Shown: in pieces, positions 1 through 64,000 of the stretch | Layout: each line of letters opens with the position of its first letter | Numbering within the stretch: position 1 is the stretch's first letter | Source: Myxococcus landrumus | GTDB taxonomy: Bacteria; Myxococcota; Myxococcia; Myxococcales; Myxococcaceae | Length of the DNA stretch: 64,000 nt | Direction of reading: 5' to 3' | Assembly (NCBI RefSeq): GCF_017301635.1 | Contig: NZ_CP071091.1 | Location: 8,734,501-8,798,500 of the forward strand | Made by a program: the position numbers and the translations under genes | The notes under the pieces: generated by a model | Seen by the model: only the letters and a program-made list of their open reading frames with translations | The model's database searches: none | What the model was told of the DNA's origin: nothing

Positions 1-1242
1 GAGGCTCACCGCCAGGCCCGCGCGCGCGGCGTCTTGAGAGAGCACGGTGGGCGGGAGCTGCTGCGGGTCGCCCGCGAGGATGACGATGGGCGCGCGCAGG
101 AAGCCCAGGAGCGCGAGCGGCTCGGTGGCCTGGGTGGCTTCATCCAGGAGCGCCAGGTCGAACTGCTCACCGGACAGCACGCCGGAGTCGAGGCTCGCGA
201 GCGTGACGCAGACGACGTCCGCGTTGGCCAGCACGGAGCGCACCGCCTTGCGCTCGAGCGCGCGGGCCTCGTCGAGCATGGCCTTGGCCTCCGTGGTGGA
301 GGCGCGTGCGTTGGAGAAGCGCGCGCGGCTGCGGCCCTGGGTGCGCTGGCGCCGCGCGTAGCCGAGCAGCGAGAAGGCCTCGTCGAAGAGCTCGCGCGAG
401 ACGACGCGGTCGGGGTGCTCCTCCACGACGATGTCCAGCGTGTGCTCCTGGAGGCGCGCCGCGACGCGCGCGGGATGTCCCACGCGAACGGCGCGCAGGC
501 CCTGGCCGAGACACAGGTCCAACAGGTGGTCCACCGCGGCGTTGCTGGCGGCGGTGCAGAGCAGTCGCTGGCCTCGGGCCACGGCCTGCGTGGCCACCTC
601 CGCGAGCACGGTGGACTTGCCGGTGCCCGGCGGGCCGTGGACCAGGAAGAAGTCCTCGGCGGCGAGCGCGCGTCCCACCGCGTCGAGCTGCTCGGGGTTG
701 AGGGGCCGGCCCGGCTCGAACTCGCGAGGCTTGTCCGTGCGAGGCGGCTCGTTGCCCAGCAGCACCTCGCGCTTGCGGCGCTCGAGGCCCTTGTCCATGG
801 CCTTCACGCGCTGAAGGCCCGCGCGCATCCGCTCGTAGGTGACGTCGTTGGGGACGACGTCCAGCCGCAGCAGGCCCTCGTGGACATACGGGGGCGGGGA
901 GCGGTCGAAGGCGAGCTGGAGGCGCGTGGCGCTGGCACGGGAGACCAGGGCCTTGGCGGGCTCGCTCACCTCGGCGCGGCGGGGGAGCACCGCCACCAGG
1001 TCTCCGTTGTGGAGCCGGGAGGGCAGGCGCGAGCGGTCCGCGCGGGCCAGGGTGAGCAGCACGCGTCCACCCAGGCCGACCTCTTCCTCCACCGTCTCGA
1101 GGTCCAGGACGGACAGGCCCTGCTCCTCGCGCTCGTGCAGGGACAGGCCCTCGGCGAGGGTGGCGAGGCGGGCTTTCTCGGCCTCGCGCTCCTTGGCGAG
1201 GAGGGAGCCGAGCTGGTCGAAGAAGGAGACGTCACGAGCCAT
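1..1242 (-). CDS. Superfamily 1 DNA/RNA helicase, AAA_11/AAA_12 type (3' end cut by window edge)
   Basis: Only the first 414 codons are in the window; the reading frame is open to base 1. An N-terminal OB/barrel-like region (about residues 1-190) is followed by an ATPase core. Walker A reads HGPPGTGKST (about 202-211), a Walker B/DEAD-like motif reads LLDEATQ (about 365-371), and motif III reads AGDPQQLPPT near the edge. This order is typical of the UPF1/IGHMBP2/DNA2-type helicases, which unwind nucleic acid using ATP. The start at 1242 gives MARDVSFFDQ; nothing upstream in frame looks coding. The C-terminal RecA domain must lie outside the window. The exact substrate (DNA or RNA) cannot be told from sequence. 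It is probably monocistronic here, 120 bases downstream of the protease gene on the same strand. Confidence 0.9.
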   Translation of the reverse strand, partial: MARDVSFFDQLGSLLAKEREAEKARLATLAEGLSLHEREEQGLSVLDLETVEEEVGLGGRVLLTLARADRSRLPSRLHNGDLVAVLPRRAEVSEPAKALVSRASATRLQLAFDRSPPPYVHEGLLRLDVVPNDVTYERMRAGLQRVKAMDKGLERRKREVLLGNEPPRTDKPREFEPGRPLNPEQLDAVGRALAAEDFFLVHGPPGTGKSTVLAEVATQAVARGQRLLCTAASNAAVDHLLDLCLGQGLRAVRVGHPARVAARLQEHTLDIVVEEHPDRVVSRELFDEAFSLLGYARRQRTQGRSRARFSNARASTTEAKAMLDEARALERKAVRSVLANADVVCVTLASLDSGVLSGEQFDLALLDEATQATEPLALLGFLRAPIVILAGDPQQLPPTVLSQDAARAGLAVSL

Positions 1243-1362
1243 GGGGCCACGTCATGCCATCCGGACGCGGCGGCGGCCAGTGTCTCGGGCCCAGGCGTGT
1301 CACGCGGTGGGCGGGCCGGTGGTCCTCGTGGGGAACACCGGCCCACCCGTGTCACGGCGTGA

Positions 1363-3678
1363 CTACTTGCGGAGGACGCCGCCGCTCACGACCAGGCCGT
1401 ACTTCGCGTCGATGACGCGGGTGCTCAGGTCGGCGTCCTGGACGATTTCGTCGCCGAGCACCGTCACGGTCCACGCGCCGGCCTCGGGGTTGGCCAGGAA
1501 GACGTTCTCGACGGTGTCCACCTTGTTGGAGACGCCGCCGGACGTGGAGACGTTGCTCGCCGTCAGGCCGTTGTTGCCCCAGTACACGACGCCGGAGGGC
1601 GAGGTGACGCGCAGCGAGATGTCATTGATGCGCGCCTGGGCGGCGCCCACCGTGCCCGCGGGGTCCGTGTAGACGAGCGTGACGTTGAGCTCCTTCTCCC
1701 CCGCGGCGACAGTGACGCCGTAGGTGTTGCTGCCCAGGGGCAGGAGGGTGTCCGTCTCGTCGATGATGCCCGTCACCGGGGCGCGGTCATGCAGCCGCTT
1801 GATGTCCGCGGTTCCCCAGCCCTGGCGCGCGCGCGTCAGGTCGCCGTTGGTGCCGCCCGCCGGCCAGTTGTAGCGGTAGGCCATGTTGATCATCAGCGCC
1901 TTGGCGGTGGCCATCTGCGGGCGGCTGGCGAAGACATCCGCGCCGCCGCCGTGGCCGGCCCACACGCCCTTGTGCCACATCTCGAAGAGGAGCCCGAAGT
2001 GGCCCGCCGTCTCCGGGGTGGCGGCGCTGGTTCCGCCGAACTCCGTGTACGACGTGTTGCTCGCGTTGCTGGCCGCGCGAATCTGGTCGTAGAAGTAGGA
2101 CAGGTCCGGCTTGAGGCGTCCGTCGGCCGCGGGGCCGATGCTCGCGCTGTTGCTCCAGGCGTCGTCGGTGCGGCTGGCGGTGTTGCGGTGGTAGAAGCCG
2201 CCGACGGAGACGATGTTCTTGGCCCACGCCTGCGGCCGCGAGTTGCGCGTGCCGGAGTTGCTCTGGGACTGGGTGCTGAGGATGGGGGCCTTGTGGAGGT
2301 AGTCATCCACCTCGGCGGAGATGGTGGTGTACGTCGTGCCCAGGGTGCTTCCCACGCTGGAGGTCTGGAACACGGCGCGGTAGGGGCCCGCCGGGTCCGT
2401 CAGCTCGCGGTTGATGTCGTAGCGGGACTTGCTCCCGCCGAACTGGGTGGACTCGCTGTAGAGGAAGAAGATGCCCTGGCCCTTGGGGAGCATGCCTCGC
2501 GCCTCGGGGACGACGCCCTTGGCGAAGTTGATGCTGTAGCAGCTCGTCCCGTGCGCGCTGCCGGCGGTGGACGTGCTGTGGATGATGGGCGCCACGGCCC
2601 ACTCCTGATGCGTGGTGCGCAGCTCGGTGTCGAAGATTTCGCCGCGCACGCCCTCGCCCGTCCAGCCGCGCGTCGTCTCGAGGAAGTTGGCGCCGCCCAC
2701 CTCGCGCACGATGTTCATGTCCACTTCACCCGGGCCACCCCAGCGGTCGATGAACTGCACCGCGTTGGAGCGCACCAGTCGCTCGAGCTGAGGCTGGGTG
2801 AGCGTGGCCTCCACGCGCAACCCACCCGGCTCGATGAGGTCCACGGTGCCGCCCAGCTTGCGCACCAGCTCGGCGACCTCGCCCTGGCGCGCCGCGCCGC
2901 GCTCACCCACCATGATGGAGTAGCGCTGCGCCTCCAGCCGGGCGGAGCGTCCCGTGAGGGCGTCACGCAGGAAGCCCTCCACGCGATACTCCGGATGGTA
3001 CGGGCCCACCCAGCGCACGAAGGGCAGCTCCGCGACGCGCTTCTTCGTGTCCGCGTTCATCTCCACCAGGAACGTGTGGTCCGTGAGGAAGCGCAGCACC
3101 TTGCCTCCCTCGCGCTCCAGGGACTCCCGCAGCTCCGGCAGCGGCGTCGCCTGGAGCTGCACGAGCGACAGCGTGTTGCCCGGGTCCGCCGTCAACAGGC
3201 CCGCGACGAGCGGCGCCGTGTCACGCAGCGGGTCGAACTGAACGTGTCCCAGGCGCACCTGATACGTCGTGGCCTGGGCCCGGCCGACGAGCTCCGTGCC
3301 ACCGCGGCTGTACGCGAAGAAGTCCTGACGCTGTCCGGCCGCGTCCTCCTCTTCCCAGACATGCAACTGGAGCGAGGTGCTGGGGACCGACAGGGTCTTC
3401 AGCGAATGCACCAGGTTGTCCGTCCGGTGGAACACCCGGCCGGCACCCGTGACGAGCGAACTGCGCCCCTTCACCGAGTCCGCCAGCCCCGTGACAGGAC
3501 GCGCCGTGGTGGCCTTGTCGCTGTCGATGACACGCGCCGCGGGGGTCGCGGCGCGCTCGACTCCTGACGGCGCCTTGGTCGCCGCGAACGCCGGAATCGG
3601 CGCGAGAAGGCCACAGCCCAGGGTCATGACAGTGAGGCGACGCCAGCTTCCCGCATACGACGAGAATGCAGTCTTCAT
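1363..3678 (-). CDS. Secreted S8 (subtilisin-like) serine protease with C-terminal beta domain
   Basis: A 771-residue precursor. Residues 1-32 form a signal peptide (arginine-rich start, hydrophobic core, cleavage likely after AFA). A long propeptide-like region follows to about 320. The peptidase domain carries Asp350 (in EIFDTEL), His376 (in AHGTSC), the oxyanion-hole Asn474 (in QSNSG) and the nucleophile Ser551 (in GGTSAATP), so the triad is intact; the usual DTG is DTE here. Residues about 640-745 look like a P-domain or pre-peptidase beta sandwich as seen after many secreted subtilases (VTLVYTDP, ISLRVTSPSG). The role is probably extracellular protein breakdown, as expected in a predatory or scavenging bacterium. 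It is divergent from the kinase gene across an AT-rich region. Family is certain; the substrate is unknown. Confidence 0.92.
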   Translation of the reverse strand: MKTAFSSYAGSWRRLTVMTLGCGLLAPIPAFAATKAPSGVERAATPAARVIDSDKATTARPVTGLADSVKGRSSLVTGAGRVFHRTDNLVHSLKTLSVPSTSLQLHVWEEEDAAGQRQDFFAYSRGGTELVGRAQATTYQVRLGHVQFDPLRDTAPLVAGLLTADPGNTLSLVQLQATPLPELRESLEREGGKVLRFLTDHTFLVEMNADTKKRVAELPFVRWVGPYHPEYRVEGFLRDALTGRSARLEAQRYSIMVGERGAARQGEVAELVRKLGGTVDLIEPGGLRVEATLTQPQLERLVRSNAVQFIDRWGGPGEVDMNIVREVGGANFLETTRGWTGEGVRGEIFDTELRTTHQEWAVAPIIHSTSTAGSAHGTSCYSINFAKGVVPEARGMLPKGQGIFFLYSESTQFGGSKSRYDINRELTDPAGPYRAVFQTSSVGSTLGTTYTTISAEVDDYLHKAPILSTQSQSNSGTRNSRPQAWAKNIVSVGGFYHRNTASRTDDAWSNSASIGPAADGRLKPDLSYFYDQIRAASNASNTSYTEFGGTSAATPETAGHFGLLFEMWHKGVWAGHGGGADVFASRPQMATAKALMINMAYRYNWPAGGTNGDLTRARQGWGTADIKRLHDRAPVTGIIDETDTLLPLGSNTYGVTVAAGEKELNVTLVYTDPAGTVGAAQARINDISLRVTSPSGVVYWGNNGLTASNVSTSGGVSNKVDTVENVFLANPEAGAWTVTVLGDEIVQDADLSTRVIDAKYGLVVSGGVLRK

Positions 3679-3969
3679 GAGGTGTCTCTCCTGCTGCTCG
3701 GGTTGCGCTTCGTGCTGCGTCCGCCGCGCCAGGCTTCAGTGTGGGCGGTGGATTACGACAGTCGTTGAATTGCAGGAAATCGAGAATTAATTGTTAATCG
3801 AGATAGTCTTGTCGAATCAACACATTCGCCATTCCTGCCCTGCGCGGTGTGCAATGCCTTACAGCCGGCGGTGATGGAGGTAGACGCGGCGCGCGAGCCG
3901 GCACGCCGTGCGAGGTCCTCCGTGCGTGGTCAGCCGTGTCCTGGACGCCCCGTCCAGAGGGGCCTCGTC
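3679..3969. promoter_or_regulatory. AT-rich divergent intergenic region with a direct repeat
   Basis: This 291-base gap separates the divergent protease and kinase genes and has no convincing ORF. Bases about 3760-3830 are much more AT-rich than the surroundings. The octamer AATCGAGA occurs at 3778-3785 and again at 3796-3803 (18 bases apart), and ATTAATTGTTAAT (3786-3798) is an imperfect dyad between them. Promoters for one or both genes probably lie here, but no single -35/-10 pair is convincing. Confidence 0.4.
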
Positions 3970-4437
3970 ATGGAACTCATCCTCTTCATCGGGTTGCAGG
4001 CCTCGGGCAAGAGCCGCTTCTTCCAGCGTCGCTTCGCCTCGACGCACGTCCTGGTGAGCAAGGACCTGTGGCCCAACGCGCGGCGCAAGGAGGCACGCCA
4101 GCAGCGGTGGGTGGCCGAGGCGCTGGGCGAAGGGAAGTCGGTGGTGGTGGACAACACCCACCCGACGCTGGAGCAGCGCGCGCCGCTCATCGCGCTGGGC
4201 CATGCGCAGGGCGCGTCTGTCATTGGCTATTACTTCTCCTCGAAGCTGGCGGACTGCCTGGCGCGGAACGCGGAGCGGCAGGGTCGCGCGCGAGTGCCGG
4301 AGGTGGCGCTGTTCGCGACGGCGAAGCTGTTGCGGCGGCCGAGCCGTGAGGAGGGATTTGATTCGTTGTACCGCGTCACCCTGGACGGCGACGGGGACTT
4401 CGTCGTCGAGGACTGGAAGGAGCCGCGAGATGATTGA
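3970..4437 (+). CDS. P-loop kinase of the AAA_33 / polynucleotide kinase-like family
   Basis: 155 residues. The start at 3970 gives MELILFIGLQ, placing the Walker A loop GLQASGKS at residues 8-15 as usual for this family; a longer frame begins at 3847 but its first 41 residues look non-coding. The motif VVDNTHPT (59-66) matches the VDNTNPT segment of bacterial and phage polynucleotide 5'-kinases, and an arginine-rich lid follows (about 99-108). It likely transfers phosphate from ATP to a nucleic-acid or nucleotide hydroxyl, though small-molecule kinases share the fold. Its 3' end overlaps the Thg1-like gene by 8 bases (4430-4437), implying translational coupling and a shared role, perhaps preparing RNA ends. 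Confidence 0.8.
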   Translation: MELILFIGLQASGKSRFFQRRFASTHVLVSKDLWPNARRKEARQQRWVAEALGEGKSVVVDNTHPTLEQRAPLIALGHAQGASVIGYYFSSKLADCLARNAERQGRARVPEVALFATAKLLRRPSREEGFDSLYRVTLDGDGDFVVEDWKEPRDD

Positions 4438-5200
4438 CGCCGATGAGATGGCCCGGAGGATGCGGCAGGGGGAGCTGTTCCACGGCCTGCGCCTGTTGCC
4501 GGGGGCGTGGGCGGTGTTGCGCGTGGATGGACGCGGCTTCTCCCGCTTCACCCAGGAGCGCTTCGAGAAGCCGTTCGACCCGCTCTTCCACAGGTTGATG
4601 GTCCGCACCGCGAGCACGCTGCTGGAGGAGTTCCAGGGCATCTACGCGTATACGCAGAGCGACGAAATCTCCGTGCTCTTCCGTCCCGACTGGTCGCTGT
4701 TCGACCGCGAGGTGGAGAAGCTGGTGTCGCTGTCCGCCAGCGTGGCGACCGCGACCTTCACGCATGCGTTGGGCGTGCCCGCGGTGTTCGACGGGCGCGT
4801 GTGGATGGGCGTGGATGAGCGCTCGGTGCTCGACTACTTCGCGTGGCGTCAGGCGGACGGCACCCGGTGTTCGCTTCAGGGGTGGTGCTACTGGACGCTG
4901 CGCAAGGAGGGGCTGAGCGCGGCGCAGGCCACGCGCGAGCTGGATGGGCGGTCCGCGTCCTTCAAGAACGAGCTGCTCTTCCAGCGAGGCATCAACTTCA
5001 ACGAGGTGCCGCTCTGGCAGCGCCGGGGCTCCGCCATCCGTTGGGAGCGCTACGTGAAGGAGGGCGTGGACCCTCGCGACGGCTCCCGTCATCAGACGAC
5101 GCGGCGCCGGCTCGGGGTGGACTCGGAGCTGCCCATGAAGGAGGCCTACGAGCGCTATCTGCGCGACGTGCTCGCCGCTTCCCCGCCGGAGCCTCGCTAG
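4430..5200 (+). CDS. Thg1-like protein (tRNAHis guanylyltransferase family, 3'-5' polymerase)
   Basis: 256 residues, the size of Thg1 proteins. The catalytic metal-binding residues are visible: Asp33 and Gly34 in LRVDGRGFSRF and Asp78-Glu79 in YTQSDEIS, matching the two-metal palm of Thg1. Downstream motifs typical of the family include a conserved HALG (about residues 103-106) and the SFKNELLF segment. Thg1 adds G-1 to tRNAHis in eukaryotes. In most bacteria G-1 is encoded in the gene, and bacterial Thg1-like proteins instead repair truncated 5' ends of RNA by templated 3'-5' addition. The gene overlaps a polynucleotide-kinase-like gene, which supports an RNA-repair role (inference). Its stop shares a CTAG with the convergent gene. 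Confidence 0.93.
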   Translation: MIDADEMARRMRQGELFHGLRLLPGAWAVLRVDGRGFSRFTQERFEKPFDPLFHRLMVRTASTLLEEFQGIYAYTQSDEISVLFRPDWSLFDREVEKLVSLSASVATATFTHALGVPAVFDGRVWMGVDERSVLDYFAWRQADGTRCSLQGWCYWTLRKEGLSAAQATRELDGRSASFKNELLFQRGINFNEVPLWQRRGSAIRWERYVKEGVDPRDGSRHQTTRRRLGVDSELPMKEAYERYLRDVLAASPPEPR

Positions 5201-6069
5201 CCGGTGGGGGCGTCCAGCAACATCACCCGCCACAGCCGGGGCTTGTCGTACTTGGGAGGAATCATTCCCATCGGCCAGCCCTCGGCGGTGACTTCCGCGT
5301 ACTGATAGCTGCGCCCGCCGTGGCGCAGCCGGGTGCCCGTGCCCGGAAGGCCCACGCCCACCGCCGCGTGGGCCAGCGGGTCCGAATAGAGCATCACCGC
5401 GTCGATGCCCACCTGACGCAGCAACATCACCGCGAGCAGCGCCTTGGAGTCGCAGTCGCCTCGATTGCGTGCGGGCACCAGCGCGGGAGGGACGATGCCG
5501 AAGGGCTCGTCATGCGGCAGCTCGTACTGGATGCGCTGCACGAAGCCGAGGATGAGCTGCGCGGCCTGCGCGGAGTCCAGGTTGCGCTCGCGGACGGACG
5601 TGACGAAGCGCTCGCCCAGCGCCTTCACGGGCCCCTCGTTGCTGCGCATCAGCTCCTCGTAGATGCAGCGCATGTCCGCGGAGCAGCCGCGAGGTGGCTG
5701 ATAGGTGAAGCGCTCGCCGCCCAGGGAGCGGTAGCGCAACCTCCGCCCGAGCGCCTTGAGCTGGTCCTCCATCCAGGCATCCAACGTGTCGCCCAGCCCG
5801 TACGTCAGCCGATGGTCGGGCGGCGTGAGGCCCGCCGTGCTCCAGGCATACGTCCGTGCACGGGAGCGCGGCGTGTCCGACGGAATGAGCACCGTGCCCA
5901 GCTCCATCGCATCCGAGCCCCCGGGGACCTCATGGGCCGCGGCGCCCGCGTCCGTGTCCGCGAGCCGGCCCACCATCCCCAGACGCACGGCCCCCCCGAG
6001 CGCGCCCGCCATCACCAGCAGCGCGACGAGGAGCTTGAGGGCCGTCTTCATGCGCGAATCAGAGGACAT
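5197..6069 (-). CDS. Transglutaminase-like protein, membrane-anchored or secreted
   Basis: 290 residues. A hydrophobic segment at about 9-30 acts as a signal anchor; a second ATG (residue 7, position 6051) is also a possible start and no ribosome site decides between them. The C-terminal half has a transglutaminase/papain-like core: Cys206 in RNRGDCDSKALL, His234 in DPLAHAAVGV and an acidic Glu259 in YAEVTAEGW in place of the usual Asp. Such domains act as peptidases or amide-forming enzymes outside the cytoplasm. The gene lies 21 bases downstream of a DUF350 membrane protein gene and is likely cotranscribed with it. It is convergent with the Thg1-like gene and shares its stop. Substrate unknown. 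Confidence 0.8.
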   Translation of the reverse strand: MSSDSRMKTALKLLVALLVMAGALGGAVRLGMVGRLADTDAGAAAHEVPGGSDAMELGTVLIPSDTPRSRARTYAWSTAGLTPPDHRLTYGLGDTLDAWMEDQLKALGRRLRYRSLGGERFTYQPPRGCSADMRCIYEELMRSNEGPVKALGERFVTSVRERNLDSAQAAQLILGFVQRIQYELPHDEPFGIVPPALVPARNRGDCDSKALLAVMLLRQVGIDAVMLYSDPLAHAAVGVGLPGTGTRLRHGGRSYQYAEVTAEGWPMGMIPPKYDKPRLWRVMLLDAPTG

Positions 6070-6090
6070 GTCCGTGGCGGCGCGCCTCCA

Positions 6091-6633
6091 TCACCCGGGC
6101 GCGACAACAGTTCCCTCCGGAAGCTGCGGGAAGGGGATGAGTCCGTTGAGCGCGGCCTGGAGTCCGGGCGCGGTGAGCAGCGCGAGCACCAGCAGGATGG
6201 CGGCGAGGATGAGCGCGGCGGCGACGTTGCCCTTGCGCACCTCCTCCAGCTCATCGATGCCCGGCGTCATCCGGTCGAACAGGAGGATGCCCAGCGCGAG
6301 CACCGCGACGCCCACGCCCAGCGACAGGCCCAGGTGCAGCGCGGCCACGGCGATGAGCTTTCCCAGCATCAGGGGCTGGAAGGGCGCGGTGCGCACCGTG
6401 AGGTCCACCGCGTCCGACGTGGCCAGCACCGAGTGCTGCACGAGCAGCCCCAGCGACACGAGGCTCGACGCATGGACGAGGCCCGCCGCGGTGTTGCCCT
6501 GGCGCAGCTCCTCCACGGGGTGCGTGCCCAGGATGCGGCTCAGCCCGCGCAGCGCCATCCAGATGCCGAGGGCGGCGACCAGGCCCCCCAGAACCACTTT
6601 GACGAGACCGACGAGAAAAAGGGTGAGGTCCAT
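6091..6633 (-). CDS. DUF350 family inner-membrane protein
   Basis: 180 residues, almost entirely hydrophobic, with about four to six membrane spans. It is built of two similar halves; each holds the short polar motif of DUF350, seen as ELRQGNTAAGLVHAS (about 42-56) and EVRKGNVAAALILA (about 131-144). The first 20 residues lack a cleavable signal. DUF350 proteins are widespread membrane proteins with no established biochemical role. Together with the transglutaminase-like gene just downstream this forms a small envelope unit. The family call is firm and the function is open. Confidence 0.85.
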   Translation of the reverse strand: MDLTLFLVGLVKVVLGGLVAALGIWMALRGLSRILGTHPVEELRQGNTAAGLVHASSLVSLGLLVQHSVLATSDAVDLTVRTAPFQPLMLGKLIAVAALHLGLSLGVGVAVLALGILLFDRMTPGIDELEEVRKGNVAAALILAAILLVLALLTAPGLQAALNGLIPFPQLPEGTVVAPG

Positions 6634-6762
6634 GCGGAGCGGCCGGAGTGTACACCCACGAGCCTCTTCCAGAGGGCACTCGAGCAGGTCGCTGTTGCCC
6701 GGCGACCGGGGAGGCTCGGCTTGTCGGGGCTTGCCCGCCTGCCGGGCACACGCCGCGGGGGC

Positions 6763-8181
6763 TCAGCGCTGGGACTGGTTCATCCCCTCAGGTGCTTCCG
6801 GAGGTGTCGGAGGGGGCCTCGCGTTTCGCACCCACCACACGCGGAACGGATGCAGGCGGCGGCCCTTGTACATGCCCACCAGCTCGACGGGGTCCTCCAT
6901 GGTCTCGAAGCGGTCCGTCAACGCCGAGGGCGCGAACGGGCCATCCTCCTCCACCCAGAGCACGTCCTTGCCTGGGGGGATGGGAGGCTCGGGCCACACG
7001 TCGTACTGGCTGAAGCGCACCGGGCCCGCCGTGCCCACGGGGACACCCGCGTGGAGCGCCACCAGCGAGGCGAGCTGGTAGTTGCCGGAGAAGACGGCGA
7101 CGACGCTGCCCGGCTTCATCTCGGGGAAGAGCTTCTCGGGCGTGGCCAGGACGCTCAGCACGTCCCAGCCATGGGTGCGCCACAGCGTCGTGTCGCGCTT
7201 GACGGACATCAGCGGGAAGAAGAGGTGGAGGGAGACCCCCAGCACCACCGCGAGCCCGGAGAACGCGGCCGCGCGCTGCCACAGCCGGCTCATGCCCGCG
7301 ACGCCCACGCACACCGAGAGGTACGCCATGGTCGTCCAGTTGACCTCGCTCCGCGCGCGCGAGGCCGCGTAGCCGAAGAACAACAACGGCACCAGCGCCG
7401 CCATGCGCAGGAAGAAGTGCTCGCGGGGACCTCGCACCGCGTACACGAGCGCGAGAATCGCCAGCACGGGCCCACCGAAGGCGAACTGCCCCGCGATGAA
7501 GTCGCCCAGCGTGCGCCACCCGCCCTGTCCATCCAGTCCATGCTTGAGCTGGAAGAGGATGCCCACCCAGTCGTGACGCGCGTTCCAGAGGAGCACGGGC
7601 ACCAGGAACAGCGCGGCGATGGCGCCCGTGCCCCATGCGCCCCACGGCAACCGCCGAGCCCTCAGCGCGGTGATGAGGAAGGCGATGCCCAGCAACACCG
7701 CTGGGAATTTGGCGAGCACCGCGAGCCCCGAGGCAAGGCCCGCCCACAGCCACCGCTCGCGCCACAGCGCCCAGAGCGCCAGCGTCCAGAACAGGAGCAG
7801 CGGTGAGTCCGGTGTGGCCCAGATGCCCGCGACCATGCCTCCGGGCACCACGCTCCACAGGGCCGACGCGCGCCAGGCCGCTTCACGGCTCTGGTACACG
7901 TCCCGGGCCAGGCCCCACACCGCGGCGATGGTGCCCGCGCCACACAGGAGCGCCGTGGCGTGGATGCCCAGGAGGGCGAGGAGCCACGCGATGAGCGGGG
8001 GATGGTCGTAGTAGCCCCAGTCGAGCCGCTGCGCCCATTGCCAGTAGTAGGCCGTGTCGAAGTAGACGTCGGTCCCGAGCGCCACCACGGTCCGCACCAC
8101 GAGGGCCACGCCGAGCAGGGCTAGACAGGTCTTGAGGCCAAGGCCAGCGGGGCCCGGAGCGACGGGGGCGGTGGAAGCCAT
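6763..8181 (-). CDS. Glycosyltransferase family 39 (ArnT/PMT-like) membrane protein
   Basis: 472 residues from the ATG at 8181 ([10 protein letters not shown]); in-frame codons further upstream run into the divergent gene's promoter and look non-coding. The first hydrophobic span is followed by [12 protein letters not shown] and [11 protein letters not shown] (about residues 40-65), the periplasmic acidic loop typical of ArnT/PMT_2 proteins that take sugars from polyprenyl-phosphate donors. About ten membrane spans follow, with a soluble C-terminal region. Such enzymes glycosylate lipid A, proteins or lipids; the acceptor cannot be told. It is divergent from the DUF255 gene, and 129 bases upstream of the DUF350 gene on the same strand. 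Confidence 0.88.
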
Positions 8182-8305
8182 GCGTGAGTCTGGACGCCAG
8201 GGTACCCCACTCGCGTTCTCCAGTGGAGGGTTGCCCCCAAGGGGCTTGCCGAGTTTTCCCCCGCTTCGTATGGCGTCTCGACGCAATCCCTTGCTTGGAG
8301 TCCGC

Positions 8306-10399
8306 ATGGCCACCCACCCACCGTCCGCAGGGCCGTCCAACCGGCTCGCTCAAGAGCCCTCGCCGTACCTGCGCCAGCACGCCAGCAATCCGGTGGACTG
8401 GTTCGCGTGGGGAGATGAAGCGCTCGCGCGAGCGCGTGCCGAGGACAAGCCCATCCTGCTCTCGGTGGGCTACTCCGCGTGCCATTGGTGTCACGTGATG
8501 GCGCACGAGTCCTTCGAGTCGCCCGACACGGCGCGCCTGATGAACGAGGGGTTCATCAACATCAAGGTGGACCGCGAGGAGCGCCCGGACCTGGACCAGA
8601 TTTATCAAGGCGTGGTCCAGCTCATGGGGCAGGGCGGCGGCTGGCCGCTGACGGTGTTCCTCACGCCGGACCTGAAGCCCTTCTACGGCGGCACCTACTT
8701 CCCACCGGAGGACCGCTATGGCCGCCCGGGTTTCCCCCGCCTGCTGATGGCGCTGCGGGACGCGTGGGCGAACAAGCGCGAGGACATCCATCGCCAGGCC
8801 GCGCAGTTCGAGGAGGGCCTGGGGGAGCTGGCCGCGTACGGCCTGGACGCCGCGCCCGGGGTGTTGTCCTCGGAGGATGTGGTGTCGATGGGCCAGCGCA
8901 TGGCCCTGCAGGTGGACTCCGTGCACGGGGGCTTCGGCGGCGCGCCCAAGTTCCCCAACCCGATGAACTTCTCCCTGCTCTTGCGCGCGTGGCGGCGCGG
9001 CGGGGGTGAGTCGTTGCGGGACGCGGTGTTCCTCACGCTGGAGCGGATGGCGCTGGGCGGCATCTACGACCAGCTCGGGGGCGGCTTCCATCGCTACTCG
9101 GTGGATGCGCGCTGGTTGGTGCCGCACTTCGAGAAGATGCTCTACGACAACGCCCAGCTCGTGCACCTGTACTCGGAGGCGCAGCAGGTGGCGCCTCGGC
9201 CGCTGTGGCGCAAGGTGGTGGAGGAGACGGTGGAGTACGTGCGCCGCGAGATGACGGACGCGGGCGGCGCCTTCTACGCGGCGCAGGACGCGGACAGCGA
9301 GGGTGAAGAGGGCAAGTTCTTCGTGTGGCGCCCGGAGGAGATTCAGGCGGTGCTCCCGCCCGAGCGCGCGGAGCTCGTCATGCGCCACTTCCGTGTCACG
9401 CCGCTGGGCAACTTCGAGCACGGGGCCACGGTGCTGGAGGTCGTGGTGCCCGCGGAGACACTGGCCCGTGAGCGCAGCTTGCCGGTGGAGGCCGTGGAGC
9501 GTGAGCTGGCGGAGGCGCGTCAGGTGTTGTTCCAGGCGCGCGAGCGCCGCGTGAAGCCTGGGCGTGATGACAAGATTCTCGCGGGCTGGAATGGCTTGAT
9601 GATTCGCGGGCTGGCGATGGCCTCACGGGTCTTCGAGCGTCCGGACTGGGCGCGCCTCGCGGTCTCCGCCGCGGACTTCGTGCTCGCGAAGCTGTGGGAT
9701 GGGACGCGGCTGGCGCGCTCGTATCAGGAGGGGCAGGCGCGCATCGATGGCTTCCTCGAGGACTATGGCGACCTGGCCTCGGGTCTCACCGCGCTGTATC
9801 AGGCGACGTTCGACGTGAAGTACCTGGAGGCGGCGAAGGCGCTGGTGAAGCGCGCGGAGGCGCTCTTCTGGGATGCGGAGAAGCAGGCCTACCTCACCGC
9901 GCCGCGGGGACAGAAGGACCTGGTGGTGGCGACGTATGGCCTCTTCGACAACGCATTCCCCTCGGGGGCGTCCACGCTGACGGAGGCGCAGGTGGCGCTG
10001 GCGGCGCTCACGGGGGATGAGCATCACCTGGAGCTGCCATCGAAGTACGTCGCGAGGATGCGCGAGGGATTGGTGGCGAATGCGATGGGCTACGGCCACC
10101 TGGGGCTGGCGGCGGATTCGCTCCTCGACGGCGGTGCGGGAGTGACGTTCTCCGGCGCGCGCGACGCGGTGGCGCCGCTGCTGAGCGCGGCGAACCACGT
10201 CTACGCCCCGACGTTCGCCTTCGGCTGGAAGGAGGAGGGGACGCCCGTGCCCGCGCTCCTGAAGGAACTCTTCGAGGGGCGTGAGCCCGTAGCGGGGAAG
10301 GGCGCCGCGTACCTGTGCCGAGGCTTCGCGTGTGAGCTGCCTCGCACGGACGCGAAGGTTCTGGCTGAGCGGCTCGCGGAGAAGCCCAAGGGGGCTTGA
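8306..10399 (+). CDS. DUF255 thioredoxin-domain protein (YyaL / SSP411 family)
   Basis: 697 residues from the ATG at 8306; TTGGAG lies five bases upstream and supports it over in-frame ATGs at 8270 and earlier. The N-terminal DUF255 domain begins with the typical [12 protein letters not shown] and has the thioredoxin-like motif SACHWCHVM (Cys59 and Cys62), then [13 protein letters not shown]. The C-terminal two thirds form the (alpha/alpha)6 barrel common to the family ([41 protein letters not shown]). The family is found from bacteria to mammals and is nearly always this length; its chemistry is not established, with redox or sugar-epimerase-like roles proposed. A 9-base hairpin lies just after the stop. 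Confidence 0.93.
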
Positions 10400-10418
10400 G
10401 CGCCGCGTGGCCTGGTGC

Positions 10419-10441
10419 GCACGGGCCCATGAGGCCCGTGC
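10419..10441. terminator. Bidirectional hairpin between convergent genes
   Basis: GCACGGGCC (10419-10427) pairs perfectly with GGCCCGTGC (10433-10441) around a 5-base loop. It lies between the ends of the convergent DUF255 and transglutaminase genes. No clear U-tract follows on either strand. Confidence 0.6.
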
Positions 10442-10457
10442 TCCCCGGTGCCCGGTG

Positions 10458-11951
10458 CTACTTGACCTCGACGACCTTCAGCGTGCCGATGAGGGGCGTG
10501 ATTTCCGCATTCCCCTCGGTGCCGAAGGCGAAGTGCGTGGCGTCCGCGACGGGCTGGTTGAAGGTCGGGTCCATCTGTGTCCACTCGCCAACGAAGACCT
10601 CCACCCACTCGTGCCAGTACAGCGCGGGCACGCCGTCCTGGTTCACCATGTAGATGACGCCGTCGATGCGCCGCGCGGGGATGCCCGCCGCGCGCAGCAG
10701 CGCCACCGACAACAGCGAGTGCTCGGTGCAATCGCCGCGCTTCTGGCGCAGCACGTCCGTGGCCCGGTCCGCGCTGGCCCCGTAGTCCTTCTCCAGATGC
10801 GAGGCCACCCACGTGTTCACCTTCAGGGCCGCCTGATACGCGTCCTTCTCGTCACCGATGATTTTCTTCGACTGCTCGCGGATGGCCGGAGCGCTGCTCT
10901 CCACCATGAGCGTGGACTTGAGGTTCTCTCCACCATCCGGGTCCGCCAGCGGCCGGCCCTTGAGCGAGGCCTTCGCGGGAGCGGCGGCCTTCAGCGTCAC
11001 CTCCACGCTGCCATCCGGCTTCGCGGAGAACTTCTGGCGGTACGAATCCACGCGGAACTTCTCCGGCAGCCCCTTCACCATCAGGTTCACGCTCCCGGGC
11101 ACCGCGCGCGCGGACTCGGGCAGCGGCTTGGGCAGCACCACGCGGGTGAGGCCGAACACCTCCACCAGGTCCATGCGCTTGGCGACGGCCTCCGTCTCCT
11201 TGCGCGCCTGCATCGTCTGGCCAAAGTCCACCAGCACCATCTCCCCGCGCTCGGTGACGTAGGTGGTGACGGGCACCTTCTCCTTGTCGGAGATGCTCGT
11301 GGCCTTGCCCAGCTTCACCTTCACCCCGTTCAGCGTCCGCTGCTCCGCGGGCTCCAGCGTCGTGGAGATGCCGTACGTCTCCAGGTCCATGCCATCCAGC
11401 ACGAAGCCGCGCACGTTCGCCTTGCGCAAGAGCGCCACGCGCGTCTGGTCCGCGTCCTCCACGCGCTCCTTCGCGGGCGGCGTCACCGGCAGCACCTCGT
11501 CCGCGTGGCCCAGGCGCTTGCGCACCACGCGCATGCCTCCCTCGGGCGTGGCCGTGCCCTCCAGCGTCTGGTCTCCACCATCACCGCGCTGCACCACGGA
11601 GAAGGACAGGAGCCGGCCCTCGGGCCTGGCCTCGTAGACGCGCTCCTCGCGGTGGTTCCGCTCCGACAGGCGCGTGCCGACCATGGCCTTGAAGACCATC
11701 TGGTTGATGCTCTTCACCTTCTGCGGCTCACCGGGCATCAGCACCAGGTCCGTGAAGAGCCAGCCCACCTTCTTGTCCATCAGGTACAGGCCGAAGAACT
11801 CGCCACCCTTGGGGCGGGGAGCCCGCACCGCGTCGGACAACGCGGCCTTGGAGGGAGCGGCGGGGGATTGCGCCCAGGCGGACGGCGCGCCCACCAGCAG
11901 GGCGGCCAAGGCCGCGAGGGCCAGGGACATCGGTCGGAGCGTGCGGGTCAT
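10458..11951 (-). CDS. Secreted transglutaminase domain protein
   Basis: 497 residues from the ATG at 11951; a signal peptide occupies about 1-27 (AWA-Q). The long middle region (30-360) matches the DUF-type module found ahead of transglutaminase cores in many Proteobacteria. The core carries a complete triad: Cys408 in KRGDCTEHS, His447 in YWHEWVEVF and Asp461 in QMDPTFN. It is probably a periplasmic peptidase or amidase-like enzyme. It follows the ATP-grasp and GNAT genes on the same strand with a 65-base gap and may be cotranscribed with them. Substrate unknown; family firm. Confidence 0.88.
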   Translation of the reverse strand: MTRTLRPMSLALAALAALLVGAPSAWAQSPAAPSKAALSDAVRAPRPKGGEFFGLYLMDKKVGWLFTDLVLMPGEPQKVKSINQMVFKAMVGTRLSERNHREERVYEARPEGRLLSFSVVQRGDGGDQTLEGTATPEGGMRVVRKRLGHADEVLPVTPPAKERVEDADQTRVALLRKANVRGFVLDGMDLETYGISTTLEPAEQRTLNGVKVKLGKATSISDKEKVPVTTYVTERGEMVLVDFGQTMQARKETEAVAKRMDLVEVFGLTRVVLPKPLPESARAVPGSVNLMVKGLPEKFRVDSYRQKFSAKPDGSVEVTLKAAAPAKASLKGRPLADPDGGENLKSTLMVESSAPAIREQSKKIIGDEKDAYQAALKVNTWVASHLEKDYGASADRATDVLRQKRGDCTEHSLLSVALLRAAGIPARRIDGVIYMVNQDGVPALYWHEWVEVFVGEWTQMDPTFNQPVADATHFAFGTEGNAEITPLIGTLKVVEVK

Positions 11952-12016
11952 CACGCCCCTTCTAACGGGGGAGGCGGCCAAAGTCTTCAACCGCCCCACA
12001 CCCCGTGCGCTGTGGA

Positions 12017-12484
12017 CTACAGCCGCTTGGTGAGGATGATGAGGTCGTCCCCCACCTTGTAGAAGTCGCGGATGCGCGCTTCCTCACCGTACTTCATGGA
12101 CGCGTAGAAGCCGCGCGTGGGGCCATAGGCCTCCGTGGCGCTGGTCTCCACGCGGATGAGCCGGCCATTCCTGCGCCGCAAATCCCCCTCCATGGCGGAC
12201 ACCAACGCCGCGCCCACGCCCTGTCCCCGGACCTCCGGAGCAGAGGCAATCCAGTACAGGTCGTAGCTGTCCTCCGTCATCGGCGTGGCCCCGTAGCAGA
12301 TGTAGCCCACGAGCTGGCCCGCGCGGTCCGCGACGATGATGGAGTAATCCGTGTTGCCGGGCGTCAGCGCGATGCCAACCAGCTCCGTGGCGACCTCAAC
12401 CTCCTGCGGCGAGAAGGTTTCGATCTTTCGAATCAGCGCGGCGAGGGGCTCCCGGTCCTTTCCTTCGATGGGACGGATGTCCAT
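12017..12484 (-). CDS. GNAT family N-acetyltransferase
   Basis: 155 residues from the ATG at 12484 (MDIRPIEGKD), the usual type of start for GNAT proteins. The acetyl-CoA pyrophosphate loop is visible as RGQGVGAAL (86-94), after a beta4 strand DLYWIASAP. It would move an acetyl group from acetyl-CoA to an amine of a small molecule, peptide or protein. The first 89 bases overlap the 3' end of the upstream ATP-grasp ligase gene in another frame, so translation of the two is likely coupled. Partnering with an ATP-grasp ligase suggests that the ligation product is acetylated (inference). Substrate unknown. Confidence 0.85.
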   Translation of the reverse strand: MDIRPIEGKDREPLAALIRKIETFSPQEVEVATELVGIALTPGNTDYSIIVADRAGQLVGYICYGATPMTEDSYDLYWIASAPEVRGQGVGAALVSAMEGDLRRRNGRLIRVETSATEAYGPTRGFYASMKYGEEARIRDFYKVGDDLIILTKRL

Positions 12485-13475
12485 GGGCTCTTTCAGAAGC
12501 GACCTCGACCAGTCGGGCGGCCAGGGCGGGATAGTCCATGCCCGCGGCTGCGGCGGCCCTGGCGAACCCAGCGCTGGGATGGAGGTCGCAGTTGGGGTTG
12601 ATATCGATGACGTAGGGCACGCCCTCCGGAGAAACCCGAAGGTCGACCCGTCCATAGTCCTGACAGTCGAGCGCTGCGAAGGCTTCCAGCGCTACCTGCA
12701 CACAGCGAGCTTCCAGCGCCGCATCCACCTGGCACGGCCCGGCGGGCGTATCCCGGTACTCGTCGGAGCCCTCCTCCCACTTGGCGCTGTACGACACGAT
12801 GTTCGGCCGAGCCTCGAAGGTCCGGCCGAAGTGGATTTCCGTCAACGGCAGCGCGCGCCGGGGCTGATTGCCCAACAGCGGCACGTAGATTTCGCGGCCG
12901 GGAATGAACTGCTCCACCAGCGCGGGCTGGTGGAAGTTGCGCAGCACCGCCTCGCAGGCGCGCACCAGCGCGGCGCGCTCGTACACCACCGAGTCGCCCG
13001 TCACGCCGACGCTCGCGTCCTCGCGCGCGGGCTTGACGATGAGCGGCCAGGGCAGGTCCACCGCCAGGGCGTCCTCCAGCCGCTCCACGACCCGGAAGGC
13101 GGGCGTGGACACGCCTCGGGCGCTCAACACTTCCTTGGCCTTGGGCTTGTGCAGCGCCAGGCCCAGCGACAGGGCGGACGAGCCGGTGTACGCCATGCCC
13201 AGCGCGTCCAGCAGGCACGGGACGGCCATCTCCCCGCGGCTGTCGGCGGCGAGCGACTCGCACAGGTTGACCACCAGGTCCGGCTGGCGCCGGCGCAGGG
13301 TGTCCACGAAGTCCAGCCGGTCCCCTTCGACGGCGAGCGGCTCGGCGACGGTGTCGCCCCGCGTGAGGGCCTCGGAGAGCGCGGCGGCGACTCGCACCAC
13401 GTCCTCTCGGGCCTCCCGTCCCGGGTCATCCTGGAGGAGCTCGTGGTCGCGGTTGTGCAGCAGAATGATGTGCAT
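12396..13475 (-). CDS. D-Ala-D-Ala ligase-like ATP-grasp protein
   Basis: 359 residues. An N-terminal preATP-grasp domain (1-110; LLHNRDHELL, VVNLCESLAADSRGE) is followed by the ATP-grasp domain with PLIVKPAREDASVGV (144-158), LVEQFIPGREI (186-196) and the metal-binding end DYGRVDLRVSPEGV...DINPNCDLHPS (273-301), all intact. Members join a carboxylate to an amine using ATP; D-Ala-D-Ala ligase is the best-known, but this one is divergent and stands with a GNAT gene rather than in a cell-wall cluster. The recognisable fold ends at about residue 330; the last 29 residues (basic, low-complexity) lie wholly in the overlap with the GNAT gene. Confidence 0.85.
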   Translation of the reverse strand: MHIILLHNRDHELLQDDPGREAREDVVRVAAALSEALTRGDTVAEPLAVEGDRLDFVDTLRRRQPDLVVNLCESLAADSRGEMAVPCLLDALGMAYTGSSALSLGLALHKPKAKEVLSARGVSTPAFRVVERLEDALAVDLPWPLIVKPAREDASVGVTGDSVVYERAALVRACEAVLRNFHQPALVEQFIPGREIYVPLLGNQPRRALPLTEIHFGRTFEARPNIVSYSAKWEEGSDEYRDTPAGPCQVDAALEARCVQVALEAFAALDCQDYGRVDLRVSPEGVPYVIDINPNCDLHPSAGFARAAAAAGMDYPALAARLVEVASERAHGHPSHRRKGPGAPRRADSKDRNLLAAGG

Positions 13476-13623
13476 TCGGAGGTGCCGGGAGGGTTACCAC
13501 GTCCCCCCGTTCCCGCCCAGTCCGCAGGTGACGGTTGGTTACCTCCTGGGCTACCTCCCGGCAGGGCTTGAAGTACGGTGGACTACCTCCCGTGGGGGTA
13601 TCCAGGAGTATGGAAAGGGCATC

Positions 13624-14922
13624 ATGCGCATCCGCGACCCCATCCACGGCACCATTCCGGTCAGCGACTCGGAAAAGGCCGTCATCGACAGCCGCCACTA
13701 CCAGCGGCTGCGGTACGTCCGTCAGCTCGGGTTCGGGGACCTGGCCTTCCCCGGCGCCACGCACACCCGGCACATCCATTCCCTGGGCGCCATGCACGTC
13801 GCCGCGCGCGTGTTCGGCGCGGTGGCCTCCCGCTCCTCGCTCCCCGAGGACGTCCGCGAGCGCTTCAGCACGGCCGTCCGGCTGGCGGTGCTCTGCCACG
13901 ACCTGGGACACATGCCGCTGTCCCATGCCTCGGAGCGCATCGCGCCCAAGCGTTCCCTGCTGCGGCTGCCCGGTTGGCTGGACTCGGTGGCGGAAGGTGA
14001 ACAGGCGACGCACGAGGACTACACCGCGAAAATCCTCCTGGACAGCCAGCTCACGCCCATCATCGAGCGCGAGTTCGGCGGGCGGGGCATCACCCCCATG
14101 GCCGCGGTGGCGCTGATTACCGGCGCCAGGCCCCCCAAGGACCCGGGCTTCACCTGGCAGGGCGTGGACTGGTCGCCGCTGTTGCGCGCCATCGTCTCCG
14201 GGGAGCTGGACGCGGACCGCATGGACTACCTGCTGCGTGACTCCTTCTACACGGGCGTCAACTACGGCCGGTACGACATGGATTGGATCATCAACAACCT
14301 CAATCCCGCGGTGAAGGACGGGCGGGCGTACCTCGCGCTGAGCCGGGCGGCGGCGTTCGCGTTCGAGGACTTCCTGCTCAGCCGCTACCACATGTTCGTG
14401 TCGGTGTACCTGCACCACACGTCGGTGAGCTTCGACCACATGCTGCGGCGCTACTACGAGGAGTCGCCCGGCGAGTTCGAGATTCCCTCGGACCCGGAGG
14501 CGTTCCTGCTCTGTGACGACTCGGCGCTCTGGTACACGCTGCGCCGCTCTCGCAACCGCTGGGCCCAGCGCATCATCACCCGCCAGGGCTTCAAGCTGCT
14601 GGCGCAGTTCACCGAGCGGGACGCGGGCTACGACTTGGAAGTGCTGCGCGGTGCGTTGGTGTCCTCGGGCTTCGAGCACTACGTCGTCGAGTCCGTGAAT
14701 GTGCTCAGCAAGTACACCTCGGGGCATGGGAACAGCAGCGGGCCGAGCTTGTTCATCATCGACGCGTCCACGGGCCGGTTGACGGAGGTGGCGCGATACA
14801 CGCCGCTGTATCAGCGCTACAGTGGCGCGGTGCGCCTGACGCGGCTGTACGTACGGCCGGACCAGTCCCAGGCGGCGCACGAGCTGATGGGCCAACTGCT
14901 GGGCCAGGCGGGGCAATCATGA
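13624..14922 (+). CDS. HD superfamily phosphohydrolase (dGTPase/SAMHD1-like)
   Basis: 432 residues from the ATG at 13624 (MRIRDPIHGTI), the standard start of this family; GGAAAGGG lies just upstream. HD-domain metal ligands are seen: His52 in RHIHSLG, His92-Asp93 in LCHDLGHMPLSH, and the Asp cluster in ELDADRMDYLLRDS (about 195-207). Members hydrolyse phosphate from nucleotides such as dNTPs; the SAMHD1-like layout (IRDPIHG, HSLG, HDLGH, DRMDYLLRD) makes a nucleotide substrate likely. The gene overlaps the Nudix-MBL gene by ATGA, suggesting both act on nucleotide or RNA metabolites. It is divergent from the ATP-grasp gene across a 148-base gap. Confidence 0.9.
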   Translation: MRIRDPIHGTIPVSDSEKAVIDSRHYQRLRYVRQLGFGDLAFPGATHTRHIHSLGAMHVAARVFGAVASRSSLPEDVRERFSTAVRLAVLCHDLGHMPLSHASERIAPKRSLLRLPGWLDSVAEGEQATHEDYTAKILLDSQLTPIIEREFGGRGITPMAAVALITGARPPKDPGFTWQGVDWSPLLRAIVSGELDADRMDYLLRDSFYTGVNYGRYDMDWIINNLNPAVKDGRAYLALSRAAAFAFEDFLLSRYHMFVSVYLHHTSVSFDHMLRRYYEESPGEFEIPSDPEAFLLCDDSALWYTLRRSRNRWAQRIITRQGFKLLAQFTERDAGYDLEVLRGALVSSGFEHYVVESVNVLSKYTSGHGNSSGPSLFIIDASTGRLTEVARYTPLYQRYSGAVRLTRLYVRPDQSQAAHELMGQLLGQAGQS

Positions 14923-16451
14923 GCGAGCGGCTTCCGAGTCTGGGTTTGGGTCTGGACTTCAGTCACGTCCCCAGCGAGCCGCGAGGCTCCGCGGTGGCGC
15001 TGCTGTACCGGCGCGTGGGTGCGGGCGTGGAGGTCTATTGGGTGAAGCGCGGCAAGGCGCTGGCCTTCGCCGGCGGCTTCTATGCGTTTCCCGGCGGCAA
15101 GCTGGACGCGGCGGACGCGGAGGTCCCCGTGCGTGGCGCGACGGGAGAGGACGCCGCGTTGCGCTCGGCCGCCGCGCGAGAGCTCTTCGAGGAGGCCGGC
15201 GTGCTCGTCGCCGAGGGCGCGGAGGCGCTCTCCCAGACGAAGCTGGACGCCCTGCGCAAGTCGCTGCTCGCCGGAAAGCTCGGCTGGGGCGCGCTGCTCC
15301 ACGAAGAGGGATTGTCGCTGCGGGCCGAGGACTTCCGGAGCGCGGGCCGGTGGATTACTCCGCCCGCGGTGCCGGTGCGCTTCGACACGCACTTCTACCT
15401 GGTGGAGATGCCGCCCAAGGCGCGCGCGGAGCTGTGGCCCGGAGAGCTGTCGGAGGGCGCGTGGGTGGCGCCCCACGCGGCGCTGGAGCGGTGGACGGAC
15501 GGCACCGCGCTCCTGCACCCGCCCGCGGTGCATGCGCTCCAGGTGCTGGGCTCGTTCCAGGATGAGGCGGATGCGCGGGCGCGGCTGTCCACGCCGCCGT
15601 ACTGCCCGGGCTACATCTCGCAGCGCATCGAGTTCCAGCGGGGCGTGCGCACCGTGGCGCTGGAGACCGCCACGCTGCCACCCGCGACACACACCAATGC
15701 GTATGTGCTGGGCAACGGCGAGCTGTTGCTGGTGGACCCGGGCTCGGGTGACGTGAAGCAGTACGCCAAGCTGCTGTCGCTCGTCGCGGGGCTGAAGTCG
15801 GAGGGGATGAAGCCCGTGGCCGTGGTGTTGACGCACCACCATGGCGACCACGTGGGCGGCGCCCGCGCGGTGAAGGAGCGGCTGGGCATTCCCCTGTGGT
15901 GTCACGCGCGCACGGCGCAGGCGCTGGACTTCCCGGCGGAGCGGCTCCTGGAAGACGGCGACGTGCTGGAGCTCGCGGGAGACGTGCCCCAGCGCTGGCG
16001 CGTGCTGCACACGCCCGGACATGCGCGGGGTCACATCTGCCTGGTGGACGAGCGCAGCCGCGCGGCGGTGGTGGGCGACATGGTGGCCGGCGTGGGCACC
16101 ATCGTCATCGACCCGCCCGAGGGCAACATGCGCGACTACCTCACGCAGCTCGCGAGGCTGCGCGACTTGCCCGTCACCACGCTGTATCCCGCGCATGGCC
16201 CGCCGCTGCCGGACGGCCCCGCGAAGCTCCAGGAGTACTTGAACCACCGCGCCCAGCGCGAGGCGCTCATCCTGGAGATGGTTCCGCCCGACGGCATCTC
16301 GCTCGCGAGGGTGGTGGAGCTGGCGTACGCGGACACGCACCCGCTGATGCACCCGGTGGCGGAGCGCAGCGCGCTGGCCACTCTGGAGAAGCTGGTGTCC
16401 GAAGGCCGCGTGCGCGAGGAGTCGTTGCAGTACTTCCGCGTGGCGAGGTGA
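14919..16451 (+). CDS. Nudix-like domain fused to a metallo-beta-lactamase-fold hydrolase (LACTB2-like)
   Basis: 510 residues. Residues about 22-215 form a Nudix-type domain: AFPGGKLD (56-63) then ARELFEEAGVLV (86-97), i.e. a Nudix box with a longer insert, as in NUDT19-like hydrolases. Residues about 225-510 form an MBL domain: THHHGDH (305-311), HTPGHARGH (about 362-370), VVGDM (about 384-388) and YPAHGPPL (about 424-431), followed by a winged-helix-like C-terminal region as in LACTB2/CPSF73-type proteins. LACTB2 relatives are RNA endonucleases or thioester hydrolases. One polypeptide with both hydrolases, coupled to an HD phosphohydrolase, suggests cleanup of nucleotides, CoA esters or RNA (inference). 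Confidence 0.88.
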   Translation: MSERLPSLGLGLDFSHVPSEPRGSAVALLYRRVGAGVEVYWVKRGKALAFAGGFYAFPGGKLDAADAEVPVRGATGEDAALRSAAARELFEEAGVLVAEGAEALSQTKLDALRKSLLAGKLGWGALLHEEGLSLRAEDFRSAGRWITPPAVPVRFDTHFYLVEMPPKARAELWPGELSEGAWVAPHAALERWTDGTALLHPPAVHALQVLGSFQDEADARARLSTPPYCPGYISQRIEFQRGVRTVALETATLPPATHTNAYVLGNGELLLVDPGSGDVKQYAKLLSLVAGLKSEGMKPVAVVLTHHHGDHVGGARAVKERLGIPLWCHARTAQALDFPAERLLEDGDVLELAGDVPQRWRVLHTPGHARGHICLVDERSRAAVVGDMVAGVGTIVIDPPEGNMRDYLTQLARLRDLPVTTLYPAHGPPLPDGPAKLQEYLNHRAQREALILEMVPPDGISLARVVELAYADTHPLMHPVAERSALATLEKLVSEGRVREESLQYFRVAR

Positions 16452-16456
16452 GCGAC

Positions 16457-16479
16457 GGGGCGCGCTTCAGAAGCGCCCC
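16457..16479. terminator. Hairpin at convergent gene ends
   Basis: GGGGCGC (16457-16463) pairs with GCGCCCC (16473-16479). It covers the 15-base gap and the stop of the convergent minus-strand gene, so it can stop transcripts from both sides. Confidence 0.55.
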
Positions 16480-17216
16480 ATCAACCCCAGGCGTGCGCCG
16501 TGCTCGGTCATCCCCGCGACGGGCATCAGCCGCACGCCGGTGTCGGCGCGCGACGGAGGCGGCGGCGTCACCGGGCGGTTGGCCTGATGGGACATCTCGT
16601 AGCCCGTCGTCGCGCCGATGATGGGGAGCAGCAGCAGCAGGGCGGAGACGGCCTGGTCGTCCTCGTCGAGTCCCAGGATGGCCGAGCCCAGGAGCGCGCC
16701 TCCCCAGCCGACGAGGCTTCCTCCCGCGGTGGCGAGGAACGTGCCCTTGCCATCCATCAGCCGTCCGCCCACCCACGTACCGGCGGGGACTCCGATGAGC
16801 AGGCCCGTGAGTCCACCGACGAGCGAGACGACCTGGCACTCGTCACAGCCCACCGTGGGCGCGCCAATCAGGTAGCCCACCAGCAGTCCCAACGCGCCAC
16901 CGGCGATTCCGCCCGTCGTCCCGCCGATGAACTCCACGGCCACGCGGGGGACGGGGTCCTCCGTGGTGACGGCGGGCTTCAGGCCCGGCCGGGTCTGCTC
17001 CGCCATGTCCGTGCTCGGAGGGGGGGCGGCCTCCTCGAGGTTCCTCGGCGTCGCATACGGGATGTCCTGCGGAGCGGGGACGAGCGGGGGCGGGGTCAGC
17101 TCGGGGGCCGGGCTCTGGGCGGGCTCGTTCTCGGGAGCCACCTGTGCACGAGCAAAGCCCGTGCTCGACAGGAGCAGGACGGCGAATCCAGCGGAGAGCG
17201 TGCGCGAAAGCCTCAC
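16467..17216 (-). CDS. Hypothetical secreted/membrane protein with glycine-rich hydrophobic core
   Basis: 249 residues. A signal peptide (1-24, FARA-Q) leads into a proline-rich stretch (about 25-90) and then a very glycine-rich hydrophobic block (about 96-205: GGTTGGIAGGALGLLVGYLIG, GGLTGLLIGVPAGTWVGG and similar; shown in pieces). The pattern is one of membrane-inserted glycine-zipper hairpins, often seen in small outer or inner membrane proteins. Two cysteines form CDEC at about 124-127. I recognise no named family. It lies 37 bases downstream of the cytochrome c-FTR1 gene on the same strand and may be cotranscribed. Confidence 0.7.
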   Translation of the reverse strand: MRLSRTLSAGFAVLLLSSTGFARAQVAPENEPAQSPAPELTPPPLVPAPQDIPYATPRNLEEAAPPPSTDMAEQTRPGLKPAVTTEDPVPRVAVEFIGGTTGGIAGGALGLLVGYLIGAPTVGCDECQVVSLVGGLTGLLIGVPAGTWVGGRLMDGKGTFLATAGGSLVGWGGALLGSAILGLDEDDQAVSALLLLLPIIGATTGYEMSHQANRPVTPPPPSRADTGVRLMPVAGMTEHGARLGLMGRF

Positions 17217-17253
17217 TCGGACACGCTACCGCAAGAAGCGGGGTGTCGTCGCG

Positions 17254-19107
17254 TCAACTGGCGGACACTCCGGAGACCTGCGCGGCGCGGGCCTTTCGCC
17301 GCAGCACCACCAGGACCAGGGGCACGGCGGCCAGTACCACCTGGGGTAGCAGCGAGACGAGGTCGGGATAGAGGCCGAGCAGGTCCACCGTGACGAAGGG
17401 CACGGGCATGAGCGGCAGCGCGCCGACCTCCTGGAGCGAGTGCAGGCCCTTGCCCAGGAGCATCACGGCGGTGACGACGAGCACCCCGGTGGACACGTTG
17501 AACAGCGTCTTCATCGGCAGGCGGAAGCCCAGCCGGTTGATGAAGAGGACCAGGATGCCCAGCGCCACCGCGCCCACCAGCGAGCCCCAGGCCACGCCCG
17601 CGGGGGAGTCCAGCGCGAGGCCCTGGAGGAAGATGGCCGTCTCGAAGCTCTCGCGCAGCACGGCGGTGAAGGCGATGAAGAACAGGCCCACCAGGCTGCC
17701 CCTGCCCAGCGCGCCCTGCATCTTCTGGCGCAGCTCTCCCATGAACTGGCTCATGTTGGAGCGCGCGTTGAGCCACAGCGCGGCGTACACCAGCATGACC
17801 ACGGCGGCGAGCGCGGCCAGGCCCTCCATCCACTCGCGCTGCGCGCCCGCGAGCAGGTGGCGGCCCAGCACGTAGGCCACGGCGCCCAGCACCAGCGCGG
17901 ACACCCAGCCCGCGTGCACCACGCGCACGTGCTCGGTGGCCTTCATCTTCTTCAGGGCCGCCAGTAGCGCCGCGACGATGATGGTGGCCTCGAAGCCCTC
18001 GCGCAGCAGGATGAGCACGGTGAGCCACAGCGTGGACATCAGGTCGGACGTGCTGCCGCTGTCCCGGCGCGCCTGGTCCAGCAGCGACACCAGCTCCCGG
18101 CCCTCGTCCTGCAACGTCGGGCTGCCGTTCTCCGCGGCGAGGCGCGCCGCGAGGAAGCCCTTCTCCAGCTTGAGCACCAGCGCCGAGTTGCGCGCGCTCA
18201 GCTTGGGCTCCACCGGCTCCAGGCCGTTGAGGTAGGCATCCAGCAGCGCCGCCTTGGCGCCGGCCATGTTCCCCGCCGCGCCCTGCCGCATGGCCTCCTG
18301 CACGCCGTCGCGCGCGGTCATCAGTGAGCGCTCCTCGTCGACCTCGGGCAGCTTGCGGCGCAGACACGCGAGGTGCTCCGCGCCGAACATCTTCACCAGG
18401 TCGTCATCGGTGGCGTTCGCCAGCCGCTCCAGCGACGCGCGCGGCGGAGTGCCCTCGCACGGCGGCAGGCGCATGGTGAAGACGAAGAAGGCCAGCGACC
18501 AGCGCTCGTCCTCGGTCAGCGTGGGGTAGGCGGGCATCGCCGTGCCGGGCACGCCGAAGCTGGTGGTGTTGAAGGCCTTGTAGGGCGTGAGGCCGCCCAT
18601 CAGCTCCGCGTCCTGGAAGTTGGCGGGCAGGGGCTCCATGGTCGTGGCGATGGCCACGTTGGCGCTGCCATCCGCCGCGTGACAGGCCGCGCAGTTCGTC
18701 TGATAGAGCTGCTCGCCGCGCTTCAAGTCGGGCGGGTGACGCGGGCTGCGCGCCAGGCCCCCCGCGAGCACCAGGTCCTCCACCAGCGCGCCGCAGTCCC
18801 GGCTGACGCCCTCGGCGTCGCTCGACAGGTCCACGCGCGCCTGGATGGCCTTCACCCGGGGAACGAAGACGGCCCCAGCCGCGCCCAGTCCCTCGGCCGC
18901 GTCCACGGCCTCCGCCGCGAAGCTCTTCTGCTCCGCCAGCTCGAACTCGGACTTCGACGCGATGGCGGCCGGATAGTCAGCCTCCAGGTACTGGAGGATG
19001 CCCACCAACCGATGCCAGGTCCGCTCATCCGAGCCGTCCTCGGCAGCCGACGCTGACAAGGGCAAAACGAACATCAGGCACAGAGCGACGCGGACCACGT
19101 GATTCAT
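17254..19107 (-). CDS. Cytochrome c domain fused to FTR1-family iron permease
   Basis: 617 residues. Signal peptide 1-21 (SASA-A). A periplasmic region contains a class I cytochrome c domain (about 125-215): haem-attachment CAACH at 139-143 and a likely axial Met191 in GTAMPAYP. A helical linker follows (230-350). The C-terminal 260 residues are an FTR1/EfeU permease with about seven spans and both iron-binding motifs REGFE (369-373) and RESFE (485-489). FTR1 proteins import iron after oxidation of Fe(II); the attached cytochrome could accept the electrons in place of a separate multicopper oxidase or EfeO/EfeB (inference). The role is therefore high-affinity Fe(II) uptake across the inner membrane. 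No Fur box is evident; a dyad lies upstream. Confidence 0.93.
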   Translation of the reverse strand: MNHVVRVALCLMFVLPLSASAAEDGSDERTWHRLVGILQYLEADYPAAIASKSEFELAEQKSFAAEAVDAAEGLGAAGAVFVPRVKAIQARVDLSSDAEGVSRDCGALVEDLVLAGGLARSPRHPPDLKRGEQLYQTNCAACHAADGSANVAIATTMEPLPANFQDAELMGGLTPYKAFNTTSFGVPGTAMPAYPTLTEDERWSLAFFVFTMRLPPCEGTPPRASLERLANATDDDLVKMFGAEHLACLRRKLPEVDEERSLMTARDGVQEAMRQGAAGNMAGAKAALLDAYLNGLEPVEPKLSARNSALVLKLEKGFLAARLAAENGSPTLQDEGRELVSLLDQARRDSGSTSDLMSTLWLTVLILLREGFEATIIVAALLAALKKMKATEHVRVVHAGWVSALVLGAVAYVLGRHLLAGAQREWMEGLAALAAVVMLVYAALWLNARSNMSQFMGELRQKMQGALGRGSLVGLFFIAFTAVLRESFETAIFLQGLALDSPAGVAWGSLVGAVALGILVLFINRLGFRLPMKTLFNVSTGVLVVTAVMLLGKGLHSLQEVGALPLMPVPFVTVDLLGLYPDLVSLLPQVVLAAVPLVLVVLRRKARAAQVSGVSAS

Positions 19108-19160
19108 CCTCCCCCTCTACCAGCAGGGCGGCCGTGGTTTCAATTTTGCGAGTCAATATC

Positions 19161-19174
19161 GAAACGGTCGTTTC
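19161..19174. promoter_or_regulatory. Inverted repeat upstream of the cytochrome c-FTR1 gene
   Basis: GAAACG (19161-19166) and CGTTTC (19169-19174) are perfect arms around GT; the dyad extends imperfectly by two bases on each side. It lies 54 bases upstream of the FTR1 start and overlaps the end of the preceding gene. GTTTCAA recurs at 19137-19143. It does not match a Fur box. A regulator site is possible. Confidence 0.4.
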
Positions 19175-19562
19175 AAGTGGCTGATGGCACGGTGAAGGCC
19201 CCCGTGGATTTGCCAGGGCCTGTCCACTTCGCGACGTCGAGCGAGTCGATGCGCAAGCGAGCAAGCCGCCAGTCCCCGCCTCGCAAGCGGCCGACCGCGA
19301 GGGCACCGATGCTGAGCGCGCCGATGGCGAGCGCACCCACGGCCACGGCCCCCAGCGCGGTGGCGCCGATGGCGAGCGCCCGGAAGGCCCGGGGCCGCGT
19401 CGCGTGTCGTCGCGCGCGCCACTCGAGTCGGCGGGAGATTCGCGCGAGCGCCACGGCGTTGGCGGCGGACAGCGCGACGTTGGCCAGGGACATGCGCCCC
19501 CACGGGCGGGGAACGCTGGAGGTCCAGGGAAGAATCAGCCGGTGCGAGAGCGTGGTACCCAT
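19173..19562 (-). CDS. Small AIGAL-repeat membrane protein (hypothetical)
   Basis: 129 residues if read from the ATG at 19562; an ATG at 19493 (106 residues) is equally possible because neither has a clear ribosome site. The core (about 62-95) is a run of pentads of the form A-[IL/V]-G-A-L (ALAIGATALGAVAVGALAIG, then ALSIGALAVGRL), followed by the basic/acidic tail RLARLRIDSLDVAKW. This layout matches a family of small conserved proteins seen in actinobacteria and myxobacteria that has no known function; the repeats may pack as a short membrane or beta structure. It sits between folA and the FTR1 gene on the same strand. The repeat pattern makes it more than a chance frame. Confidence 0.65.
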   Translation of the reverse strand: MGTTLSHRLILPWTSSVPRPWGRMSLANVALSAANAVALARISRRLEWRARRHATRPRAFRALAIGATALGAVAVGALAIGALSIGALAVGRLRGGDWRLARLRIDSLDVAKWTGPGKSTGAFTVPSAT

Positions 19563-19632
19563 GCGGTTCCAGGTGCACACGCTCCCGATGGAGGGCCACC
19601 CGAGGGCTCGCCGCCTGGAGGGCAGGGAAGCG

Positions 19633-20112
19633 TCAGCGCTCGTAGGTGAGGAACGCGAAGGGGAGGTCTCCCTCGGGGTGCTGCTCCTCCTCGACGAGCC
19701 GCCAGCCAGACAGGTCCACGTCCGGAAAGAAGACATCGCCGGGGTACTCGCGGGCGATGCGCGTGAGGTACAGGCGCTGGATGCGCGCCATCGTCTGCGC
19801 GTAGAGGTCCGCGCCTCCCGCGATGAAGACCTCGTCATCGCCGCGCGACTCGGCGGATTGAAGGGCCTCGTCGACGGAGTGGGCCACCGTCACGCCAGGG
19901 GGAGCGAAGTCCCGCTGGCGCGTGATGACCACGGTGGTGCGGCCCGGCAGCGGACGGCCGATGGACTCGTACGTCTTGCGGCCCATGACGAGCGTGTGGC
20001 CCATCGTGAGGCGCTTGAAGCGCGCCAGGTCCGGAGGCAGTCGCCAGGGGAGCTGGTTCTGGGTGCCGATGACGCGGTTGGACGCCATGGCGACGATGGC
20101 CGAGAGCCTCAT
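19633..20112 (-). CDS. folA: Dihydrofolate reductase
   Basis: 159 residues, the usual size. The fold signature is complete: [20 protein letters not shown] at the N terminus (nucleotide and substrate binding), [13 protein letters not shown] with Asp28 as the substrate-binding acid, [16 protein letters not shown] for NADPH, and FIAGGADLY (about 96-104). The enzyme reduces dihydrofolate to tetrahydrofolate with NADPH in the cytoplasm, regenerating the cofactor oxidised by thymidylate synthase. Its ATG overlaps the thyA stop (20109-20112), the classic coupled thyA-folA pair. Confidence 0.97.
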
Positions 20113-20903
20113 ACGGCCACGGGCGCCTTGATGGCGGGGTGGGGCTCGTAGGCTTCCAGCGTGAGGTCCTCGTACTTGAACGCGAAGAGGTCCTTCACGT
20201 GCGGGTTGAGGCGCAGGCGGGGCAGCGGCCGAGGCTCTCGCGAGAGCTGCTCGCGGGCCTGCTCGACGTGATTGAGGTACAGGTGCGCGTCGCCGATGGT
20301 GTGGATGAACTCGTGCGCCTGGAGTCCCGTCACCTGCGCGACCATCATCGTCAGGGCCGCGTAGGAGGCGATGTTGAAGGGCAGGCCGAGGAACAGGTCC
20401 GCGCTGCGCTGGTAGAGCTGGCAGGAGAGGCGGCCGTCGGCCACGTAGAACTGGAAGAGGACGTGGCAGGGCGGCAGCTTCATGTCCGGCAGGTCCGCCA
20501 CGTTCCACGCGCTGACGATGTGCCGGCGCGAGTCCGGGTTCTTCTTCAGCCCCTCGACCAGGGTCTTCATCTGGTCGATGTGCTGGCCGTCCGGCGCGCT
20601 CCACGAGCGCCACTGGTGGCCGTAGACGGGGCCCAGCTCGCCCTGGGCGTTGGCCCACTCGTCCCAGATGGTGACGCCCTGGGCCTGGAGCGTGCGCACG
20701 TTGGTGTCGCCCGCGAGCATCCACAGCAGCTCGTGGAAGATGGACTTCGTGTGCAGCTTCTTCGTGGTGACGAGCGGGAAGCCCCGCGTCAGGTCGAACC
20801 GCAACTGGGCACCGAAGACGCTCAGGGTGCCCGTGCCGGTGCGGTCGCCCTTCTTCGTCCCATGCTTCAGGACGTGGTCGAGCAGGTTCAGGTAGGGCTG
20901 CAT
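20109..20903 (-). CDS. thyA: Thymidylate synthase
   Basis: 264 residues, identical in length to the compact bacterial ThyA. Key pieces are [11 protein letters not shown] (21-31), the active-site Cys146 in [11 protein letters not shown], the phosphate-binding arginines RRHIVSAWN (126-134), [17 protein letters not shown] (161-177) and the C-terminal KAPVAV that closes on the substrate. It methylates dUMP to dTMP using methylene-tetrahydrofolate, giving dihydrofolate that the next gene product recycles. It heads the thyA-folA unit and is divergent from the cobalamin adenosyltransferase gene across 147 bases. Confidence 0.98.
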
Positions 20904-21050
20904 GCGGCCATGCCGTCTAGGCAGGCTTGTGTCGACAGGCAAGAAGGAATCGCGGGGACTGCCCGCTACTCCGCATGTCGCATGTTTCGGCGCGTGCACC
21001 GACGCGTTCTCATTGGACGCGTGGCGCATCAGGCCAGTACAAGCCGTGAC

Positions 21051-21611
21051 ATGAAGATCTACACGAAGGCGGGTGACACGGGCGAGACGGGGCTGTTCGG
21101 CGGTGGCCGAGTCGCCAAGGACGACGCGCGCGTGGATGCCTACGGCGAGGTCGACGAGCTCAACGCGGTGCTCGGCGTCGCGCGTGCCGCGGGCCAGATG
21201 CCGCAGGAGCTGGACGCGCTGTTGCAGCGCCTCCAGGACCAGCTCTTCACGGTGGGCGCGGTGATGGCGACGCCCGCGGGCACGAAGGCGTCCGCGTACC
21301 TGCCGCCGCTCAAGGAGAGCTGGGCGGAGGACATGGAGCAGTCCATCGACCGCTTCGAGGCGGAGCTGCCGAAGATGACCCACTTCATCCTGCCGGGAGG
21401 CACGCCCGCCTCCGCCGCGCTGCACCTGGCTCGCACCGTGTGCCGCCGGGCCGAGCGCCGCGCCGTCCCGCTGCTGCGCGACGGGACGATTCCCAAGGAC
21501 GTGGTGGTTTTCCTGAACAGACTCTCCGACCTGCTCTTCGTCATGGCGCGCGTGGCCAACCACCGCGCGAATGTCCCGGACGTGAAGTGGATTCCCGAGA
21601 AGTCGTCCTAG
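21051..21611 (+). CDS. PduO-type ATP:cob(I)alamin adenosyltransferase
   Basis: 186 residues from the ATG at 21051. The N-terminal ATP loop [15 protein letters not shown] (4-18), the [14 protein letters not shown] helix (29-42), and the late arginine-rich CRRAERRA helix and [14 protein letters not shown] are diagnostic for PduO-type trimers. It transfers the adenosyl group of ATP to cob(I)alamin, making the coenzyme for B12-dependent mutases and, in this context, possibly feeding the cobalamin needed in neighbouring queuosine chemistry. The gene lies 18 bases upstream of queG, a B12-dependent reductase, so cotranscription would be logical (inference), although QueG does not need the adenosyl form. 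Confidence 0.95.
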
Positions 21612-21629
21612 CGCTCCTGGATTCTCGAC

Positions 21630-22643
21630 GTGCTGCCCACCGCGCATCTTCGTGACCTGGCAAGGTCTGTCGGCTTCGACCTCGTCGGGTTCGCGCGGGC
21701 CGAGCCCATTCCTCCCCAGTTCCTCATGGAGTGGTTGGAGGCGGGGTTCGCCGCGGACATGGATTGGATGAGGGAGCGGGCGGACGAACGCCTGGATGTG
21801 GCGAAGCTGCTCCCGGGCGCGAAGACGGTCATCTCCTTCGTCAACAACTACTGGCGCGACGACGAGGAGTCGGTGGGCTCGCCCATCGCCCGGTATGCGC
21901 GGGGGCGCGACTACCACTCCACGCTGCGCGACCGGATGAAGGCGTTTCGCAAGGCCATCACCGTGATGTTCCCGGGGCTGGGCTCGTACGGGAGCGTGGA
22001 CAGCGGCCCGTTGATGGAGAAGGTGTGGGCGGCGCGCGCGGGCCTGGGCTACGTGGGGAAGAATGGCTGTTTCATCACGGAGCCGTATGGCTCGTGGGTG
22101 CTGCTGGCCACGCTCATCATCGACGCGGAGGTGGATGACTACGCGTCGGGCCCCGCGGCGGACCGGTGTGGCGCGTGCCGGCGCTGCTTGATGTCGTGTC
22201 CCACGGGCGCGCTGGTGGGCAACGGGCAGGTGAATGCCGGGGCGTGTCTGTCCTACCAGACCATCGAGAACCGCGAGCAGCAGGTCCCCGAGGCGTTCCG
22301 GCTCAAGTTCGACAACCTCATCTTCGGCTGCGACATCTGTCAGCAGGTGTGTCCGCTCAACCGGCGGCCGGTGTTCGCGGAGCACCCGCGCTTCGCGCCT
22401 CGAGCGGTGGCGGAGCTGGGGACGCTGGAGCTGGCGGGCCTGACGCAGACGCAGTACGAGCAGCTCATCCCCGGAACCGCGTTGGCACGCGCACGCTACG
22501 ATGGGCTTCGCCGGAACGCGGTGTATGCCTTGGGAGTAGCCAGGCAGGCGGAGTCGCGGCACCTGCTCGAAAAGCTCAGCGGCGATTCGAGTGAATTGGT
22601 ACGTACCGCCGCGCAATGGGCGCTTCGCCAGCTCGACCCCTGA
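21630..22643 (+). CDS. queG: Epoxyqueuosine reductase
   Basis: 337 residues from a GTG at 21630. The cobalamin-binding domain (1-165) includes [19 protein letters not shown]; two [4Fe-4S] clusters are bound by Cys180, 183, 186 and 190 ([11 protein letters not shown]) and Cys234, 237 and 241 (CDICQQVC), with a further cysteine at 206. A short HEAT-like C terminus (about 285-335) contacts tRNA. QueG reduces epoxyqueuosine to queuosine in tRNA anticodons, the last step of Q synthesis, using cob(II)alamin. Its neighbour, a cobalamin adenosyltransferase gene, is 18 bases upstream. Its last 28 bases overlap the EamA transporter gene. Confidence 0.96.
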
Positions 22644-23581
22644 ATTCCTCCGCGCAGTCCCTTCGTTGGGTGTACGCGGGCCTCCTCGTCCAGGTCTGCA
22701 TCAGCGCGGGAACGTACCTCTTCGCGAAGCGGTCCATGGCGGAGCTGCCGCCGCTCACCGTGGTGCTGTGGCGCTTCTTCCTCAGCGGAGGCGTGTTCGC
22801 GGTGATGCTGGCGGTGATGCCCGGGCCCCGGCTGCCGCCGCGTCACGAGTGGCGCCGCGTCTTCATCCTCGGGCTGCTGGCCGGCCCGGTGAACCAGGTG
22901 TTCTTCTTCACCGGCTTGTCTCGCTCCACCGCCGCGCATGGCGCGCTGCTGTATGCGCTCACGCCGCTGGGGGTGTATCTGCTCGGCCTGATGCGTGGGC
23001 ATGAGCGTGCTTCACGCCGGACGCTGATGGGCATCGCCACGGCGTTCGCGGGTGTGGTGGTGCTGCTGTTGGGGCGCGGGCTGGCGGAGGCGAGCGGCTC
23101 GCTGGTGGGCGACCTGCTCATCCTGTGCGCGGTGGTGGCGTGGGTCGTCTACACGACCGAGGGCAAGGGCTTCGTCGCCGTGCACGGGCCGCTGCGCGCG
23201 ACGGTGTGGTGCATGATGATGTCCTCGCTGCTGATGCTGCCCTTCGCGCCGTTCGTGATGGAGACGGAGCGGGTGATGGCCTCCAGCCTGGCGGCGAAGG
23301 GCGGCATCCTCTACCTGGGCCTGCTGACGTCCGTGGTGGCGTACCTGCTCTGGTACTACGCGCTGTCCAAGGTGTCGCCCGCGCGCGTGGCCATCTTCTC
23401 CAACCTCCAGCCCGCGGCCACGGCATTGGCGGCGTGGGCCTTGTTGGATGAGTCCCTCCACTGGGAGCTCGCGGTGGGCGGAGGGCTGGTGCTGTTGGGG
23501 GTGCGGCTCACGCAGATGGCGGTGGCGCCGCCCGCGCCGCAGACGCCCCTGCCTTCCGTGCAGGGGCGCCCGGCGACGTAG
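22616..23581 (+). CDS. EamA/DMT-family transporter
   Basis: 321 residues with ten predicted membrane spans in two EamA repeats: the first from about 18-150 ([28 protein letters not shown]) and the second from about 165-300 ([21 protein letters not shown] near the end). Members export or import amino acids and other metabolites; substrate not predictable. The ATG at 22616 places the start within the end of queG (28-base overlap); a GTG inside WVYAG is an alternative that would avoid the overlap. It is convergent with the GH114 gene, with three bases between stops. Confidence 0.85.
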
Positions 23582-23584
23582 TGG

Positions 23585-25063
23585 CTACTGCGGGTCCCAG
23601 CCCGCGTTCACCGTCATCTGGTTCAAGTCGCGGACGGAGACGTAGGGGACGAAGCCCGCGGCGCGAGAGCGCGTGTATGCGTCCGCGACATTCGCGGGCT
23701 GGATGGCGTAGTCGGTGGACAGCACCAGCTTGCCCGCGGCGCGCACGCGTGCGGCGTTGGCTCGGTTCTCCGCGCACCAGTCGGCGCTGCACGCGGTGTC
23801 ATCGGACCAGTACATGTCCTCCATGCCGAGCCCGTCGATGGCGGGGAGGTAGCCCGTGTTGTCGATGAGCTCGGGGGAGTTCTGCGGCACGACCTTGAAG
23901 GCGGGGTTGCGCGCCTTGGCGTACTGGCTCACGCGCGCGATGAGGGCCACCATCTTCTTCGCGAGGTCCGCGCGGTTGGTGCCCGCGGCGTTGGCGGCAA
24001 TCTCCTCGTACGTGACGACCATGTCGAGGTAGCAGCCGGTGAAGCCCGCCGCGAGCGCCTGGTCGATGCGGCCCTGGACGATGGGCCACCAGCGCTCGTC
24101 CCAGTACTTCACGTACTGCTCGTCGGGCCAGCCGTCGACGGGGCCCAGCTTCAAGTCCGCGGGCACCTGAGGCCACTCGGGGCGGTACTCCTCGATGGCG
24201 CCAATCTCGAAGTAGGCGAGGACCTGTTTGCCTCGGGCCTTGAGCGCGGAGATCTCCGCGGCGGTGAAGTAGCCCGTCGACCCATCGCGCGAGAGCTCCA
24301 CGATGGCGAGGTCGAACTTCGACGCCGCGATTTCATCGAGCTTGCCGTCTTTGTAGTTCGTGAGCTGGTACGTAAAGCTGCTCACGCCCTCCCAGGGAAC
24401 CTGGGTCCCCGCGTCGGTCGGCGTGCCCGCGTCGGTCGGCGTGCCCGCGTCGGTGGGCGAGCCCGCGTCGGTGGGGGAACCCGCGTCGGTGCTCGGGGCC
24501 TGGACGCGCACGACGAGCAGGTCGAGCTGCGATGCATCCGCCGAGGAGGCCGTGTGGTAGCGAAGCTTGAGCGTGCCGTTGGAGAAGAACCGCGCGGGGT
24601 TGGACAGGGGCAAGGACGCGGCGGTCCACTTCCACGATTGCGCGAAGACGTTGTCACCCACGATGACCCAGGCATTCGTCGTGGTGTCCCAGGCCTCGAA
24701 CACCCAACGCATCTGGGACTTGGCGGGGCCTCGGTAGTTCACGCCCACTTCGGCCGCGAGGATGGCGCCGCTGCCCACGTCCGAGGGGAGCGAGTAGGTG
24801 CAGGTGACGGCGCTGTTGGCGGCGAACTCGACGTACTCGGCCCAGCGGTCCTGCGTGCCGGAGAGCGTCTGGGTGTGCAGTGCCTGCTGGCTCTGTCCCG
24901 AGCCGATGGAGCCGCGCTCGACCTGGAGGGTGGTGCAGGTGAGCGTCCGGGCGTCGGGGAGAATCGCGTCCCGCTCCTCATCGAGTGCGCCACGGCCCTC
25001 GGGGTCGCTACAGGCCGCGAGCAGCGCCAGGCCGGTCCACATCAACCACTTCACGACTTGCAT
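23585..25063 (-). CDS. Lipoprotein with GH114 / endo-alpha-1,4-polygalactosaminidase-like domain
   Basis: 492 residues from the ATG at 25063. Lipobox LAAC with Cys18 and Ser at +2, which suggests outer-membrane sorting. A beta-sandwich-like domain (about 40-188) is followed by a flexible linker of PTDAG repeats (190-222) and a TIM-barrel domain (223-492) of the GH114/TM1410 family: DLAIVELSRDGS (251-262), VLAYFEIGAIEEYRPEW (281-297), GCYLDMV with Asp347, and DGLGMEDMYW. The family acts on galactosamine-containing polysaccharides such as exopolysaccharide matrices. It is divergent from an ATP-grasp gene and convergent with the EamA gene. Fold firm, substrate inferred from the family. Confidence 0.85.
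   Translation of the reverse strand: MQVVKWLMWTGLALLAACSDPEGRGALDEERDAILPDARTLTCTTLQVERGSIGSGQSQQALHTQTLSGTQDRWAEYVEFAANSAVTCTYSLPSDVGSGAILAAEVGVNYRGPAKSQMRWVFEAWDTTTNAWVIVGDNVFAQSWKWTAASLPLSNPARFFSNGTLKLRYHTASSADASQLDLLVVRVQAPSTDAGSPTDAGSPTDAGTPTDAGTPTDAGTQVPWEGVSSFTYQLTNYKDGKLDEIAASKFDLAIVELSRDGSTGYFTAAEISALKARGKQVLAYFEIGAIEEYRPEWPQVPADLKLGPVDGWPDEQYVKYWDERWWPIVQGRIDQALAAGFTGCYLDMVVTYEEIAANAAGTNRADLAKKMVALIARVSQYAKARNPAFKVVPQNSPELIDNTGYLPAIDGLGMEDMYWSDDTACSADWCAENRANAARVRAAGKLVLSTDYAIQPANVADAYTRSRAAGFVPYVSVRDLNQMTVNAGWDPQ
24404..24490 (-). repeat. 15-base tandem repeat encoding PTDAG linker
   Basis: Five to six near-identical 15-base units encode TDAG-[ST]-P pentads in the linker of the GH114 lipoprotein. 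Units differ by single bases (tcg/tgg at the variable codon). Linker length could change by slippage in multiples of 15 bases without loss of frame. Confidence 0.85.
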
Positions 25064-25205
25064 ACCGCGACTCCTCGGGGTGTGGGGAACCCGGGCTGGG
25101 GGGCGCGCGGACTCCGTGCGTCTGAATACAAGGACACGCAGAAAAGCCGGGTGGCTCATCTCGTGAGGCGAGGGTGGACGGTGTCGCTGTGCGTACACTC
25201 ACCGG

Positions 25206-26051
25206 ATGCTTCGTGCGGGAGAGGACTTGTTGCAGGTGGAGGAGCGGCTGTGGGTGCTGACCGCGCCCACGGGCAAGGGCATCTACGACTTCGGCTTCGA
25301 CAGGTTCTTCGCCTGTCGTCGCCCGTACCAACTGCCCGCGTCCCTCGAAGTGGTGGCACGCGTTGGCGTGTGGAACGACTACGAGGTTCGCTACCGCGAG
25401 CTGGCGGCGGAGGGCGTGACGCTGGTGCATTCACCGGAGCAGCACCTGCTGGCCACGGAGCTGCCGTACTGGTACCCCCGGCTCATGGACCTCACGCCGC
25501 GCAGCGTCTGGTTCGATGAGCGTCCGGCCGCGAAGACCGTGGAGACCGAGCTGGGCTGGCCCGTCTTCGTGAAGGGTGCGCGGCAGACGAGCCGCCACCG
25601 CAAGTCCCTCTCCATCATCGAGGGACCCGAGCAGTTCGAGGTCGCGATGGCGGCCTATGCGACGGACCCCATCCTCCACTGGCAACGCGTGGTGTGCCGC
25701 GAGCTGCGGCCCTTGCGCCGGGTGGAGGAGGGCGCGCCGGACCGCATCCCCAGCTCGTTTGAGTTCCGCACCTTCTGGTGGCGCGGGGAGCTGGTGGGCT
25801 GGGGGCCCTACTGGTGGCAGGGGACGCCGTACACGATGACGGAGGCCGAGCAGCATGAAGCGCTTGGCCTGGGCCGCGAGGTGGCACGCCGGGTCGACGT
25901 GCCGTTCCTCGTGGTGGATGTGGCGCAGGAGGTCTCCGGCCGCTGGATGGTCATCGAGTGCAATGACGGCCAGGAGAGTGGCTACGCGGGTGTCTCGCCA
26001 TTCGCGCTGTGGCGAAACATCCTGGACCTGGAGCTGAAGCGCTCCAGGTGA
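25206..26051 (+). CDS. ATP-grasp domain protein (DUF4343-like)
   Basis: 281 residues. The N-terminal part carries LTAPTGKGIYDFGFDRFFA; the ATP-binding strand is GWPVFVKGARQTSRH (about 117-131), and the end of the ATP-grasp fold has FLVVDVAQEVSGRWMVIECNDGQESGYAG (about 235-263, shown here in pieces in the family sense) with the metal-binding Glu and Asn of VIECND. Members join an acid to an amine or modify a small molecule using ATP; the substrate is unknown. It is divergent from the GH114 lipoprotein gene (142 bases) and convergent with a proline-rich secreted protein. Nothing links it firmly to a pathway. Confidence 0.78.
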   Translation: MLRAGEDLLQVEERLWVLTAPTGKGIYDFGFDRFFACRRPYQLPASLEVVARVGVWNDYEVRYRELAAEGVTLVHSPEQHLLATELPYWYPRLMDLTPRSVWFDERPAAKTVETELGWPVFVKGARQTSRHRKSLSIIEGPEQFEVAMAAYATDPILHWQRVVCRELRPLRRVEEGAPDRIPSSFEFRTFWWRGELVGWGPYWWQGTPYTMTEAEQHEALGLGREVARRVDVPFLVVDVAQEVSGRWMVIECNDGQESGYAGVSPFALWRNILDLELKRSR

Positions 26052-26060
26052 GCCGTCACG

Positions 26061-26963
26061 TCAGTCTCCGTTCGGGTCCCACTCGGAGATGTCCTGCTTC
26101 TTGGGCTCCGGAGGAAGGGCGGGGCGCGAGGAGTTGCTCGGCGGAGGCGGCGGGGGCTTCTTCGCCGCGGCGGTGGGCTTGGGCGGCGGAGGCGGCGGTT
26201 CCTCGTCGAGCAGTGGGTCCTTCTCCTCGGTGCTGGAGGCCATCGCGGGCTCGGGCTTCACGGGCTCGGCCTTCGGCGGAGGCGAGGACCTCGCGGGAGC
26301 GGACTTCGTGGCGGCCGTCGGCGTGGGGGCGGGCGGCGTGTCGAGGGGCTCGAGTCCCTCGTCAATGTCGGAGGAGGGCGCGGGCTCGGGCGCGGGAGGC
26401 GGCTTCGGCTCGGCGGACGACGTGCGATAGACGCCCTGCCGCGACACCGCGGGAACGGGCTCCGTGTCGCGCACGGGCGGCGGGGTCTCCTCGGGCGTGG
26501 GCCGCGTGTCCTCGGCCGGCATGGTGTCCGCGCGATACTCGCCGCGCGGTCCAGGGGGACGCTCCGGACGCGACTCGCCGAAGGGGTCCTCTTCCCGGTT
26601 GGTCGGCTTCCGCGTCGTCTCCGAGTCGCGGTTCGGGGATGCGTCGCCGAACGGGTCGTCTTCCCGGTCGACCTTCTTGGTGTTGGGAATCCGCCGGGGG
26701 CGAGGCTCGTCCGCCACCACGCCTTCGGGGAGGCCGCGGATGGCGGAGTGCCGGTCGCTGCACTCGCTCCGGTTCTCCATGCAGATGCCCAGGCACTGGG
26801 TGAGCTTCTTCACGGTGCGCGAGCTGCCGCCGTATTCGATGGAGCAGTCTTCCTTGCACGTGACGTAGTCCTCCTGACAGCCGGAGGGGACTGCGCCGCG
26901 CTGCGCGGCGGCGGGGCTGGCGGCGAGCGCCAGTAGCAGCAAGGGGAGGGAACGCATGGCCAT
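26061..26963 (-). CDS. Secreted cysteine- and proline-rich protein, unknown function
   Basis: 300 residues from the ATG at 26963; a second ATG two codons later is equally usable. Signal peptide about 1-20 (AAAQ). Six cysteines lie in the next 50 residues (Cys29, 36, 40, 57, 61 and 68), spaced as for disulfides. The rest is highly charged and proline-rich: the acidic motif E-[DE]-DPFG occurs at 101-106 and 124-129, then KPPPAPEPAP, EEPPPPPPKP and KKPPPPPPS runs lead to an acidic end SEWDPNGD. Such a tail suggests an extended periplasmic or surface linker. I recognise no named family. It is convergent with the ATP-grasp gene. Confidence 0.72.
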   Translation of the reverse strand: MAMRSLPLLLLALAASPAAAQRGAVPSGCQEDYVTCKEDCSIEYGGSSRTVKKLTQCLGICMENRSECSDRHSAIRGLPEGVVADEPRPRRIPNTKKVDREDDPFGDASPNRDSETTRKPTNREEDPFGESRPERPPGPRGEYRADTMPAEDTRPTPEETPPPVRDTEPVPAVSRQGVYRTSSAEPKPPPAPEPAPSSDIDEGLEPLDTPPAPTPTAATKSAPARSSPPPKAEPVKPEPAMASSTEEKDPLLDEEPPPPPPKPTAAAKKPPPPPPSNSSRPALPPEPKKQDISEWDPNGD

Positions 26964-27050
26964 AACGAAAACTACCAGTCTTCGAGCCTTCCCGCGCCAG
27001 GGGGCCGCGCTATGGTCGGGGGGCGCGGCCGGGAGCGCCGAAGGAGGAAC

Positions 27051-27938
27051 ATGGCTGTCAGGGTGGGCATCATCGGGAGCCATGGGCTGGAGCAATTCCT
27101 GGGGCTCTCGGGTCGGTTGGAATCGCACACCCTCGAAACCCCCTTCGGCCCTCATGCGGGGCCGCTGTTCTCCGGTGAGCTGGACGGTGTCTCCGTCGTC
27201 TATGTCTCCCGCCACGGCCAGGGCCACCTCTTCAACGCCACGCGCGCGCCCTACCGCGCCAACATCTTCGCGCTGAAGCAGCTGGGGGTGACCCACGTGC
27301 TCGCCACGAGCACGGTGGGCAGCCTCCAGGAGTTCCTTCCCCCGCTCCAGCTCGTCATTCCGGACCAGGTCATCGACCGCACCTACCGGCGCCCCTGCAC
27401 GTTCTACGACGACATCGCGGTCCACGTGGAGCTGGGGTTCCCCTTCTGCGGCACGCTCCGCCAGGTCCTCTCCAACGCGGCGACCGCCAGTGGAACCGTC
27501 GTGCCTTCCCAGGCGACCTATGTCTGTGTGGAGGGGCCTTCGCTCAGCACGCGCGCGGAGAGCCTGCTGTATCGGGCCTGGGGCGCGGACCTGGTGGGGA
27601 TGACGGCCATGCCCGAGGCGCGGCTCGCGCGCGAGGCGGAGCTTCACTACGCCGTGGTGGCGCTGCCCACGGACCATGACTCATGGCAGGCGCAGCCTCC
27701 GGGGCAGGAGGAAGAGGGCCTGTTGTCGCGGCTGTCGCACAACATCCAGAACGTCACCGCCAAGGGGGCCGCGCTCATCCGGCGCGCGTTGCCTCGAATC
27801 GCCGAGGCGCCTTTGGCCTGTCGTTGTGACTCCGCGCTGGCCATGGCGCTGTGGACCGACCGCACCCGCATCCCCGACGAGGTGCGCTCCCGCCTTCGTC
27901 CCCTGCTAGGCCGCTATCTGCCACCCAATGTCGTCTAG
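27051..27938 (+). CDS. Purine nucleoside phosphorylase family, 5'-methylthioadenosine phosphorylase-like
   Basis: 295 residues from the ATG at 27051, preceded by AAGGAGG six bases upstream. The PNP/MTAP fold shows GIIGSHGLEQF (6-16), YVSRHGQGH (about 49-57; phosphate and base contacts), LKQLGVTHVLATSTVGSL (about 76-93), VCVEGPSLSTRAE and DLVGMTAMPEARLAREA, the typical substrate-contact end. It phosphorolyses MTA or a related nucleoside to free base and pentose 1-phosphate, in the methionine salvage route. Human-type MTAP has similar motifs (GTTAMPE); here GMTAMPE is conserved. Whether it prefers MTA or another nucleoside is not certain. Confidence 0.88.
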   Translation: MAVRVGIIGSHGLEQFLGLSGRLESHTLETPFGPHAGPLFSGELDGVSVVYVSRHGQGHLFNATRAPYRANIFALKQLGVTHVLATSTVGSLQEFLPPLQLVIPDQVIDRTYRRPCTFYDDIAVHVELGFPFCGTLRQVLSNAATASGTVVPSQATYVCVEGPSLSTRAESLLYRAWGADLVGMTAMPEARLAREAELHYAVVALPTDHDSWQAQPPGQEEEGLLSRLSHNIQNVTAKGAALIRRALPRIAEAPLACRCDSALAMALWTDRTRIPDEVRSRLRPLLGRYLPPNVV

Positions 27939-27969
27939 CCGGAGGGCCCGCGTGCGGTAGGGTGGCGGG

Positions 27970-28752
27970 ATGGCCGCACCGAAGAAACATCCGATACCCA
28001 AGGCGAAGCGTTTCAGCGCGGGGACACTCACGGCGGAGACCGCGCTGGCGCTGGTGAAGAAACACGCCCGTGGGAAGTTCGCGAAGTCGAGCACCGCGCG
28101 CGCCGCGAAGCGTTTCATCGAGGAGCGCGCCGCTGGAGACCGCGCTGACAGCGACCTCCTCCACTTCGTGGGGCGCCTCACCCTCGAGGAAGTCACCCTG
28201 GGGCGGCGGCCGCGAATCGGCCTCCTCATCGTCGAAGGCGACCTCGTCGTGAAGGGACGCTACGAGGACTCGCTGGACCCGGAGTCGGTGGTCATCGTCA
28301 CCGGCTCGCTGCGGGCCCGTGACGTCATCACCCGGGGCTTCCTGGAGGTGCACGGGGACCTGGTCGCCAGCCAGTCCATCCTGTTCCTTGACAACGACGC
28401 GTGCGGCGAGGTGTTCGGCGACGTCCGCGCGCCCTTCGTCTACACGAACCAGCACGCGGTGAAGGTGCACGGCGACGTGAAGGCGCGGCTCGTCACCGGC
28501 GACGACAAACACATCCGGAGCGCCGGGAAGCACGTGTTCATCGAGGAGACGGACCGCCGCGTCCGCGAGCTGCTCTCGCCGAAGCTGTTGAAGGTCTTCG
28601 CCGACGAGGTCTTCGAGGACGAAGAAGGCGAGGAGGTCGACCCCGAAGACCCGTGGATTGACGCCATCGACACGGAGAAGCTCACCGCGTTCATCCGACG
28701 GGGCGGGTCCGCGTTGGCGCAGAAGTCGCCTGTTCGTCGGAAGAAGAAGTAG
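27970..28752 (+). CDS. Hypothetical protein with a beta-solenoid-like middle section
   Basis: 260 residues. The basic N terminus (MAAPKKHPIPKAKRF) leads to a helical part, then a middle region (about 70-190) of short regular strands, e.g. GLLIVEGDLVVKG, VVIVTGSLRARD, FLEVHGDLVASQS, CGEVFGDVRA and HAVKVHGDVKARL. The V-x-V-x-G-D-[LV] rung repeated every 17-22 residues suggests a right-handed beta-solenoid, as in polymer-forming cytoskeletal (bactofilin-like) domains, but I cannot assign it to that family. An acidic stretch (EVFEDEEGEEVDPED) and a basic tail KKK follow. It has no signal. It lies 31 bases after the MTAP-like gene on the same strand. Confidence 0.65.
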   Translation: MAAPKKHPIPKAKRFSAGTLTAETALALVKKHARGKFAKSSTARAAKRFIEERAAGDRADSDLLHFVGRLTLEEVTLGRRPRIGLLIVEGDLVVKGRYEDSLDPESVVIVTGSLRARDVITRGFLEVHGDLVASQSILFLDNDACGEVFGDVRAPFVYTNQHAVKVHGDVKARLVTGDDKHIRSAGKHVFIEETDRRVRELLSPKLLKVFADEVFEDEEGEEVDPEDPWIDAIDTEKLTAFIRRGGSALAQKSPVRRKKK

Positions 28753-28792
28753 CAGGGAAGGCCCTGCTCGCCGAGCGGAGGCTCGCTCGGCG
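28751..28792 (+). terminator. Two tandem hairpins after the beta-solenoid gene
   Basis: AGCAGGG...CCCTGCT (28751-28768) is followed by CGCCGAGCG (28769-28777) pairing with CGCTCGGCG (28784-28792) around a 6-base loop. Both stems are perfect or near-perfect. Read as a terminator of the preceding gene. Confidence 0.6.
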
Positions 28793-28860
28793 GCTTGCTG
28801 CTGATACGCGCCTCGGACCCCACCTTCCGTTACCCGAACGACGGGAGGGAGGAGGGGAGG

Positions 28861-29895
28861 ATGCGGTTGCCGCGACTCAAGGACCTCACCTGGCGTGAGT
28901 TCATCCGGCGCTTCGTGAAGGAGCTCCAGGAGGACACCGTCACGGACCTCGCGGCGCAGCTCTCGTACTACCTCCTGTTCTCGCTGTTCCCGTTCCTCTT
29001 CTTCCTCGTCACGTTGGTGGCGTACCTGCCGTTTGCTCCTGGGGCGGTGGACGCGATGTTGGACCGCCTCCGCCCGCTGGTGCCCACGCAGGCGCTGGAC
29101 GTGGTGACGCAGCACCTGACGTCCCTGGTGTCCCAGCAGCAGCCCAAGCTGCTCACGGTGGGTCTGCTGGTGGCGCTGTGGTCGGCCTCGCGCGGAGTGG
29201 ATGCCCTGCGCAAGGCGCTCAACCTGGCCTACGACGTGCCGGAGTCACGCCCCCTCTGGAGGACGGAGGGGCTGGCCGTGTTCTTGACGCTGGTGGGGAC
29301 GCTGCTGATTCCGCTGTCCTTCGCCGTCTTCCTGTTGGGGGGCAGGCTGGGGGAGTGGCTGGCGGCGAGGATGCATGTCCAGGAGGCGTTTCACGTCGTC
29401 TGGTCTTGGGTGCGCTGGCCCTTCACCGCGGCGCTGGTGATGTTGGTGTTGTCACTCTGTTACTACCTGCTGCCGGACGTGAAACATCGCTTCAGGTACT
29501 TCACCCCGGGCTCCGTCATCGGGACGCTGGCGTGGATGGCGAGCACCTGGGGCTTCACGCAGTACGTGGAGCACTTCGGCAAGTACAACGTCACCTATGG
29601 CTCCATCGGTGGCGTGGTGGTGCTGATGTTGTGGCTCTACATCTCCGGGCTCGTGTTCATCCTGGGCGGAGAGCTCAACGCCGTCCTCGCTCACGCGAAG
29701 GGGGAGGTGATGGCGAAGGAGGCGGGGGCCCTGCCCGTGCCGGCGCATCACGTCACGCCGGGGGCAGCCAAGCGAGGGGAGGCGCCTCGCTCCAGGCTTG
29801 CGTTCTGGCGCTGGCGGCGGCGTTCTCCGCGAGGGACTTCCTCCGAGCCGCCCGAGTCGGAGCACGGGCGGCCTCCCTCGTCCTCACTGCACTGA
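28861..29895 (+). CDS. YihY/BrkB family inner-membrane protein
   Basis: 344 residues from the ATG at 28861; GGGAGG just upstream. The N terminus MRLPRLKDLTWREF is followed by an amphipathic helix and the signature DLAAQLSYYLLFSLFPFLFFL (about 34-54, shown in parts DLAAQLSYYLL and SLFPFL). Six membrane spans and a conserved GSVIGTLAWMASTWGFTQYV block (about 214-233; given in short form as GSVIGTLAW) fit the BrkB family. The C terminus is basic and rich in Ala/Pro. The family's molecular role is not settled; it was once called RNase BN. It is convergent with the trypsin-like protease gene. Confidence 0.87.
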   Translation: MRLPRLKDLTWREFIRRFVKELQEDTVTDLAAQLSYYLLFSLFPFLFFLVTLVAYLPFAPGAVDAMLDRLRPLVPTQALDVVTQHLTSLVSQQQPKLLTVGLLVALWSASRGVDALRKALNLAYDVPESRPLWRTEGLAVFLTLVGTLLIPLSFAVFLLGGRLGEWLAARMHVQEAFHVVWSWVRWPFTAALVMLVLSLCYYLLPDVKHRFRYFTPGSVIGTLAWMASTWGFTQYVEHFGKYNVTYGSIGGVVVLMLWLYISGLVFILGGELNAVLAHAKGEVMAKEAGALPVPAHHVTPGAAKRGEAPRSRLAFWRWRRRSPRGTSSEPPESEHGRPPSSSLH

Positions 29896-29903
29896 GCCCG
29901 CGG

Positions 29904-31742
29904 CTACTGACGCCACTCCGAGGGGACGTTCTGCTGGGTGGCATGCTTCTCGAGGTCCGCGAGTTGTTCACTCGCGAGCTTCACCTCGGAGTCGACCTCG
30001 CGCTGGCGCTTCGACACCTGTTTGCCGGAGGCCGCCTCCAGCTTCAGTTGGTCACGCTCCGCCTCGAAGCGGGCGAGCCGTGCCCGCGCCTTGCTGAAGG
30101 ACGAGCGCCATCGCTCCGCCTCCTCACGCGTGCGCATGTTCTCCTGACGTTGCCGCCAGCGGTTCTGCTCCCAGCGCTTGATGCCCGCGGGGTTGCGGTT
30201 CCAGATGTCGCGCGCGGCCTGGACGTCCTGGAGTGAGACTTCGACGCGCTCGGGGTTCTCCCCGCCCTGGCCCACCTTCAGCCATGCGGTCCCCGCCGAG
30301 GGAAGCGAGCAGCTCTCGACGGGCAGGCGCGCGCCACTCAGGTGGACGCCCGAGGTGAGTCCACGGGAGATGAACCAGCGCAAGCGGCGCGAGTCCTTCT
30401 CCTGGTTCATGGCCTCGCTCAAGGGGCGCCAGTCGTCGAACTCCACGTCGAGCGTGCAGGTCGTGCCACCGGCCTCCAACTCCATGCGGCGCTTCACGCT
30501 GGTGGGGGGCGTGTCGAAGCGCTCGACCAGCAGGGCGATGAGCCCCAGTCCCTCGACGTTGCGGACAGGGAGGAGCGCGGGGTGTCCCGTGTCCTGCTTG
30601 AAGCGCGCAATCTCCCGCTCCTCATCCCGGGCCACGCGCTTGAGCTGCTCCTCCCAGCGGGCGCTGGCCTCGGGGGTGGGCGAGAAGGAGATGAGCTTGC
30701 TGGCATAGGGGAGTGGGAGCGCGAGCCCCAGGCCATCCGCGTTTTCAATCTTGAGCGAGACGATGCCCACGACTTCGCCCTGGCCATTGAGCAGGGGACC
30801 GCCGCTGTTGCCCGGGTTGACCGAGGCGTTGACCTGCACGTAGCCCGTGCCCAGGTACTGCCGGCCCACGAAGCCCACCTTCCCCTCGTGGACGGTGAAG
30901 TCCAACCCCTTGGGGCTGCCGATGATGACCAGCGGGTCCCCGGGTTCCAGTTGGGTGACGTCGCCCAGCTTCAAGGGGCGCGCGTTGGCGCCCACGACGC
31001 GGACGGTGGCGATGTCCAGCTCCGCGTCTCGCTTCAGCGTCTCGCCGAGCAACTGGCGGCCATCCGGGAGCACCACCGTCATCATCTTGCCCGGCGGGCA
31101 CACCACGTGCTCGTTGGTCAGCGCCAGCTCGGGCTCCACGAAGAAGCCAGAGCCCGTCTTTCCCTCGCACCTCAAGCTGAGGGTGCTGGGGGAGGCGAGG
31201 CGGCCAATCTCCTTCGTGGAGAGAGGCGCGGGCGCGGCGGGCTTCGCGGCCTCGGCGGTTTCGGTGCCGCCGCCGGGGACCAGGTCCGTGACGGCCGAGG
31301 TCGCGCTCGCGAGCTTCGGTGAGCGGGCCATCCAGATGCCCGCGATGACACCTCCGAGGACGAGCGCGGTGATGGGCACCACGCGGAGCCAGCGCGAGCT
31401 GGAGGGCGGGGTGGCGGCTGCGAGTTCCTCGGTGGGGTGGAGGACCGCGCTCACGCCATGGGCGGAGAACACGGCGAGGAGCTTCTCGGCGAAGGCGCGG
31501 AAGACACCTCGAACGATGGGGAGGTCCGGAGTGGTCAGCGCCTTGCGCGCCTCGGAGAACGCGGGGGCGGGAGCGCCGAGCAGGGCGATGGCTCGGGCGA
31601 GCGCGAAGCGCAGTCGCTCATCCTCCACGGCCTCTTTCAGCACCACGTCGACCAGCAGGCTGGAGCCACAGACACACCTCGCCACGTTCCCCGCATCCGG
31701 CGCGCCGCACCGGAGGCACCTCGTCTTGCTCTCGTCCGACAT
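29904..31742 (-). CDS. Membrane-anchored trypsin-like (DegP-type) serine protease with N-terminal zinc ribbon
   Basis: 612 residues. Residues 9-25 hold CLRCGAPDAGNVARCVC, a small zinc-ribbon-like knot; a single hydrophobic span (about 120-138) follows. The peptidase domain has His212 in TNEHVV, Asp243 in AELDIATV and Ser313 in NPGNSGGPLL, so the triad is complete. No PDZ domain is visible; instead the C-terminal third (about 345-612) has a long basic coiled-coil segment (about 520-600: REEAERWRSSFSKARARLAR and similar). A cytoplasmic zinc ribbon with a periplasmic protease would be a membrane sensor-type arrangement (inference). It is convergent with the BrkB gene and downstream of the M48 gene. 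Confidence 0.85.
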   Translation of the reverse strand: MSDESKTRCLRCGAPDAGNVARCVCGSSLLVDVVLKEAVEDERLRFALARAIALLGAPAPAFSEARKALTTPDLPIVRGVFRAFAEKLLAVFSAHGVSAVLHPTEELAAATPPSSSRWLRVVPITALVLGGVIAGIWMARSPKLASATSAVTDLVPGGGTETAEAAKPAAPAPLSTKEIGRLASPSTLSLRCEGKTGSGFFVEPELALTNEHVVCPPGKMMTVVLPDGRQLLGETLKRDAELDIATVRVVGANARPLKLGDVTQLEPGDPLVIIGSPKGLDFTVHEGKVGFVGRQYLGTGYVQVNASVNPGNSGGPLLNGQGEVVGIVSLKIENADGLGLALPLPYASKLISFSPTPEASARWEEQLKRVARDEEREIARFKQDTGHPALLPVRNVEGLGLIALLVERFDTPPTSVKRRMELEAGGTTCTLDVEFDDWRPLSEAMNQEKDSRRLRWFISRGLTSGVHLSGARLPVESCSLPSAGTAWLKVGQGGENPERVEVSLQDVQAARDIWNRNPAGIKRWEQNRWRQRQENMRTREEAERWRSSFSKARARLARFEAERDQLKLEAASGKQVSKRQREVDSEVKLASEQLADLEKHATQQNVPSEWRQ

Positions 31743-31776
31743 GTTGGGTTCCCCCAGCGCTTCACGTGCATCACCG

Positions 31777-31810
31777 CGCGGACCTCGGGCGCGGGGCCCG
31801 AGGTCTCGCG
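31777..31810 (-). terminator. Strong hairpin after the M48 protease gene
   Basis: GACCTCGGGC (31781-31790) pairs perfectly with GCCCGAGGTC (31796-31805), and CGCG flanks on each side extend it with a one-base bulge. It lies 22 bases after the M48 stop and ahead of the trypsin-like gene, so the two are probably not fully cotranscribed. Confidence 0.65.
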
Positions 31811-31831
31811 GTCACCTTCATCCGAAAGGGT

Positions 31832-32656
31832 TCAGCGTCCGCCCAGCTTCTGCTTGATGGCCGGAAGCTGTCCGGGGCTGTTGTTCGAGCCGCGCAGGTT
31901 CTTCTGGGCGATGAACTTCTGGAGGTCCGCGATGCGGTCCTGGTTGGTCGGGTGGGTGCTGAGCCACTTCATGATGCCCGGCGACTGACCCTGCATCGCC
32001 TGGAGCTTCTCGAAGAAGGTGATGAGCCCCCGCGGGTCATAGCCCGCACCGGACGAATAGCGTGCGCCATACTCATCCGCCTCCGTCTCCTCGCTGCGGC
32101 TGTGCGCGAGCATGGCGCCGCCGCCGACGAGCTGCGCGGCGACCTGCGCGGCCGCTCCGGGGTTCTGCCCCAGCGCGAGCTGCGTGACGGTCTGCAGGCC
32201 CATCTGGTTCACCATCGCCCGCGCCGAGTGACGGCCGACGACGTGTCCCGCCTCGTGCGCCATGACCCCCGCCAGCTCCGCCTCCGTGTCCGACGCCAGG
32301 ATGAGGCCCGTGTACACGTACAGGTAGCCACCCGGCGTGGCGAACGCGTTCACCATCTTTGGGTCGTCGATGACGTTGATCTTCCACTTCACCCCAGGCC
32401 GGTCCTTGGTGGCCTGCCGGATGATGGGGGCGGAGAGCGTGCGCACGTACTCGACGACCGCCGGGTCCTGCACGTACTTGATCTTCTCCTTCTGCTCCAA
32501 CTCCTGCTTCACCTGCTTGCCGATCTCCTCTTCCTGCTCATCCGTGACGAAGGTCTTCGCGAGAGCCTTCTCCGCCTGGACGCGCTGCTGGGTGCAGCCC
32601 GTCGTCACACCCATGAGGAGGGCGAGGCTCCAAACCGCCGAGAGAATCCGCTGCAT
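31832..32656 (-). CDS. M48 family metalloprotease, lipoprotein
   Basis: 274 residues from the ATG at 32656. A hydrophobic N terminus (4-20) ends in VTTGC with Cys21, a lipobox-like site. The protease domain has the zinc motif HEAGH (134-138: VMAHEAGHVVGRHSAR) and the third ligand Glu192 in SEETEADEYG. The layout matches periplasmic BepA/LoiP-like M48 lipoproteins that degrade misassembled outer-membrane proteins. The region GNAFATPGGYLYVYTGLI (about 103-119) is also typical. It is divergent from the Ku gene and is followed by a strong hairpin. Confidence 0.92.
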   Translation of the reverse strand: MQRILSAVWSLALLMGVTTGCTQQRVQAEKALAKTFVTDEQEEEIGKQVKQELEQKEKIKYVQDPAVVEYVRTLSAPIIRQATKDRPGVKWKINVIDDPKMVNAFATPGGYLYVYTGLILASDTEAELAGVMAHEAGHVVGRHSARAMVNQMGLQTVTQLALGQNPGAAAQVAAQLVGGGAMLAHSRSEETEADEYGARYSSGAGYDPRGLITFFEKLQAMQGQSPGIMKWLSTHPTNQDRIADLQKFIAQKNLRGSNNSPGQLPAIKQKLGGR

Positions 32657-32816
32657 GGCCACGTGCGCCTTTCTGTTCCGGTTGATGCGTTGAGAGAGCG
32701 ACCGCCCGGACTCTTGGGCAGCGTGCGCCTCGACGGCAAGTCCCTCGTGCTGCTTCCCTCCGGGTCTTGCCTCCACACCCTCGGGGACCGAGCTTTCAAG
32801 AAACGAGGAGGCCGTG

Positions 32817-33734
32817 ATGTCGCGTCCAGTCTGGGTGGGGTCGCTGAGCTTCGGACCGCTGACGCTCCCGGTGCGTCTCCACGGCGCCGTGGCCTCCCGG
32901 CAGGCGCGATTCCACCTGCTCCACGACGCGGACGGCGCTCGCATCCAGAACAAGCGGGTGTGCTCGGCCGATGGCGAGGAGGTCTCCCTGGACCACGTGG
33001 TGCGGGGATACACGCTGCCGGACGGACGGCATGTCACGGTGACGCGCGGAGAGCTGGAGGCGCTGGACCCCGTGGCCAGCCGGGTCATCGCGATCGAGGA
33101 CTTCGTCGACCCGGCGCAGGTGGACTCGCTGCTGTTCGACACGTCCTACCACCTGGTCCCCGCCCCGGGCGCGGAGCACGCATACACGGTGCTGACGGCG
33201 GCGCTCCAGGAGTCGGGCCGGGTGGGCGTGGGGCGGCTGGTGCTGTACCAGAAGGGACACCTGTGTCTGGTGCGGCCTCATGGACAGGGGCTCGTGCTGA
33301 CCACCCTGCATGCGATGGAGGAAGTGGTGCCGCGGGAGTCGCTCTCAGAGCTGGCCATGGCGGGGACTCCCATCGACTCCGGCGAGCTGGACGCCACGCT
33401 GCGCCTCATCGCGTCGCGCTCCGTCGACTTCGACCCTGGCCGCCATCCCGATGTCCACCGCGAACAGGTGATGGCGTTCCTGGAGCGCCGGGCCCGCGCC
33501 CATCCTCGCGTGCAGAAGCCTCCGCGCATGCGGGTGGTGGCGGCGGAGGCGCTGCTGGGAGTGCTCGAGAAGGGGCTGGAGGCGCTCCGTTCGGGACCGG
33601 CGGCTCCCTCCTCGGAAGGCTCCCTGCGGGTGCGACCCCCGCTGGCGGCCCGTGAGGCCCGCGCGAAGGACACCCCGCCAGAGCCGTCCCGCGAACGGTC
33701 GGACGATGATGGAGACGCGCCTTCTTCGTCCTGA
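32817..33734 (+). CDS. ku: Ku-family DNA end-binding protein
   Basis: 305 residues from the ATG at 32817 (a GTG one codon earlier would fit too), with GAGGAG at a good distance. The Ku core spans about 1-260: WVGSLSFGPLTLPVRL at the N terminus (the typical WKG-like start), HLLHDADGARIQNKRVC, GEEVSLDHVVRGY and ARVIAIEDFVDPAQVDSL. It forms a ring around DNA ends and recruits ligase in bacterial non-homologous end joining. The C terminus (about 262-305) is charged and disordered. No ligD or primase lies near; it is followed after 120 bases by mutM, also a repair gene, on the same strand. Confidence 0.95.
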   Translation: MSRPVWVGSLSFGPLTLPVRLHGAVASRQARFHLLHDADGARIQNKRVCSADGEEVSLDHVVRGYTLPDGRHVTVTRGELEALDPVASRVIAIEDFVDPAQVDSLLFDTSYHLVPAPGAEHAYTVLTAALQESGRVGVGRLVLYQKGHLCLVRPHGQGLVLTTLHAMEEVVPRESLSELAMAGTPIDSGELDATLRLIASRSVDFDPGRHPDVHREQVMAFLERRARAHPRVQKPPRMRVVAAEALLGVLEKGLEALRSGPAAPSSEGSLRVRPPLAAREARAKDTPPEPSRERSDDDGDAPSSS

Positions 33735-33854
33735 GCCGAGCGCCGTGAGAGAGGCCGGAGGGGGCCGCGGGGTGTTCATCGCTGGGTCCTGGCGCACAGA
33801 TGACCGCAAGAAATGCGTGGGCCGGGCGAGCCCCGGTGCTATGTGCCAGGGCGG

Positions 33855-34676
33855 ATGCCTGAGTTACCCGAAGTGGAAATCGCTCGGCGCAACCTGGTGC
33901 GCTGGTTCGATGGACATCGGCTCGTGCGCGCGGAGGCGGATGACACCCGCATCTTCCGTGGCGCGGAGCGCGCCGAGTTCACGCGGATCCGCGGCCGGCT
34001 GACGTCGCTCGTCCGCAGGGGCAAGTATCTCCTCTTCGCTTTCGAGGACGGCCACGGCGTCCTGGGCCACCTGGGGATGACGGGCAAGTTCGTCCGCCGC
34101 AAGGAAGGGGACGAGGTGCGCTTCAGTCGCGCCCGGTTCCACCTGGACGACGGCCACGTGCTCCACTTCGCGGATGCCCGGATGTTCGGACGGATGGAGC
34201 CCGCGCCCGCCGCGAGCCTGCGCTCCCTGGATGTGGTGAAGGCCCTGGGGCGAGACCCGCTGGCGGATGGCCTCACCGCGGGACAGCTCGCCGAGGCCGT
34301 GGGGACCTCGAAGCAGGACCTCAAGGTGGCCCTGATGGACCAGGGGCGCATCGCCGGCCTGGGCAACATCCACGCCGCGGAGGCGCTGTTCCGCGCCCAC
34401 CTCCACCCCGCCCGGAAGCCCTCCACCCTTACTCCGGATGACTGGAAGCGTCTGGTGCAGGCCATCCGCGAGAGCATCGACTTCGGCCTCGAGGAGCAGG
34501 AGGGGGAGGAGCCCGTGTACCTGGAGGAGGGGGGCTCCGAGAATCCGTTCCTGGTGTATGGCAGGGGGGACGGCCCATGCTCCCGGTGCGGCTCCACCGT
34601 GGAGTCCTTCCCCCAGGCCGGACGCACCACTTATGCCTGTCCCAAGTGCCAACCCCGGGGGAGGGTCGGGAAATGA
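33855..34676 (+). CDS. mutM: Formamidopyrimidine-DNA glycosylase
   Basis: 273 residues from the ATG at 33855; the start gives MPELPEVE, so Pro1 (after Met removal) and Glu2 form the catalytic N terminus, with Lys57 (RRGKYLLF) as the second catalytic lysine. The H2TH DNA-binding motif DQGRIAGLGNIHAAEALF is at about 168-186. The C-terminal zinc finger has Cys242, Cys245, Cys262 and Cys265 (CSRC...CPKC). It removes 8-oxoguanine and formamidopyrimidines from DNA and nicks the strand (base excision repair). A slightly longer start at 33813 exists but would add a non-conserved leader. Downstream of Ku. Confidence 0.96.
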   Translation: MPELPEVEIARRNLVRWFDGHRLVRAEADDTRIFRGAERAEFTRIRGRLTSLVRRGKYLLFAFEDGHGVLGHLGMTGKFVRRKEGDEVRFSRARFHLDDGHVLHFADARMFGRMEPAPAASLRSLDVVKALGRDPLADGLTAGQLAEAVGTSKQDLKVALMDQGRIAGLGNIHAAEALFRAHLHPARKPSTLTPDDWKRLVQAIRESIDFGLEEQEGEEPVYLEEGGSENPFLVYGRGDGPCSRCGSTVESFPQAGRTTYACPKCQPRGRVGK

Positions 34677-34687
34677 CCCCTGACGTC

Positions 34688-34753
34688 TTGGCGTTGACGG
34701 CGCGAACTCGCGTCCCGGTTGGCGTTGACACCCCCCTGTCCCATGGCTTGAAT
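34688..34753 (+). promoter_or_regulatory. Predicted sigma70-type promoter with a repeated 11-mer
   Basis: TTGACA (34725-34730) and TTGAAT (34748-34753) are 17 bases apart, a fair -35/-10 pair 51 bases before the TIGR04551 gene. The 11-mer TTGGCGTTGAC occurs at 34688-34698 and again at 34719-34729, overlapping the -35; the 31-base period is close to three helical turns, so a regulator could bind both copies on one face. Confidence 0.5.
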
Positions 34754-34804
34754 CGCCCGCCTTTCCGACCCGGCCGCCCCGAGCGGCCCTGGAGATCGTT
34801 GCCC

Positions 34805-36631
34805 ATGTCTCACGTCCTGCTGGCGGCGCTGCTCGTCGCTTCCTCCACGGCCGCCGCCCAGGCGCCTGCCGGGAGCACGCCGCCGCCCGCTCCCGCCACG
34901 GAGTCCGCGCCGGCGCCCGCGCCCGCCACCTCCGCCGAGTCTCCAGCCGCCACCCCCGCGCAGCCCGCCGCCGCCCAGCCCCCCGCCACCGAGGGCGAAG
35001 CCGTCACCCGTGACGACCTGGAGGCCACCAAGCAGGAGCTGCGCGGAGAGATTCGCGCGGAGGCCGCCAAGCAGTCCCTCAACGGCGAGGAGTGGAGCGA
35101 GGAGTACCCCGAGGAGCAGCGCAAGCTGGAGATCTTCTCCCTCGACGGCTACTTCCGCCTGCGCCCCACGCTCTTCTACAAGTTCGACCTGGGCCGGCCG
35201 GTGGGTGTGCCGGAGATCTTCCCGCGCTCGCCTCGCGCTGGTGACCGCACCCAGGCCTTCGCCACCATGCGCCTGCGCCTGGACCCCACGTTCAACGTGT
35301 CCGAGCAGGTCCGCGTCAAGCTGCAGGTGGACGGCCTGGACAACATGGTCATGGGCTCCTCGCCGGACACGCTCTACCCGGGCCAGCAGCGCAACCTCTT
35401 CACCATCTTCTCCGAGGACCAGGAGTCGCTGGGTGACACGCTGTCGGACTCCATCAAGCTGCGCCGCGCCTACGGCGAGGTGAACACCCCGGTGGGCATC
35501 CTGCGCTTCGGCCGCATGGGCAGCCAGTGGGGCCTGGGCATGCTGCGCAACGACGGCAACTGCTTCGACTGCGACTACGGCGACACCGTGGACCGCATCC
35601 AGTTCGTCACCGAGCCGTTCGCCGGCTGGTACATCACGCCGATGCTGGACTTCAACGCGGAGGGCACCGTCGACAAGAAGGAAGCCCAGGGCGAGCCCAT
35701 CGACCTGACGAACGCGGATGACGCCCACAGCTGGGTGCTGGCCATCGCCCGCCGCGACACCGACGCGCAGATTCGCTCCAAGCTGGAGAACAACCAGGGC
35801 GTGCTCCAGTACGGCCTGCACTTCGCCTGGCGCACGCAGCGCTACCAGGACACGCTGGACGCCAACGGCAACCCGAGCGGCTTCATCCCCCGCGACGCGT
35901 CGCTGTACATCCCGGACTTCTGGCTGCGCTACGAGGAGCGCAACTGGCGGGTGGAGTTCGAGCTCGCCGCGGTGCTCGGCAAGATTGGCAACCGCGCGCT
36001 CATCCCCGGCGAGACGTCGTTCAACCAGAGCCTGGATGTGACGCAGTTCGGCGGCGTGGCCCAGGGTGAGGTGAAGTTCCTGGACCAGAAGCTGTCGCTG
36101 AACCTGGAGCTGGGCTTCGCCTCGGGTGACAAGGCGCCGGGCTTCGGCAACTACCCGGGCCGGAAGAATGGCCCGAACTCGGACCGCTTCTACCCCGAGC
36201 GCGGTGACGTGGAAGGCCCCCAGTACCGCTGCGACAGCGGTGGCTGCTCCGACAAGGACATCCGCAACTTCCGCTTCAACCGCGACTACCGCGTCGACCT
36301 CATCCTGTGGCGTGAGCTGATTGGCGGCATCACCGACGCGTTCTACGTGCGTCCGTCCGCGAAGTACTCGGTGGCGCCGGGCATCGACCTGTGGGGCCGC
36401 ATCATCTACTCGCAGGCCATCTACTCCGAGTCGACGCCGTCCTCGCTCAACAAGTCCCTGGGCCTCGAGCTGAACGCGGGCGTGGACTACGCCTCCGAGG
36501 ACGGCTTCATCGCGGGCGTCGCGTACGGCATCCTCTTCCCGATGTCGGGCCTGGAGGCGTTCAACCTGGATCCCCAGGTCGACCTGCAGACGCCGCACAC
36601 CGTGCGCGGCTGGCTGGGCATCAAGTTCTAG
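34805..36631 (+). CDS. TIGR04551-like outer-membrane protein, porin-like
   Basis: 608 residues from the ATG at 34805. A signal peptide (about 1-19, AAAQ) leads to a long alanine/proline linker (20-70) and a short coiled-coil (TRDDLEATKQELRGEIRAE). The remainder (about 100-608) alternates polar/aromatic strands typical of an outer-membrane beta-barrel (e.g. FSLDGYFRLRPTLFYKF, VRVKLQVDGLDNM, WRVEFELAAVLGKIG, SLNLELGFASG) and ends with a phenylalanine (GWLGIKF), the usual barrel end signal. I recall this as the TIGR04551 family of Myxococcales; the function is not known. Two bases separate it from the LptM-like gene and it probably heads that operon. Confidence 0.8.
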   Translation: MSHVLLAALLVASSTAAAQAPAGSTPPPAPATESAPAPAPATSAESPAATPAQPAAAQPPATEGEAVTRDDLEATKQELRGEIRAEAAKQSLNGEEWSEEYPEEQRKLEIFSLDGYFRLRPTLFYKFDLGRPVGVPEIFPRSPRAGDRTQAFATMRLRLDPTFNVSEQVRVKLQVDGLDNMVMGSSPDTLYPGQQRNLFTIFSEDQESLGDTLSDSIKLRRAYGEVNTPVGILRFGRMGSQWGLGMLRNDGNCFDCDYGDTVDRIQFVTEPFAGWYITPMLDFNAEGTVDKKEAQGEPIDLTNADDAHSWVLAIARRDTDAQIRSKLENNQGVLQYGLHFAWRTQRYQDTLDANGNPSGFIPRDASLYIPDFWLRYEERNWRVEFELAAVLGKIGNRALIPGETSFNQSLDVTQFGGVAQGEVKFLDQKLSLNLELGFASGDKAPGFGNYPGRKNGPNSDRFYPERGDVEGPQYRCDSGGCSDKDIRNFRFNRDYRVDLILWRELIGGITDAFYVRPSAKYSVAPGIDLWGRIIYSQAIYSESTPSSLNKSLGLELNAGVDYASEDGFIAGVAYGILFPMSGLEAFNLDPQVDLQTPHTVRGWLGIKF

Positions 36632-36633
36632 CC

Positions 36634-36873
36634 ATGTCCCGGGCCCTCACGTCGCTGAGTGTCGCCGCCATCCTGGCGTTGGGGATGGTGGCGTGCGGCA
36701 TCAAGGGGGCCCCGAAGCCGCCCCTGGCGGCACCGGTCCCGGCGACGGAGACACCTCCGCCGCCGTCGGACACGGAGCAGACGAGCGTGGAGACCGTGGG
36801 GCCGTCCCTGATGGCCACGACGGACGCTGGAATCCTCACGCCCACGCCCATCGAAGACGCGGGTTCCCCGTGA
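36634..36873 (+). CDS. Small LptM/YifL-like lipoprotein
   Basis: 79 residues. A signal sequence ends in the lipobox ALGMVACG (Cys21), followed by GIKGAPKPPLAAPV, which resembles the CG-x-KG-P motif of YifL/LptM. LptM is a small outer-membrane lipoprotein that helps assemble the LptDE lipopolysaccharide translocon, and in Enterobacteria it is encoded beside dapF, also a lysine-pathway gene; here it sits beside lysA. The rest is a flexible proline/threonine tail. Its stop overlaps the lysA GTG start by GTGA (36870-36873). The short length makes the name tentative. Confidence 0.7.
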   Translation: MSRALTSLSVAAILALGMVACGIKGAPKPPLAAPVPATETPPPPSDTEQTSVETVGPSLMATTDAGILTPTPIEDAGSP

Positions 36874-38114
36874 GTTCATTCGCCTTTCGCAAGGGCGTGC
36901 TGCACGCGGAGAAGGTTCCGCTGCCCGCCATCGCCGACGCGGTGGGCACGCCCACCTATGTCTATTCCACCGACGCCCTGACGCGGCACTTCCTCGCCGT
37001 GTCAGAGGCCTTCGCCGAGGCACGGCCCCTGGTCTGCTACTCGGTGAAGGCCAACTCCAACCTGGCCATCCTCAAGCTGTTCGCGGGGCTGGGCGGAGGC
37101 TTCGACATCGTCTCTGGCGGAGAGCTGGCCCGCGTGAAGCACGCGGGAGGCGACCCGGCGAAGACGGTGTTCGCGGGGGTGGGCAAGACGGCGGAGGAGA
37201 TGGAGGCCGCGCTCGCCGCTGGCATCCTGTTGTTCAACGTGGAGAGCGCCGAGGAGCTGGAGGCGCTGGACGCGGTGGGCCGTCGCCTGGGCCTGCGCGC
37301 GCCGTTCGCGTTGCGGGTCAACCCAGAGGTGGATGCGCGCACGCACCGCTACATCGCCACGGGCCTGAAGACGTCCAAGTTCGGCGTGCCCTTCGAGGAG
37401 GCGGTGGCGCTGTACGCGCGCTCGCGGAAGATGAAGGGCGTGCGGGCCGCGGGGCTGGACTGCCACATCGGCTCGCAGCTCACGCAGAGCGCGCCCCTTC
37501 GCGCGGCGCTCACGAAGGTCGCGGGGCTGTACCAGGCGCTCAAGTCCCAGAAGCACGCGCTGGAGTACCTGGACGTGGGTGGGGGCCTGGGAATCACGTA
37601 CGTGGACGAGACGCCCCCTTCCGCCGCCGAGTACGCCCGCGTGGTGCGCGAGACGACGAAGGACACGGGCGCGCGCCTGGTGCTGGAGCCGGGACGTTCA
37701 CTGGTGGGCAACGCGGGCGTGCTGCTCACGCGCGTGCTGTACCGCAAGCAGACACCCGCGCGGCGCTTCGCCGTCGTGGATGCGGGGATGAACGACCTCC
37801 TGCGTCCGGCGCTCTACGAGGCCCACCACGGCTTCGTCCCGCTGGTGAAGCGGCGAGGCGGCAAGGCGGTGGAGGTGGACGTCGTGGGGCCGGTGTGTGA
37901 GTCCACCGATGTGCTGGCCAAGGCCCGCTCCCTGGTCCTCCCCCAAGCGGGCGAGCTGTATGCCTTTCTCAGCGCGGGGGCCTACGGGATGAGCATGGCC
38001 TCCAACTACAACTCCCGTCCTCGCCCGGCCGAGGTGCTGGTGGACGGCGAGGCGTGGCGGGTGGTTCGGGAGCGGGAGCGCACCGAGGATCTCTGGCGCG
38101 GCGAGCGGGCCTGA
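36870..38114 (+). CDS. lysA: Diaminopimelate decarboxylase
   Basis: 414 residues from the GTG at 36870, chosen because it gives SSFAFRKGVLHAEKV as in LysA proteins; longer frames into the previous gene have no support. The PLP lysine is Lys60 in VCYSVKANSN; other signature pieces are GFDIVSGGELARV (about 75-87), HIGSQL (about 200-205), the glycine loop YLDVGGGLGI (about 233-242) and EPGRSLVG (about 272-279), with GPVCESTDVLA and YGMSMASNYNSRPRP at the end. It decarboxylates meso-diaminopimelate to lysine, the last step of the pathway. It is followed by dapA after 16 bases, in a lys/dap operon. Confidence 0.97.
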   Translation: MSSFAFRKGVLHAEKVPLPAIADAVGTPTYVYSTDALTRHFLAVSEAFAEARPLVCYSVKANSNLAILKLFAGLGGGFDIVSGGELARVKHAGGDPAKTVFAGVGKTAEEMEAALAAGILLFNVESAEELEALDAVGRRLGLRAPFALRVNPEVDARTHRYIATGLKTSKFGVPFEEAVALYARSRKMKGVRAAGLDCHIGSQLTQSAPLRAALTKVAGLYQALKSQKHALEYLDVGGGLGITYVDETPPSAAEYARVVRETTKDTGARLVLEPGRSLVGNAGVLLTRVLYRKQTPARRFAVVDAGMNDLLRPALYEAHHGFVPLVKRRGGKAVEVDVVGPVCESTDVLAKARSLVLPQAGELYAFLSAGAYGMSMASNYNSRPRPAEVLVDGEAWRVVRERERTEDLWRGERA

Positions 38115-38130
38115 ACATATAAGCCCCAGC

Positions 38131-39018
38131 ATGATGACCTTCGAAGGCTCGATGACGGCGCTGGCCACCCCGTTCCGGAATGGCGCGCTGGATGAGTCGG
38201 CGTTCCGGGCGCTGGTTCGCCAGCAAATCGAGGGCGGAACCAGCGTGCTGGTTCCCATGGGCACCACGGGCGAGTCCGTCACCATGACGGCGGACGAGCG
38301 GGCCCGCGCGGTGCGCGTGGTGGTGGACGAGGCCCAAGGCCGCGTGAAGGTGGTGGGCGGCGCGGGCTCCAACAACACCGCGGAGGTCATCGAGAGCGTG
38401 GCGCGCGTGCGCGACGCCGGAGCGGATGGCTCGCTCATCGTCACGCCGTACTACAACAAGCCCACGCAGGCGGGGATGGTGGAGCACTTCCGCGCGGTGG
38501 CGCGTGCTCATCCGGGCTTCCCCATCATCGCGTACAACGTTCCGGGCCGCACGGGTGTGGACCTGCTGCCGGAGACGATGCTGCGCCTGTGTGACATCCC
38601 GGAGGTGGTGGCCATCAAGGAGGCCACCGGCAACATGGCTCGCGCCGTGGACCTCCTGGAGAAGTGCGGCGACCGGCTGACGCTGCTGTCCGGCGACGAC
38701 TTCACGGTGCTGCCCTTCATCGCGTGTGGCGGCAAGGGCGTCATCTCCGTCTCGTCCAACCTGGCGCCCCGGATGATGGCGGACCTGGTGGCGCTGGCGC
38801 GCGCGGGTGACATGGCCAAGGCGCGCGAGCTCCAGGTGAAGATGAACAACCTGCACCGGCTGCTCTTCATCGAGTCCAGCCCCATCCCCGTGAAGTGGGG
38901 ATTGCACCTCTTGGGTCTCTTCGGGCCGGAGGTGCGGCTGCCGCTGGTGCCCATGACGGAGCCCCAGGCGGCGAAGCTGGGCGAGGAGCTGCGGCTCCTG
39001 GGACTCCTGAAGCGCTGA
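38131..39018 (+). CDS. dapA: 4-hydroxy-tetrahydrodipicolinate synthase
   Basis: 295 residues. The start is the first of two ATGs ([15 protein letters not shown]). The Schiff-base Lys163 lies in [10 protein letters not shown], Tyr135 in [11 protein letters not shown] and the substrate loop GTTGES at 44-49, all as in DapA. It condenses pyruvate with aspartate semialdehyde to make the first committed intermediate of the diaminopimelate/lysine pathway, needed for peptidoglycan. It follows lysA by 16 bases and precedes dapB by 31 bases, so the three are very likely cotranscribed. Confidence 0.97.
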
Positions 39019-39049
39019 GCGCCACGAGCGACGTGAGGAGCGCGGCCAC

Positions 39050-39865
39050 ATGATTCGCATCGTCATCACCGGCATCACCGGACGCATGGGCAGCACGCTG
39101 CTGCGGCTGGCTCGCGACACGGCGGACTTGCGGGTGGTGGGCGCCACGGAGCGGCCCGGCAGCAGCGCGGTGGGGCTGGACGCGGGGCTCGCCGCGAGGC
39201 TGGGCGCGCTGGAGGTGCAGGTGGTGGACGACCTGGGCCGCGCGCTGGACCAGGCGCCGGCGGACGTGGTCATCGACTTCACCGGCGCCGAGGTGAGCGT
39301 GGGCCACGCGAAGGCGTGCGCGGCGCGCGGCGTGGCCTTCGTGTGTGGCTCCACGGGCTTCTCTCCCGAGGGACAGGCGGAGCTGGCCGCGTGCGCGAAG
39401 GCGATTCCCATCGTCGCCGCGCCCAACATGTCGGTGGGCGTCAACCTGGTCATCCGCGTGGCCGCGGAGCTGGCGCGGGTGCTGGGGCCGGGCTTCGACG
39501 TGGAGGTGCTGGAAGCGCACCACCGCATGAAGAAGGACGCGCCCAGCGGCACCGCCCTGCGGCTGGCGGAGGTGCTGGCCTCCTCGCTGGGTCGCACGCA
39601 GGAGGACCTGACGTTCTCCCGCCATGGGCAGATTGGCGCGCGCCCCGCCCAGGAGATTGGCGTGCAGACGCTGCGCGGCGGCGACGTGGTGGGTGAGCAC
39701 ACCGTGTATTTCTTCGGCGAGGGCGAGCGCATCGAGCTCACGCACCGCGCCACCAGCAGGGACCAGTTCGGCCTGGGCGCGCTGCGCGCCGCGCGTTGGG
39801 TGGTGGGCCGCCCGCCGGGGCTGTATGACATGGCCGACGTGCTCGGCTTCCAGAGGACCTCATGA
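39050..39865 (+). CDS. dapB: 4-hydroxy-tetrahydrodipicolinate reductase
   Basis: 271 residues. The NAD(P)-binding loop is [14 protein letters not shown] (about 6-19); the active site has [20 protein letters not shown] (about 155-174; shown here as [14 protein letters not shown]), with the conserved His-His and Lys. [10 protein letters not shown] and FVCGSTGF are also family features. It reduces hydroxy-tetrahydrodipicolinate to tetrahydrodipicolinate, the second pathway step. Overlaps the next gene by ATGA (39862-39865). Confidence 0.97.
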
Positions 39866-40635
39866 CCACCGCCCGCTACTGCCGCTTCCTTCACGAGGGC
39901 CGGTCGAACCATGGCCGCGTCGAGGGCTCCGAGGTGGTGGTGCTCTCCTCGGCCCCCTGGCTGAGCGGGGCCAAGGACACCGGCATCCGCCGCTCGCTGT
40001 CCGCGGTGACGCTGCTGGTGCCCTCGGACGCGTCGAAGGTCGTCTGCGTCGGGCAGAACTACCGCAAGCACGCGGAGGAGATGGGCAAGCCCGTCCCCAC
40101 CGAGCCGCTCATCTTCATCAAGCCCTCCACCGCGCTCAACGGGCCGGGCTCGCCCATCCGCATTCCCAAGGCGAGCCAGGAGGTCCACTACGAGGCGGAG
40201 CTGGCGCTCGTCATCGGTGAGCGGCTGAAGAACGCCGACGAGATGACGGCGGCTCGCGCCATCTGGGGCCTGACGTGTTTCAACGACGTCACCGCGCGCG
40301 ACATCCAGAAGCGCGAGATTCAGCACGCCCGCGCCAAGGGCTATGACACCTTCGCGTGCGCGGGGCCGTGGGCGGTGACGGGCCTGTCGCCGCTGGACCT
40401 CCAGATTTCCTGCCGGGTGAACGGGCAGGTGCGCCAGGACAGCCGCACGTCGGACATGGTCTTCAGCCCCGCTCGCCTGGTGGCCTTCATCTCCCAAATC
40501 ATGACGCTGTTGCCCGGGGACATGGTCAGCACGGGCACGCCCTCGGGGGTAGGGAAGCTGTCGGCCGGTGACTCGGTGGAGGTGGAGGTGGAGGGAATCG
40601 GGACGCTGCTCAATCCAGTTGAGATGGAGCCGTGA
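39862..40635 (+). CDS. Fumarylacetoacetate hydrolase family protein
   Basis: 257 residues. The FAH fold is clear: [19 protein letters not shown] (about 61-79), [28 protein letters not shown] (about 111-123, metal-binding Glu), [15 protein letters not shown] and TGTPSGVG (about 229-236). Such proteins cleave acyl-pyruvates or decarboxylate oxaloacetate, and some act as 2-hydroxyhepta-diene dioate isomerases. The substrate cannot be told, but the place between dapB and folK, with 4-base overlaps on both sides, suggests clean-up of keto-acids connected with pyruvate/oxaloacetate chemistry in the lysine pathway (inference). Confidence 0.9.
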
Positions 40636-41156
40636 GCACCCTTGTCTACGTTGGATTGGGCTCGAACGAGGGGGACCGCGAGTCCCACCTCGTCGCCGCC
40701 TTGACCGCGCTGTCCCGCATCGACGCGGTGGCGGTGCTTCATTGTTCCTCGCTCTTCGACAGCGCGCCCGTGGGGCCGCCGCAGCCACGCTTCCTCAACG
40801 CGGTGGTGGCGCTGGAGTGTGATTTGTCGCCCCAGCGCCTGCTGTGCATCCTTCAGCAGATAGAGAAGGACCTGGGCCGCAAGCGCGAGCTGCGGTGGGG
40901 GCCTCGCACCATCGACCTGGACATCCTCTTCTGGGAGGGGCAGGTGGTCGCGGACCCGCACCTCCAGGTGCCGCATCTGGAGCTGCACAAGCGTCGCTTC
41001 GCGCTGGAGCCGTTGGTGGAGCTGGCGCCTGAATTGCTGCACCCCGTGTTGGGGATGACGGTGAAGGAGCTCCTCGGGAAACTCGCCCCGCAGGATGTCC
41101 GGCGGAGTGAGGCCACGTGGTGGCCCGAAGCGAGCCTTCCGAGCAACGAGACATGA
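40632..41156 (+). CDS. folK: 2-amino-4-hydroxy-6-hydroxymethyldihydropteridine diphosphokinase
   Basis: 174 residues from a GTG at 40632. Family motifs: YVGLGSNEGDRESHL (about 6-20), the pterin site QPRFLNAVVAL and the ATP-magnesium motif RWGPRTIDLDILFW (about 94-107), then VPHLELHKRRFALEPL. It transfers pyrophosphate from ATP to the pterin, giving the substrate for dihydropteroate synthase (folate synthesis). The gene overlaps the FAH gene upstream by GTGA and the TPR gene downstream by ATGA (41153-41156). Folate is also used by the thyA-folA pair elsewhere in the window. Confidence 0.96.
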   Translation: MSTLVYVGLGSNEGDRESHLVAALTALSRIDAVAVLHCSSLFDSAPVGPPQPRFLNAVVALECDLSPQRLLCILQQIEKDLGRKRELRWGPRTIDLDILFWEGQVVADPHLQVPHLELHKRRFALEPLVELAPELLHPVLGMTVKELLGKLAPQDVRRSEATWWPEASLPSNET

Positions 41157-42517
41157 ACCTCCCCCTGGCCCTGGCCACCTTCGCGCTGCTGAGCGCCGAG
41201 CCCCCTTCTTCGCTGCCCCCTGGTCACCCGCCTGTCCCCCCGGGGACCCAGGTGTCGCCCGCCACGCCGTCCGCGGCTCAAGGTGGCGCGCTGCCGCAAG
41301 GCCATCCCGCCGTGGAGGGCGCGGCGCCTTCCGCGGGGATGCCGACGGGGCCGTTGCCCTCGGGGCACCCGCCGCTGTCGGGCACGGGCAAGGCGCCGCC
41401 GTCCGCGGAGGAGCTGCTCAAGCAGCTCGACTCGACGGAGGGGCTGAAGGACCGCGAGAAGACGTTTGAAATCGCGTCGTCGCTGGGGCGCCTCTACTAC
41501 CTGAATGGCCGCAACGCGGAGGCCATCACGTACCTGCAGCAGGCGGAGTCTCGCGCGAAGCCGGTGCGTGATGTGTTCCTCGCGCAGCGCAAGAAGCTGG
41601 GCAAGGCGCCGCTCGCGACGGCGGAGGCCGCGGGGTGTGGCTTCACGCCGGGGCAGGCGCTGGAGTCGCTGAGCGCGGTGGTGCAGGAGCGCGCGAAGAA
41701 GGGCGACGCGGCTGGGGCCGCGGCGTGTGCTCGCGCGGCGCTGGAGCCCTCGCTCGATGTCGGGGTGATGCGCGCCAACGCGCACTTCCTGGCCGGAGAT
41801 TCGGCGGCCGCGCTGGTGGCGTATGGCGCGGTGCTGGAGGTGGAGCCCAAGCACGAGGAGGCGCTGTTCGGCCGCTCCGCGCTCTTGTTCGAGACGAAGG
41901 GCGAGGACCTGGCGGCGCTGAAGCAGGCGAAGGAAGGGTTCGAGGCGGTGCAGGCGTCGCGTCCGGAGTCGTCGCGTGCGGCGGCGGCGAAGCGGCTGGC
42001 GGGGCTGGTGGACGAGACGGTGAAGGCGGGCGGCCGGGCGAAGCTGTTGGCGTCGCGCGCGGAGGACCGCCGCATCCGGTTGTCGCAGGCGCCGACGGGC
42101 CCCGCGCAGGATGCGCCGCGTCCGCTGACGCAGGAGATGGTGGACTCGGTGAAGAACACCGAGCGCACGCCGGAGCTCGAGCAGGGCCTGGCGAAGCTGG
42201 TGGAGGAGGGCGAGGAGCACCTGTCGAAGGGTCGCTTCAAGGAGGCGCTCGCCAACTACACGCGCGTGGTGCCGTTCCAGCCGGACAACGGCCGCGCGAA
42301 GGCGGGCATGGCCTGGGCGCTGGTGAGCCTGGAGCGTGAGATGGCGCCGCGAGTGTGGGGCGTGGCCATCCAGACGGCGCCCGCCGCGGTCGAGGCACTG
42401 GGCGATACGCTCAAGTCCAAGGGCGACGAGAAGGGCGCCAAGGCGCTGTGGCGGAAGCTGGCCGCGGACGCGCCCTCGTTCAACACGGCGGGGCTCCAGG
42501 CCAAGCTGTCGCAGTAG
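41153..42517 (+). CDS. TPR-like repeat protein with a proline/histidine-rich leader
   Basis: 454 residues from the ATG at 41153 (MNLPLALATFALLSAEPP), overlapping the folK stop. A weak N-terminal hydrophobic part could be a signal. Residues about 20-90 contain three copies of LP-x-GHP[PA] (LPPGHPPVPPG, LPQGHPAVEG, LPSGHPPLSG). The rest (about 95-454) is helical with TPR-like pairs, e.g. LYYLNGRNAEAITYLQQA, HFLAGDSAAALVAYGAVLEV, HLSKGRFKEALANYTRVV. Such scaffolds bind partners in the cytoplasm or periplasm. It ends the lys/dap/folK block. I cannot assign a role. Confidence 0.8.
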   Translation: MNLPLALATFALLSAEPPSSLPPGHPPVPPGTQVSPATPSAAQGGALPQGHPAVEGAAPSAGMPTGPLPSGHPPLSGTGKAPPSAEELLKQLDSTEGLKDREKTFEIASSLGRLYYLNGRNAEAITYLQQAESRAKPVRDVFLAQRKKLGKAPLATAEAAGCGFTPGQALESLSAVVQERAKKGDAAGAAACARAALEPSLDVGVMRANAHFLAGDSAAALVAYGAVLEVEPKHEEALFGRSALLFETKGEDLAALKQAKEGFEAVQASRPESSRAAAAKRLAGLVDETVKAGGRAKLLASRAEDRRIRLSQAPTGPAQDAPRPLTQEMVDSVKNTERTPELEQGLAKLVEEGEEHLSKGRFKEALANYTRVVPFQPDNGRAKAGMAWALVSLEREMAPRVWGVAIQTAPAAVEALGDTLKSKGDEKGAKALWRKLAADAPSFNTAGLQAKLSQ

Positions 42518-42623
42518 CTTCGAAGTCAGCGCCTCCGTCGTTTCACGGCAGGGGCGCGCCACGCCCGAATTCGCATGAAGGCGAGGGCACCGCGCCCAGT
42601 GGCCTGCGACGCGGGCTCGATAG

Positions 42624-42645
42624 GAGGCTCCGTGCGCGGAGCCTC
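42624..42645. terminator. Bidirectional hairpin between TPR and kpsF-like genes
   Basis: GAGGCTCC (42624-42631) pairs perfectly with GGAGCCTC (42638-42645) around GTGCGC, between the two convergent gene ends. Confidence 0.6.
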
Positions 42646-42658
42646 GGTCACCGCCGCT

Positions 42659-43717
42659 TCAGACGAACTTGGCGGCGAGCAGGTCCTGCACGTCGAGCAA
42701 GCCCACGGCGCGGCCCTCTGCGTCCACCACGGGGAGCTGGTCCACCTTCAGCTCGCGCATCTGCGCGGTGGCGGCCATCACCAGCGTCTCCGGCGTCACG
42801 CAGCGCGGGTTCTTCCCCATCACCTCGCGCACCGACACCGTGAAGTCCGTCCTGCCCTGCTCCACGCGGCGGCGCAGGTCTCCGTCGGTGAAGATGCCGA
42901 CCAGCCGCCCCTTGCGGTCCACGACGCACGCCGCGCCCGGACGGCCCGGCGTCTTCGTCATCACGCCCACCACCTCCGTCAGCGTCGCCGTGTCGCGCAC
43001 CAGCGGGTTGGTGTCCCCCGTGCGCATCAGCTCGAAGACGCGCTGCACGGAGCGCCCCAGCTTCCCACCCGGGTGAAGCAGCGCGTACTCGTCCGTGCCG
43101 AAGGTGCGCGAGCGCATCACCGCCATGACGAGCGCATCCCCCAGCGCATGCAGCGCGGCGGTGGACGCGGTGGGCACCATGCCCATGGGGCACGCCTCCT
43201 CGATGCGGCCGATGTCCAGCACTACGTCGGCGCCCTTCGCGAGCGCGCTGTTCGTGTCCCCCGTCAGCGCGATGACCGGCGTGGCCATGCGCTTGAAGGC
43301 GGGGAGCAGCCGCAGGAGTTCCTCCGTGGCGCCGCTGTTCGACATCGCGAGGATGACATCCCCGCGCGCCACGCGCCCCAAGTCCCCGTGCACCGCCTCC
43401 GCGGGGTGCAGGAACACCGAGCGGATGCCCGTGGAGGCGAGCGTGGCGGAGAGCTTCTGGCCGATGTGGCCCGCCTTCCCCATGCCCGTCACAATCACCT
43501 GACCCGCACATGCACGCACCAGCCGCGCCGCGCGCACGAAGGGCTGACCCAGCCCCGCCGTGGCACCCAGCACCGCGCGTGCCTCCACCTCCAGCACGTC
43601 CCGCGCGTACGCGAGCAGCGCCTCGTCGTCCGGCTCGGACGAGGGGGCCGGAGTGGAGCGACCGGGGAGGGCTCGCAAACGGGGCTTCTTGGCGGCGGCG
43701 CGGGAGGAACGAGGCAT
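42659..43717 (-). CDS. KpsF/GutQ-type sugar-phosphate isomerase (arabinose 5-phosphate isomerase-like)
   Basis: 352 residues from the ATG at 43717; longer in-frame upstream codons lack family similarity. A basic leader (1-28) precedes a SIS domain (about 60-200: VIVTGMGKAGHIGQKLSATL, ILAMSNSGATEELLRLLP, MVPTASTAALHALGDALV) and two CBS domains (about 220-350: NPLVRDTATLTEVVGVMTKT, GIFTDGDLRRRVEQG, LPVVDAEGRAVGLLDVQDLL). This is the domain order of KdsD/KpsF/GutQ, which make arabinose 5-phosphate for Kdo in lipopolysaccharide. It is divergent from the fsa-like gene and convergent with the TPR gene. Confidence 0.93.
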   Translation of the reverse strand: MPRSSRAAAKKPRLRALPGRSTPAPSSEPDDEALLAYARDVLEVEARAVLGATAGLGQPFVRAARLVRACAGQVIVTGMGKAGHIGQKLSATLASTGIRSVFLHPAEAVHGDLGRVARGDVILAMSNSGATEELLRLLPAFKRMATPVIALTGDTNSALAKGADVVLDIGRIEEACPMGMVPTASTAALHALGDALVMAVMRSRTFGTDEYALLHPGGKLGRSVQRVFELMRTGDTNPLVRDTATLTEVVGVMTKTPGRPGAACVVDRKGRLVGIFTDGDLRRRVEQGRTDFTVSVREVMGKNPRCVTPETLVMAATAQMRELKVDQLPVVDAEGRAVGLLDVQDLLAAKFV

Positions 43718-43863
43718 GGCGGCGGGTTCGCCTTGTAACCCCGGACACCTCGGGTGGCCACCCTTGACGCGTGGGGGGGCTTCGGTTACGCGCCTGCTCG
43801 CACGGCCCCCCAGGGCCGACCACATCGCCCCTCATTCATGGGGACATCCAGGAGAGTGACGAG

Positions 43864-44514
43864 ATGAAGTTCTTCATCGACAGCGCGGACGTGGAAGAAA
43901 TCCGGAAGGCCCACGCCATGGGCTGCGTGGACGGCGTCACGACCAACCCGTCGCTGCTCGCCAAGGTGGGCCGCGGGTTGGAGGAGACCATCCGCGAAAT
44001 CTGCTCCATCGTCGACGGCCCCATCAGCGCGGAAGCCGTGTCGCTGGACGCCGAGGGCCTCATCGCCGAGGGCCGCGTCCTGGCGAAGATTCACGACAAC
44101 GTCGTGGTGAAGATTCCCATGGGCGTCGAGGGCGTGAAGGCCGTCAAGGCGCTCACCGCCGAGGGCATCCGCACCAACGTCACCCTCATCTTCTCCGCCA
44201 ACCAGGCCCTGCTGTGCGCCAAGGCCGGCGCCACCTACGTGTCGCCCTTCGTCGGCCGGCTCGATGACATCTCCCAGGACGGCATGGAGCTCATCTCCAA
44301 CATCCTCGAGATTTATTCGAACTACGACTTCGACACCCAGGTGCTGGTCGCCAGCGTGCGCAACCCCGTGCACGTGCTCCAGTCCGCCCGCATGGGCGCC
44401 CACGTCGCCACGCTGCCCTACAGCGTCATCACCCAGCTGGCCAACCACCCCCTGACCGAGGCGGGCATCAAGAAGTTCCTCGCGGACTGGGAGAAGGTCC
44501 CCAAGGCCAAGTAG
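43864..44514 (+). CDS. Transaldolase / fructose-6-phosphate aldolase-like protein
   Basis: 216 residues from the ATG at 43864 ([20 protein letters not shown]), the size of the short TalC/FSA-type proteins rather than long transaldolases; AGGAGAG is at a good spacing. The Schiff-base lysine is Lys83 in [21 protein letters not shown] (23-34) and [14 protein letters not shown] are family motifs. It moves a dihydroxyacetone unit between sugar phosphates in the pentose phosphate pathway, or cleaves fructose 6-phosphate. Whether FSA or transaldolase is not decidable by eye. It is divergent from the kpsF-like gene. Confidence 0.93.
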
Positions 44515-44648
44515 TCCCCGGACGGGCAAGAGCAGCCCTCCAAGGCCCCCGGGATGTCCACTGGACCCCCCGGGGCGCCGCCCGACCCCCTGGGGCCCCA
44601 CTTTCCTCGGCGAGTTGGGCTGGAGATTTCGCGTGGCGGCATGTATTC

Positions 44649-44666
44649 GTTGACTCCCGAGTCAAC
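44649..44666. promoter_or_regulatory. Perfect 18-base palindrome upstream of the acyl-CoA dehydrogenase gene
   Basis: GTTGACTC (44649-44656) and GAGTCAAC (44659-44666) are perfect inverted arms around CC, ending 26 bases before the ATG. TTGACT (44650-44655) inside it can be read as a -35 hexamer, so a bound protein would block or guide the polymerase. Size and symmetry suit a TetR- or GntR-type regulator of fatty-acid degradation, but no such gene is in the window. Confidence 0.6.
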
Positions 44667-44692
44667 ACGTCGTCCGTATCGCGAGGAATCTC

Positions 44693-45829
44693 ATGGAATT
44701 CGAGCTCACCGAGGACCAGCGCGCGCTCCAGCAGGCGGCACGCAAATACTCCCGCGAGGTGGTGCGCCCCAAGGCCGCTCACTATGACGAGACGGCGACG
44801 TTCCCCCGGGACTTGCTGGCCACGGCGTTCGAGCTGGGCCTGCTCAACATGGCGATTCCCGCGGAGTACGGCGGCGTGGGCCTGTCGCACCTGGACCAGA
44901 CCATCGTCGCGGAGGAGCTGAGCTGGGGCTGTGCGGGCGTGGCGACGTCCATCATCGCCAACGACCTGGCCAACCTGCCCATCATCCTCGGGGGCACCGA
45001 GGAGCAGAAGAAGCGCCTGCTCGGGCACTTCGCGGAGCGGCTGAAGTTCTCCTCGTTCTGCCTGACGGAGCCGGAGGCGGGCAGCGACGTCGCCAACATG
45101 CAGACCACCGCGCGCCGCGAGGGTGACGAGTACGTCATCAACGGCTCCAAGTGCTTCATCACCAACGGCGGCCACGCGGAGCAGTACACGGTGTTCGCCA
45201 CGATGGACAAGGCGAAGAAGCACAAGGGCATCACCTGCTTCGTCGTCGAGGGCCGCCCCAAGGGGCTCTCCGTCAGCAAGCACGAGAACAAGATGGGCCA
45301 GCGCGCCAGCGACACCGTGTCGCTCACGTTCGAGGACGTGCGCGTGCCCGTCGCCAACCGCATCGGTGAAGAGGGCCAGGGCTTCTCCATCGCCATGGCC
45401 ACGCTGGACAACAGCCGTCCGCTCACCGCCATGTTCTCGGTGGGCATCGCCCGCGCCGCGCTCGAGCACTCCATGGAGTACGCCTCGCAGCGCAAGACCT
45501 TTGGCAAGCCCATCATCGAGCACCAGGCCGTCCAGTTCATGATTGCCGACATGGCCATGAACACGCACGCGGCCCGCATGCTCACCTACGAGAGCGCGTG
45601 GCTGTTGGACCAGGGAAAGCGCAACACCCTCCAGTCCAGCTATGCCAAGTGCTTCGCGGCGGACATGGCCATGAAGGTCGCCACCGACGCGGTGCAGGTG
45701 TACGGCGGCTACGGCTACATCAAGGAATACCCCGTGGAGAAGCTGATGCGCGACGCCAAGCTCATCCAGGTCTACGAGGGCACCAGTCAGGTCCAGCGGC
45801 TCGTCATCGCGCGGGAACTGTTCAAGTAG
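44693..45829 (+). CDS. Acyl-CoA dehydrogenase
   Basis: 378 residues, normal for the family. The start has MEFELTEDQRALQQAARKY. FAD-binding and substrate motifs are CLTEPEAGSDVANM (about 123-136), GQRASDTVSLTFEDVRVP (about 203-220), NSRPLTAM and the R-K-T-F-G (SQRKTFGKPI) segment; the catalytic base is Glu362 in YEGTSQVQR. It oxidises acyl-CoA to enoyl-CoA and hands electrons to ETF, encoded next on the same strand. Short- or medium-chain preference is likely; branched-chain acyl-CoA is possible too. An 18-base palindrome stands upstream and a strong hairpin follows. Confidence 0.95.
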   Translation: MEFELTEDQRALQQAARKYSREVVRPKAAHYDETATFPRDLLATAFELGLLNMAIPAEYGGVGLSHLDQTIVAEELSWGCAGVATSIIANDLANLPIILGGTEEQKKRLLGHFAERLKFSSFCLTEPEAGSDVANMQTTARREGDEYVINGSKCFITNGGHAEQYTVFATMDKAKKHKGITCFVVEGRPKGLSVSKHENKMGQRASDTVSLTFEDVRVPVANRIGEEGQGFSIAMATLDNSRPLTAMFSVGIARAALEHSMEYASQRKTFGKPIIEHQAVQFMIADMAMNTHAARMLTYESAWLLDQGKRNTLQSSYAKCFAADMAMKVATDAVQVYGGYGYIKEYPVEKLMRDAKLIQVYEGTSQVQRLVIARELFK

Positions 45830-45840
45830 AAAAGCAGAAC

Positions 45841-45878
45841 GGTGTCCGGCGGCCGTTTCCCATTGCCGCCGTGACACC
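45841..45878 (+). terminator. Long hairpin between acyl-CoA dehydrogenase and etfB
   Basis: GGTGTC-CGGCGGC (45841-45853) pairs with GCCGCCG-T-GACACC (45865-45878), a 13-base stem with one bulge and an 11-base loop, 12 bases after the stop. It may terminate or attenuate transcription into etfBA, or stabilise the upstream transcript. Confidence 0.6.
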
Positions 45879-45980
45879 CGGATGCCTATTAACCCAGGCC
45901 GTTCGCGCGCCGCGTCAAGGCGGCTTGCACGGACTGTTTTCGAGCCTCCTAAAACGCCTCCCGCAAGGAGAAGCCCAGCC

Positions 45981-46778
45981 GTGAAGATCCTCGTCACCGC
46001 CAAGCGCGTGGAAGACCCCGAGTCCAAAATCAAGGTGAAGCCCGACGGCTCGGGCATCGTCCAGGAGGGGCTCAAGTACAAGATCAACCCCTTCGACGAG
46101 ATTGGCGTCGAAGAGGGCCTCCGTCTCGTCGCCAAGCACACGGGCGAAGTGGTGGTGGTGTCCATCGGCGGCAAGGAAGTGCAGGAGCAGCTCCGGCACG
46201 CGCTGGCCATGGGCGCGCACCGCGCGGTGTGGGTGAACCACACGGGCCCGCTGGACCAGCTCGGCATCGCGGCGCTGATTCAGAAGGTCGCGGAGAAGGA
46301 GAAGCCGGACCTGGTCATCCTGGGCAAGCAGTCCATCGATGACGACCAGAACCAGGTGGGCCAGTACCTGGCCGAGTTCCTGGGCTGGGGCCAGGCCACG
46401 TTCGCCTCCAAGGTGGAGTCGCTGGAGAGCGCGGAGGAGAAGAACAAGGAGCCGGCCGTGAAGCTCACCGCGGACAAGAAGGCCGTCCAGGTGGTGCGCG
46501 AGGTCGACAACGGGCTGGCGACGCTGGAGTGCCAGCTGCCGGCCGTCGTCACCACGGACCTGCGCCTGAACCAGCCGCGCTACGCCAGCCTCCCGGGCAT
46601 CATGAAGGCGAAGAGCAAGCCCATCGAGGAGCTGACGCCGGAGAAGCTGGGCGTGAATGTCACGCCGCAGATCCAGGTCCTGAAGCTGGCGTCCCCGCCC
46701 GCGCGCAAGGCCGGCATCAAGGTGCCGGACGTGGCCACCCTGGTGGACAAGCTGCGCAACGAGGCGAAGGTCGTCTAA
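45981..46778 (+). CDS. etfB: Electron transfer flavoprotein beta subunit
   Basis: 265 residues from a GTG at 45981 (KILVTAKRVEDPESK); AAGGAG lies ten bases upstream. The AMP-binding EtfB fold shows INPFDEIGVEEGLRL (about 35-49), LRHALAMGAHRAVWV (about 74-88), LVILGKQSIDDDQNQVGQYLAE (about 114-135; in short form ILGKQSIDDD) and the C-terminal recognition region KAKSKPIEELTP. It pairs with EtfA to carry electrons from acyl-CoA dehydrogenases to the quinone pool through ETF-QO. It follows the acyl-CoA dehydrogenase and precedes etfA by 28 bases. Confidence 0.97.
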   Translation: MKILVTAKRVEDPESKIKVKPDGSGIVQEGLKYKINPFDEIGVEEGLRLVAKHTGEVVVVSIGGKEVQEQLRHALAMGAHRAVWVNHTGPLDQLGIAALIQKVAEKEKPDLVILGKQSIDDDQNQVGQYLAEFLGWGQATFASKVESLESAEEKNKEPAVKLTADKKAVQVVREVDNGLATLECQLPAVVTTDLRLNQPRYASLPGIMKAKSKPIEELTPEKLGVNVTPQIQVLKLASPPARKAGIKVPDVATLVDKLRNEAKVV

Positions 46779-46806
46779 CCCTCTCGGAAGATACGGAGAC
46801 ACTCTC

Positions 46807-47772
<966 letters not shown>

Positions 47773-47800
47773 TCGTGCTCCGCCCTCCACGGGCGTGACT

Positions 47801-47834
47801 GGGGCGACGCGGGGCTCACGCCTCGCGCCGCCCC
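47801..47834. terminator. Hairpin between etfA and the Coa1-like gene
   Basis: GGGGCG (47801-47806) pairs with CGCCCC (47829-47834), extended inward by CGCG/CGCG across an A-C mismatch. It lies between two convergent genes. Confidence 0.55.
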
Positions 47835-47847
47835 TTGTCGTTGCGGG

Positions 47848-48414
47848 CTACAGCTCGATGTCGCTGTCCTTGCCGGGCACGGGCTTCTGGGCATCGCGGC
47901 CGGGCGGTTCCTCTTCCGTTGGAGGCAGCGGCTCGCCGGAGTCGTCGCCGTCGGGGAGCACATCGCGCTCGGAAGGCGCGTCGTCGCGGAGGTCGATGCG
48001 GGTGCCGTCCTCCACCTCCACGGTGAGGACGTCGTAGTGCCAGTCGCCGTCGCCTTCCTTGCGCGCGTCGACCTGGAGCAGACCGTCCGCCTGGGGCCCG
48101 TCGAGCGGGATGGCGAGCTGCGCGTGGGTGACGCCGTTGATGGAGTTCACCGACGTCTGCTTGGGAAAGCCGCTGGCCTTGATGGGAGTGCCCATCGCCT
48201 TGCGCACCTGGGCATCGTTGGTGGCGATGGCGACCGCCTCCGTGTACGCGCCCATGTTCGCGGACAGCGACGAGACACCCAGGCCCACCACCAGGAAGCC
48301 CAGGCAGCCGCACGAGGCCAGCAGCCCCAGGCACCCCACCGGCACCACCCACTTCCAGTTGCGGCCCCACCAACCCTGCTGTGGCACCAGCGAGCCCTCG
48401 GGCGTCGCGCTCAT
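47848..48414 (-). CDS. Coa1-like (cytochrome oxidase complex assembly protein 1) membrane protein
   Basis: 188 residues. An N-terminal cytoplasmic part with aromatic WWGRNWKWVV leads into one membrane span (about 22-48, rich in G/L/C). The following periplasmic region (about 54-140) has the small alpha/beta shape of the Coa1/Tim21 domain: YTEAVAIATNDAQVRKAMGTPIKASG (in parts) and GDWHYDVLTVEVEDGTRID. The C-terminal 45 residues are acidic and proline-rich. In mitochondria Coa1 helps assemble cytochrome oxidase; bacterial members are of unknown role. The family call rests on pattern and length, not search. Convergent with etfA. Confidence 0.65.
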   Translation of the reverse strand: MSATPEGSLVPQQGWWGRNWKWVVPVGCLGLLASCGCLGFLVVGLGVSSLSANMGAYTEAVAIATNDAQVRKAMGTPIKASGFPKQTSVNSINGVTHAQLAIPLDGPQADGLLQVDARKEGDGDWHYDVLTVEVEDGTRIDLRDDAPSERDVLPDGDDSGEPLPPTEEEPPGRDAQKPVPGKDSDIEL

Positions 48415-48605
48415 GAACCCATTCCTCCTTGGGCCACCTCCGGGCCGGGTGGCGCACTCGTCTTATCGGGCCCAGCGCGTGGGCGATAGGGGCGGGTGCT
48501 CCGCTGCGTCCGCGTCGGTTGGTGTGGGAGAGGGGACGGGCTACATTCCGTCGCACGAGCGACAGGGAAGGCTCGTGTCGGGCCGGACTTCCCTGGAGGT
48601 GGCGC

Positions 48606-49592
48606 GTGCCGCCGCGGAAGACGGCCTCCTCCTCGGAGGTCCTGCAGGGTGTGCTGGAGGCGCTGCCCCTCGGGCAGAAGCTGTGGGTGCGCGGGGTGAC
48701 TCGGGACCTGGCGCCGCTCTTGCGGCAGGGCGACGCCGTCCGTGTGCTGCGCTGTGGACCGGGTGACATCTCCCCGGGCGATATCGCGCTCGTGCGCCAG
48801 GGGACTCGGCTCACCGCGCAGGTGGTGGTCTCCACCGGGCCCTGGATGACCACGACGCTGCTGGGCACGGGGGCACGTCCCGGTGGAGCGCTGCTGGGGC
48901 GCGTGGTGTCGCTGCGGCGAGGCCGGTGGTTGCTGCCGCTGCCCAGGCCCCTGAGCCCCGCGCTGTGGGTGGCGCAGCGCGGTCTGGCGACAGCGTGGGG
49001 CCAGCGCCGGACCCGGCTAGTCTATCGGGCCGTGAGGGACTTCTTCTTCTCAGGCTGGTCGAAGCCGTTGCGGCGCCACCTGGTGGGGCCGCTCGAGGTG
49101 AGGCTCTTGCGGCCCGTGGACCTGGAGGTGTTGCTCGTCTTCGCCGGAGAGCGGCTGTCCGTGTCTGCCACCTTCTTGCGGCGGCAGTTGGGAGACCGCT
49201 GGGGCCGTGACGCCCAGGAGCGCCGAGGCGCCGCCGTGGGTGCGCTGGACACGAAGGGGCGGATGCACGGCTTCGCCTGGATGGACTCGTACCGCGAAGA
49301 GGGCCTGCCCCTGGATGGCGTCTGGGTGCGCTCGCTCGTGGTGGCGCCGCAGGCTCGACGGATGGGCGTGGCCACGCAGTTGGTGAGCCGTCTGCTCGAA
49401 GAGGCGCACCGGCAGGGCGAGCCTCGCGTACAGGCGGATGTGGACGAAGACAACGATGCCTCCTTGCGAACGTTCGAGGGGCTGGGCTTCCAGCGCGCCT
49501 CGGCGGCGCTGACCGAACAGACGAACGAGGCCTGGGATGCCGCGGGCTCGACCAAGCGCTTGATTGTCTTCGAGCGGGACTCCGCACCCTGA
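48606..49592 (+). CDS. S24/S26-peptidase-like domain fused to GNAT acetyltransferase
   Basis: 328 residues from a GTG at 48606, with GGAGGT five bases upstream. Residues about 22-95 look like the beta-rich S24/S26 (LexA/signal peptidase) fold: WVRGVTRDLAPLLRQGDAVRV then GDISPGDIALVR. The catalytic Ser-Met pair is missing (VTRDLAP instead of G-x-S-M-x-P) and no Lys base is evident, so it is probably inactive as a peptidase. Residues about 165-320 are a GNAT domain: VRSLVVAPQARRMGVATQL and LRTFEGLGFQRAS. The head may bind a partner or ligand and position the acetyltransferase (inference). Divergent from the Coa1-like gene. Confidence 0.72.
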   Translation: MPPRKTASSSEVLQGVLEALPLGQKLWVRGVTRDLAPLLRQGDAVRVLRCGPGDISPGDIALVRQGTRLTAQVVVSTGPWMTTTLLGTGARPGGALLGRVVSLRRGRWLLPLPRPLSPALWVAQRGLATAWGQRRTRLVYRAVRDFFFSGWSKPLRRHLVGPLEVRLLRPVDLEVLLVFAGERLSVSATFLRRQLGDRWGRDAQERRGAAVGALDTKGRMHGFAWMDSYREEGLPLDGVWVRSLVVAPQARRMGVATQLVSRLLEEAHRQGEPRVQADVDEDNDASLRTFEGLGFQRASAALTEQTNEAWDAAGSTKRLIVFERDSAP

Positions 49593-49664
49593 CTTCACGG
49601 AGGTTGCGTGGGGCGTCGGGGTGCGTCAAAAGCATCCGTCACCCGCCGCTTCGTGAGGACCTCC

Positions 49665-50618
49665 ATGAGCATCTCCACTCCAGGCAGCATGGGCGGCGCG
49701 GTCTCCCGCATGGAGCGGCTCAAGGGCTTCCAGGCGGACGGCGCGCTGCTGTTCATCACCGCCATCTGGGGCGTCACCTTCGTCGTGGTGAAGGACGCGC
49801 TGGGCTTCGCGGACCCGTTCACCTTCGTCGCCCTGCGCTTTGCCGTGGGCGCGCTGGCGCTGAGCCTGGTGGCGGGCAAGCAGGTGTTCGCGCCGAAGAA
49901 CCTTCGCCATGGCGCGCTGCTGGGCGTCTTCCTGTTCCTGGGCTTCGCGCTCCAGACGTGGGGGCTGACGTTCACCACGCCTTCTCGCTCCGCGTTCATC
50001 ACCGGGATGTTCGTGGTGTTCGTCCCGCTGCTGTCGATGCTCCTGTTCCGGCGCATGCCCACGCGGACGGCGTGGCTGGGCGTGGTGCTGGCGGTGGCGG
50101 GGCTGTTCCTGCTCACGCGCCCCTCGGAGGGCGAGGACGGCGGGTGGCTGTCCCAGGGCGTGCTGCTGACGCTGGCCTGCGCGGTGGCGTACGCCGCGCA
50201 CATCACCCTCACGGAGCGCTATGCGTCGAAGGAGGGCGTGCTGGGGATGGTGGCGGTGCAGCTGTGGTGCGTGTCGCTGCTGTCGGTGGCGTGCCTGCCC
50301 TTCGTCGAGCGAAGGGTGGAGTGGCATCCGTCGCTGCTGATGGCGGTGCTGGTGTGTGGGCTGTTGCCGAGCGCGCTGGCCATCAGCATCCAGACGTGGG
50401 CGCAGGCCCGCACGTCGGCGGTGCGAGCGGCGGTCATCTGCGCGCTGGAGCCGGTGTTCGCGACGCTGTGCTCGGTGGCGCTTGGCCGCGAGGTGCTGGG
50501 CGCGCCGGAGATTCTGGGCGGCGGGCTCATCTTCGTGGGGGTGATGGTGGCGGAGCTGGGCGCGCCGGCCTGGGGCTGGTGGAAGTCAAGGCGACAGGGA
50601 GTGCAGGCGGCGGGATGA
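49665..50618 (+). CDS. EamA/DMT-family transporter
   Basis: 317 residues from the ATG at 49665; a GTG at 49608 would add 19 residues with little support. Ten membrane spans in two EamA repeats: ALLFITAIWGVTFVVVKDAL (about 27-46) and GFALQTWGLTFTTPSRSAFITG (in parts) in the first, AARTSAVRAAVICALEPVFA-like sequence near the end (ARTSAVRAAVICALEPVF). Such proteins transport amino acids or other metabolites; substrate unknown. Its stop overlaps the MBL gene by ATGA, so the two are cotranslated and perhaps functionally linked. It is the second EamA gene in the window; they are not close copies. Confidence 0.85.
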   Translation: MSISTPGSMGGAVSRMERLKGFQADGALLFITAIWGVTFVVVKDALGFADPFTFVALRFAVGALALSLVAGKQVFAPKNLRHGALLGVFLFLGFALQTWGLTFTTPSRSAFITGMFVVFVPLLSMLLFRRMPTRTAWLGVVLAVAGLFLLTRPSEGEDGGWLSQGVLLTLACAVAYAAHITLTERYASKEGVLGMVAVQLWCVSLLSVACLPFVERRVEWHPSLLMAVLVCGLLPSALAISIQTWAQARTSAVRAAVICALEPVFATLCSVALGREVLGAPEILGGGLIFVGVMVAELGAPAWGWWKSRRQGVQAAG

Positions 50619-51592
50619 GCGTGGAGCTGCGGCGAAACGGGTTGCACCTGACGGGCACCCTCCTGTCCCTGGATGCGAAGCGCAAGTCGCCGCTGTGCTT
50701 CGTGAGCCATGGGCACTCGGACCACATCGCCAGGCATGAGCGCACCATCGCGACGACGGCGACGCTGCGGTTCATGGAGCATCGGCTGGGGCCGGTGAGT
50801 GCGCCGCTCGCCGCGCCCTTCCGACGTCCGTTCGAGCTGGGCCCGTTGGTGCTGGAGCTGCTGCCCGCGGGACACATCCTGGGCAGCGCGCAGCTTCGGG
50901 TCATCCGCGCGGATGGACGGCGCATCGTCTACACGGGCGACTTGAACGTGGTGCCATCGCTCACGGCCGAGGCGACGGAGGTGGCGGAGTGCGACACGTT
51001 GGTCATCGAGTCGACCTTCGGCCATCCGCGCTACCGCTTCCCGCCGCGCGCCGAGGTGTTCGGACAGGTGGAGGCGTGGGTGCGTCGGCAGTGGGAGCGC
51101 GACGCGGTGCCGGTGTTGTTGGGCTATCCCTTGGGCAAGAGCCAGGAGGCGATGAAGTACCTGTCGGGCCGGGGCTTCTCGCTGGTGGCGCACTCCTCCA
51201 TCTACGAGGTGGTGAAGCTCTACGCGGACCTGGGGGTTCCCATCGAGAACGTGCGGCTGTTCACCGGAAAGGTGGAGCCGGGTGAGGTGTTGTTCTTCCC
51301 GCCGCATCAGGTGCGCAGCGGGGCCCTGTCGCATCTGTGGCCGCGAGGCACGGCGGTGCTGACGGGCTGGGCGTTGGACCCGGGGGCCGCGCGCCGGTAT
51401 GGCGCGGATGTGGCGTTCCCGGTGTCGGACCACGCGGACTTCCCTTCGTTGATGGCCTACGTGAAGGCGACGGGGGCGTCCGAGGTGGTGACGTGTCACG
51501 GATTCGCGGAGGAGCTCGCACAGGCGCTGCGGGACGCGGGCGTGGATGCGCGGCCGTTGGGCGGCAAGCCACAGCAGCTTGCATTGCTGTGA
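50615..51592 (+). CDS. MBL-fold exonuclease-like hydrolase (ligase-associated DNA exonuclease relative)
   Basis: 325 residues. The metal site is FVSHGHSDHIARH (about 29-41), GHILGSAQ (about 88-95), YTGDLN (about 109-114), and the late SDHADF (about 278-283) and VTCHGF. The segment VIESTFGHPRYRFPPRAEVF (about 128-147) and VLLGYPLGKSQEAM strongly recall the ligase-associated DNA exonuclease family, a CPSF/Artemis-type nuclease group, but no ligase or helicase gene is beside it. It overlaps an EamA gene by ATGA and is followed by the MOSC gene after 35 bases. Substrate: probably nucleic acid (inference). Confidence 0.8.
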   Translation: MSVELRRNGLHLTGTLLSLDAKRKSPLCFVSHGHSDHIARHERTIATTATLRFMEHRLGPVSAPLAAPFRRPFELGPLVLELLPAGHILGSAQLRVIRADGRRIVYTGDLNVVPSLTAEATEVAECDTLVIESTFGHPRYRFPPRAEVFGQVEAWVRRQWERDAVPVLLGYPLGKSQEAMKYLSGRGFSLVAHSSIYEVVKLYADLGVPIENVRLFTGKVEPGEVLFFPPHQVRSGALSHLWPRGTAVLTGWALDPGAARRYGADVAFPVSDHADFPSLMAYVKATGASEVVTCHGFAEELAQALRDAGVDARPLGGKPQQLALL

Positions 51593-51627
51593 GGCGGTGC
51601 GAGTCCGGAACGGAGTAGAACGAGGAC

Positions 51628-52212
51628 ATGGCTCGTTCTCCACGACTGGTCGGACGCGTGGTCCGCGTCCTGGTGTGCACCGAGAAGAAGACCTTTGTCA
51701 CGCGTGAGGTGGCCGAGGTGCCGCTGACCTTCGAGGGAATCGAAGGCGACCGTCACGCGGGGCACACGCGTCCAGCCGATGTGCGCACTCCCTGGTATCC
51801 GAAGGGCGCGCCCATCCGGAACACGCGTCAGCTCTCGCTGGTGTCGTCGGAGGAGTTGGCGCAGGTGGCGGACACGCTGGGGATTCCAGAGGTGCTCGCG
51901 TCATGGCTGGGCGCGAACATCGAGCTTGCCGGCATCCCCCGGCTGACGCAGCTGCCGCCGGGCTCGCGCGTGTTCTTCCCACAGGACGCGGTGCTGGCGG
52001 TGGAAGGGGAGAACGAGCCCTGCACCGGCCCGGGCAAGGTCATCGAGGTTCATCATCCCGGCCACGAGAAGCTGGCGAGCCGCTTCGTGAAGGCCGCGTG
52101 GGAGCGTCGGGGCCTGGTGGCCTGGGTGGACCGTCCCGGTGTCATCCGCGCGGGCGATGAAGTCCAGGTGATGCTGCCCAAGCCGGTGACGTACGTGCTG
52201 CCCGCGGAGTGA
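51628..52212 (+). CDS. MOSC domain protein
   Basis: 194 residues. The MOSC domain (about 15-160) has EGIEGDRHAGHTRPAD (about 35-50), ELAGIPRLTQLPPGSR, and the cysteine-bearing NEPCTGPGKVIEVHHPGHE (about 131-149), typical of sulfur-carrier and molybdenum-cofactor sulfurase relatives. Small stand-alone MOSC proteins often reduce N-hydroxylated compounds with molybdenum cofactor, or move sulfur. It follows the MBL gene and is convergent with the pentapeptide-repeat gene, with a double hairpin between. Confidence 0.9.
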   Translation: MARSPRLVGRVVRVLVCTEKKTFVTREVAEVPLTFEGIEGDRHAGHTRPADVRTPWYPKGAPIRNTRQLSLVSSEELAQVADTLGIPEVLASWLGANIELAGIPRLTQLPPGSRVFFPQDAVLAVEGENEPCTGPGKVIEVHHPGHEKLASRFVKAAWERRGLVAWVDRPGVIRAGDEVQVMLPKPVTYVLPAE

Positions 52213-52232
52213 GCCTGTCTCCAGAAACACCT

Positions 52233-52273
52233 CGGGGCCGCCCGAGTCCCTCGTGAGGACTCCAGCGGCCCCG
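52233..52273. terminator. Double-stem hairpin between MOSC and pentapeptide-repeat genes
   Basis: Outer stem CGGGGCCGC (52233-52241) with GCGGCCCCG (52265-52273), inner stem GAGTCC (52244-52249) with GGACTC (52257-52262), both perfect. It lies between two convergent stops and can serve both. Confidence 0.65.
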
Positions 52274-52299
52274 GGGGCCTCACGCACTTTCGTGCGCGC

Positions 52300-53766
52300 T
52301 CACTCGTCCGGTGACTGGACGATGAGCTTCTCCTTGCCGCACACGTCGCAGCGCAGGTGGATGAACAGGTCTCCGTCGCTCTCCTCGGGGACCTCGCCCT
52401 CGGGCACGCCGAGCTCCGCCTTCGCCAGCGCCGCCACCTTCGACGGGATGTCCTCCGCCTTCAGCGACTGCACGTAGGTCATCTCGCGCTCGTGGCACTC
52501 GCGCGTCTCCGGCCCGTTGAGCCACGACGGCTCCATGCCTTCGGGCATCCGGCTCACCAGCTCCAGGTTGGTGACCGACTCGGCCAGGTACGCCAGGCGG
52601 CGCAGGCGCGCCTCCTCGGGCAGCGCCGCGAAGACCTGGAAGCCCTCGAACAGCGCGTCGCGGTTGTCGCCCGTGGCCATCTGCGCCAGCTCCAGCGCGG
52701 CCTCGCTCGACTCCAGCGCCTCGTCCCAGTTGTTGTCCGGGCTGAAGCCGGCCTCCAGGAGCGCCGTGTACAACTGCGTCGCCGACAGGCGCCGCCGAGC
52801 CTCCTGCAGGTGCTCCACCACCTCGTGCGTCAGCCGCAGCTCCAGGAGCGCGCCCGTCGTGCGAGGGTCGATGGAGCCCGTCAGGTCATCCACCTCCACC
52901 TCTTCCCGCAGCGCGCCCTTGAGCACCTGCGCGGTGGCGAAGCGGAACAGGGGCAGCACGCCCACTTCGCGCAGGTACATGGCCGCCACGTTGGCGTCCT
53001 TCGCACCCATGCGCAGCGACTTCTGCGCCTTCTCCACCACGGCGGGGTCCGCCATCGGCTTCTTGTTCTCCAGCCGCGTCTTCACCGCCTCGCGGTAGAG
53101 CGTCTCCAGCGAGCTGCCCGGAGGCATCCGCTGTGGCACCAGCGGCCTCAGCCCCGGCACGTCCAGCACCCAGAGCGGGGGCATGGCCAGGCGCTTCAGG
53201 CCGCGGAAGAAGAGGGAGCCAGGGGGGTCCTGGGGCTTGAACGGGGGCAACTCCTCCGCGGCGGGGTCGCCCTGGAGCAGTGCGTTCGCCTGGACGCCCA
53301 GCGCCTTTTCGCGCTGTTCGCGGGTGAACGCGGTGATTCCCTGGGCAGGCGGAGGAGGCGGCGGCGGGGCTTCTTCCCCGTCCAGCCCGACGACGCGGTC
53401 CATATCCACGTCGTCCATCTCCATATCGTCCAAGCCCTTGGCGCCCGTGAAATCACAGCGCAGGAGCTTCAGCTTCTCGAAGGTGGCTCCCTCGAGGTTC
53501 GCCCCCCGGAAGTCACAGTCCTGCAACCGACCGCCATGGAAATAGGCGTTCGACAGGTCCGTGTCCCGGAAGTTGATTTTGGACAAATCGCACCGCTCCC
53601 ACTCGGACCCCACGAGCCCTAGGCCCGACAGGTCCGCGTTGGCGGAGAAAAGTTGCGTGAAGGTGGCGCCAGTGTGCTCGGTCGGGACCTGACCGCCCTT
53701 GCGCAGTCGGTTCCACTCGGCCGACCCGTTCTGGAGGAGCTTCTCGATACTGGGGGCTTTCGGCAT
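52300..53766 (-). CDS. Pentapeptide-repeat protein with a C-terminal CxxC end
   Basis: 488 residues from the ATG at 53766. Residues about 35-110 carry pentapeptide repeats A(D/N)LXX: ATFTQLFSANADLSGLG, CDLSKINFRDTDLSNAYF, CDFRGANLEGATFEKL; these form a right-handed quadrilateral beta helix. A proline-rich joint (134-141) leads to a long helical region (about 145-460) with no family I recognise. The last 20 residues hold LRCDVCGKEKL (Cys473, Cys476), a treble-clef-like or zinc half-site. No signal peptide, so probably cytoplasmic. Divergent from the pseudouridine synthase gene, 44 bases away. Confidence 0.75.
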   Translation of the reverse strand: MPKAPSIEKLLQNGSAEWNRLRKGGQVPTEHTGATFTQLFSANADLSGLGLVGSEWERCDLSKINFRDTDLSNAYFHGGRLQDCDFRGANLEGATFEKLKLLRCDFTGAKGLDDMEMDDVDMDRVVGLDGEEAPPPPPPPAQGITAFTREQREKALGVQANALLQGDPAAEELPPFKPQDPPGSLFFRGLKRLAMPPLWVLDVPGLRPLVPQRMPPGSSLETLYREAVKTRLENKKPMADPAVVEKAQKSLRMGAKDANVAAMYLREVGVLPLFRFATAQVLKGALREEVEVDDLTGSIDPRTTGALLELRLTHEVVEHLQEARRRLSATQLYTALLEAGFSPDNNWDEALESSEAALELAQMATGDNRDALFEGFQVFAALPEEARLRRLAYLAESVTNLELVSRMPEGMEPSWLNGPETRECHEREMTYVQSLKAEDIPSKVAALAKAELGVPEGEVPEESDGDLFIHLRCDVCGKEKLIVQSPDE

Positions 53767-53810
53767 GGACCCGGGATTATTCGTATGGTCTGGTCCGCGC
53801 GCCAGCACAA

Positions 53811-54767
53811 ATGATCGAGTACCGAATCGAGACCGACACCGCCGGGATGCGCCTGGACAAACTCCTGCGCAAACGGCTGCCCACCGTTCCGGTGAGCCAC
53901 CTGTTCAAGATGATTCGCACCAAGAAGGTGCGGGTGAACGGGAAACGCGCGCAGCCCGAGCAGTTGCTCGCCGAGGGCGACGTGCTCACCATCCGAGGTG
54001 ACGAGAAGACACTCCGAGGCGAAGACCGTCCGAAAGTGGACCGTCCCCCCCCTCCCGTGGACCCCAGCCGGCTCGTCATCTTGCGCGAGGACGACTGGTT
54101 GATGGCCGTGGACAAGCCCAGCGGGATGGCCGTCCATACCGGCAGCGGCATCACCGGGGGCACCCTGGTGGACTACGTGCGCGCCTACCTGGGGCCCAAG
54201 GCCGTCCGCAACGACTTCACCGCCTCCCCCGCCCACCGGCTGGACCGGGAGACCTCCGGCGTCATCCTCGTGGCCAAGCGCCGCCCGGCGATGGTGCACT
54301 TCACGGAGGTCTTCACCCACGGGCTCTCCAAGAAGCGCTACCTCACCCTGGTGAAGGGGAAGATGACCAAGGAGTCCGGGGTCATCGACCTGCCACTGTC
54401 CGAGCATCAACAGACGGCCGAGTCCAAGGCCCGTCGCGGGGTGAACATGCAGGACGCGCTCACCCGATGGAAGGTCGTCAAGCAGTCGGGCGACGCAGCG
54501 CTCCTGTCCTGCGCCATCGAGACGGGGCGCACCCATCAGATAAGAAGGCACCTGGCGGCCATCGGCCACCCGGTGTTGGGGGACAAGAAGTACGGTGACT
54601 TCGCCTACAACCGCGACGTGCAGGCGCGCTGGGGGCTCAAGAGGTTGTTCCTGCACGCCGAGCGCATCGAGTTTCCCCACCCGGATGGCAGTGGCAAGGT
54701 GGCCGTGGAGGCCGCACTCCCACCCGAGCTCCGGGATGTGCTCAAGCGGGCCGCGTTGCTGCCCTGA
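53811..54767 (+). CDS. RluC/RluD-type pseudouridine synthase
   Basis: 318 residues. An S4 RNA-binding domain (about 12-70: MRLDKLLRKRLPTVPVSHLF, VRVNGKRA) is followed by the catalytic domain with Asp145 in AHRLDRETSG, and LLSCAIETGRTHQIRRHL (about 227-244). RluC and RluD isomerise uridines of 23S rRNA; the exact site cannot be told. It is divergent from the pentapeptide gene and 32 bases upstream of PBP1A on the same strand. Confidence 0.94.
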   Translation: MIEYRIETDTAGMRLDKLLRKRLPTVPVSHLFKMIRTKKVRVNGKRAQPEQLLAEGDVLTIRGDEKTLRGEDRPKVDRPPPPVDPSRLVILREDDWLMAVDKPSGMAVHTGSGITGGTLVDYVRAYLGPKAVRNDFTASPAHRLDRETSGVILVAKRRPAMVHFTEVFTHGLSKKRYLTLVKGKMTKESGVIDLPLSEHQQTAESKARRGVNMQDALTRWKVVKQSGDAALLSCAIETGRTHQIRRHLAAIGHPVLGDKKYGDFAYNRDVQARWGLKRLFLHAERIEFPHPDGSGKVAVEAALPPELRDVLKRAALLP

Positions 54768-54799
54768 GGACCCGTCGCCCGCGAGGTTTCAACACACGT

Positions 54800-57370
54800 A
54801 TGTCCGACTCCAAGACGACTGACCGCGGCCGCTCGAAGCTGGTGCTGGAGGGGGTTTCCCCCACTCGATGGTGGAAGGTGCTGCTCAAGCTGGCCGGTTG
54901 GCTGGCGCTGACGGGTGGCACGGCGGCCGCGCTGGGCCTGGTGGGCCTGTACTACGTGTTCTCGGAGGGGCTGCCGGCCATCCCCAAGGTGGACGAGTAC
55001 TGGCCCCCCATCGTCACCGAGGTCTACACCGACGACGCGGTGCTCGCGGGTGAGTTCTACAACGAGCGCCGCAAGGTGGTGCCCTACGAGCGGATTCCGA
55101 AGCGGCTGGTGCAGGCGTTCATCGCCAGCGAGGACTCCAGCTTCTTCGACCACTTCGGCGTGGACGTGCTGGGCACCGCGCGCGCGGCGTTCAAGACGAT
55201 TGGCGCGAAGCTGGGCCTGCGCTCCGGCGGCATCCAAGGTGGCTCCACGCTGACGCAGCAGACGGCGAAGGCGGTGCTCATCTCCGCGGAGGGCTACAAG
55301 TCCGCCACCGCGAAGACGCTCAAGCGCAAGATTCGCGAGGCCATCCTCGCCCGGCGGCTGGAGGAGGCGCTGACGAAGGAGGAGATTCTCTACCTCTACC
55401 TCAACAACGTCTTCCTCGGGCACCACAGCTACGGCGTGCAGAGCGCGGCGGAGAACTACTACCGCAAGGACGTGCGCGACCTGACCCTGGGCGAGATGAC
55501 GCTCATCGCGGGCCTGCCCCAGGCGCCCAGCCGCTACTCGCCGTTCCTGCGTCCGGACGCGGCTCGCAAGCGCCGCGCGTACGTGCTGCGCCGCATGCTG
55601 ACCGAAGGGATGATTTCCCAGGCCGAGCACGACGCGGCCAACGCGGAAGCGGTGAACGTGTACCCCGTGGAGGACGTGTTCCACGAGTTCGCGCCGTACT
55701 TCGTCGAGCAGGTGCGCAAGGACGTGGTGGACCGCTACGGCAACCCGGCGCTGCTCAAGGAGGGCCTCAAGGTCTTCACCACCATGGACAGCGAGCGCCA
55801 GCGCGCCGCGCAGGACGCGGTGATGGATGGCCTCTTGTCGTTGGACAAGCGCCAGGGCTGGCGTGGGCCGGTGCAGCAACTGGGGCCGGAGGCGCTCAAG
55901 GCGTTCATCGAGCGGGCGAAGCGGGCGCTGGGCAAGGAGGCGCTCGTCGAGGGCCGCTTGTACGTGGCCGCCGTCACCGCCATCGACTCGGACGGGAAGG
56001 GCGCGGACATCCAGGTGGGGCCGCACGCGGCGCGGCTGCCGCTGCTGGGCATGCGCTGGGCGCGCAAGGTGAACCCGGAGGGCTACTACCCGGCGATGAT
56101 GATTTCGTCGGTGAAGAAGGCCATCACCGTGGGCGACCTCGTCGTGGTGCGCCACGTGACGAAGAAGGACCTCACGGACGACAAGGAGCAGTGGGACAAG
56201 GGGCTGGCGGCGGACATCCCGGACGAGGGCGTGAAGCTCTTCCGGCTGGAGCAGACCCCCGAGGCCCAGAGCGCGCTCGTCTCCGTGGACCCGCATCGCC
56301 AGTACCTCACGGCGATGGTCGGCGGGTACGACTTCGACGACAACGAGTTCAACCGCGCCTTCCAGGCGTGCCGTCAGCCGGGCAGCGCGTTCAAGCCGTT
56401 CGTGTACTCGGCGGCGCTGGAGCAGCTCAACTGGACGGAGGCCACCATCATCGTGGACTCGCCCATCGTCGAGCACGACCCGGACAACAAGGTGTCGTGG
56501 AAGCCGGAGAACTACAGCGAGGAGTTCGTGGGTGACGTGCTCTTGCGCACGGCGCTGGTGAACTCGATGAACATCCCCGCGGTGAAGACGTTCGGCGCGG
56601 TGGGCGTGAAGAACATGGCGGCGTGGAGCACGAAGCTGGGCATCAACACGCCCATGAACATGGACTTCTCCGCGGCGCTGGGCTCGTCGTGCGTGTACCC
56701 GGTGGACCTGGCCAACGCCTACGCGACGTTCAATCGCTACGGTCGCAAGAAGCCCACGTACTTCGTGCGCAAGGTGGAGGACCGCTGGGGCCGCACGCTG
56801 GAGGACCACACCGCGTTCGACGACGCATGGGCGCCGCTCCAGGACCGCGTGGCCGCGGGCTACGCGCGCCTGTTCGAGCCCGGTGAGCAGGTGATGAGCG
56901 CCGAGGTGGGCTTCATCCTCACGCACCTGCTGCGCGGCGTGGTGCAGCAGGGCACGGGTGGCCCGGCGACGCGCCTGGGCAAGCCGGCGGCGGGCAAGAC
57001 GGGAACGACGAACGACTCGTTCGATGCGTGGTTCGCCGCGTACACGCGCGACCTGGTGACGGTGGCGTGGGTGGGCTACGACTTGAACCCGCATCCGCTC
57101 GGCCGCTACGAGACGGGTGGCCGCGCGGCGCTCCCCATCTGGCTCAACTACATGAAGCGCGCGCTGGAGGGCCGGCCGCAGTCGGAGTTCTTCCCGTGGC
57201 AGTCGATGGACCTGGTGCGGCTGCACATCGACAAGAAGACGGGGAAGATTGCGCCCGCCGGCTCGAAGAACTCCGAGCTGATGTTCTTCAAGAAGGGCAC
57301 CGAGCCGAAGGACGCCGTGCCCGACAAGAACACCGTCGACGTGGACCAGTTCATGATGGGCGCGCAGTAG
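54800..57370 (+). CDS. Class A penicillin-binding protein 1A
   Basis: 856 residues. One cytoplasmic-to-periplasm span (about 32-52), a GT51 domain with catalytic Glu111 in AFIASEDSSFFDHFG and GGSTLTQQTAK (147-157), then a transpeptidase domain with Ser529 in GSAFKPF (SxxK), SMN (589-591) and KTGTT (733-737). A middle OB-like insert (about 360-470) is typical of PBP1A. It polymerises lipid II glycan strands and cross-links peptides during cell wall growth. The meso-diaminopimelate for its substrate comes from the lysA-dapA-dapB pathway encoded elsewhere in the window. A strong hairpin follows. Confidence 0.96.
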   Translation: MSDSKTTDRGRSKLVLEGVSPTRWWKVLLKLAGWLALTGGTAAALGLVGLYYVFSEGLPAIPKVDEYWPPIVTEVYTDDAVLAGEFYNERRKVVPYERIPKRLVQAFIASEDSSFFDHFGVDVLGTARAAFKTIGAKLGLRSGGIQGGSTLTQQTAKAVLISAEGYKSATAKTLKRKIREAILARRLEEALTKEEILYLYLNNVFLGHHSYGVQSAAENYYRKDVRDLTLGEMTLIAGLPQAPSRYSPFLRPDAARKRRAYVLRRMLTEGMISQAEHDAANAEAVNVYPVEDVFHEFAPYFVEQVRKDVVDRYGNPALLKEGLKVFTTMDSERQRAAQDAVMDGLLSLDKRQGWRGPVQQLGPEALKAFIERAKRALGKEALVEGRLYVAAVTAIDSDGKGADIQVGPHAARLPLLGMRWARKVNPEGYYPAMMISSVKKAITVGDLVVVRHVTKKDLTDDKEQWDKGLAADIPDEGVKLFRLEQTPEAQSALVSVDPHRQYLTAMVGGYDFDDNEFNRAFQACRQPGSAFKPFVYSAALEQLNWTEATIIVDSPIVEHDPDNKVSWKPENYSEEFVGDVLLRTALVNSMNIPAVKTFGAVGVKNMAAWSTKLGINTPMNMDFSAALGSSCVYPVDLANAYATFNRYGRKKPTYFVRKVEDRWGRTLEDHTAFDDAWAPLQDRVAAGYARLFEPGEQVMSAEVGFILTHLLRGVVQQGTGGPATRLGKPAAGKTGTTNDSFDAWFAAYTRDLVTVAWVGYDLNPHPLGRYETGGRAALPIWLNYMKRALEGRPQSEFFPWQSMDLVRLHIDKKTGKIAPAGSKNSELMFFKKGTEPKDAVPDKNTVDVDQFMMGAQ

Positions 57371-57392
57371 AGCGCCCGAACATGTGAGCCCT

Positions 57393-57433
57393 TCGGGCCC
57401 CGTGTGCCTCCCATCGGAGGTCGCGGGGCCCGA
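57393..57433. terminator. Nested hairpin between PBP1A and pyrF genes
   Basis: TCGGGCCCCG (57393-57402) pairs perfectly with CGGGGCCCGA (57424-57433); inside it CCTCC (57407-57411) pairs with GGAGG (57416-57420). It lies between two convergent stops; ATTCATTC after the stem is only moderately T-rich. Confidence 0.7.
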
Positions 57434-57457
57434 TTCATTCCGGGCGCTCCGTGGTGC

Positions 57458-58312
57458 TCAGGCTCCCGAGCGGAAGCGGCGCGCGGGCTCCACGTGGCGC
57501 TCGATGGCGGCGCGCAGTGACGCGACATCCGGCCCCGCTTCGAGCACGGAGCGCGTGGCGGTGGGGATGACCTGCGCCTCGCGCCCGGCGAACAGGCGCT
57601 GGAGGTCGTCGAAGCCCGCGCCCTGTGCGCCGATGCCGGGCGTGAGCATGAGCGCGCCGCCCAGCCGCTCCACGACACCCCGGTCCGAGTCGGGCAGCGT
57701 GGCGCCCATCACCGCGCCCGCGGGCAACACCCCCGGGCCCGACTTCTCGTTGAACTCGCGCAGTCCATCCGCCAGCGCCTGCGCCACCCTGCGCCCATCC
57801 GCGCCCGTGGACGTCTGGAGCGACGTCCCCTCCGGATTCGACGAGCGCACCACGATGAACGCACAGGCCCCCGACGCACGGGCCCGCTCCATCGTCTTCA
57901 CCAGCGCGCCCAGGCCCAGGTACGCGGTGAACGTGGCCGCGTCCGCGTCGTAAGGACTGCCCGCGCCGAACACCGTCTCGGCATAGGCATCCATCGTGGA
58001 GCCGATGTCTCCGCGCTTCACATCCAGCAGCGCGAGCGTGCCCGCGGCCTTGAAGCGCTTCATCAGCGACTGGAGCACCTGGAGGCCCTCGGGGCCATGG
58101 CGCTCGAAGAAGGCGCTCTGCGGCTTCACCACCGCGACGCGCTCACCCGCCGCCTCCGCGATGCGCTCGCAGAAGTCCGCCAGGCCCTTCGCCGTGTCGG
58201 GCAGGCCCCACTTGGACAGCAAGTCCCTCGACGGGTCGACGCCGAGGCAGAACGGAGAGCGCTCATCGGCGAGCCGGGCGAAGCGCTGGGCAAAGGGCTG
58301 AGGGGACGTCAC
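57458..58312 (-). CDS. pyrF: Orotidine 5'-phosphate decarboxylase (type 2)
   Basis: 284 residues, the longer subfamily 2 form. The catalytic lysine array is LALLDVKRGDIGST (93-106: Asp97, Lys99, Asp102); CLGVDPSRDLL (22-32) and AVVKPQSAFFERHG (60-73) are substrate loops, and the late LTPGIGAQG (about 232-240) binds phosphate. It decarboxylates OMP to UMP, the final step of pyrimidine synthesis. It lies 27 bases after the SDR gene on the same strand and may be cotranscribed. Convergent with PBP1A. Confidence 0.96.
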   Translation of the reverse strand: MTSPQPFAQRFARLADERSPFCLGVDPSRDLLSKWGLPDTAKGLADFCERIAEAAGERVAVVKPQSAFFERHGPEGLQVLQSLMKRFKAAGTLALLDVKRGDIGSTMDAYAETVFGAGSPYDADAATFTAYLGLGALVKTMERARASGACAFIVVRSSNPEGTSLQTSTGADGRRVAQALADGLREFNEKSGPGVLPAGAVMGATLPDSDRGVVERLGGALMLTPGIGAQGAGFDDLQRLFAGREAQVIPTATRSVLEAGPDVASLRAAIERHVEPARRFRSGA

Positions 58313-58339
58313 CGTTCCATCTCCTGGGCAGGGGAAAGG

Positions 58340-59101
58340 TCAGCGCAGCCGGCGGGCGGCGGCGTCGAAAATCGGATTGGGCAGCATCTTCGCCAACCGC
58401 GAGGGCAGGGCGAGCTGCCACGGGAAGGACAGCTCCGTCTCGCCGCGAAGAATGCCCGTGCCCATCAGCTCCACGGCCGCATCCGTCTCCATCAGGAAGG
58501 GCATGGGGAAGGCGTTGTTGGCGGTCATCTCGCTCTTCACGAAGCCGGGGAACACACACGTGACGCGCACGCCCGTGTTGCTCAGGTCCACGCGCAAGCT
58601 CTCCAGGAACGTGGCGAGGAACGCCTTGGACGCCGAATACGCCGCGTGCCCCGCGAGTCCCCGGTGCGCCGCGAGGCTGGAGATGCCCACCAGGTGTCCT
58701 CGGCGCCGCTCCACCATGAGCGGCAGCACGGCCGTCAACGTGGCCGCCGCGCCCGTGACGTTGGTGTCGATGATGGCGCGAACCGGGTCCCACTCCATCC
58801 GCCGACCATGCGTGACACCGCCGACGCCCGCGTTGGCGACGACGAGGTCCAACCCGCCACACTCCGAATCGAGCGCGAGCAGCCGCTCCCGGGTGGCCTC
58901 CACCTGGGTGACGTCCATCTCCACCGGCTCCACCGTCGCGCCCGCGGCCTGCGCCTCGGCGGCGAGCGCCTGGAGCTGCGGCATGCGGCGTCCCGCGGCG
59001 AACACTCGGAGGCCCCGCTTGGCCAACCACAGCGCGAGGCCTCGTCCCAGGCCGCTCGAAGCGCCTGTGACCAGCGCCGTCCGGTAGCTCATCTCCGCCA
59101 T
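58340..59101 (-). CDS. Short-chain dehydrogenase/reductase
   Basis: 253 residues from the ATG at 59101 with AGGAGG upstream. Rossmann motif TGASSGLGRG (12-21), NAG (90-92), then the catalytic set Asn114, Ser141/142, Tyr155 and Lys159 (YSASK). A charged AGRR (37-40) suggests NADP. The C-terminal third, with PFLMETDAAVELMGTGI, is typical of SDRs of the fatty acyl/retinol type. It reduces a carbonyl or oxidises an alcohol; the substrate is unknown. Upstream of pyrF on the same strand. Confidence 0.92.
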   Translation of the reverse strand: MAEMSYRTALVTGASSGLGRGLALWLAKRGLRVFAAGRRMPQLQALAAEAQAAGATVEPVEMDVTQVEATRERLLALDSECGGLDLVVANAGVGGVTHGRRMEWDPVRAIIDTNVTGAAATLTAVLPLMVERRRGHLVGISSLAAHRGLAGHAAYSASKAFLATFLESLRVDLSNTGVRVTCVFPGFVKSEMTANNAFPMPFLMETDAAVELMGTGILRGETELSFPWQLALPSRLAKMLPNPIFDAAARRLR

Positions 59102-59272
59102 GGTGTGTCCGTCCTCCTGGCTGCGTGGCTGCTTCTCGCACGGTTGTCGCCGGAACGGGGACACAAATCCATGGCCTCGTCCGGGGCTTCACCGACGACG
59201 AGGACGCCTGGCCTCCCAGGGTTGAGTGGCGTGCGCTTGCCCCGCTGCTGTTGACGGGGACACGCCAGAAAC

Positions 59273-59308
59273 GAGGACCCACGCGCTCCAGGCAGAGCGT
59301 GGGTCCTC
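59273..59308 (-). terminator. Perfect 12-base-stem terminator after the sulfatase gene
   Basis: GAGGACCCACGC (59273-59284) pairs perfectly with GCGTGGGTCCTC (59297-59308) around a 12-base loop, 17 bases after the sulfatase stop. On the minus strand it is followed by GTTTCT, giving a short U-run. It is the most canonical terminator in the window. The rest of the gap up to the SDR start (59102-59272) shows nothing I can name. Confidence 0.75.
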
Positions 59309-59324
59309 CCTGAATCAGTGCCGC

Positions 59325-60824
59325 TCAGTGCAGGCCCGACGGCGCGGACTCGAGCTTCTCCACCACCTGGTCCACGGAGAAGCTGGACGGGCGCTGGCGA
59401 GGCGGGAACTCGCGGAACGTCGACAGGAATCGGGCCACGGCCTGCTGCGCGGGCACGAAGTAGAAGGCGTGGTCGATGAGCCAGGCCTGGTAGCCCACGG
59501 CGTCCTGCGAGCGCTCCAGCGGGTCGGCGCGCAGGTCGAAGGCGAGCGGCGCGCGGCGGATGGTGAAGGGCTCGCCCCAGGCCTCGATGCCCTTGGCGTT
59601 CTGCTCGGCGAAGACGAGCTTCATGCGCCCGTGGCGCACGGCGACCAGCTCCCCGTCGTCGCCGAAGTAGAAGAACTGCACGCGCTGCGACTCGCCCTTG
59701 CCGGACAGGAGCTCTGTCTGGTCATAGCCATCCAGGTGGACCTTGAAGTGCTTGCCGTTGGCGTCGTGGCCGCGCTTGCACTTCTCCACGATGTCCGGGT
59801 CTCCCGCGGCGGCCAGGAACGTGGGCAGCCAGTCCTCCGAGGAGAACAGCTCGTTGAACTGCGTGCCAGGCTCGATGACCCCGGGCCAGCGCACCACGCA
59901 GGGCGCGCGGAAGGCGCCTTCCCAGTTCGTGTCCTTCTCACCTCGGAAGGGCGTCATGCCGCCGTCGGGCCACATGCACGTCATCGCGCCGTTGTCCGTG
60001 GTGTAGACGACAATCGTGTCCTCCGACAGGCCCAGCTCCTCGAGCTTGTCGAGCAGCTGGCCCACCATGGCGTCGTGCTCGACCATGCCGTCCGGGTACA
60101 GCCCCAGCCCCGTCTTGCCGCGCGACTCGGGCTTCAGGTGCGTGTGGATGTGCATGCGCGTGGTGTTGAACCACATGAAGAACGGCCGGTCGGACTTCTT
60201 CGCGCGCTCCAGGTAGTCCATGGCCGCGCCGAGGAACTCCTCGTCCACCGTCTCCATGCGCTTCTTCGTGAGCGGCCCGGTGTCCTCCACCGTCTGCCCG
60301 CCCTTGCCATCCGACTTGCAGCGCAGCACGCCGCGCGGACCGAAGCGCTTCCTGAAGGCGGGGTCCTTCGGATAGTCCGGGTTCTCTGGCTCCTCCTCCG
60401 CGTTGAGGTGGTAGAGGTTGCCGAAGAACTCGTCGAAGCCGTGCACGGTGGGCAGGAACTCGTCGCGGTCACCCAGGTGGTTCTTGCCGAACTGGGCCGT
60501 CATGTAGCCGCGGGCCTTGAGCAGGTCGGCGATGGTGGGGTCCTCGGGCTGGAGTCCCACCTTCGCGCCCGGCATGCCGACCTTGGTGAGTCCGGTGCGG
60601 AAGGGACACTGGCCCGTGATGAAGGCGGCTCGGCCGGCGGTGCAACTCTGTTGCGCGTAGTAGTCGGTGAACAGCGCGCCTTCCTTCGCGAGCCGGTCGA
60701 TGTTGGGCGTGCGGTAGCCCATGGCTCCGAGGTTGTAGGCGCTGACGTTCCAGTAGCCGATGTCGTCTCCGAAGATGACGAGGATGTTGGGCTGCTTCCT
60801 GGCTTCCTTCTTCTTGGCGACCAT
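59325..60824 (-). CDS. Type I sulfatase (arylsulfatase family)
   Basis: 499 residues. The formylglycine site is Cys61 in SCTAGRAAFITG, a C-x-A-x-R variant of the CxPSR motif, so an FGE or anSME enzyme elsewhere must mature it. Metal ligands Asp20-Asp21 (FGDDIGY) and the late TTDNGAM are present, with the GEKDTNWEG loop and FRAPCVVRWPG. There is no clear signal peptide (basic MVAKKKEARKQ), so it may be cytoplasmic or exported by another route. The end has the usual C-terminal subdomain. The substrate (arylsulfates, sulfated sugars or phosphonates) is unknown. Divergent from the ThrE-like gene, followed by a terminator. Confidence 0.9.
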   Translation of the reverse strand: MVAKKKEARKQPNILVIFGDDIGYWNVSAYNLGAMGYRTPNIDRLAKEGALFTDYYAQQSCTAGRAAFITGQCPFRTGLTKVGMPGAKVGLQPEDPTIADLLKARGYMTAQFGKNHLGDRDEFLPTVHGFDEFFGNLYHLNAEEEPENPDYPKDPAFRKRFGPRGVLRCKSDGKGGQTVEDTGPLTKKRMETVDEEFLGAAMDYLERAKKSDRPFFMWFNTTRMHIHTHLKPESRGKTGLGLYPDGMVEHDAMVGQLLDKLEELGLSEDTIVVYTTDNGAMTCMWPDGGMTPFRGEKDTNWEGAFRAPCVVRWPGVIEPGTQFNELFSSEDWLPTFLAAAGDPDIVEKCKRGHDANGKHFKVHLDGYDQTELLSGKGESQRVQFFYFGDDGELVAVRHGRMKLVFAEQNAKGIEAWGEPFTIRRAPLAFDLRADPLERSQDAVGYQAWLIDHAFYFVPAQQAVARFLSTFREFPPRQRPSSFSVDQVVEKLESAPSGLH

Positions 60825-61047
60825 CGAGTCCCCCGGAATGAATGTTCAATACGGGTGGAGGTGATGACCCTGGAGGGCAAGGAGGGACGGACGGGAGGGC
60901 GGGCCATCTGGCACTCGGCACCCGGGTGACGGCCCGGAGACACGCGGCCGCCCTGGCGAGCGGGTTCCAAGGGAGGAGGCCCATCTCCACCTCCCTGTCG
61001 GGGAGTGGCTCCGTTGCGGGGAGCGCTCGCCCGGAGGGCGGCACGCC
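60825..61047. other. Divergent intergenic region
   Basis: 223 bases between the divergent sulfatase and ThrE-like genes, with a short dyad TGAATGTTCA near 60839-60850. Nothing else is identified; no convincing small gene. Confidence 0.4.
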
Positions 61048-62340
61048 ATGGGCGAGGGAGCGGGGCTCTCGGCGATACCGGCCGACAATGCCACGGTGGA
61101 CCTGTTGCTGGACCTCGCGCGGGCGCTGCATCTGGCGTACGTCCCGGCGTTCGGTGTCGAGAGCCGGGTGCGGCGCGCGGCTCGCGCCTGGGGCGTGGAG
61201 GTGGACGTCTTCACGCTCCAGACGCTCGCGCTGACGGAGGCGCGCACTGGCGAGAAGCGGCGCGTCGACTTCCGCCGGCTGCCCTTCAATCCGCACTGGA
61301 ACCTGCGGCGCTCGGCGGGCTTGTTGTTGTTGTCCTCGGCCATCGAGAAGAAGCAGGTCACCGTGGCCCAGGCCCGCGCGGAGCTGGACCGCATCATGAC
61401 GCCCAGGCACGACCGGCCCGAGTGGCTCGTCTTCCTGGCGTATGCCGTCTACGGGGGCGCGGTCGCCGTGCGAGTGGGCGGCTCGCTCTGGGAACTGGTG
61501 GCGGGCTCCGCGGTGGGCCTTCTCGCGGGAGTCATCCACTACGGCACGCTCAAGTCGCTGCGCATGGACTTGCAGAAGAGCTTCCTCGCGGCGTTCCTGG
61601 GGACGCTGGTGTCCTTCCTGCTGACCTTCGTGTTGCCGCCCTTCGATGCACCGCGCGCGCTCTTCGGAGGCATCACGTTGTTGGTGCCCGCGATGGTGGT
61701 GACGCTCGCGGCGGCGGAGCTGGTGGGCGAGTCCGTGGAGGCGGGCATCACCCGGCTCACCTACGGCCTGCTGCGCTTCTTGATGCTTGGCGTGGGCATC
61801 ACCGCGGCGGCCACGCTCTGGACGTTCTTCCAGCCCTTCCCCGCCCAGATGGAGGCGCATGCCCTGCCGTACCCGCTGCGCTTCATCGTCATCGCGGTGG
61901 GCGGCCTGGCGCTGTCGGTGTGCATGACGGCGAGGCGGCGGGACATGCCGTGGATTGTCGGCGCGGTGTTGCTGGCCTGGGGCGTCCAGGAGCTCACCAA
62001 GATGGTGCTGGGCGACAAGGGCAGTCCGCTCATCTCCGCGTTCGTGCTGGGCGTGGTGGGGCAGCTCTATGGCCGCATGCCGGACCGGCTCTCGTCGACC
62101 GTCATCATGCCCGGCCTGCTCCAGCTCGCGCCCGGCTTCGTCGGGACGCGGGCCATCCTCGCGTTCCTCGGCGTTCAGGGGCAGGGGAGTGATGCGCGCG
62201 CGTTCGACCTGCTGCTCGTGGCCTTGCAGTTGGTGATGGGATTGCTGTTCGCCTTCATGCTGGGCCTGTCGCATGACGCCCAGGCGTCCACGGAGGAGCG
62301 CGAGATGAACGCGGAGACTCCCCCGGGGCCTCCTTCCTGA
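61048..62340 (+). CDS. ThrE-like threonine/serine exporter family membrane protein
   Basis: 430 residues from the ATG at 61048. The N-terminal cytoplasmic region (about 1-125) has the DUF1212/ThrE pattern: LLLDLARALHLAYVPAFGVESRVRRAA (in parts), DVFTLQTLALTEA and the linker WNLRRSAGLLLL. Ten membrane spans follow (about 135-400): GGAVAVRVGGSLWELVAG, LVPAMVVTLAAAEL, FVLGVVGQLYGRMPDR and the late PGLLQLAPGFVGTRAIL. ThrE exports threonine and serine. The fused N plus C halves (ThrE/YjjP+YjjB type) in one protein are as usual for Gram-negative/Actinobacterial ThrE. Confidence 0.85.
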   Translation: MGEGAGLSAIPADNATVDLLLDLARALHLAYVPAFGVESRVRRAARAWGVEVDVFTLQTLALTEARTGEKRRVDFRRLPFNPHWNLRRSAGLLLLSSAIEKKQVTVAQARAELDRIMTPRHDRPEWLVFLAYAVYGGAVAVRVGGSLWELVAGSAVGLLAGVIHYGTLKSLRMDLQKSFLAAFLGTLVSFLLTFVLPPFDAPRALFGGITLLVPAMVVTLAAAELVGESVEAGITRLTYGLLRFLMLGVGITAAATLWTFFQPFPAQMEAHALPYPLRFIVIAVGGLALSVCMTARRRDMPWIVGAVLLAWGVQELTKMVLGDKGSPLISAFVLGVVGQLYGRMPDRLSSTVIMPGLLQLAPGFVGTRAILAFLGVQGQGSDARAFDLLLVALQLVMGLLFAFMLGLSHDAQASTEEREMNAETPPGPPS

Positions 62341-62361
62341 GTCGAAGCGAAGGGCGGCGCC

Positions 62362-64000
62362 TCAGGGTGTCCCCTCCTGTCCAGGGGGCCGGGCGAGCTG
62401 CTCCTCGTACCAGCGCTGCGCGCCCTTCACCTGGACGTGGCTGCGGCCGGGGGCGACCTCGACGGCGCCCGTGAGCCCTCCCATCTTCGCGAGGAGGAGC
62501 GCGTGGGTGGTGCCACGCGCGGTGTCCATGCGTCCCTCCAGCTCCAGTCCCTCGGCCTTCGCATGCAGCTTGCGAAGCTGGAGGCCGGCGTCACCCATGC
62601 GTGCATGGCCGGTGATTCTCCAGTTCTTGGCCTCCAGCATGGGGGAGAGGAACCGGGGCAGCTTCTTCTCCGTGGTGAGCATCGCCACGAACGGGGCCGA
62701 GTTGGCGAACGTCGCCGTGAAGTCCGTCTCCAGCTCGACGGGCTCCAGGCTCAAACGCGCGCGGGTCAGGTGGAAGCTCCCGCTCCACCCGCGAATCTGC
62801 TGGTACTTCGTGTCCGCGGAGACGTGGTCGATGTCGAGCCGGGTACCATCCAGTGCCAGGCTCTTGCCGTGCAAGTGCACGCGCTGGGCATCGACGTCGG
62901 CGCGGGTCTTCCCGAGGACGCGAATCCCCGACCACCTTCCCTCCACGAGGTCGGTCTCCGCATGCAGGCGCACCCGGGAGACCTGCTCCTCGGCCGACGT
63001 GTCGGTGCCCTCCAACGTCGCGTGGCCAGACTCCACGTGGAAGGTCTTGCCCATCCACGCGTTGAGCATCCTCAAGTCCACGGGATGGCTCTTCGCCATG
63101 TGAAGCGAGTACGCCACGTGAGGCGTGGTGCTCTGCGCGGAGTTCGTGTCGTGCAGGGTGAGCTGGACCTCTGGAATCTCCAGCACGTGGCCGTGCGCGC
63201 CCTCCAGTTGGACGGGCGCGAAGCGCAGCCGAAGCTGTCCTTGTGTGCCCTTCATCGCGCCGTTCACGCTCCAGGGGGCGCGCACGCGAGCAGGGCCCAG
63301 CTTCAGCTCGAGGGCGGCTCCGCTCGCGTCCACCCGGCTGCCTTCCGCGAAGCGGCCATCGCGCACGTGTACCTCCGCGTCCACGTGGCCCGCGCCCTGA
63401 CTCAGGTGGATGGCGTGCTCCTTCCCGCGCGACAGCAGGGCGCCCAGCCAGCCCAGGTCCTCGACGTCCAGCTTCACGCCGAACGTCCCATCGAAGCGCT
63501 TGTGCCGGGGCTCCTGGCCGTGAGGGTGCTGGAGGCTGTCCAGGTTCACGGAGGCGGTGAGCTCCTTCACCCGGCCCATGCGCCGCTCCTCCATCTCCAG
63601 GAGGCCATCGCCGAGGCGAAGCGCCTCCAGGTCGACGTTGAGCCGCTGGCCCGCGACGACATGCAGCGAGCCACGTCCGTTGCCGGTCCCCAGATAGCGC
63701 ACCGGCTCCCACGCCAGCTCGCGCACGTCCTCCAGCTCGACACCTCTCAGGATGATTTGCCACGGGTGCTCGCTGGGAGGGTGCGGCACGGGCTGCTCCA
63801 GTGGCGGCGCGGGCCGGGCCCACGCGCGCACGCCTTGCGCCACAACCGCATGGGCGGACACCCGTCGGGACAGCAACTGCGCGAGGGAGACCTGCGCGCG
63901 GACCGACTCGGCCTTCACCTGCCACAGCGTCGCGGCGTCGCGCTGGAGCACGGAGAAGTCGCGCAGATGGACGGGCCCGGGCCACAGCCACCAGCCCCCG
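62362..64000 (-). CDS. AsmA/DUF748-like large envelope protein (5' end outside window)
   Basis: Partial gene: the frame is open to base 64000 and contains HLRDFSVLQRD (about the first 20 visible codons), typical of an AsmA/YhdP-type beginning in mid-protein; a GTG at 63951 exists but is inside the domain. 546 codons are visible. The sequence alternates short beta-strands with runs of Leu/Val and charged residues (e.g. ELTASVNLDSLQHPHGQEP, KLDVEDLGWLG, VDLRMLNAWM, LRKLHAKAEGLELEGRM), as in AsmA, TamB and DUF748 proteins that bridge the periplasm and may move lipids. No stop or signal is visible. It is convergent with the ThrE-like gene. Confidence 0.7.
   Translation of the reverse strand, partial: GGWWLWPGPVHLRDFSVLQRDAATLWQVKAESVRAQVSLAQLLSRRVSAHAVVAQGVRAWARPAPPLEQPVPHPPSEHPWQIILRGVELEDVRELAWEPVRYLGTGNGRGSLHVVAGQRLNVDLEALRLGDGLLEMEERRMGRVKELTASVNLDSLQHPHGQEPRHKRFDGTFGVKLDVEDLGWLGALLSRGKEHAIHLSQGAGHVDAEVHVRDGRFAEGSRVDASGAALELKLGPARVRAPWSVNGAMKGTQGQLRLRFAPVQLEGAHGHVLEIPEVQLTLHDTNSAQSTTPHVAYSLHMAKSHPVDLRMLNAWMGKTFHVESGHATLEGTDTSAEEQVSRVRLHAETDLVEGRWSGIRVLGKTRADVDAQRVHLHGKSLALDGTRLDIDHVSADTKYQQIRGWSGSFHLTRARLSLEPVELETDFTATFANSAPFVAMLTTEKKLPRFLSPMLEAKNWRITGHARMGDAGLQLRKLHAKAEGLELEGRMDTARGTTHALLLAKMGGLTGAVEVAPGRSHVQVKGAQRWYEEQLARPPGQEGTP

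What the first reader, a model, noticed from the sequence alone, without database searches (positions are those of the whole stretch)
3970..5200. Two-gene RNA-end repair candidate: polynucleotide-kinase-like protein plus Thg1-like polymerase
The kinase has GLQASGKS and VVDNTHPT like nucleic-acid 5'-kinases, and the partner has the full Thg1 catalytic acids; the genes overlap by 8 bases. In the known bacterial Thg1-like proteins the enzyme extends RNA 5' ends by 3'-5' addition and needs an activated or phosphorylated 5' end. A kinase supplying the 5'-phosphate in the same transcript would be a simple self-contained repair unit. That link is inference; I do not know whether the pairing has been described for myxobacteria.
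Basis: partly seen in the sequence, partly recalled or inferred. Interest (0 to 1): 0.7.

Follow-up and report, generated by a model that had tools for sequence, protein, structure and literature searches.

The report
RNA 5'-end kinase paired with Thg1
Two overlapping genes in a Myxococcus encode a kinase that probably puts a phosphate on broken RNA 5' ends and a Thg1-type enzyme that rebuilds RNA 5' ends backwards; the pairing was already proposed in 2010, but relatives in which it sits inside a Hen1-Pnkp RNA-repair operon make its role easier to test.

Summary
A 155-aa P-loop kinase (3970-4437) and a 256-aa Thg1 (4430-5200) overlap by 8 bp and form a two-gene unit. The predicted kinase model matches 5'-OH polynucleotide kinases best (mammalian PNKP Z 19.1, bacterial Pnkp Z 18.9), and Thg1 keeps its catalytic acids. 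The pairing and its explanation are not new: Anantharaman, Iyer and Aravind (2010) reported polynucleotide kinase as the most persistent bacterial neighbour of Thg1 and proposed that it makes the 5'-phosphate.

My survey of 129 Thg1 loci adds four points. (1) Pairing marks one Thg1 clade (82 of 103) and is nearly absent from the other (1 of 26). (2) Kinase and Thg1 trees agree (r 0.88), so the pair is inherited and transferred as a unit. (3) In three cyanobacteria the pair lies between Hen1 and full-length Pnkp, and a Deinococcus plasmid carries it near Hen1 and RlaP: strong pointers to RNA repair. (4) Several Myxococcus genomes keep the kinase although Thg1 is lost or a stub, so the kinase is not only Thg1's servant.

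The genome's tRNA-His encodes G-1 opposite C73, so histidine-tRNA maturation is not needed. No activity has been shown here.

The parts
3970..4437 (+). stand-alone PNKP/Pnkp-type P-loop kinase, 155 aa
   Evidence: AAA_33 52 bits; family profile hits mammalian PNKP at 1.7e-22; AlphaFold model pLDDT 93.8, PNKP Z 19.1 at rmsd 1.5 A over 138 residues
3991..4014 (+). P-loop GLQASGKS (residues 8-15)
   Evidence: G8, G13, K14 at least 90% conserved in 35 homologues
4063..4065 (+). invariant D32, aligned to the Asp of the NRD motif of mammalian PNKP
4150..4158 (+). invariant D61-N62-T63
4264..4278 (+). lid motif R99-N100-x-x-R103, invariant
4430..5200 (+). Thg1-like 3'-5' polymerase, 256 aa (Thg1 + Thg1C domains)
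   Evidence: best solved relative is the Thg1-like protein 5axk, E 4.5e-33
4430..4437 (+). 8-bp overlap of kinase stop and Thg1 start (ATGATTGA)
   Evidence: an overlap is found in 67 of 82 paired loci
4526..4528 (+). metal-binding D33
4661..4666 (+). metal-binding D78-E79

Best explanation
The two genes make a small RNA 5'-end repair module. The kinase phosphorylates 5'-OH ends left by ribonuclease cleavage. Thg1 then activates the 5'-phosphate with a nucleotide and adds missing nucleotides 3'-to-5', templated by the opposite strand (most likely on tRNAs with damaged or truncated 5' sides). Translational coupling keeps the two products in step. Shown here: gene structure, predicted fold and active-site residues, conserved gene overlap, congruent trees, RNA-repair neighbours in relatives, and no need for G-1 addition or 5' editing on the genome's own tRNAs. 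Inferred: that the kinase acts on RNA, that it hands its product to Thg1, and that damaged tRNA is the substrate.
For: Kinase fold and profile: PNKP/Pnkp kinases rank first (Z 18-19) above tRNA-Sec kinase (15.8), PFKFB and T4 Pnk (about 14.5) and gluconate kinase (13.8); the profile search gives PNK and tRNA kinases, with the first metabolic kinase only at E 0.014. Thg1 catalytic residues intact. In Thg1 clade A, 82 of 103 have the kinase directly upstream; in clade B, 1 of 26. Tree-distance correlation 0.883 against a permutation maximum of 0.154, or 0.409 within phyla. Stop/start overlap in 67 of 82. Three Myxococcaceae with Thg1 but no adjacent kinase, and G157, carry a close kinase elsewhere in the genome. 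Myxococcota co-occurrence 53 both, 5 Thg1 only, 20 kinase only, 117 neither. Hen1-kinase-Thg1-Pnkp order in L283, L284, L285, with Hen1 and Pnkp remnants in L282; Hen1 and two RlaP genes near the pair on a Deinococcus plasmid, RlaP next to Thg1 in Thiodictyon; PtuA-PtuB-kinase-Thg1 in L280. tRNA-His has encoded G-1 and C73, and no other tRNA needs repair at positions 1-3 apart from the usual initiator C1:A72. All tested bacterial and archaeal Thg1-like proteins prefer 5'-truncated tRNAs (PMC6471195), and a 5'-phosphate is the known substrate.
Against: Thg1 is lost or reduced to a C-terminal stub in G115, G121, G125 (Myxococcus) and G102 while the kinase stays intact, with dN/dS about 0.14-0.42 against relatives, and stand-alone kinases occur in two other families. 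In the actinobacterial order searched, Pnkp is nearly universal, so it cannot be shown to replace the missing kinase. The window pair itself has no Hen1, Pnkp, RlaP or Septu gene in the 64 kb. AAA_33-like kinases also phosphorylate small molecules. No expression or activity data.
Confidence: 0.68

Rival explanations
1. The kinase is a general RNA (or DNA) 5'-end healing enzyme with its own pathway; Thg1 is a frequent but optional passenger, and the operon reflects shared regulation rather than substrate hand-off.
For: Intact kinase kept without Thg1 in G115, G121, G125, G102 and in families f2 and f3; the first four remain under purifying selection. In the Hen1-kinase-Thg1-Pnkp operons Pnkp already brings its own kinase domain.
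Against: Strong clade-specific linkage, tree congruence and stop/start overlap with Thg1. A second, dedicated kinase beside Pnkp is easier to understand if it serves Thg1.
Confidence: 0.2
2. Small-molecule kinase plus Thg1 in an unrelated or signalling role.
For: The P-loop kinase superfamily is broad; PFKFB, zeta and gluconate kinase share the fold.
Against: PNKP-type matches rank clearly first in sequence profile and structure; RNA-repair neighbours in relatives.
Confidence: 0.06
3. Thg1 here serves tRNA-His G-1 addition or obligatory tRNA 5' editing.
For: The M. xanthus homologue adds a single G to tRNA-His in vitro (PMC6471195).
Against: The genome encodes G-1 opposite C73, and acceptor stems of its tRNAs are paired at positions 1-3 except the usual initiator C1:A72. 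Thg1 is lost in close relatives.
Confidence: 0.04

Closest known systems
Bacterial Thg1-polynucleotide kinase gene pair (Anantharaman, Iyer and Aravind 2010, PMC2904730)
   Same: Same two families as neighbours and the same proposed function
   Different: Nothing essential for the window pair; the present survey adds clade specificity, co-inheritance, kinase retention without Thg1, and links to Hen1, RlaP and Septu
Pnkp-Hen1 and Pnkp1-Rnl-Hen1 RNA repair (PMC4411300)
   Same: PNKP-type 5'-kinase used on cleaved RNA; in three cyanobacteria the pair lies inside a Hen1-Pnkp operon
   Different: The window has no Hen1, phosphatase or ligase; the kinase is a single domain
Thg1-like proteins (Bacillus thuringiensis, Methanosarcina acetivorans, Myxococcus xanthus)
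   Same: Catalytic domain, C-terminal domain, metal acids
   Different: In the papers read here (PMC3701042, PMC6471195) they were studied without a partner kinase

Membership tests
Thg1/TLP 3'-5' polymerase | Thg1 and Thg1C domains above Pfam cut-off | tested here: met
   108.6 and 59.5 bits
Thg1/TLP 3'-5' polymerase | Three metal-binding carboxylates | tested here: met
   D33, D78, E79; at least 99% conserved
Thg1/TLP 3'-5' polymerase | Templated 3'-5' nucleotide addition to 5'-phosphorylated RNA | not testable with these tools
   needs enzyme assay
5'-OH polynucleotide kinase (PNKP/Pnkp-type kinase domain) | P-loop, catalytic Asp and Arg/Asn lid motif | tested here: met
   G8, G13, K14, D32, D61-N62-T63, R99-N100-R103 conserved
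5'-OH polynucleotide kinase (PNKP/Pnkp-type kinase domain) | PNK fold closest among solved structures | tested here: met
   mammalian PNKP Z 19.1, C. thermocellum Pnkp Z 18.9; predicted model pLDDT 93.8
5'-OH polynucleotide kinase (PNKP/Pnkp-type kinase domain) | ATP-dependent 5'-phosphorylation of RNA | not testable with these tools
   needs enzyme assay
Bifunctional PNKP or full Pnkp (TIGR01663, TIGR04075) | Phosphatase and, for Pnkp, ligase domains; score over cut-off | tested here: not met
   kinase domain only; 31.5 and 32.4 bits against cut-offs 502.8 and 750
Thg1-PNK pair of Anantharaman et al. 2010 | PNK-family gene adjacent to Thg1, conserved across lineages | tested here: met
Hen1-Pnkp RNA repair system | Hen1 and Pnkp in the locus | tested here: not met
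   no Hen1 or Pnkp match in the 64-kb window; met in relatives L283-L285

The most novel reading that the evidence does not exclude
The kinase-Thg1 pair is a gap-filling module of bacterial anti-ribotoxin RNA repair. It restores nucleotides lost from the 5' side of a break before, or instead of, sealing by Hen1-Pnkp, and is recruited to defence loci whose nucleases cut tRNA (the PtuAB-kinase-Thg1 locus). The Hen1-kinase-Thg1-Pnkp and Septu-kinase-Thg1 operons would be new arrangements; I found neither in the papers held, but the 2010 supplement and Burroughs and Aravind 2016 could not be read.
Probability: 0.3. Interest if true: 0.68.

Novelty: new member of a known kind. Interest (0 to 1): 0.4.

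Why it matters
Reverse (3'-5') RNA polymerases exist in many bacteria without a known job in the cell. A Thg1 clade tied genetically to a 5'-kinase, and in some relatives to Hen1-Pnkp repair or to a Septu-type nuclease of a family known to cleave tRNA, turns the open question of what bacterial Thg1 is for into a concrete test: does it rebuild nuclease-damaged tRNA 5' ends?

Tried and rejected
tRNA-His maturation or obligatory tRNA 5' editing: rejected on the tRNA set. Pnkp as a replacement for the missing kinase in unpaired actinobacteria: not testable, since Pnkp is nearly universal in that order (295 of 347 over cut-off). A close phage source of the pair: no kinase relative in phages, and no close Thg1 in viral contigs; the phage Thg1s examined fall in clade B without the kinase. 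An alternative partner for stand-alone kinases in families f2 and f3: no obvious recurrent neighbour seen by eye from ORF calls, no domain search done. Sigma-70 promoter and intrinsic terminator scans: nothing found, uninformative at this G+C content. Rfam: no RNA element in the window. The own-genome AAA_33 search showed no Pnkp-length frame that could be Pnkp.

Full report
Observation. The kinase runs from 3970 to 4437 (155 aa) and Thg1 from 4430 to 5200 (256 aa), with an 8-bp overlap. They form a two-gene unit on the plus strand: the upstream S8 protease (1363-3678) is divergent and the downstream transglutaminase-like gene (5197-6069) is convergent. Both genes are single copy in the genome, which is a 10.37-Mb single contig. 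The genus is Myxococcus: the same-genus genome G123 has a Thg1 contig of the same length (480,368 bases) as the M. qinghaiensis contig behind L031.

What the proteins are. Thg1 has both Pfam domains and the metal acids D33, D78 and E79; its best solved relative is a Thg1-like protein, 5axk. The kinase is a single PNKP/Pnkp-type domain. An alignment of 35 homologues leaves D32, R43, D61-N62-T63, F89, R99-N100, R103, P124 and F130 invariant and the P-loop nearly so. A profile of the family finds mammalian PNKP at 1.7e-22, C. thermocellum Pnkp at about 1e-14, tRNA-Sec kinase at 3e-10 and T4 Pnk at 5e-7 to 2e-6; the first metabolic kinase appears only at 0.014. The AlphaFold model (pLDDT 93.8) matches PNKP at Z 19.1 (rmsd 1.5 A, 138 residues) and Pnkp at Z 18.9, above tRNA-Sec kinase (15.8), PFKFB and T4 Pnk (about 14.5) and gluconate kinase (13.8). 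It is not a full PNKP or Pnkp: the phosphatase and ligase domains are absent.

Conservation of the pairing. I collected Thg1 loci from Myxococcota (58 of 195 genomes), one actinobacterial order (46 of 347 over cut-off), the phylum of a Sericytochromatia genome (13 of 386), plasmids, phages and contigs. In a tree of 129 non-redundant Thg1s two groups separate. Clade A, which holds the window protein, has the kinase directly upstream in 82 of 103 (Myxococcota 45 of 51, Actinomycetota 25 of 37, Cyanobacteriota 11 of 12, Deinococcus plasmid 1 of 1). Clade B, with the sampled phage and Bacillota proteins and others, has it in 1 of 26. That one case (L024) pairs a clade-B Thg1 with a kinase of the other group, which suggests an independent pairing. 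The kinase and Thg1 trees agree: distance correlation 0.883, against a maximum of 0.154 over 500 permutations and 0.409 when permuted within phyla. In 67 of 82 paired loci the kinase stop overlaps a Thg1 start; this uses the candidate start nearest the stop, so it is an upper estimate. These numbers come from related genomes and are not independent events; the tree needs 13 changes of state.

Linkage is not obligatory. Of 18 genomes with an unlinked clade-A Thg1, four (G091, G092, G093, G157) have a close kinase elsewhere (E 1e-56 to 1e-64), and the actinobacterial ones show only weaker matches, the best of them in Pnkp-like frames. Pnkp is nearly universal in that order (295 of 347), so substitution cannot be inferred. 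In Myxococcota, kinase and Thg1 co-occur (53 both, 5 Thg1 only, 20 kinase only, 117 neither), but the kinase is the more persistent partner. In G114, G115 and G121 Thg1 is reduced to its C-terminal part, and in G125 and G102 it is gone. The kinase is intact in G115, G121, G125 and G102, but truncated in G114. Pairwise dN/dS of these intact kinases against relatives is 0.14-0.42, similar to paired ones. This is the main evidence that the kinase also does something without Thg1, although recent loss of Thg1 cannot be excluded.

Context in relatives. In L283, L284 and L285 (cyanobacterial phylum) the order is Hen1 (TIGR04074; 742, 713 and, for a shortened frame, 573 bits), kinase, Thg1, full-length Pnkp (TIGR04075, 1439-1456 bits, cut-off 750). 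L282 keeps a short remnant of Hen1 and the last 104 residues of Pnkp on either side of the pair. On Deinococcus taeanensis plasmid p_TS293_5 the pair is followed within 5 kb by Hen1 and two RlaP genes (RNA repair pathway polymerase-beta family), and in Thiodictyon a solo clade-A Thg1 overlaps RlaP. In L280 the pair directly follows PtuA and PtuB (PADLOC E 4e-92 and 7e-39); Septu and retron PtuAB are reported to cleave tRNA-Tyr (PMC13096335, which also reports the earlier retron work). A clade-B Thg1 on a Paenibacillus plasmid lies two genes downstream of a protein with a PNKP ligase domain. The Septu link is a single case. The window pair has none of these neighbours within 64 kb.

Why repair rather than maturation. 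The genome's tRNA-His has a G encoded at -1 and C73, and no tRNA needs repair at positions 1-3 apart from the usual initiator C1:A72. Published work states that all bacterial and archaeal Thg1-like proteins tested prefer 5'-truncated tRNAs, and that the M. xanthus enzyme adds one G to tRNA-His in vitro (PMC6471195). The 5'-OH ends left by many ribonucleases need a kinase before Thg1 or a ligase can act (PMC2904730, PMC4411300).

Prior knowledge. PMC2904730 (2010) reports that in bacteria the most persistent Thg1 neighbour is a polynucleotide-kinase-family P-loop kinase, proposes that it makes Thg1's 5'-phosphate substrate, notes MACRO and RNA ligase neighbours, and lists M. xanthus among its organisms. 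Among the papers listed for Hen1, Pnkp and Thg1, none held both Hen1 and Thg1, but that is not proof of novelty, because the 2010 supplement and Burroughs and Aravind 2016 were not available.

Verdict. A real, conserved RNA 5'-end repair pair of a known kind. Its new value lies in the extended context and in the finding that the kinase outlives Thg1.

Noticed in passing
L280:2968-6261 (cyanobacterial phylum, G958): PtuA-PtuB (Septu-type) genes run directly into the kinase and Thg1 genes with overlapping or nearly overlapping ends, followed by a FliG-like gene.
   Followed up: partly
L284:2176-7461, L285, L283: Hen1 - stand-alone kinase - Thg1 - Pnkp operons, i.e. two different 5'-kinases in one operon.
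   Followed up: partly
L275, L276, L278: Thg1 reduced to C-terminal stubs beside an intact kinase (truncated in L275) in three Myxococcus genomes, apparently by separate deletions.
   Followed up: partly
L024 (G182): Only clade-B Thg1 in the sample with a kinase upstream; its kinase groups with the clade-A cyanobacterial and Myxococcota kinases.
   Followed up: no
own genome G000:C1:4991782-4992593 and 4913976-4914485 (L140, L141): Two clusters of low-scoring tRNA genes, many repeating anticodons present elsewhere in the genome, possibly mobile-element tRNA arrays.
   Followed up: no
L084 (Paenibacillus thiaminolyticus plasmid): Clade-B Thg1 two genes downstream of a protein with a PNKP ligase domain, a possible second route to linking Thg1 with RNA ligation.
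   Followed up: no
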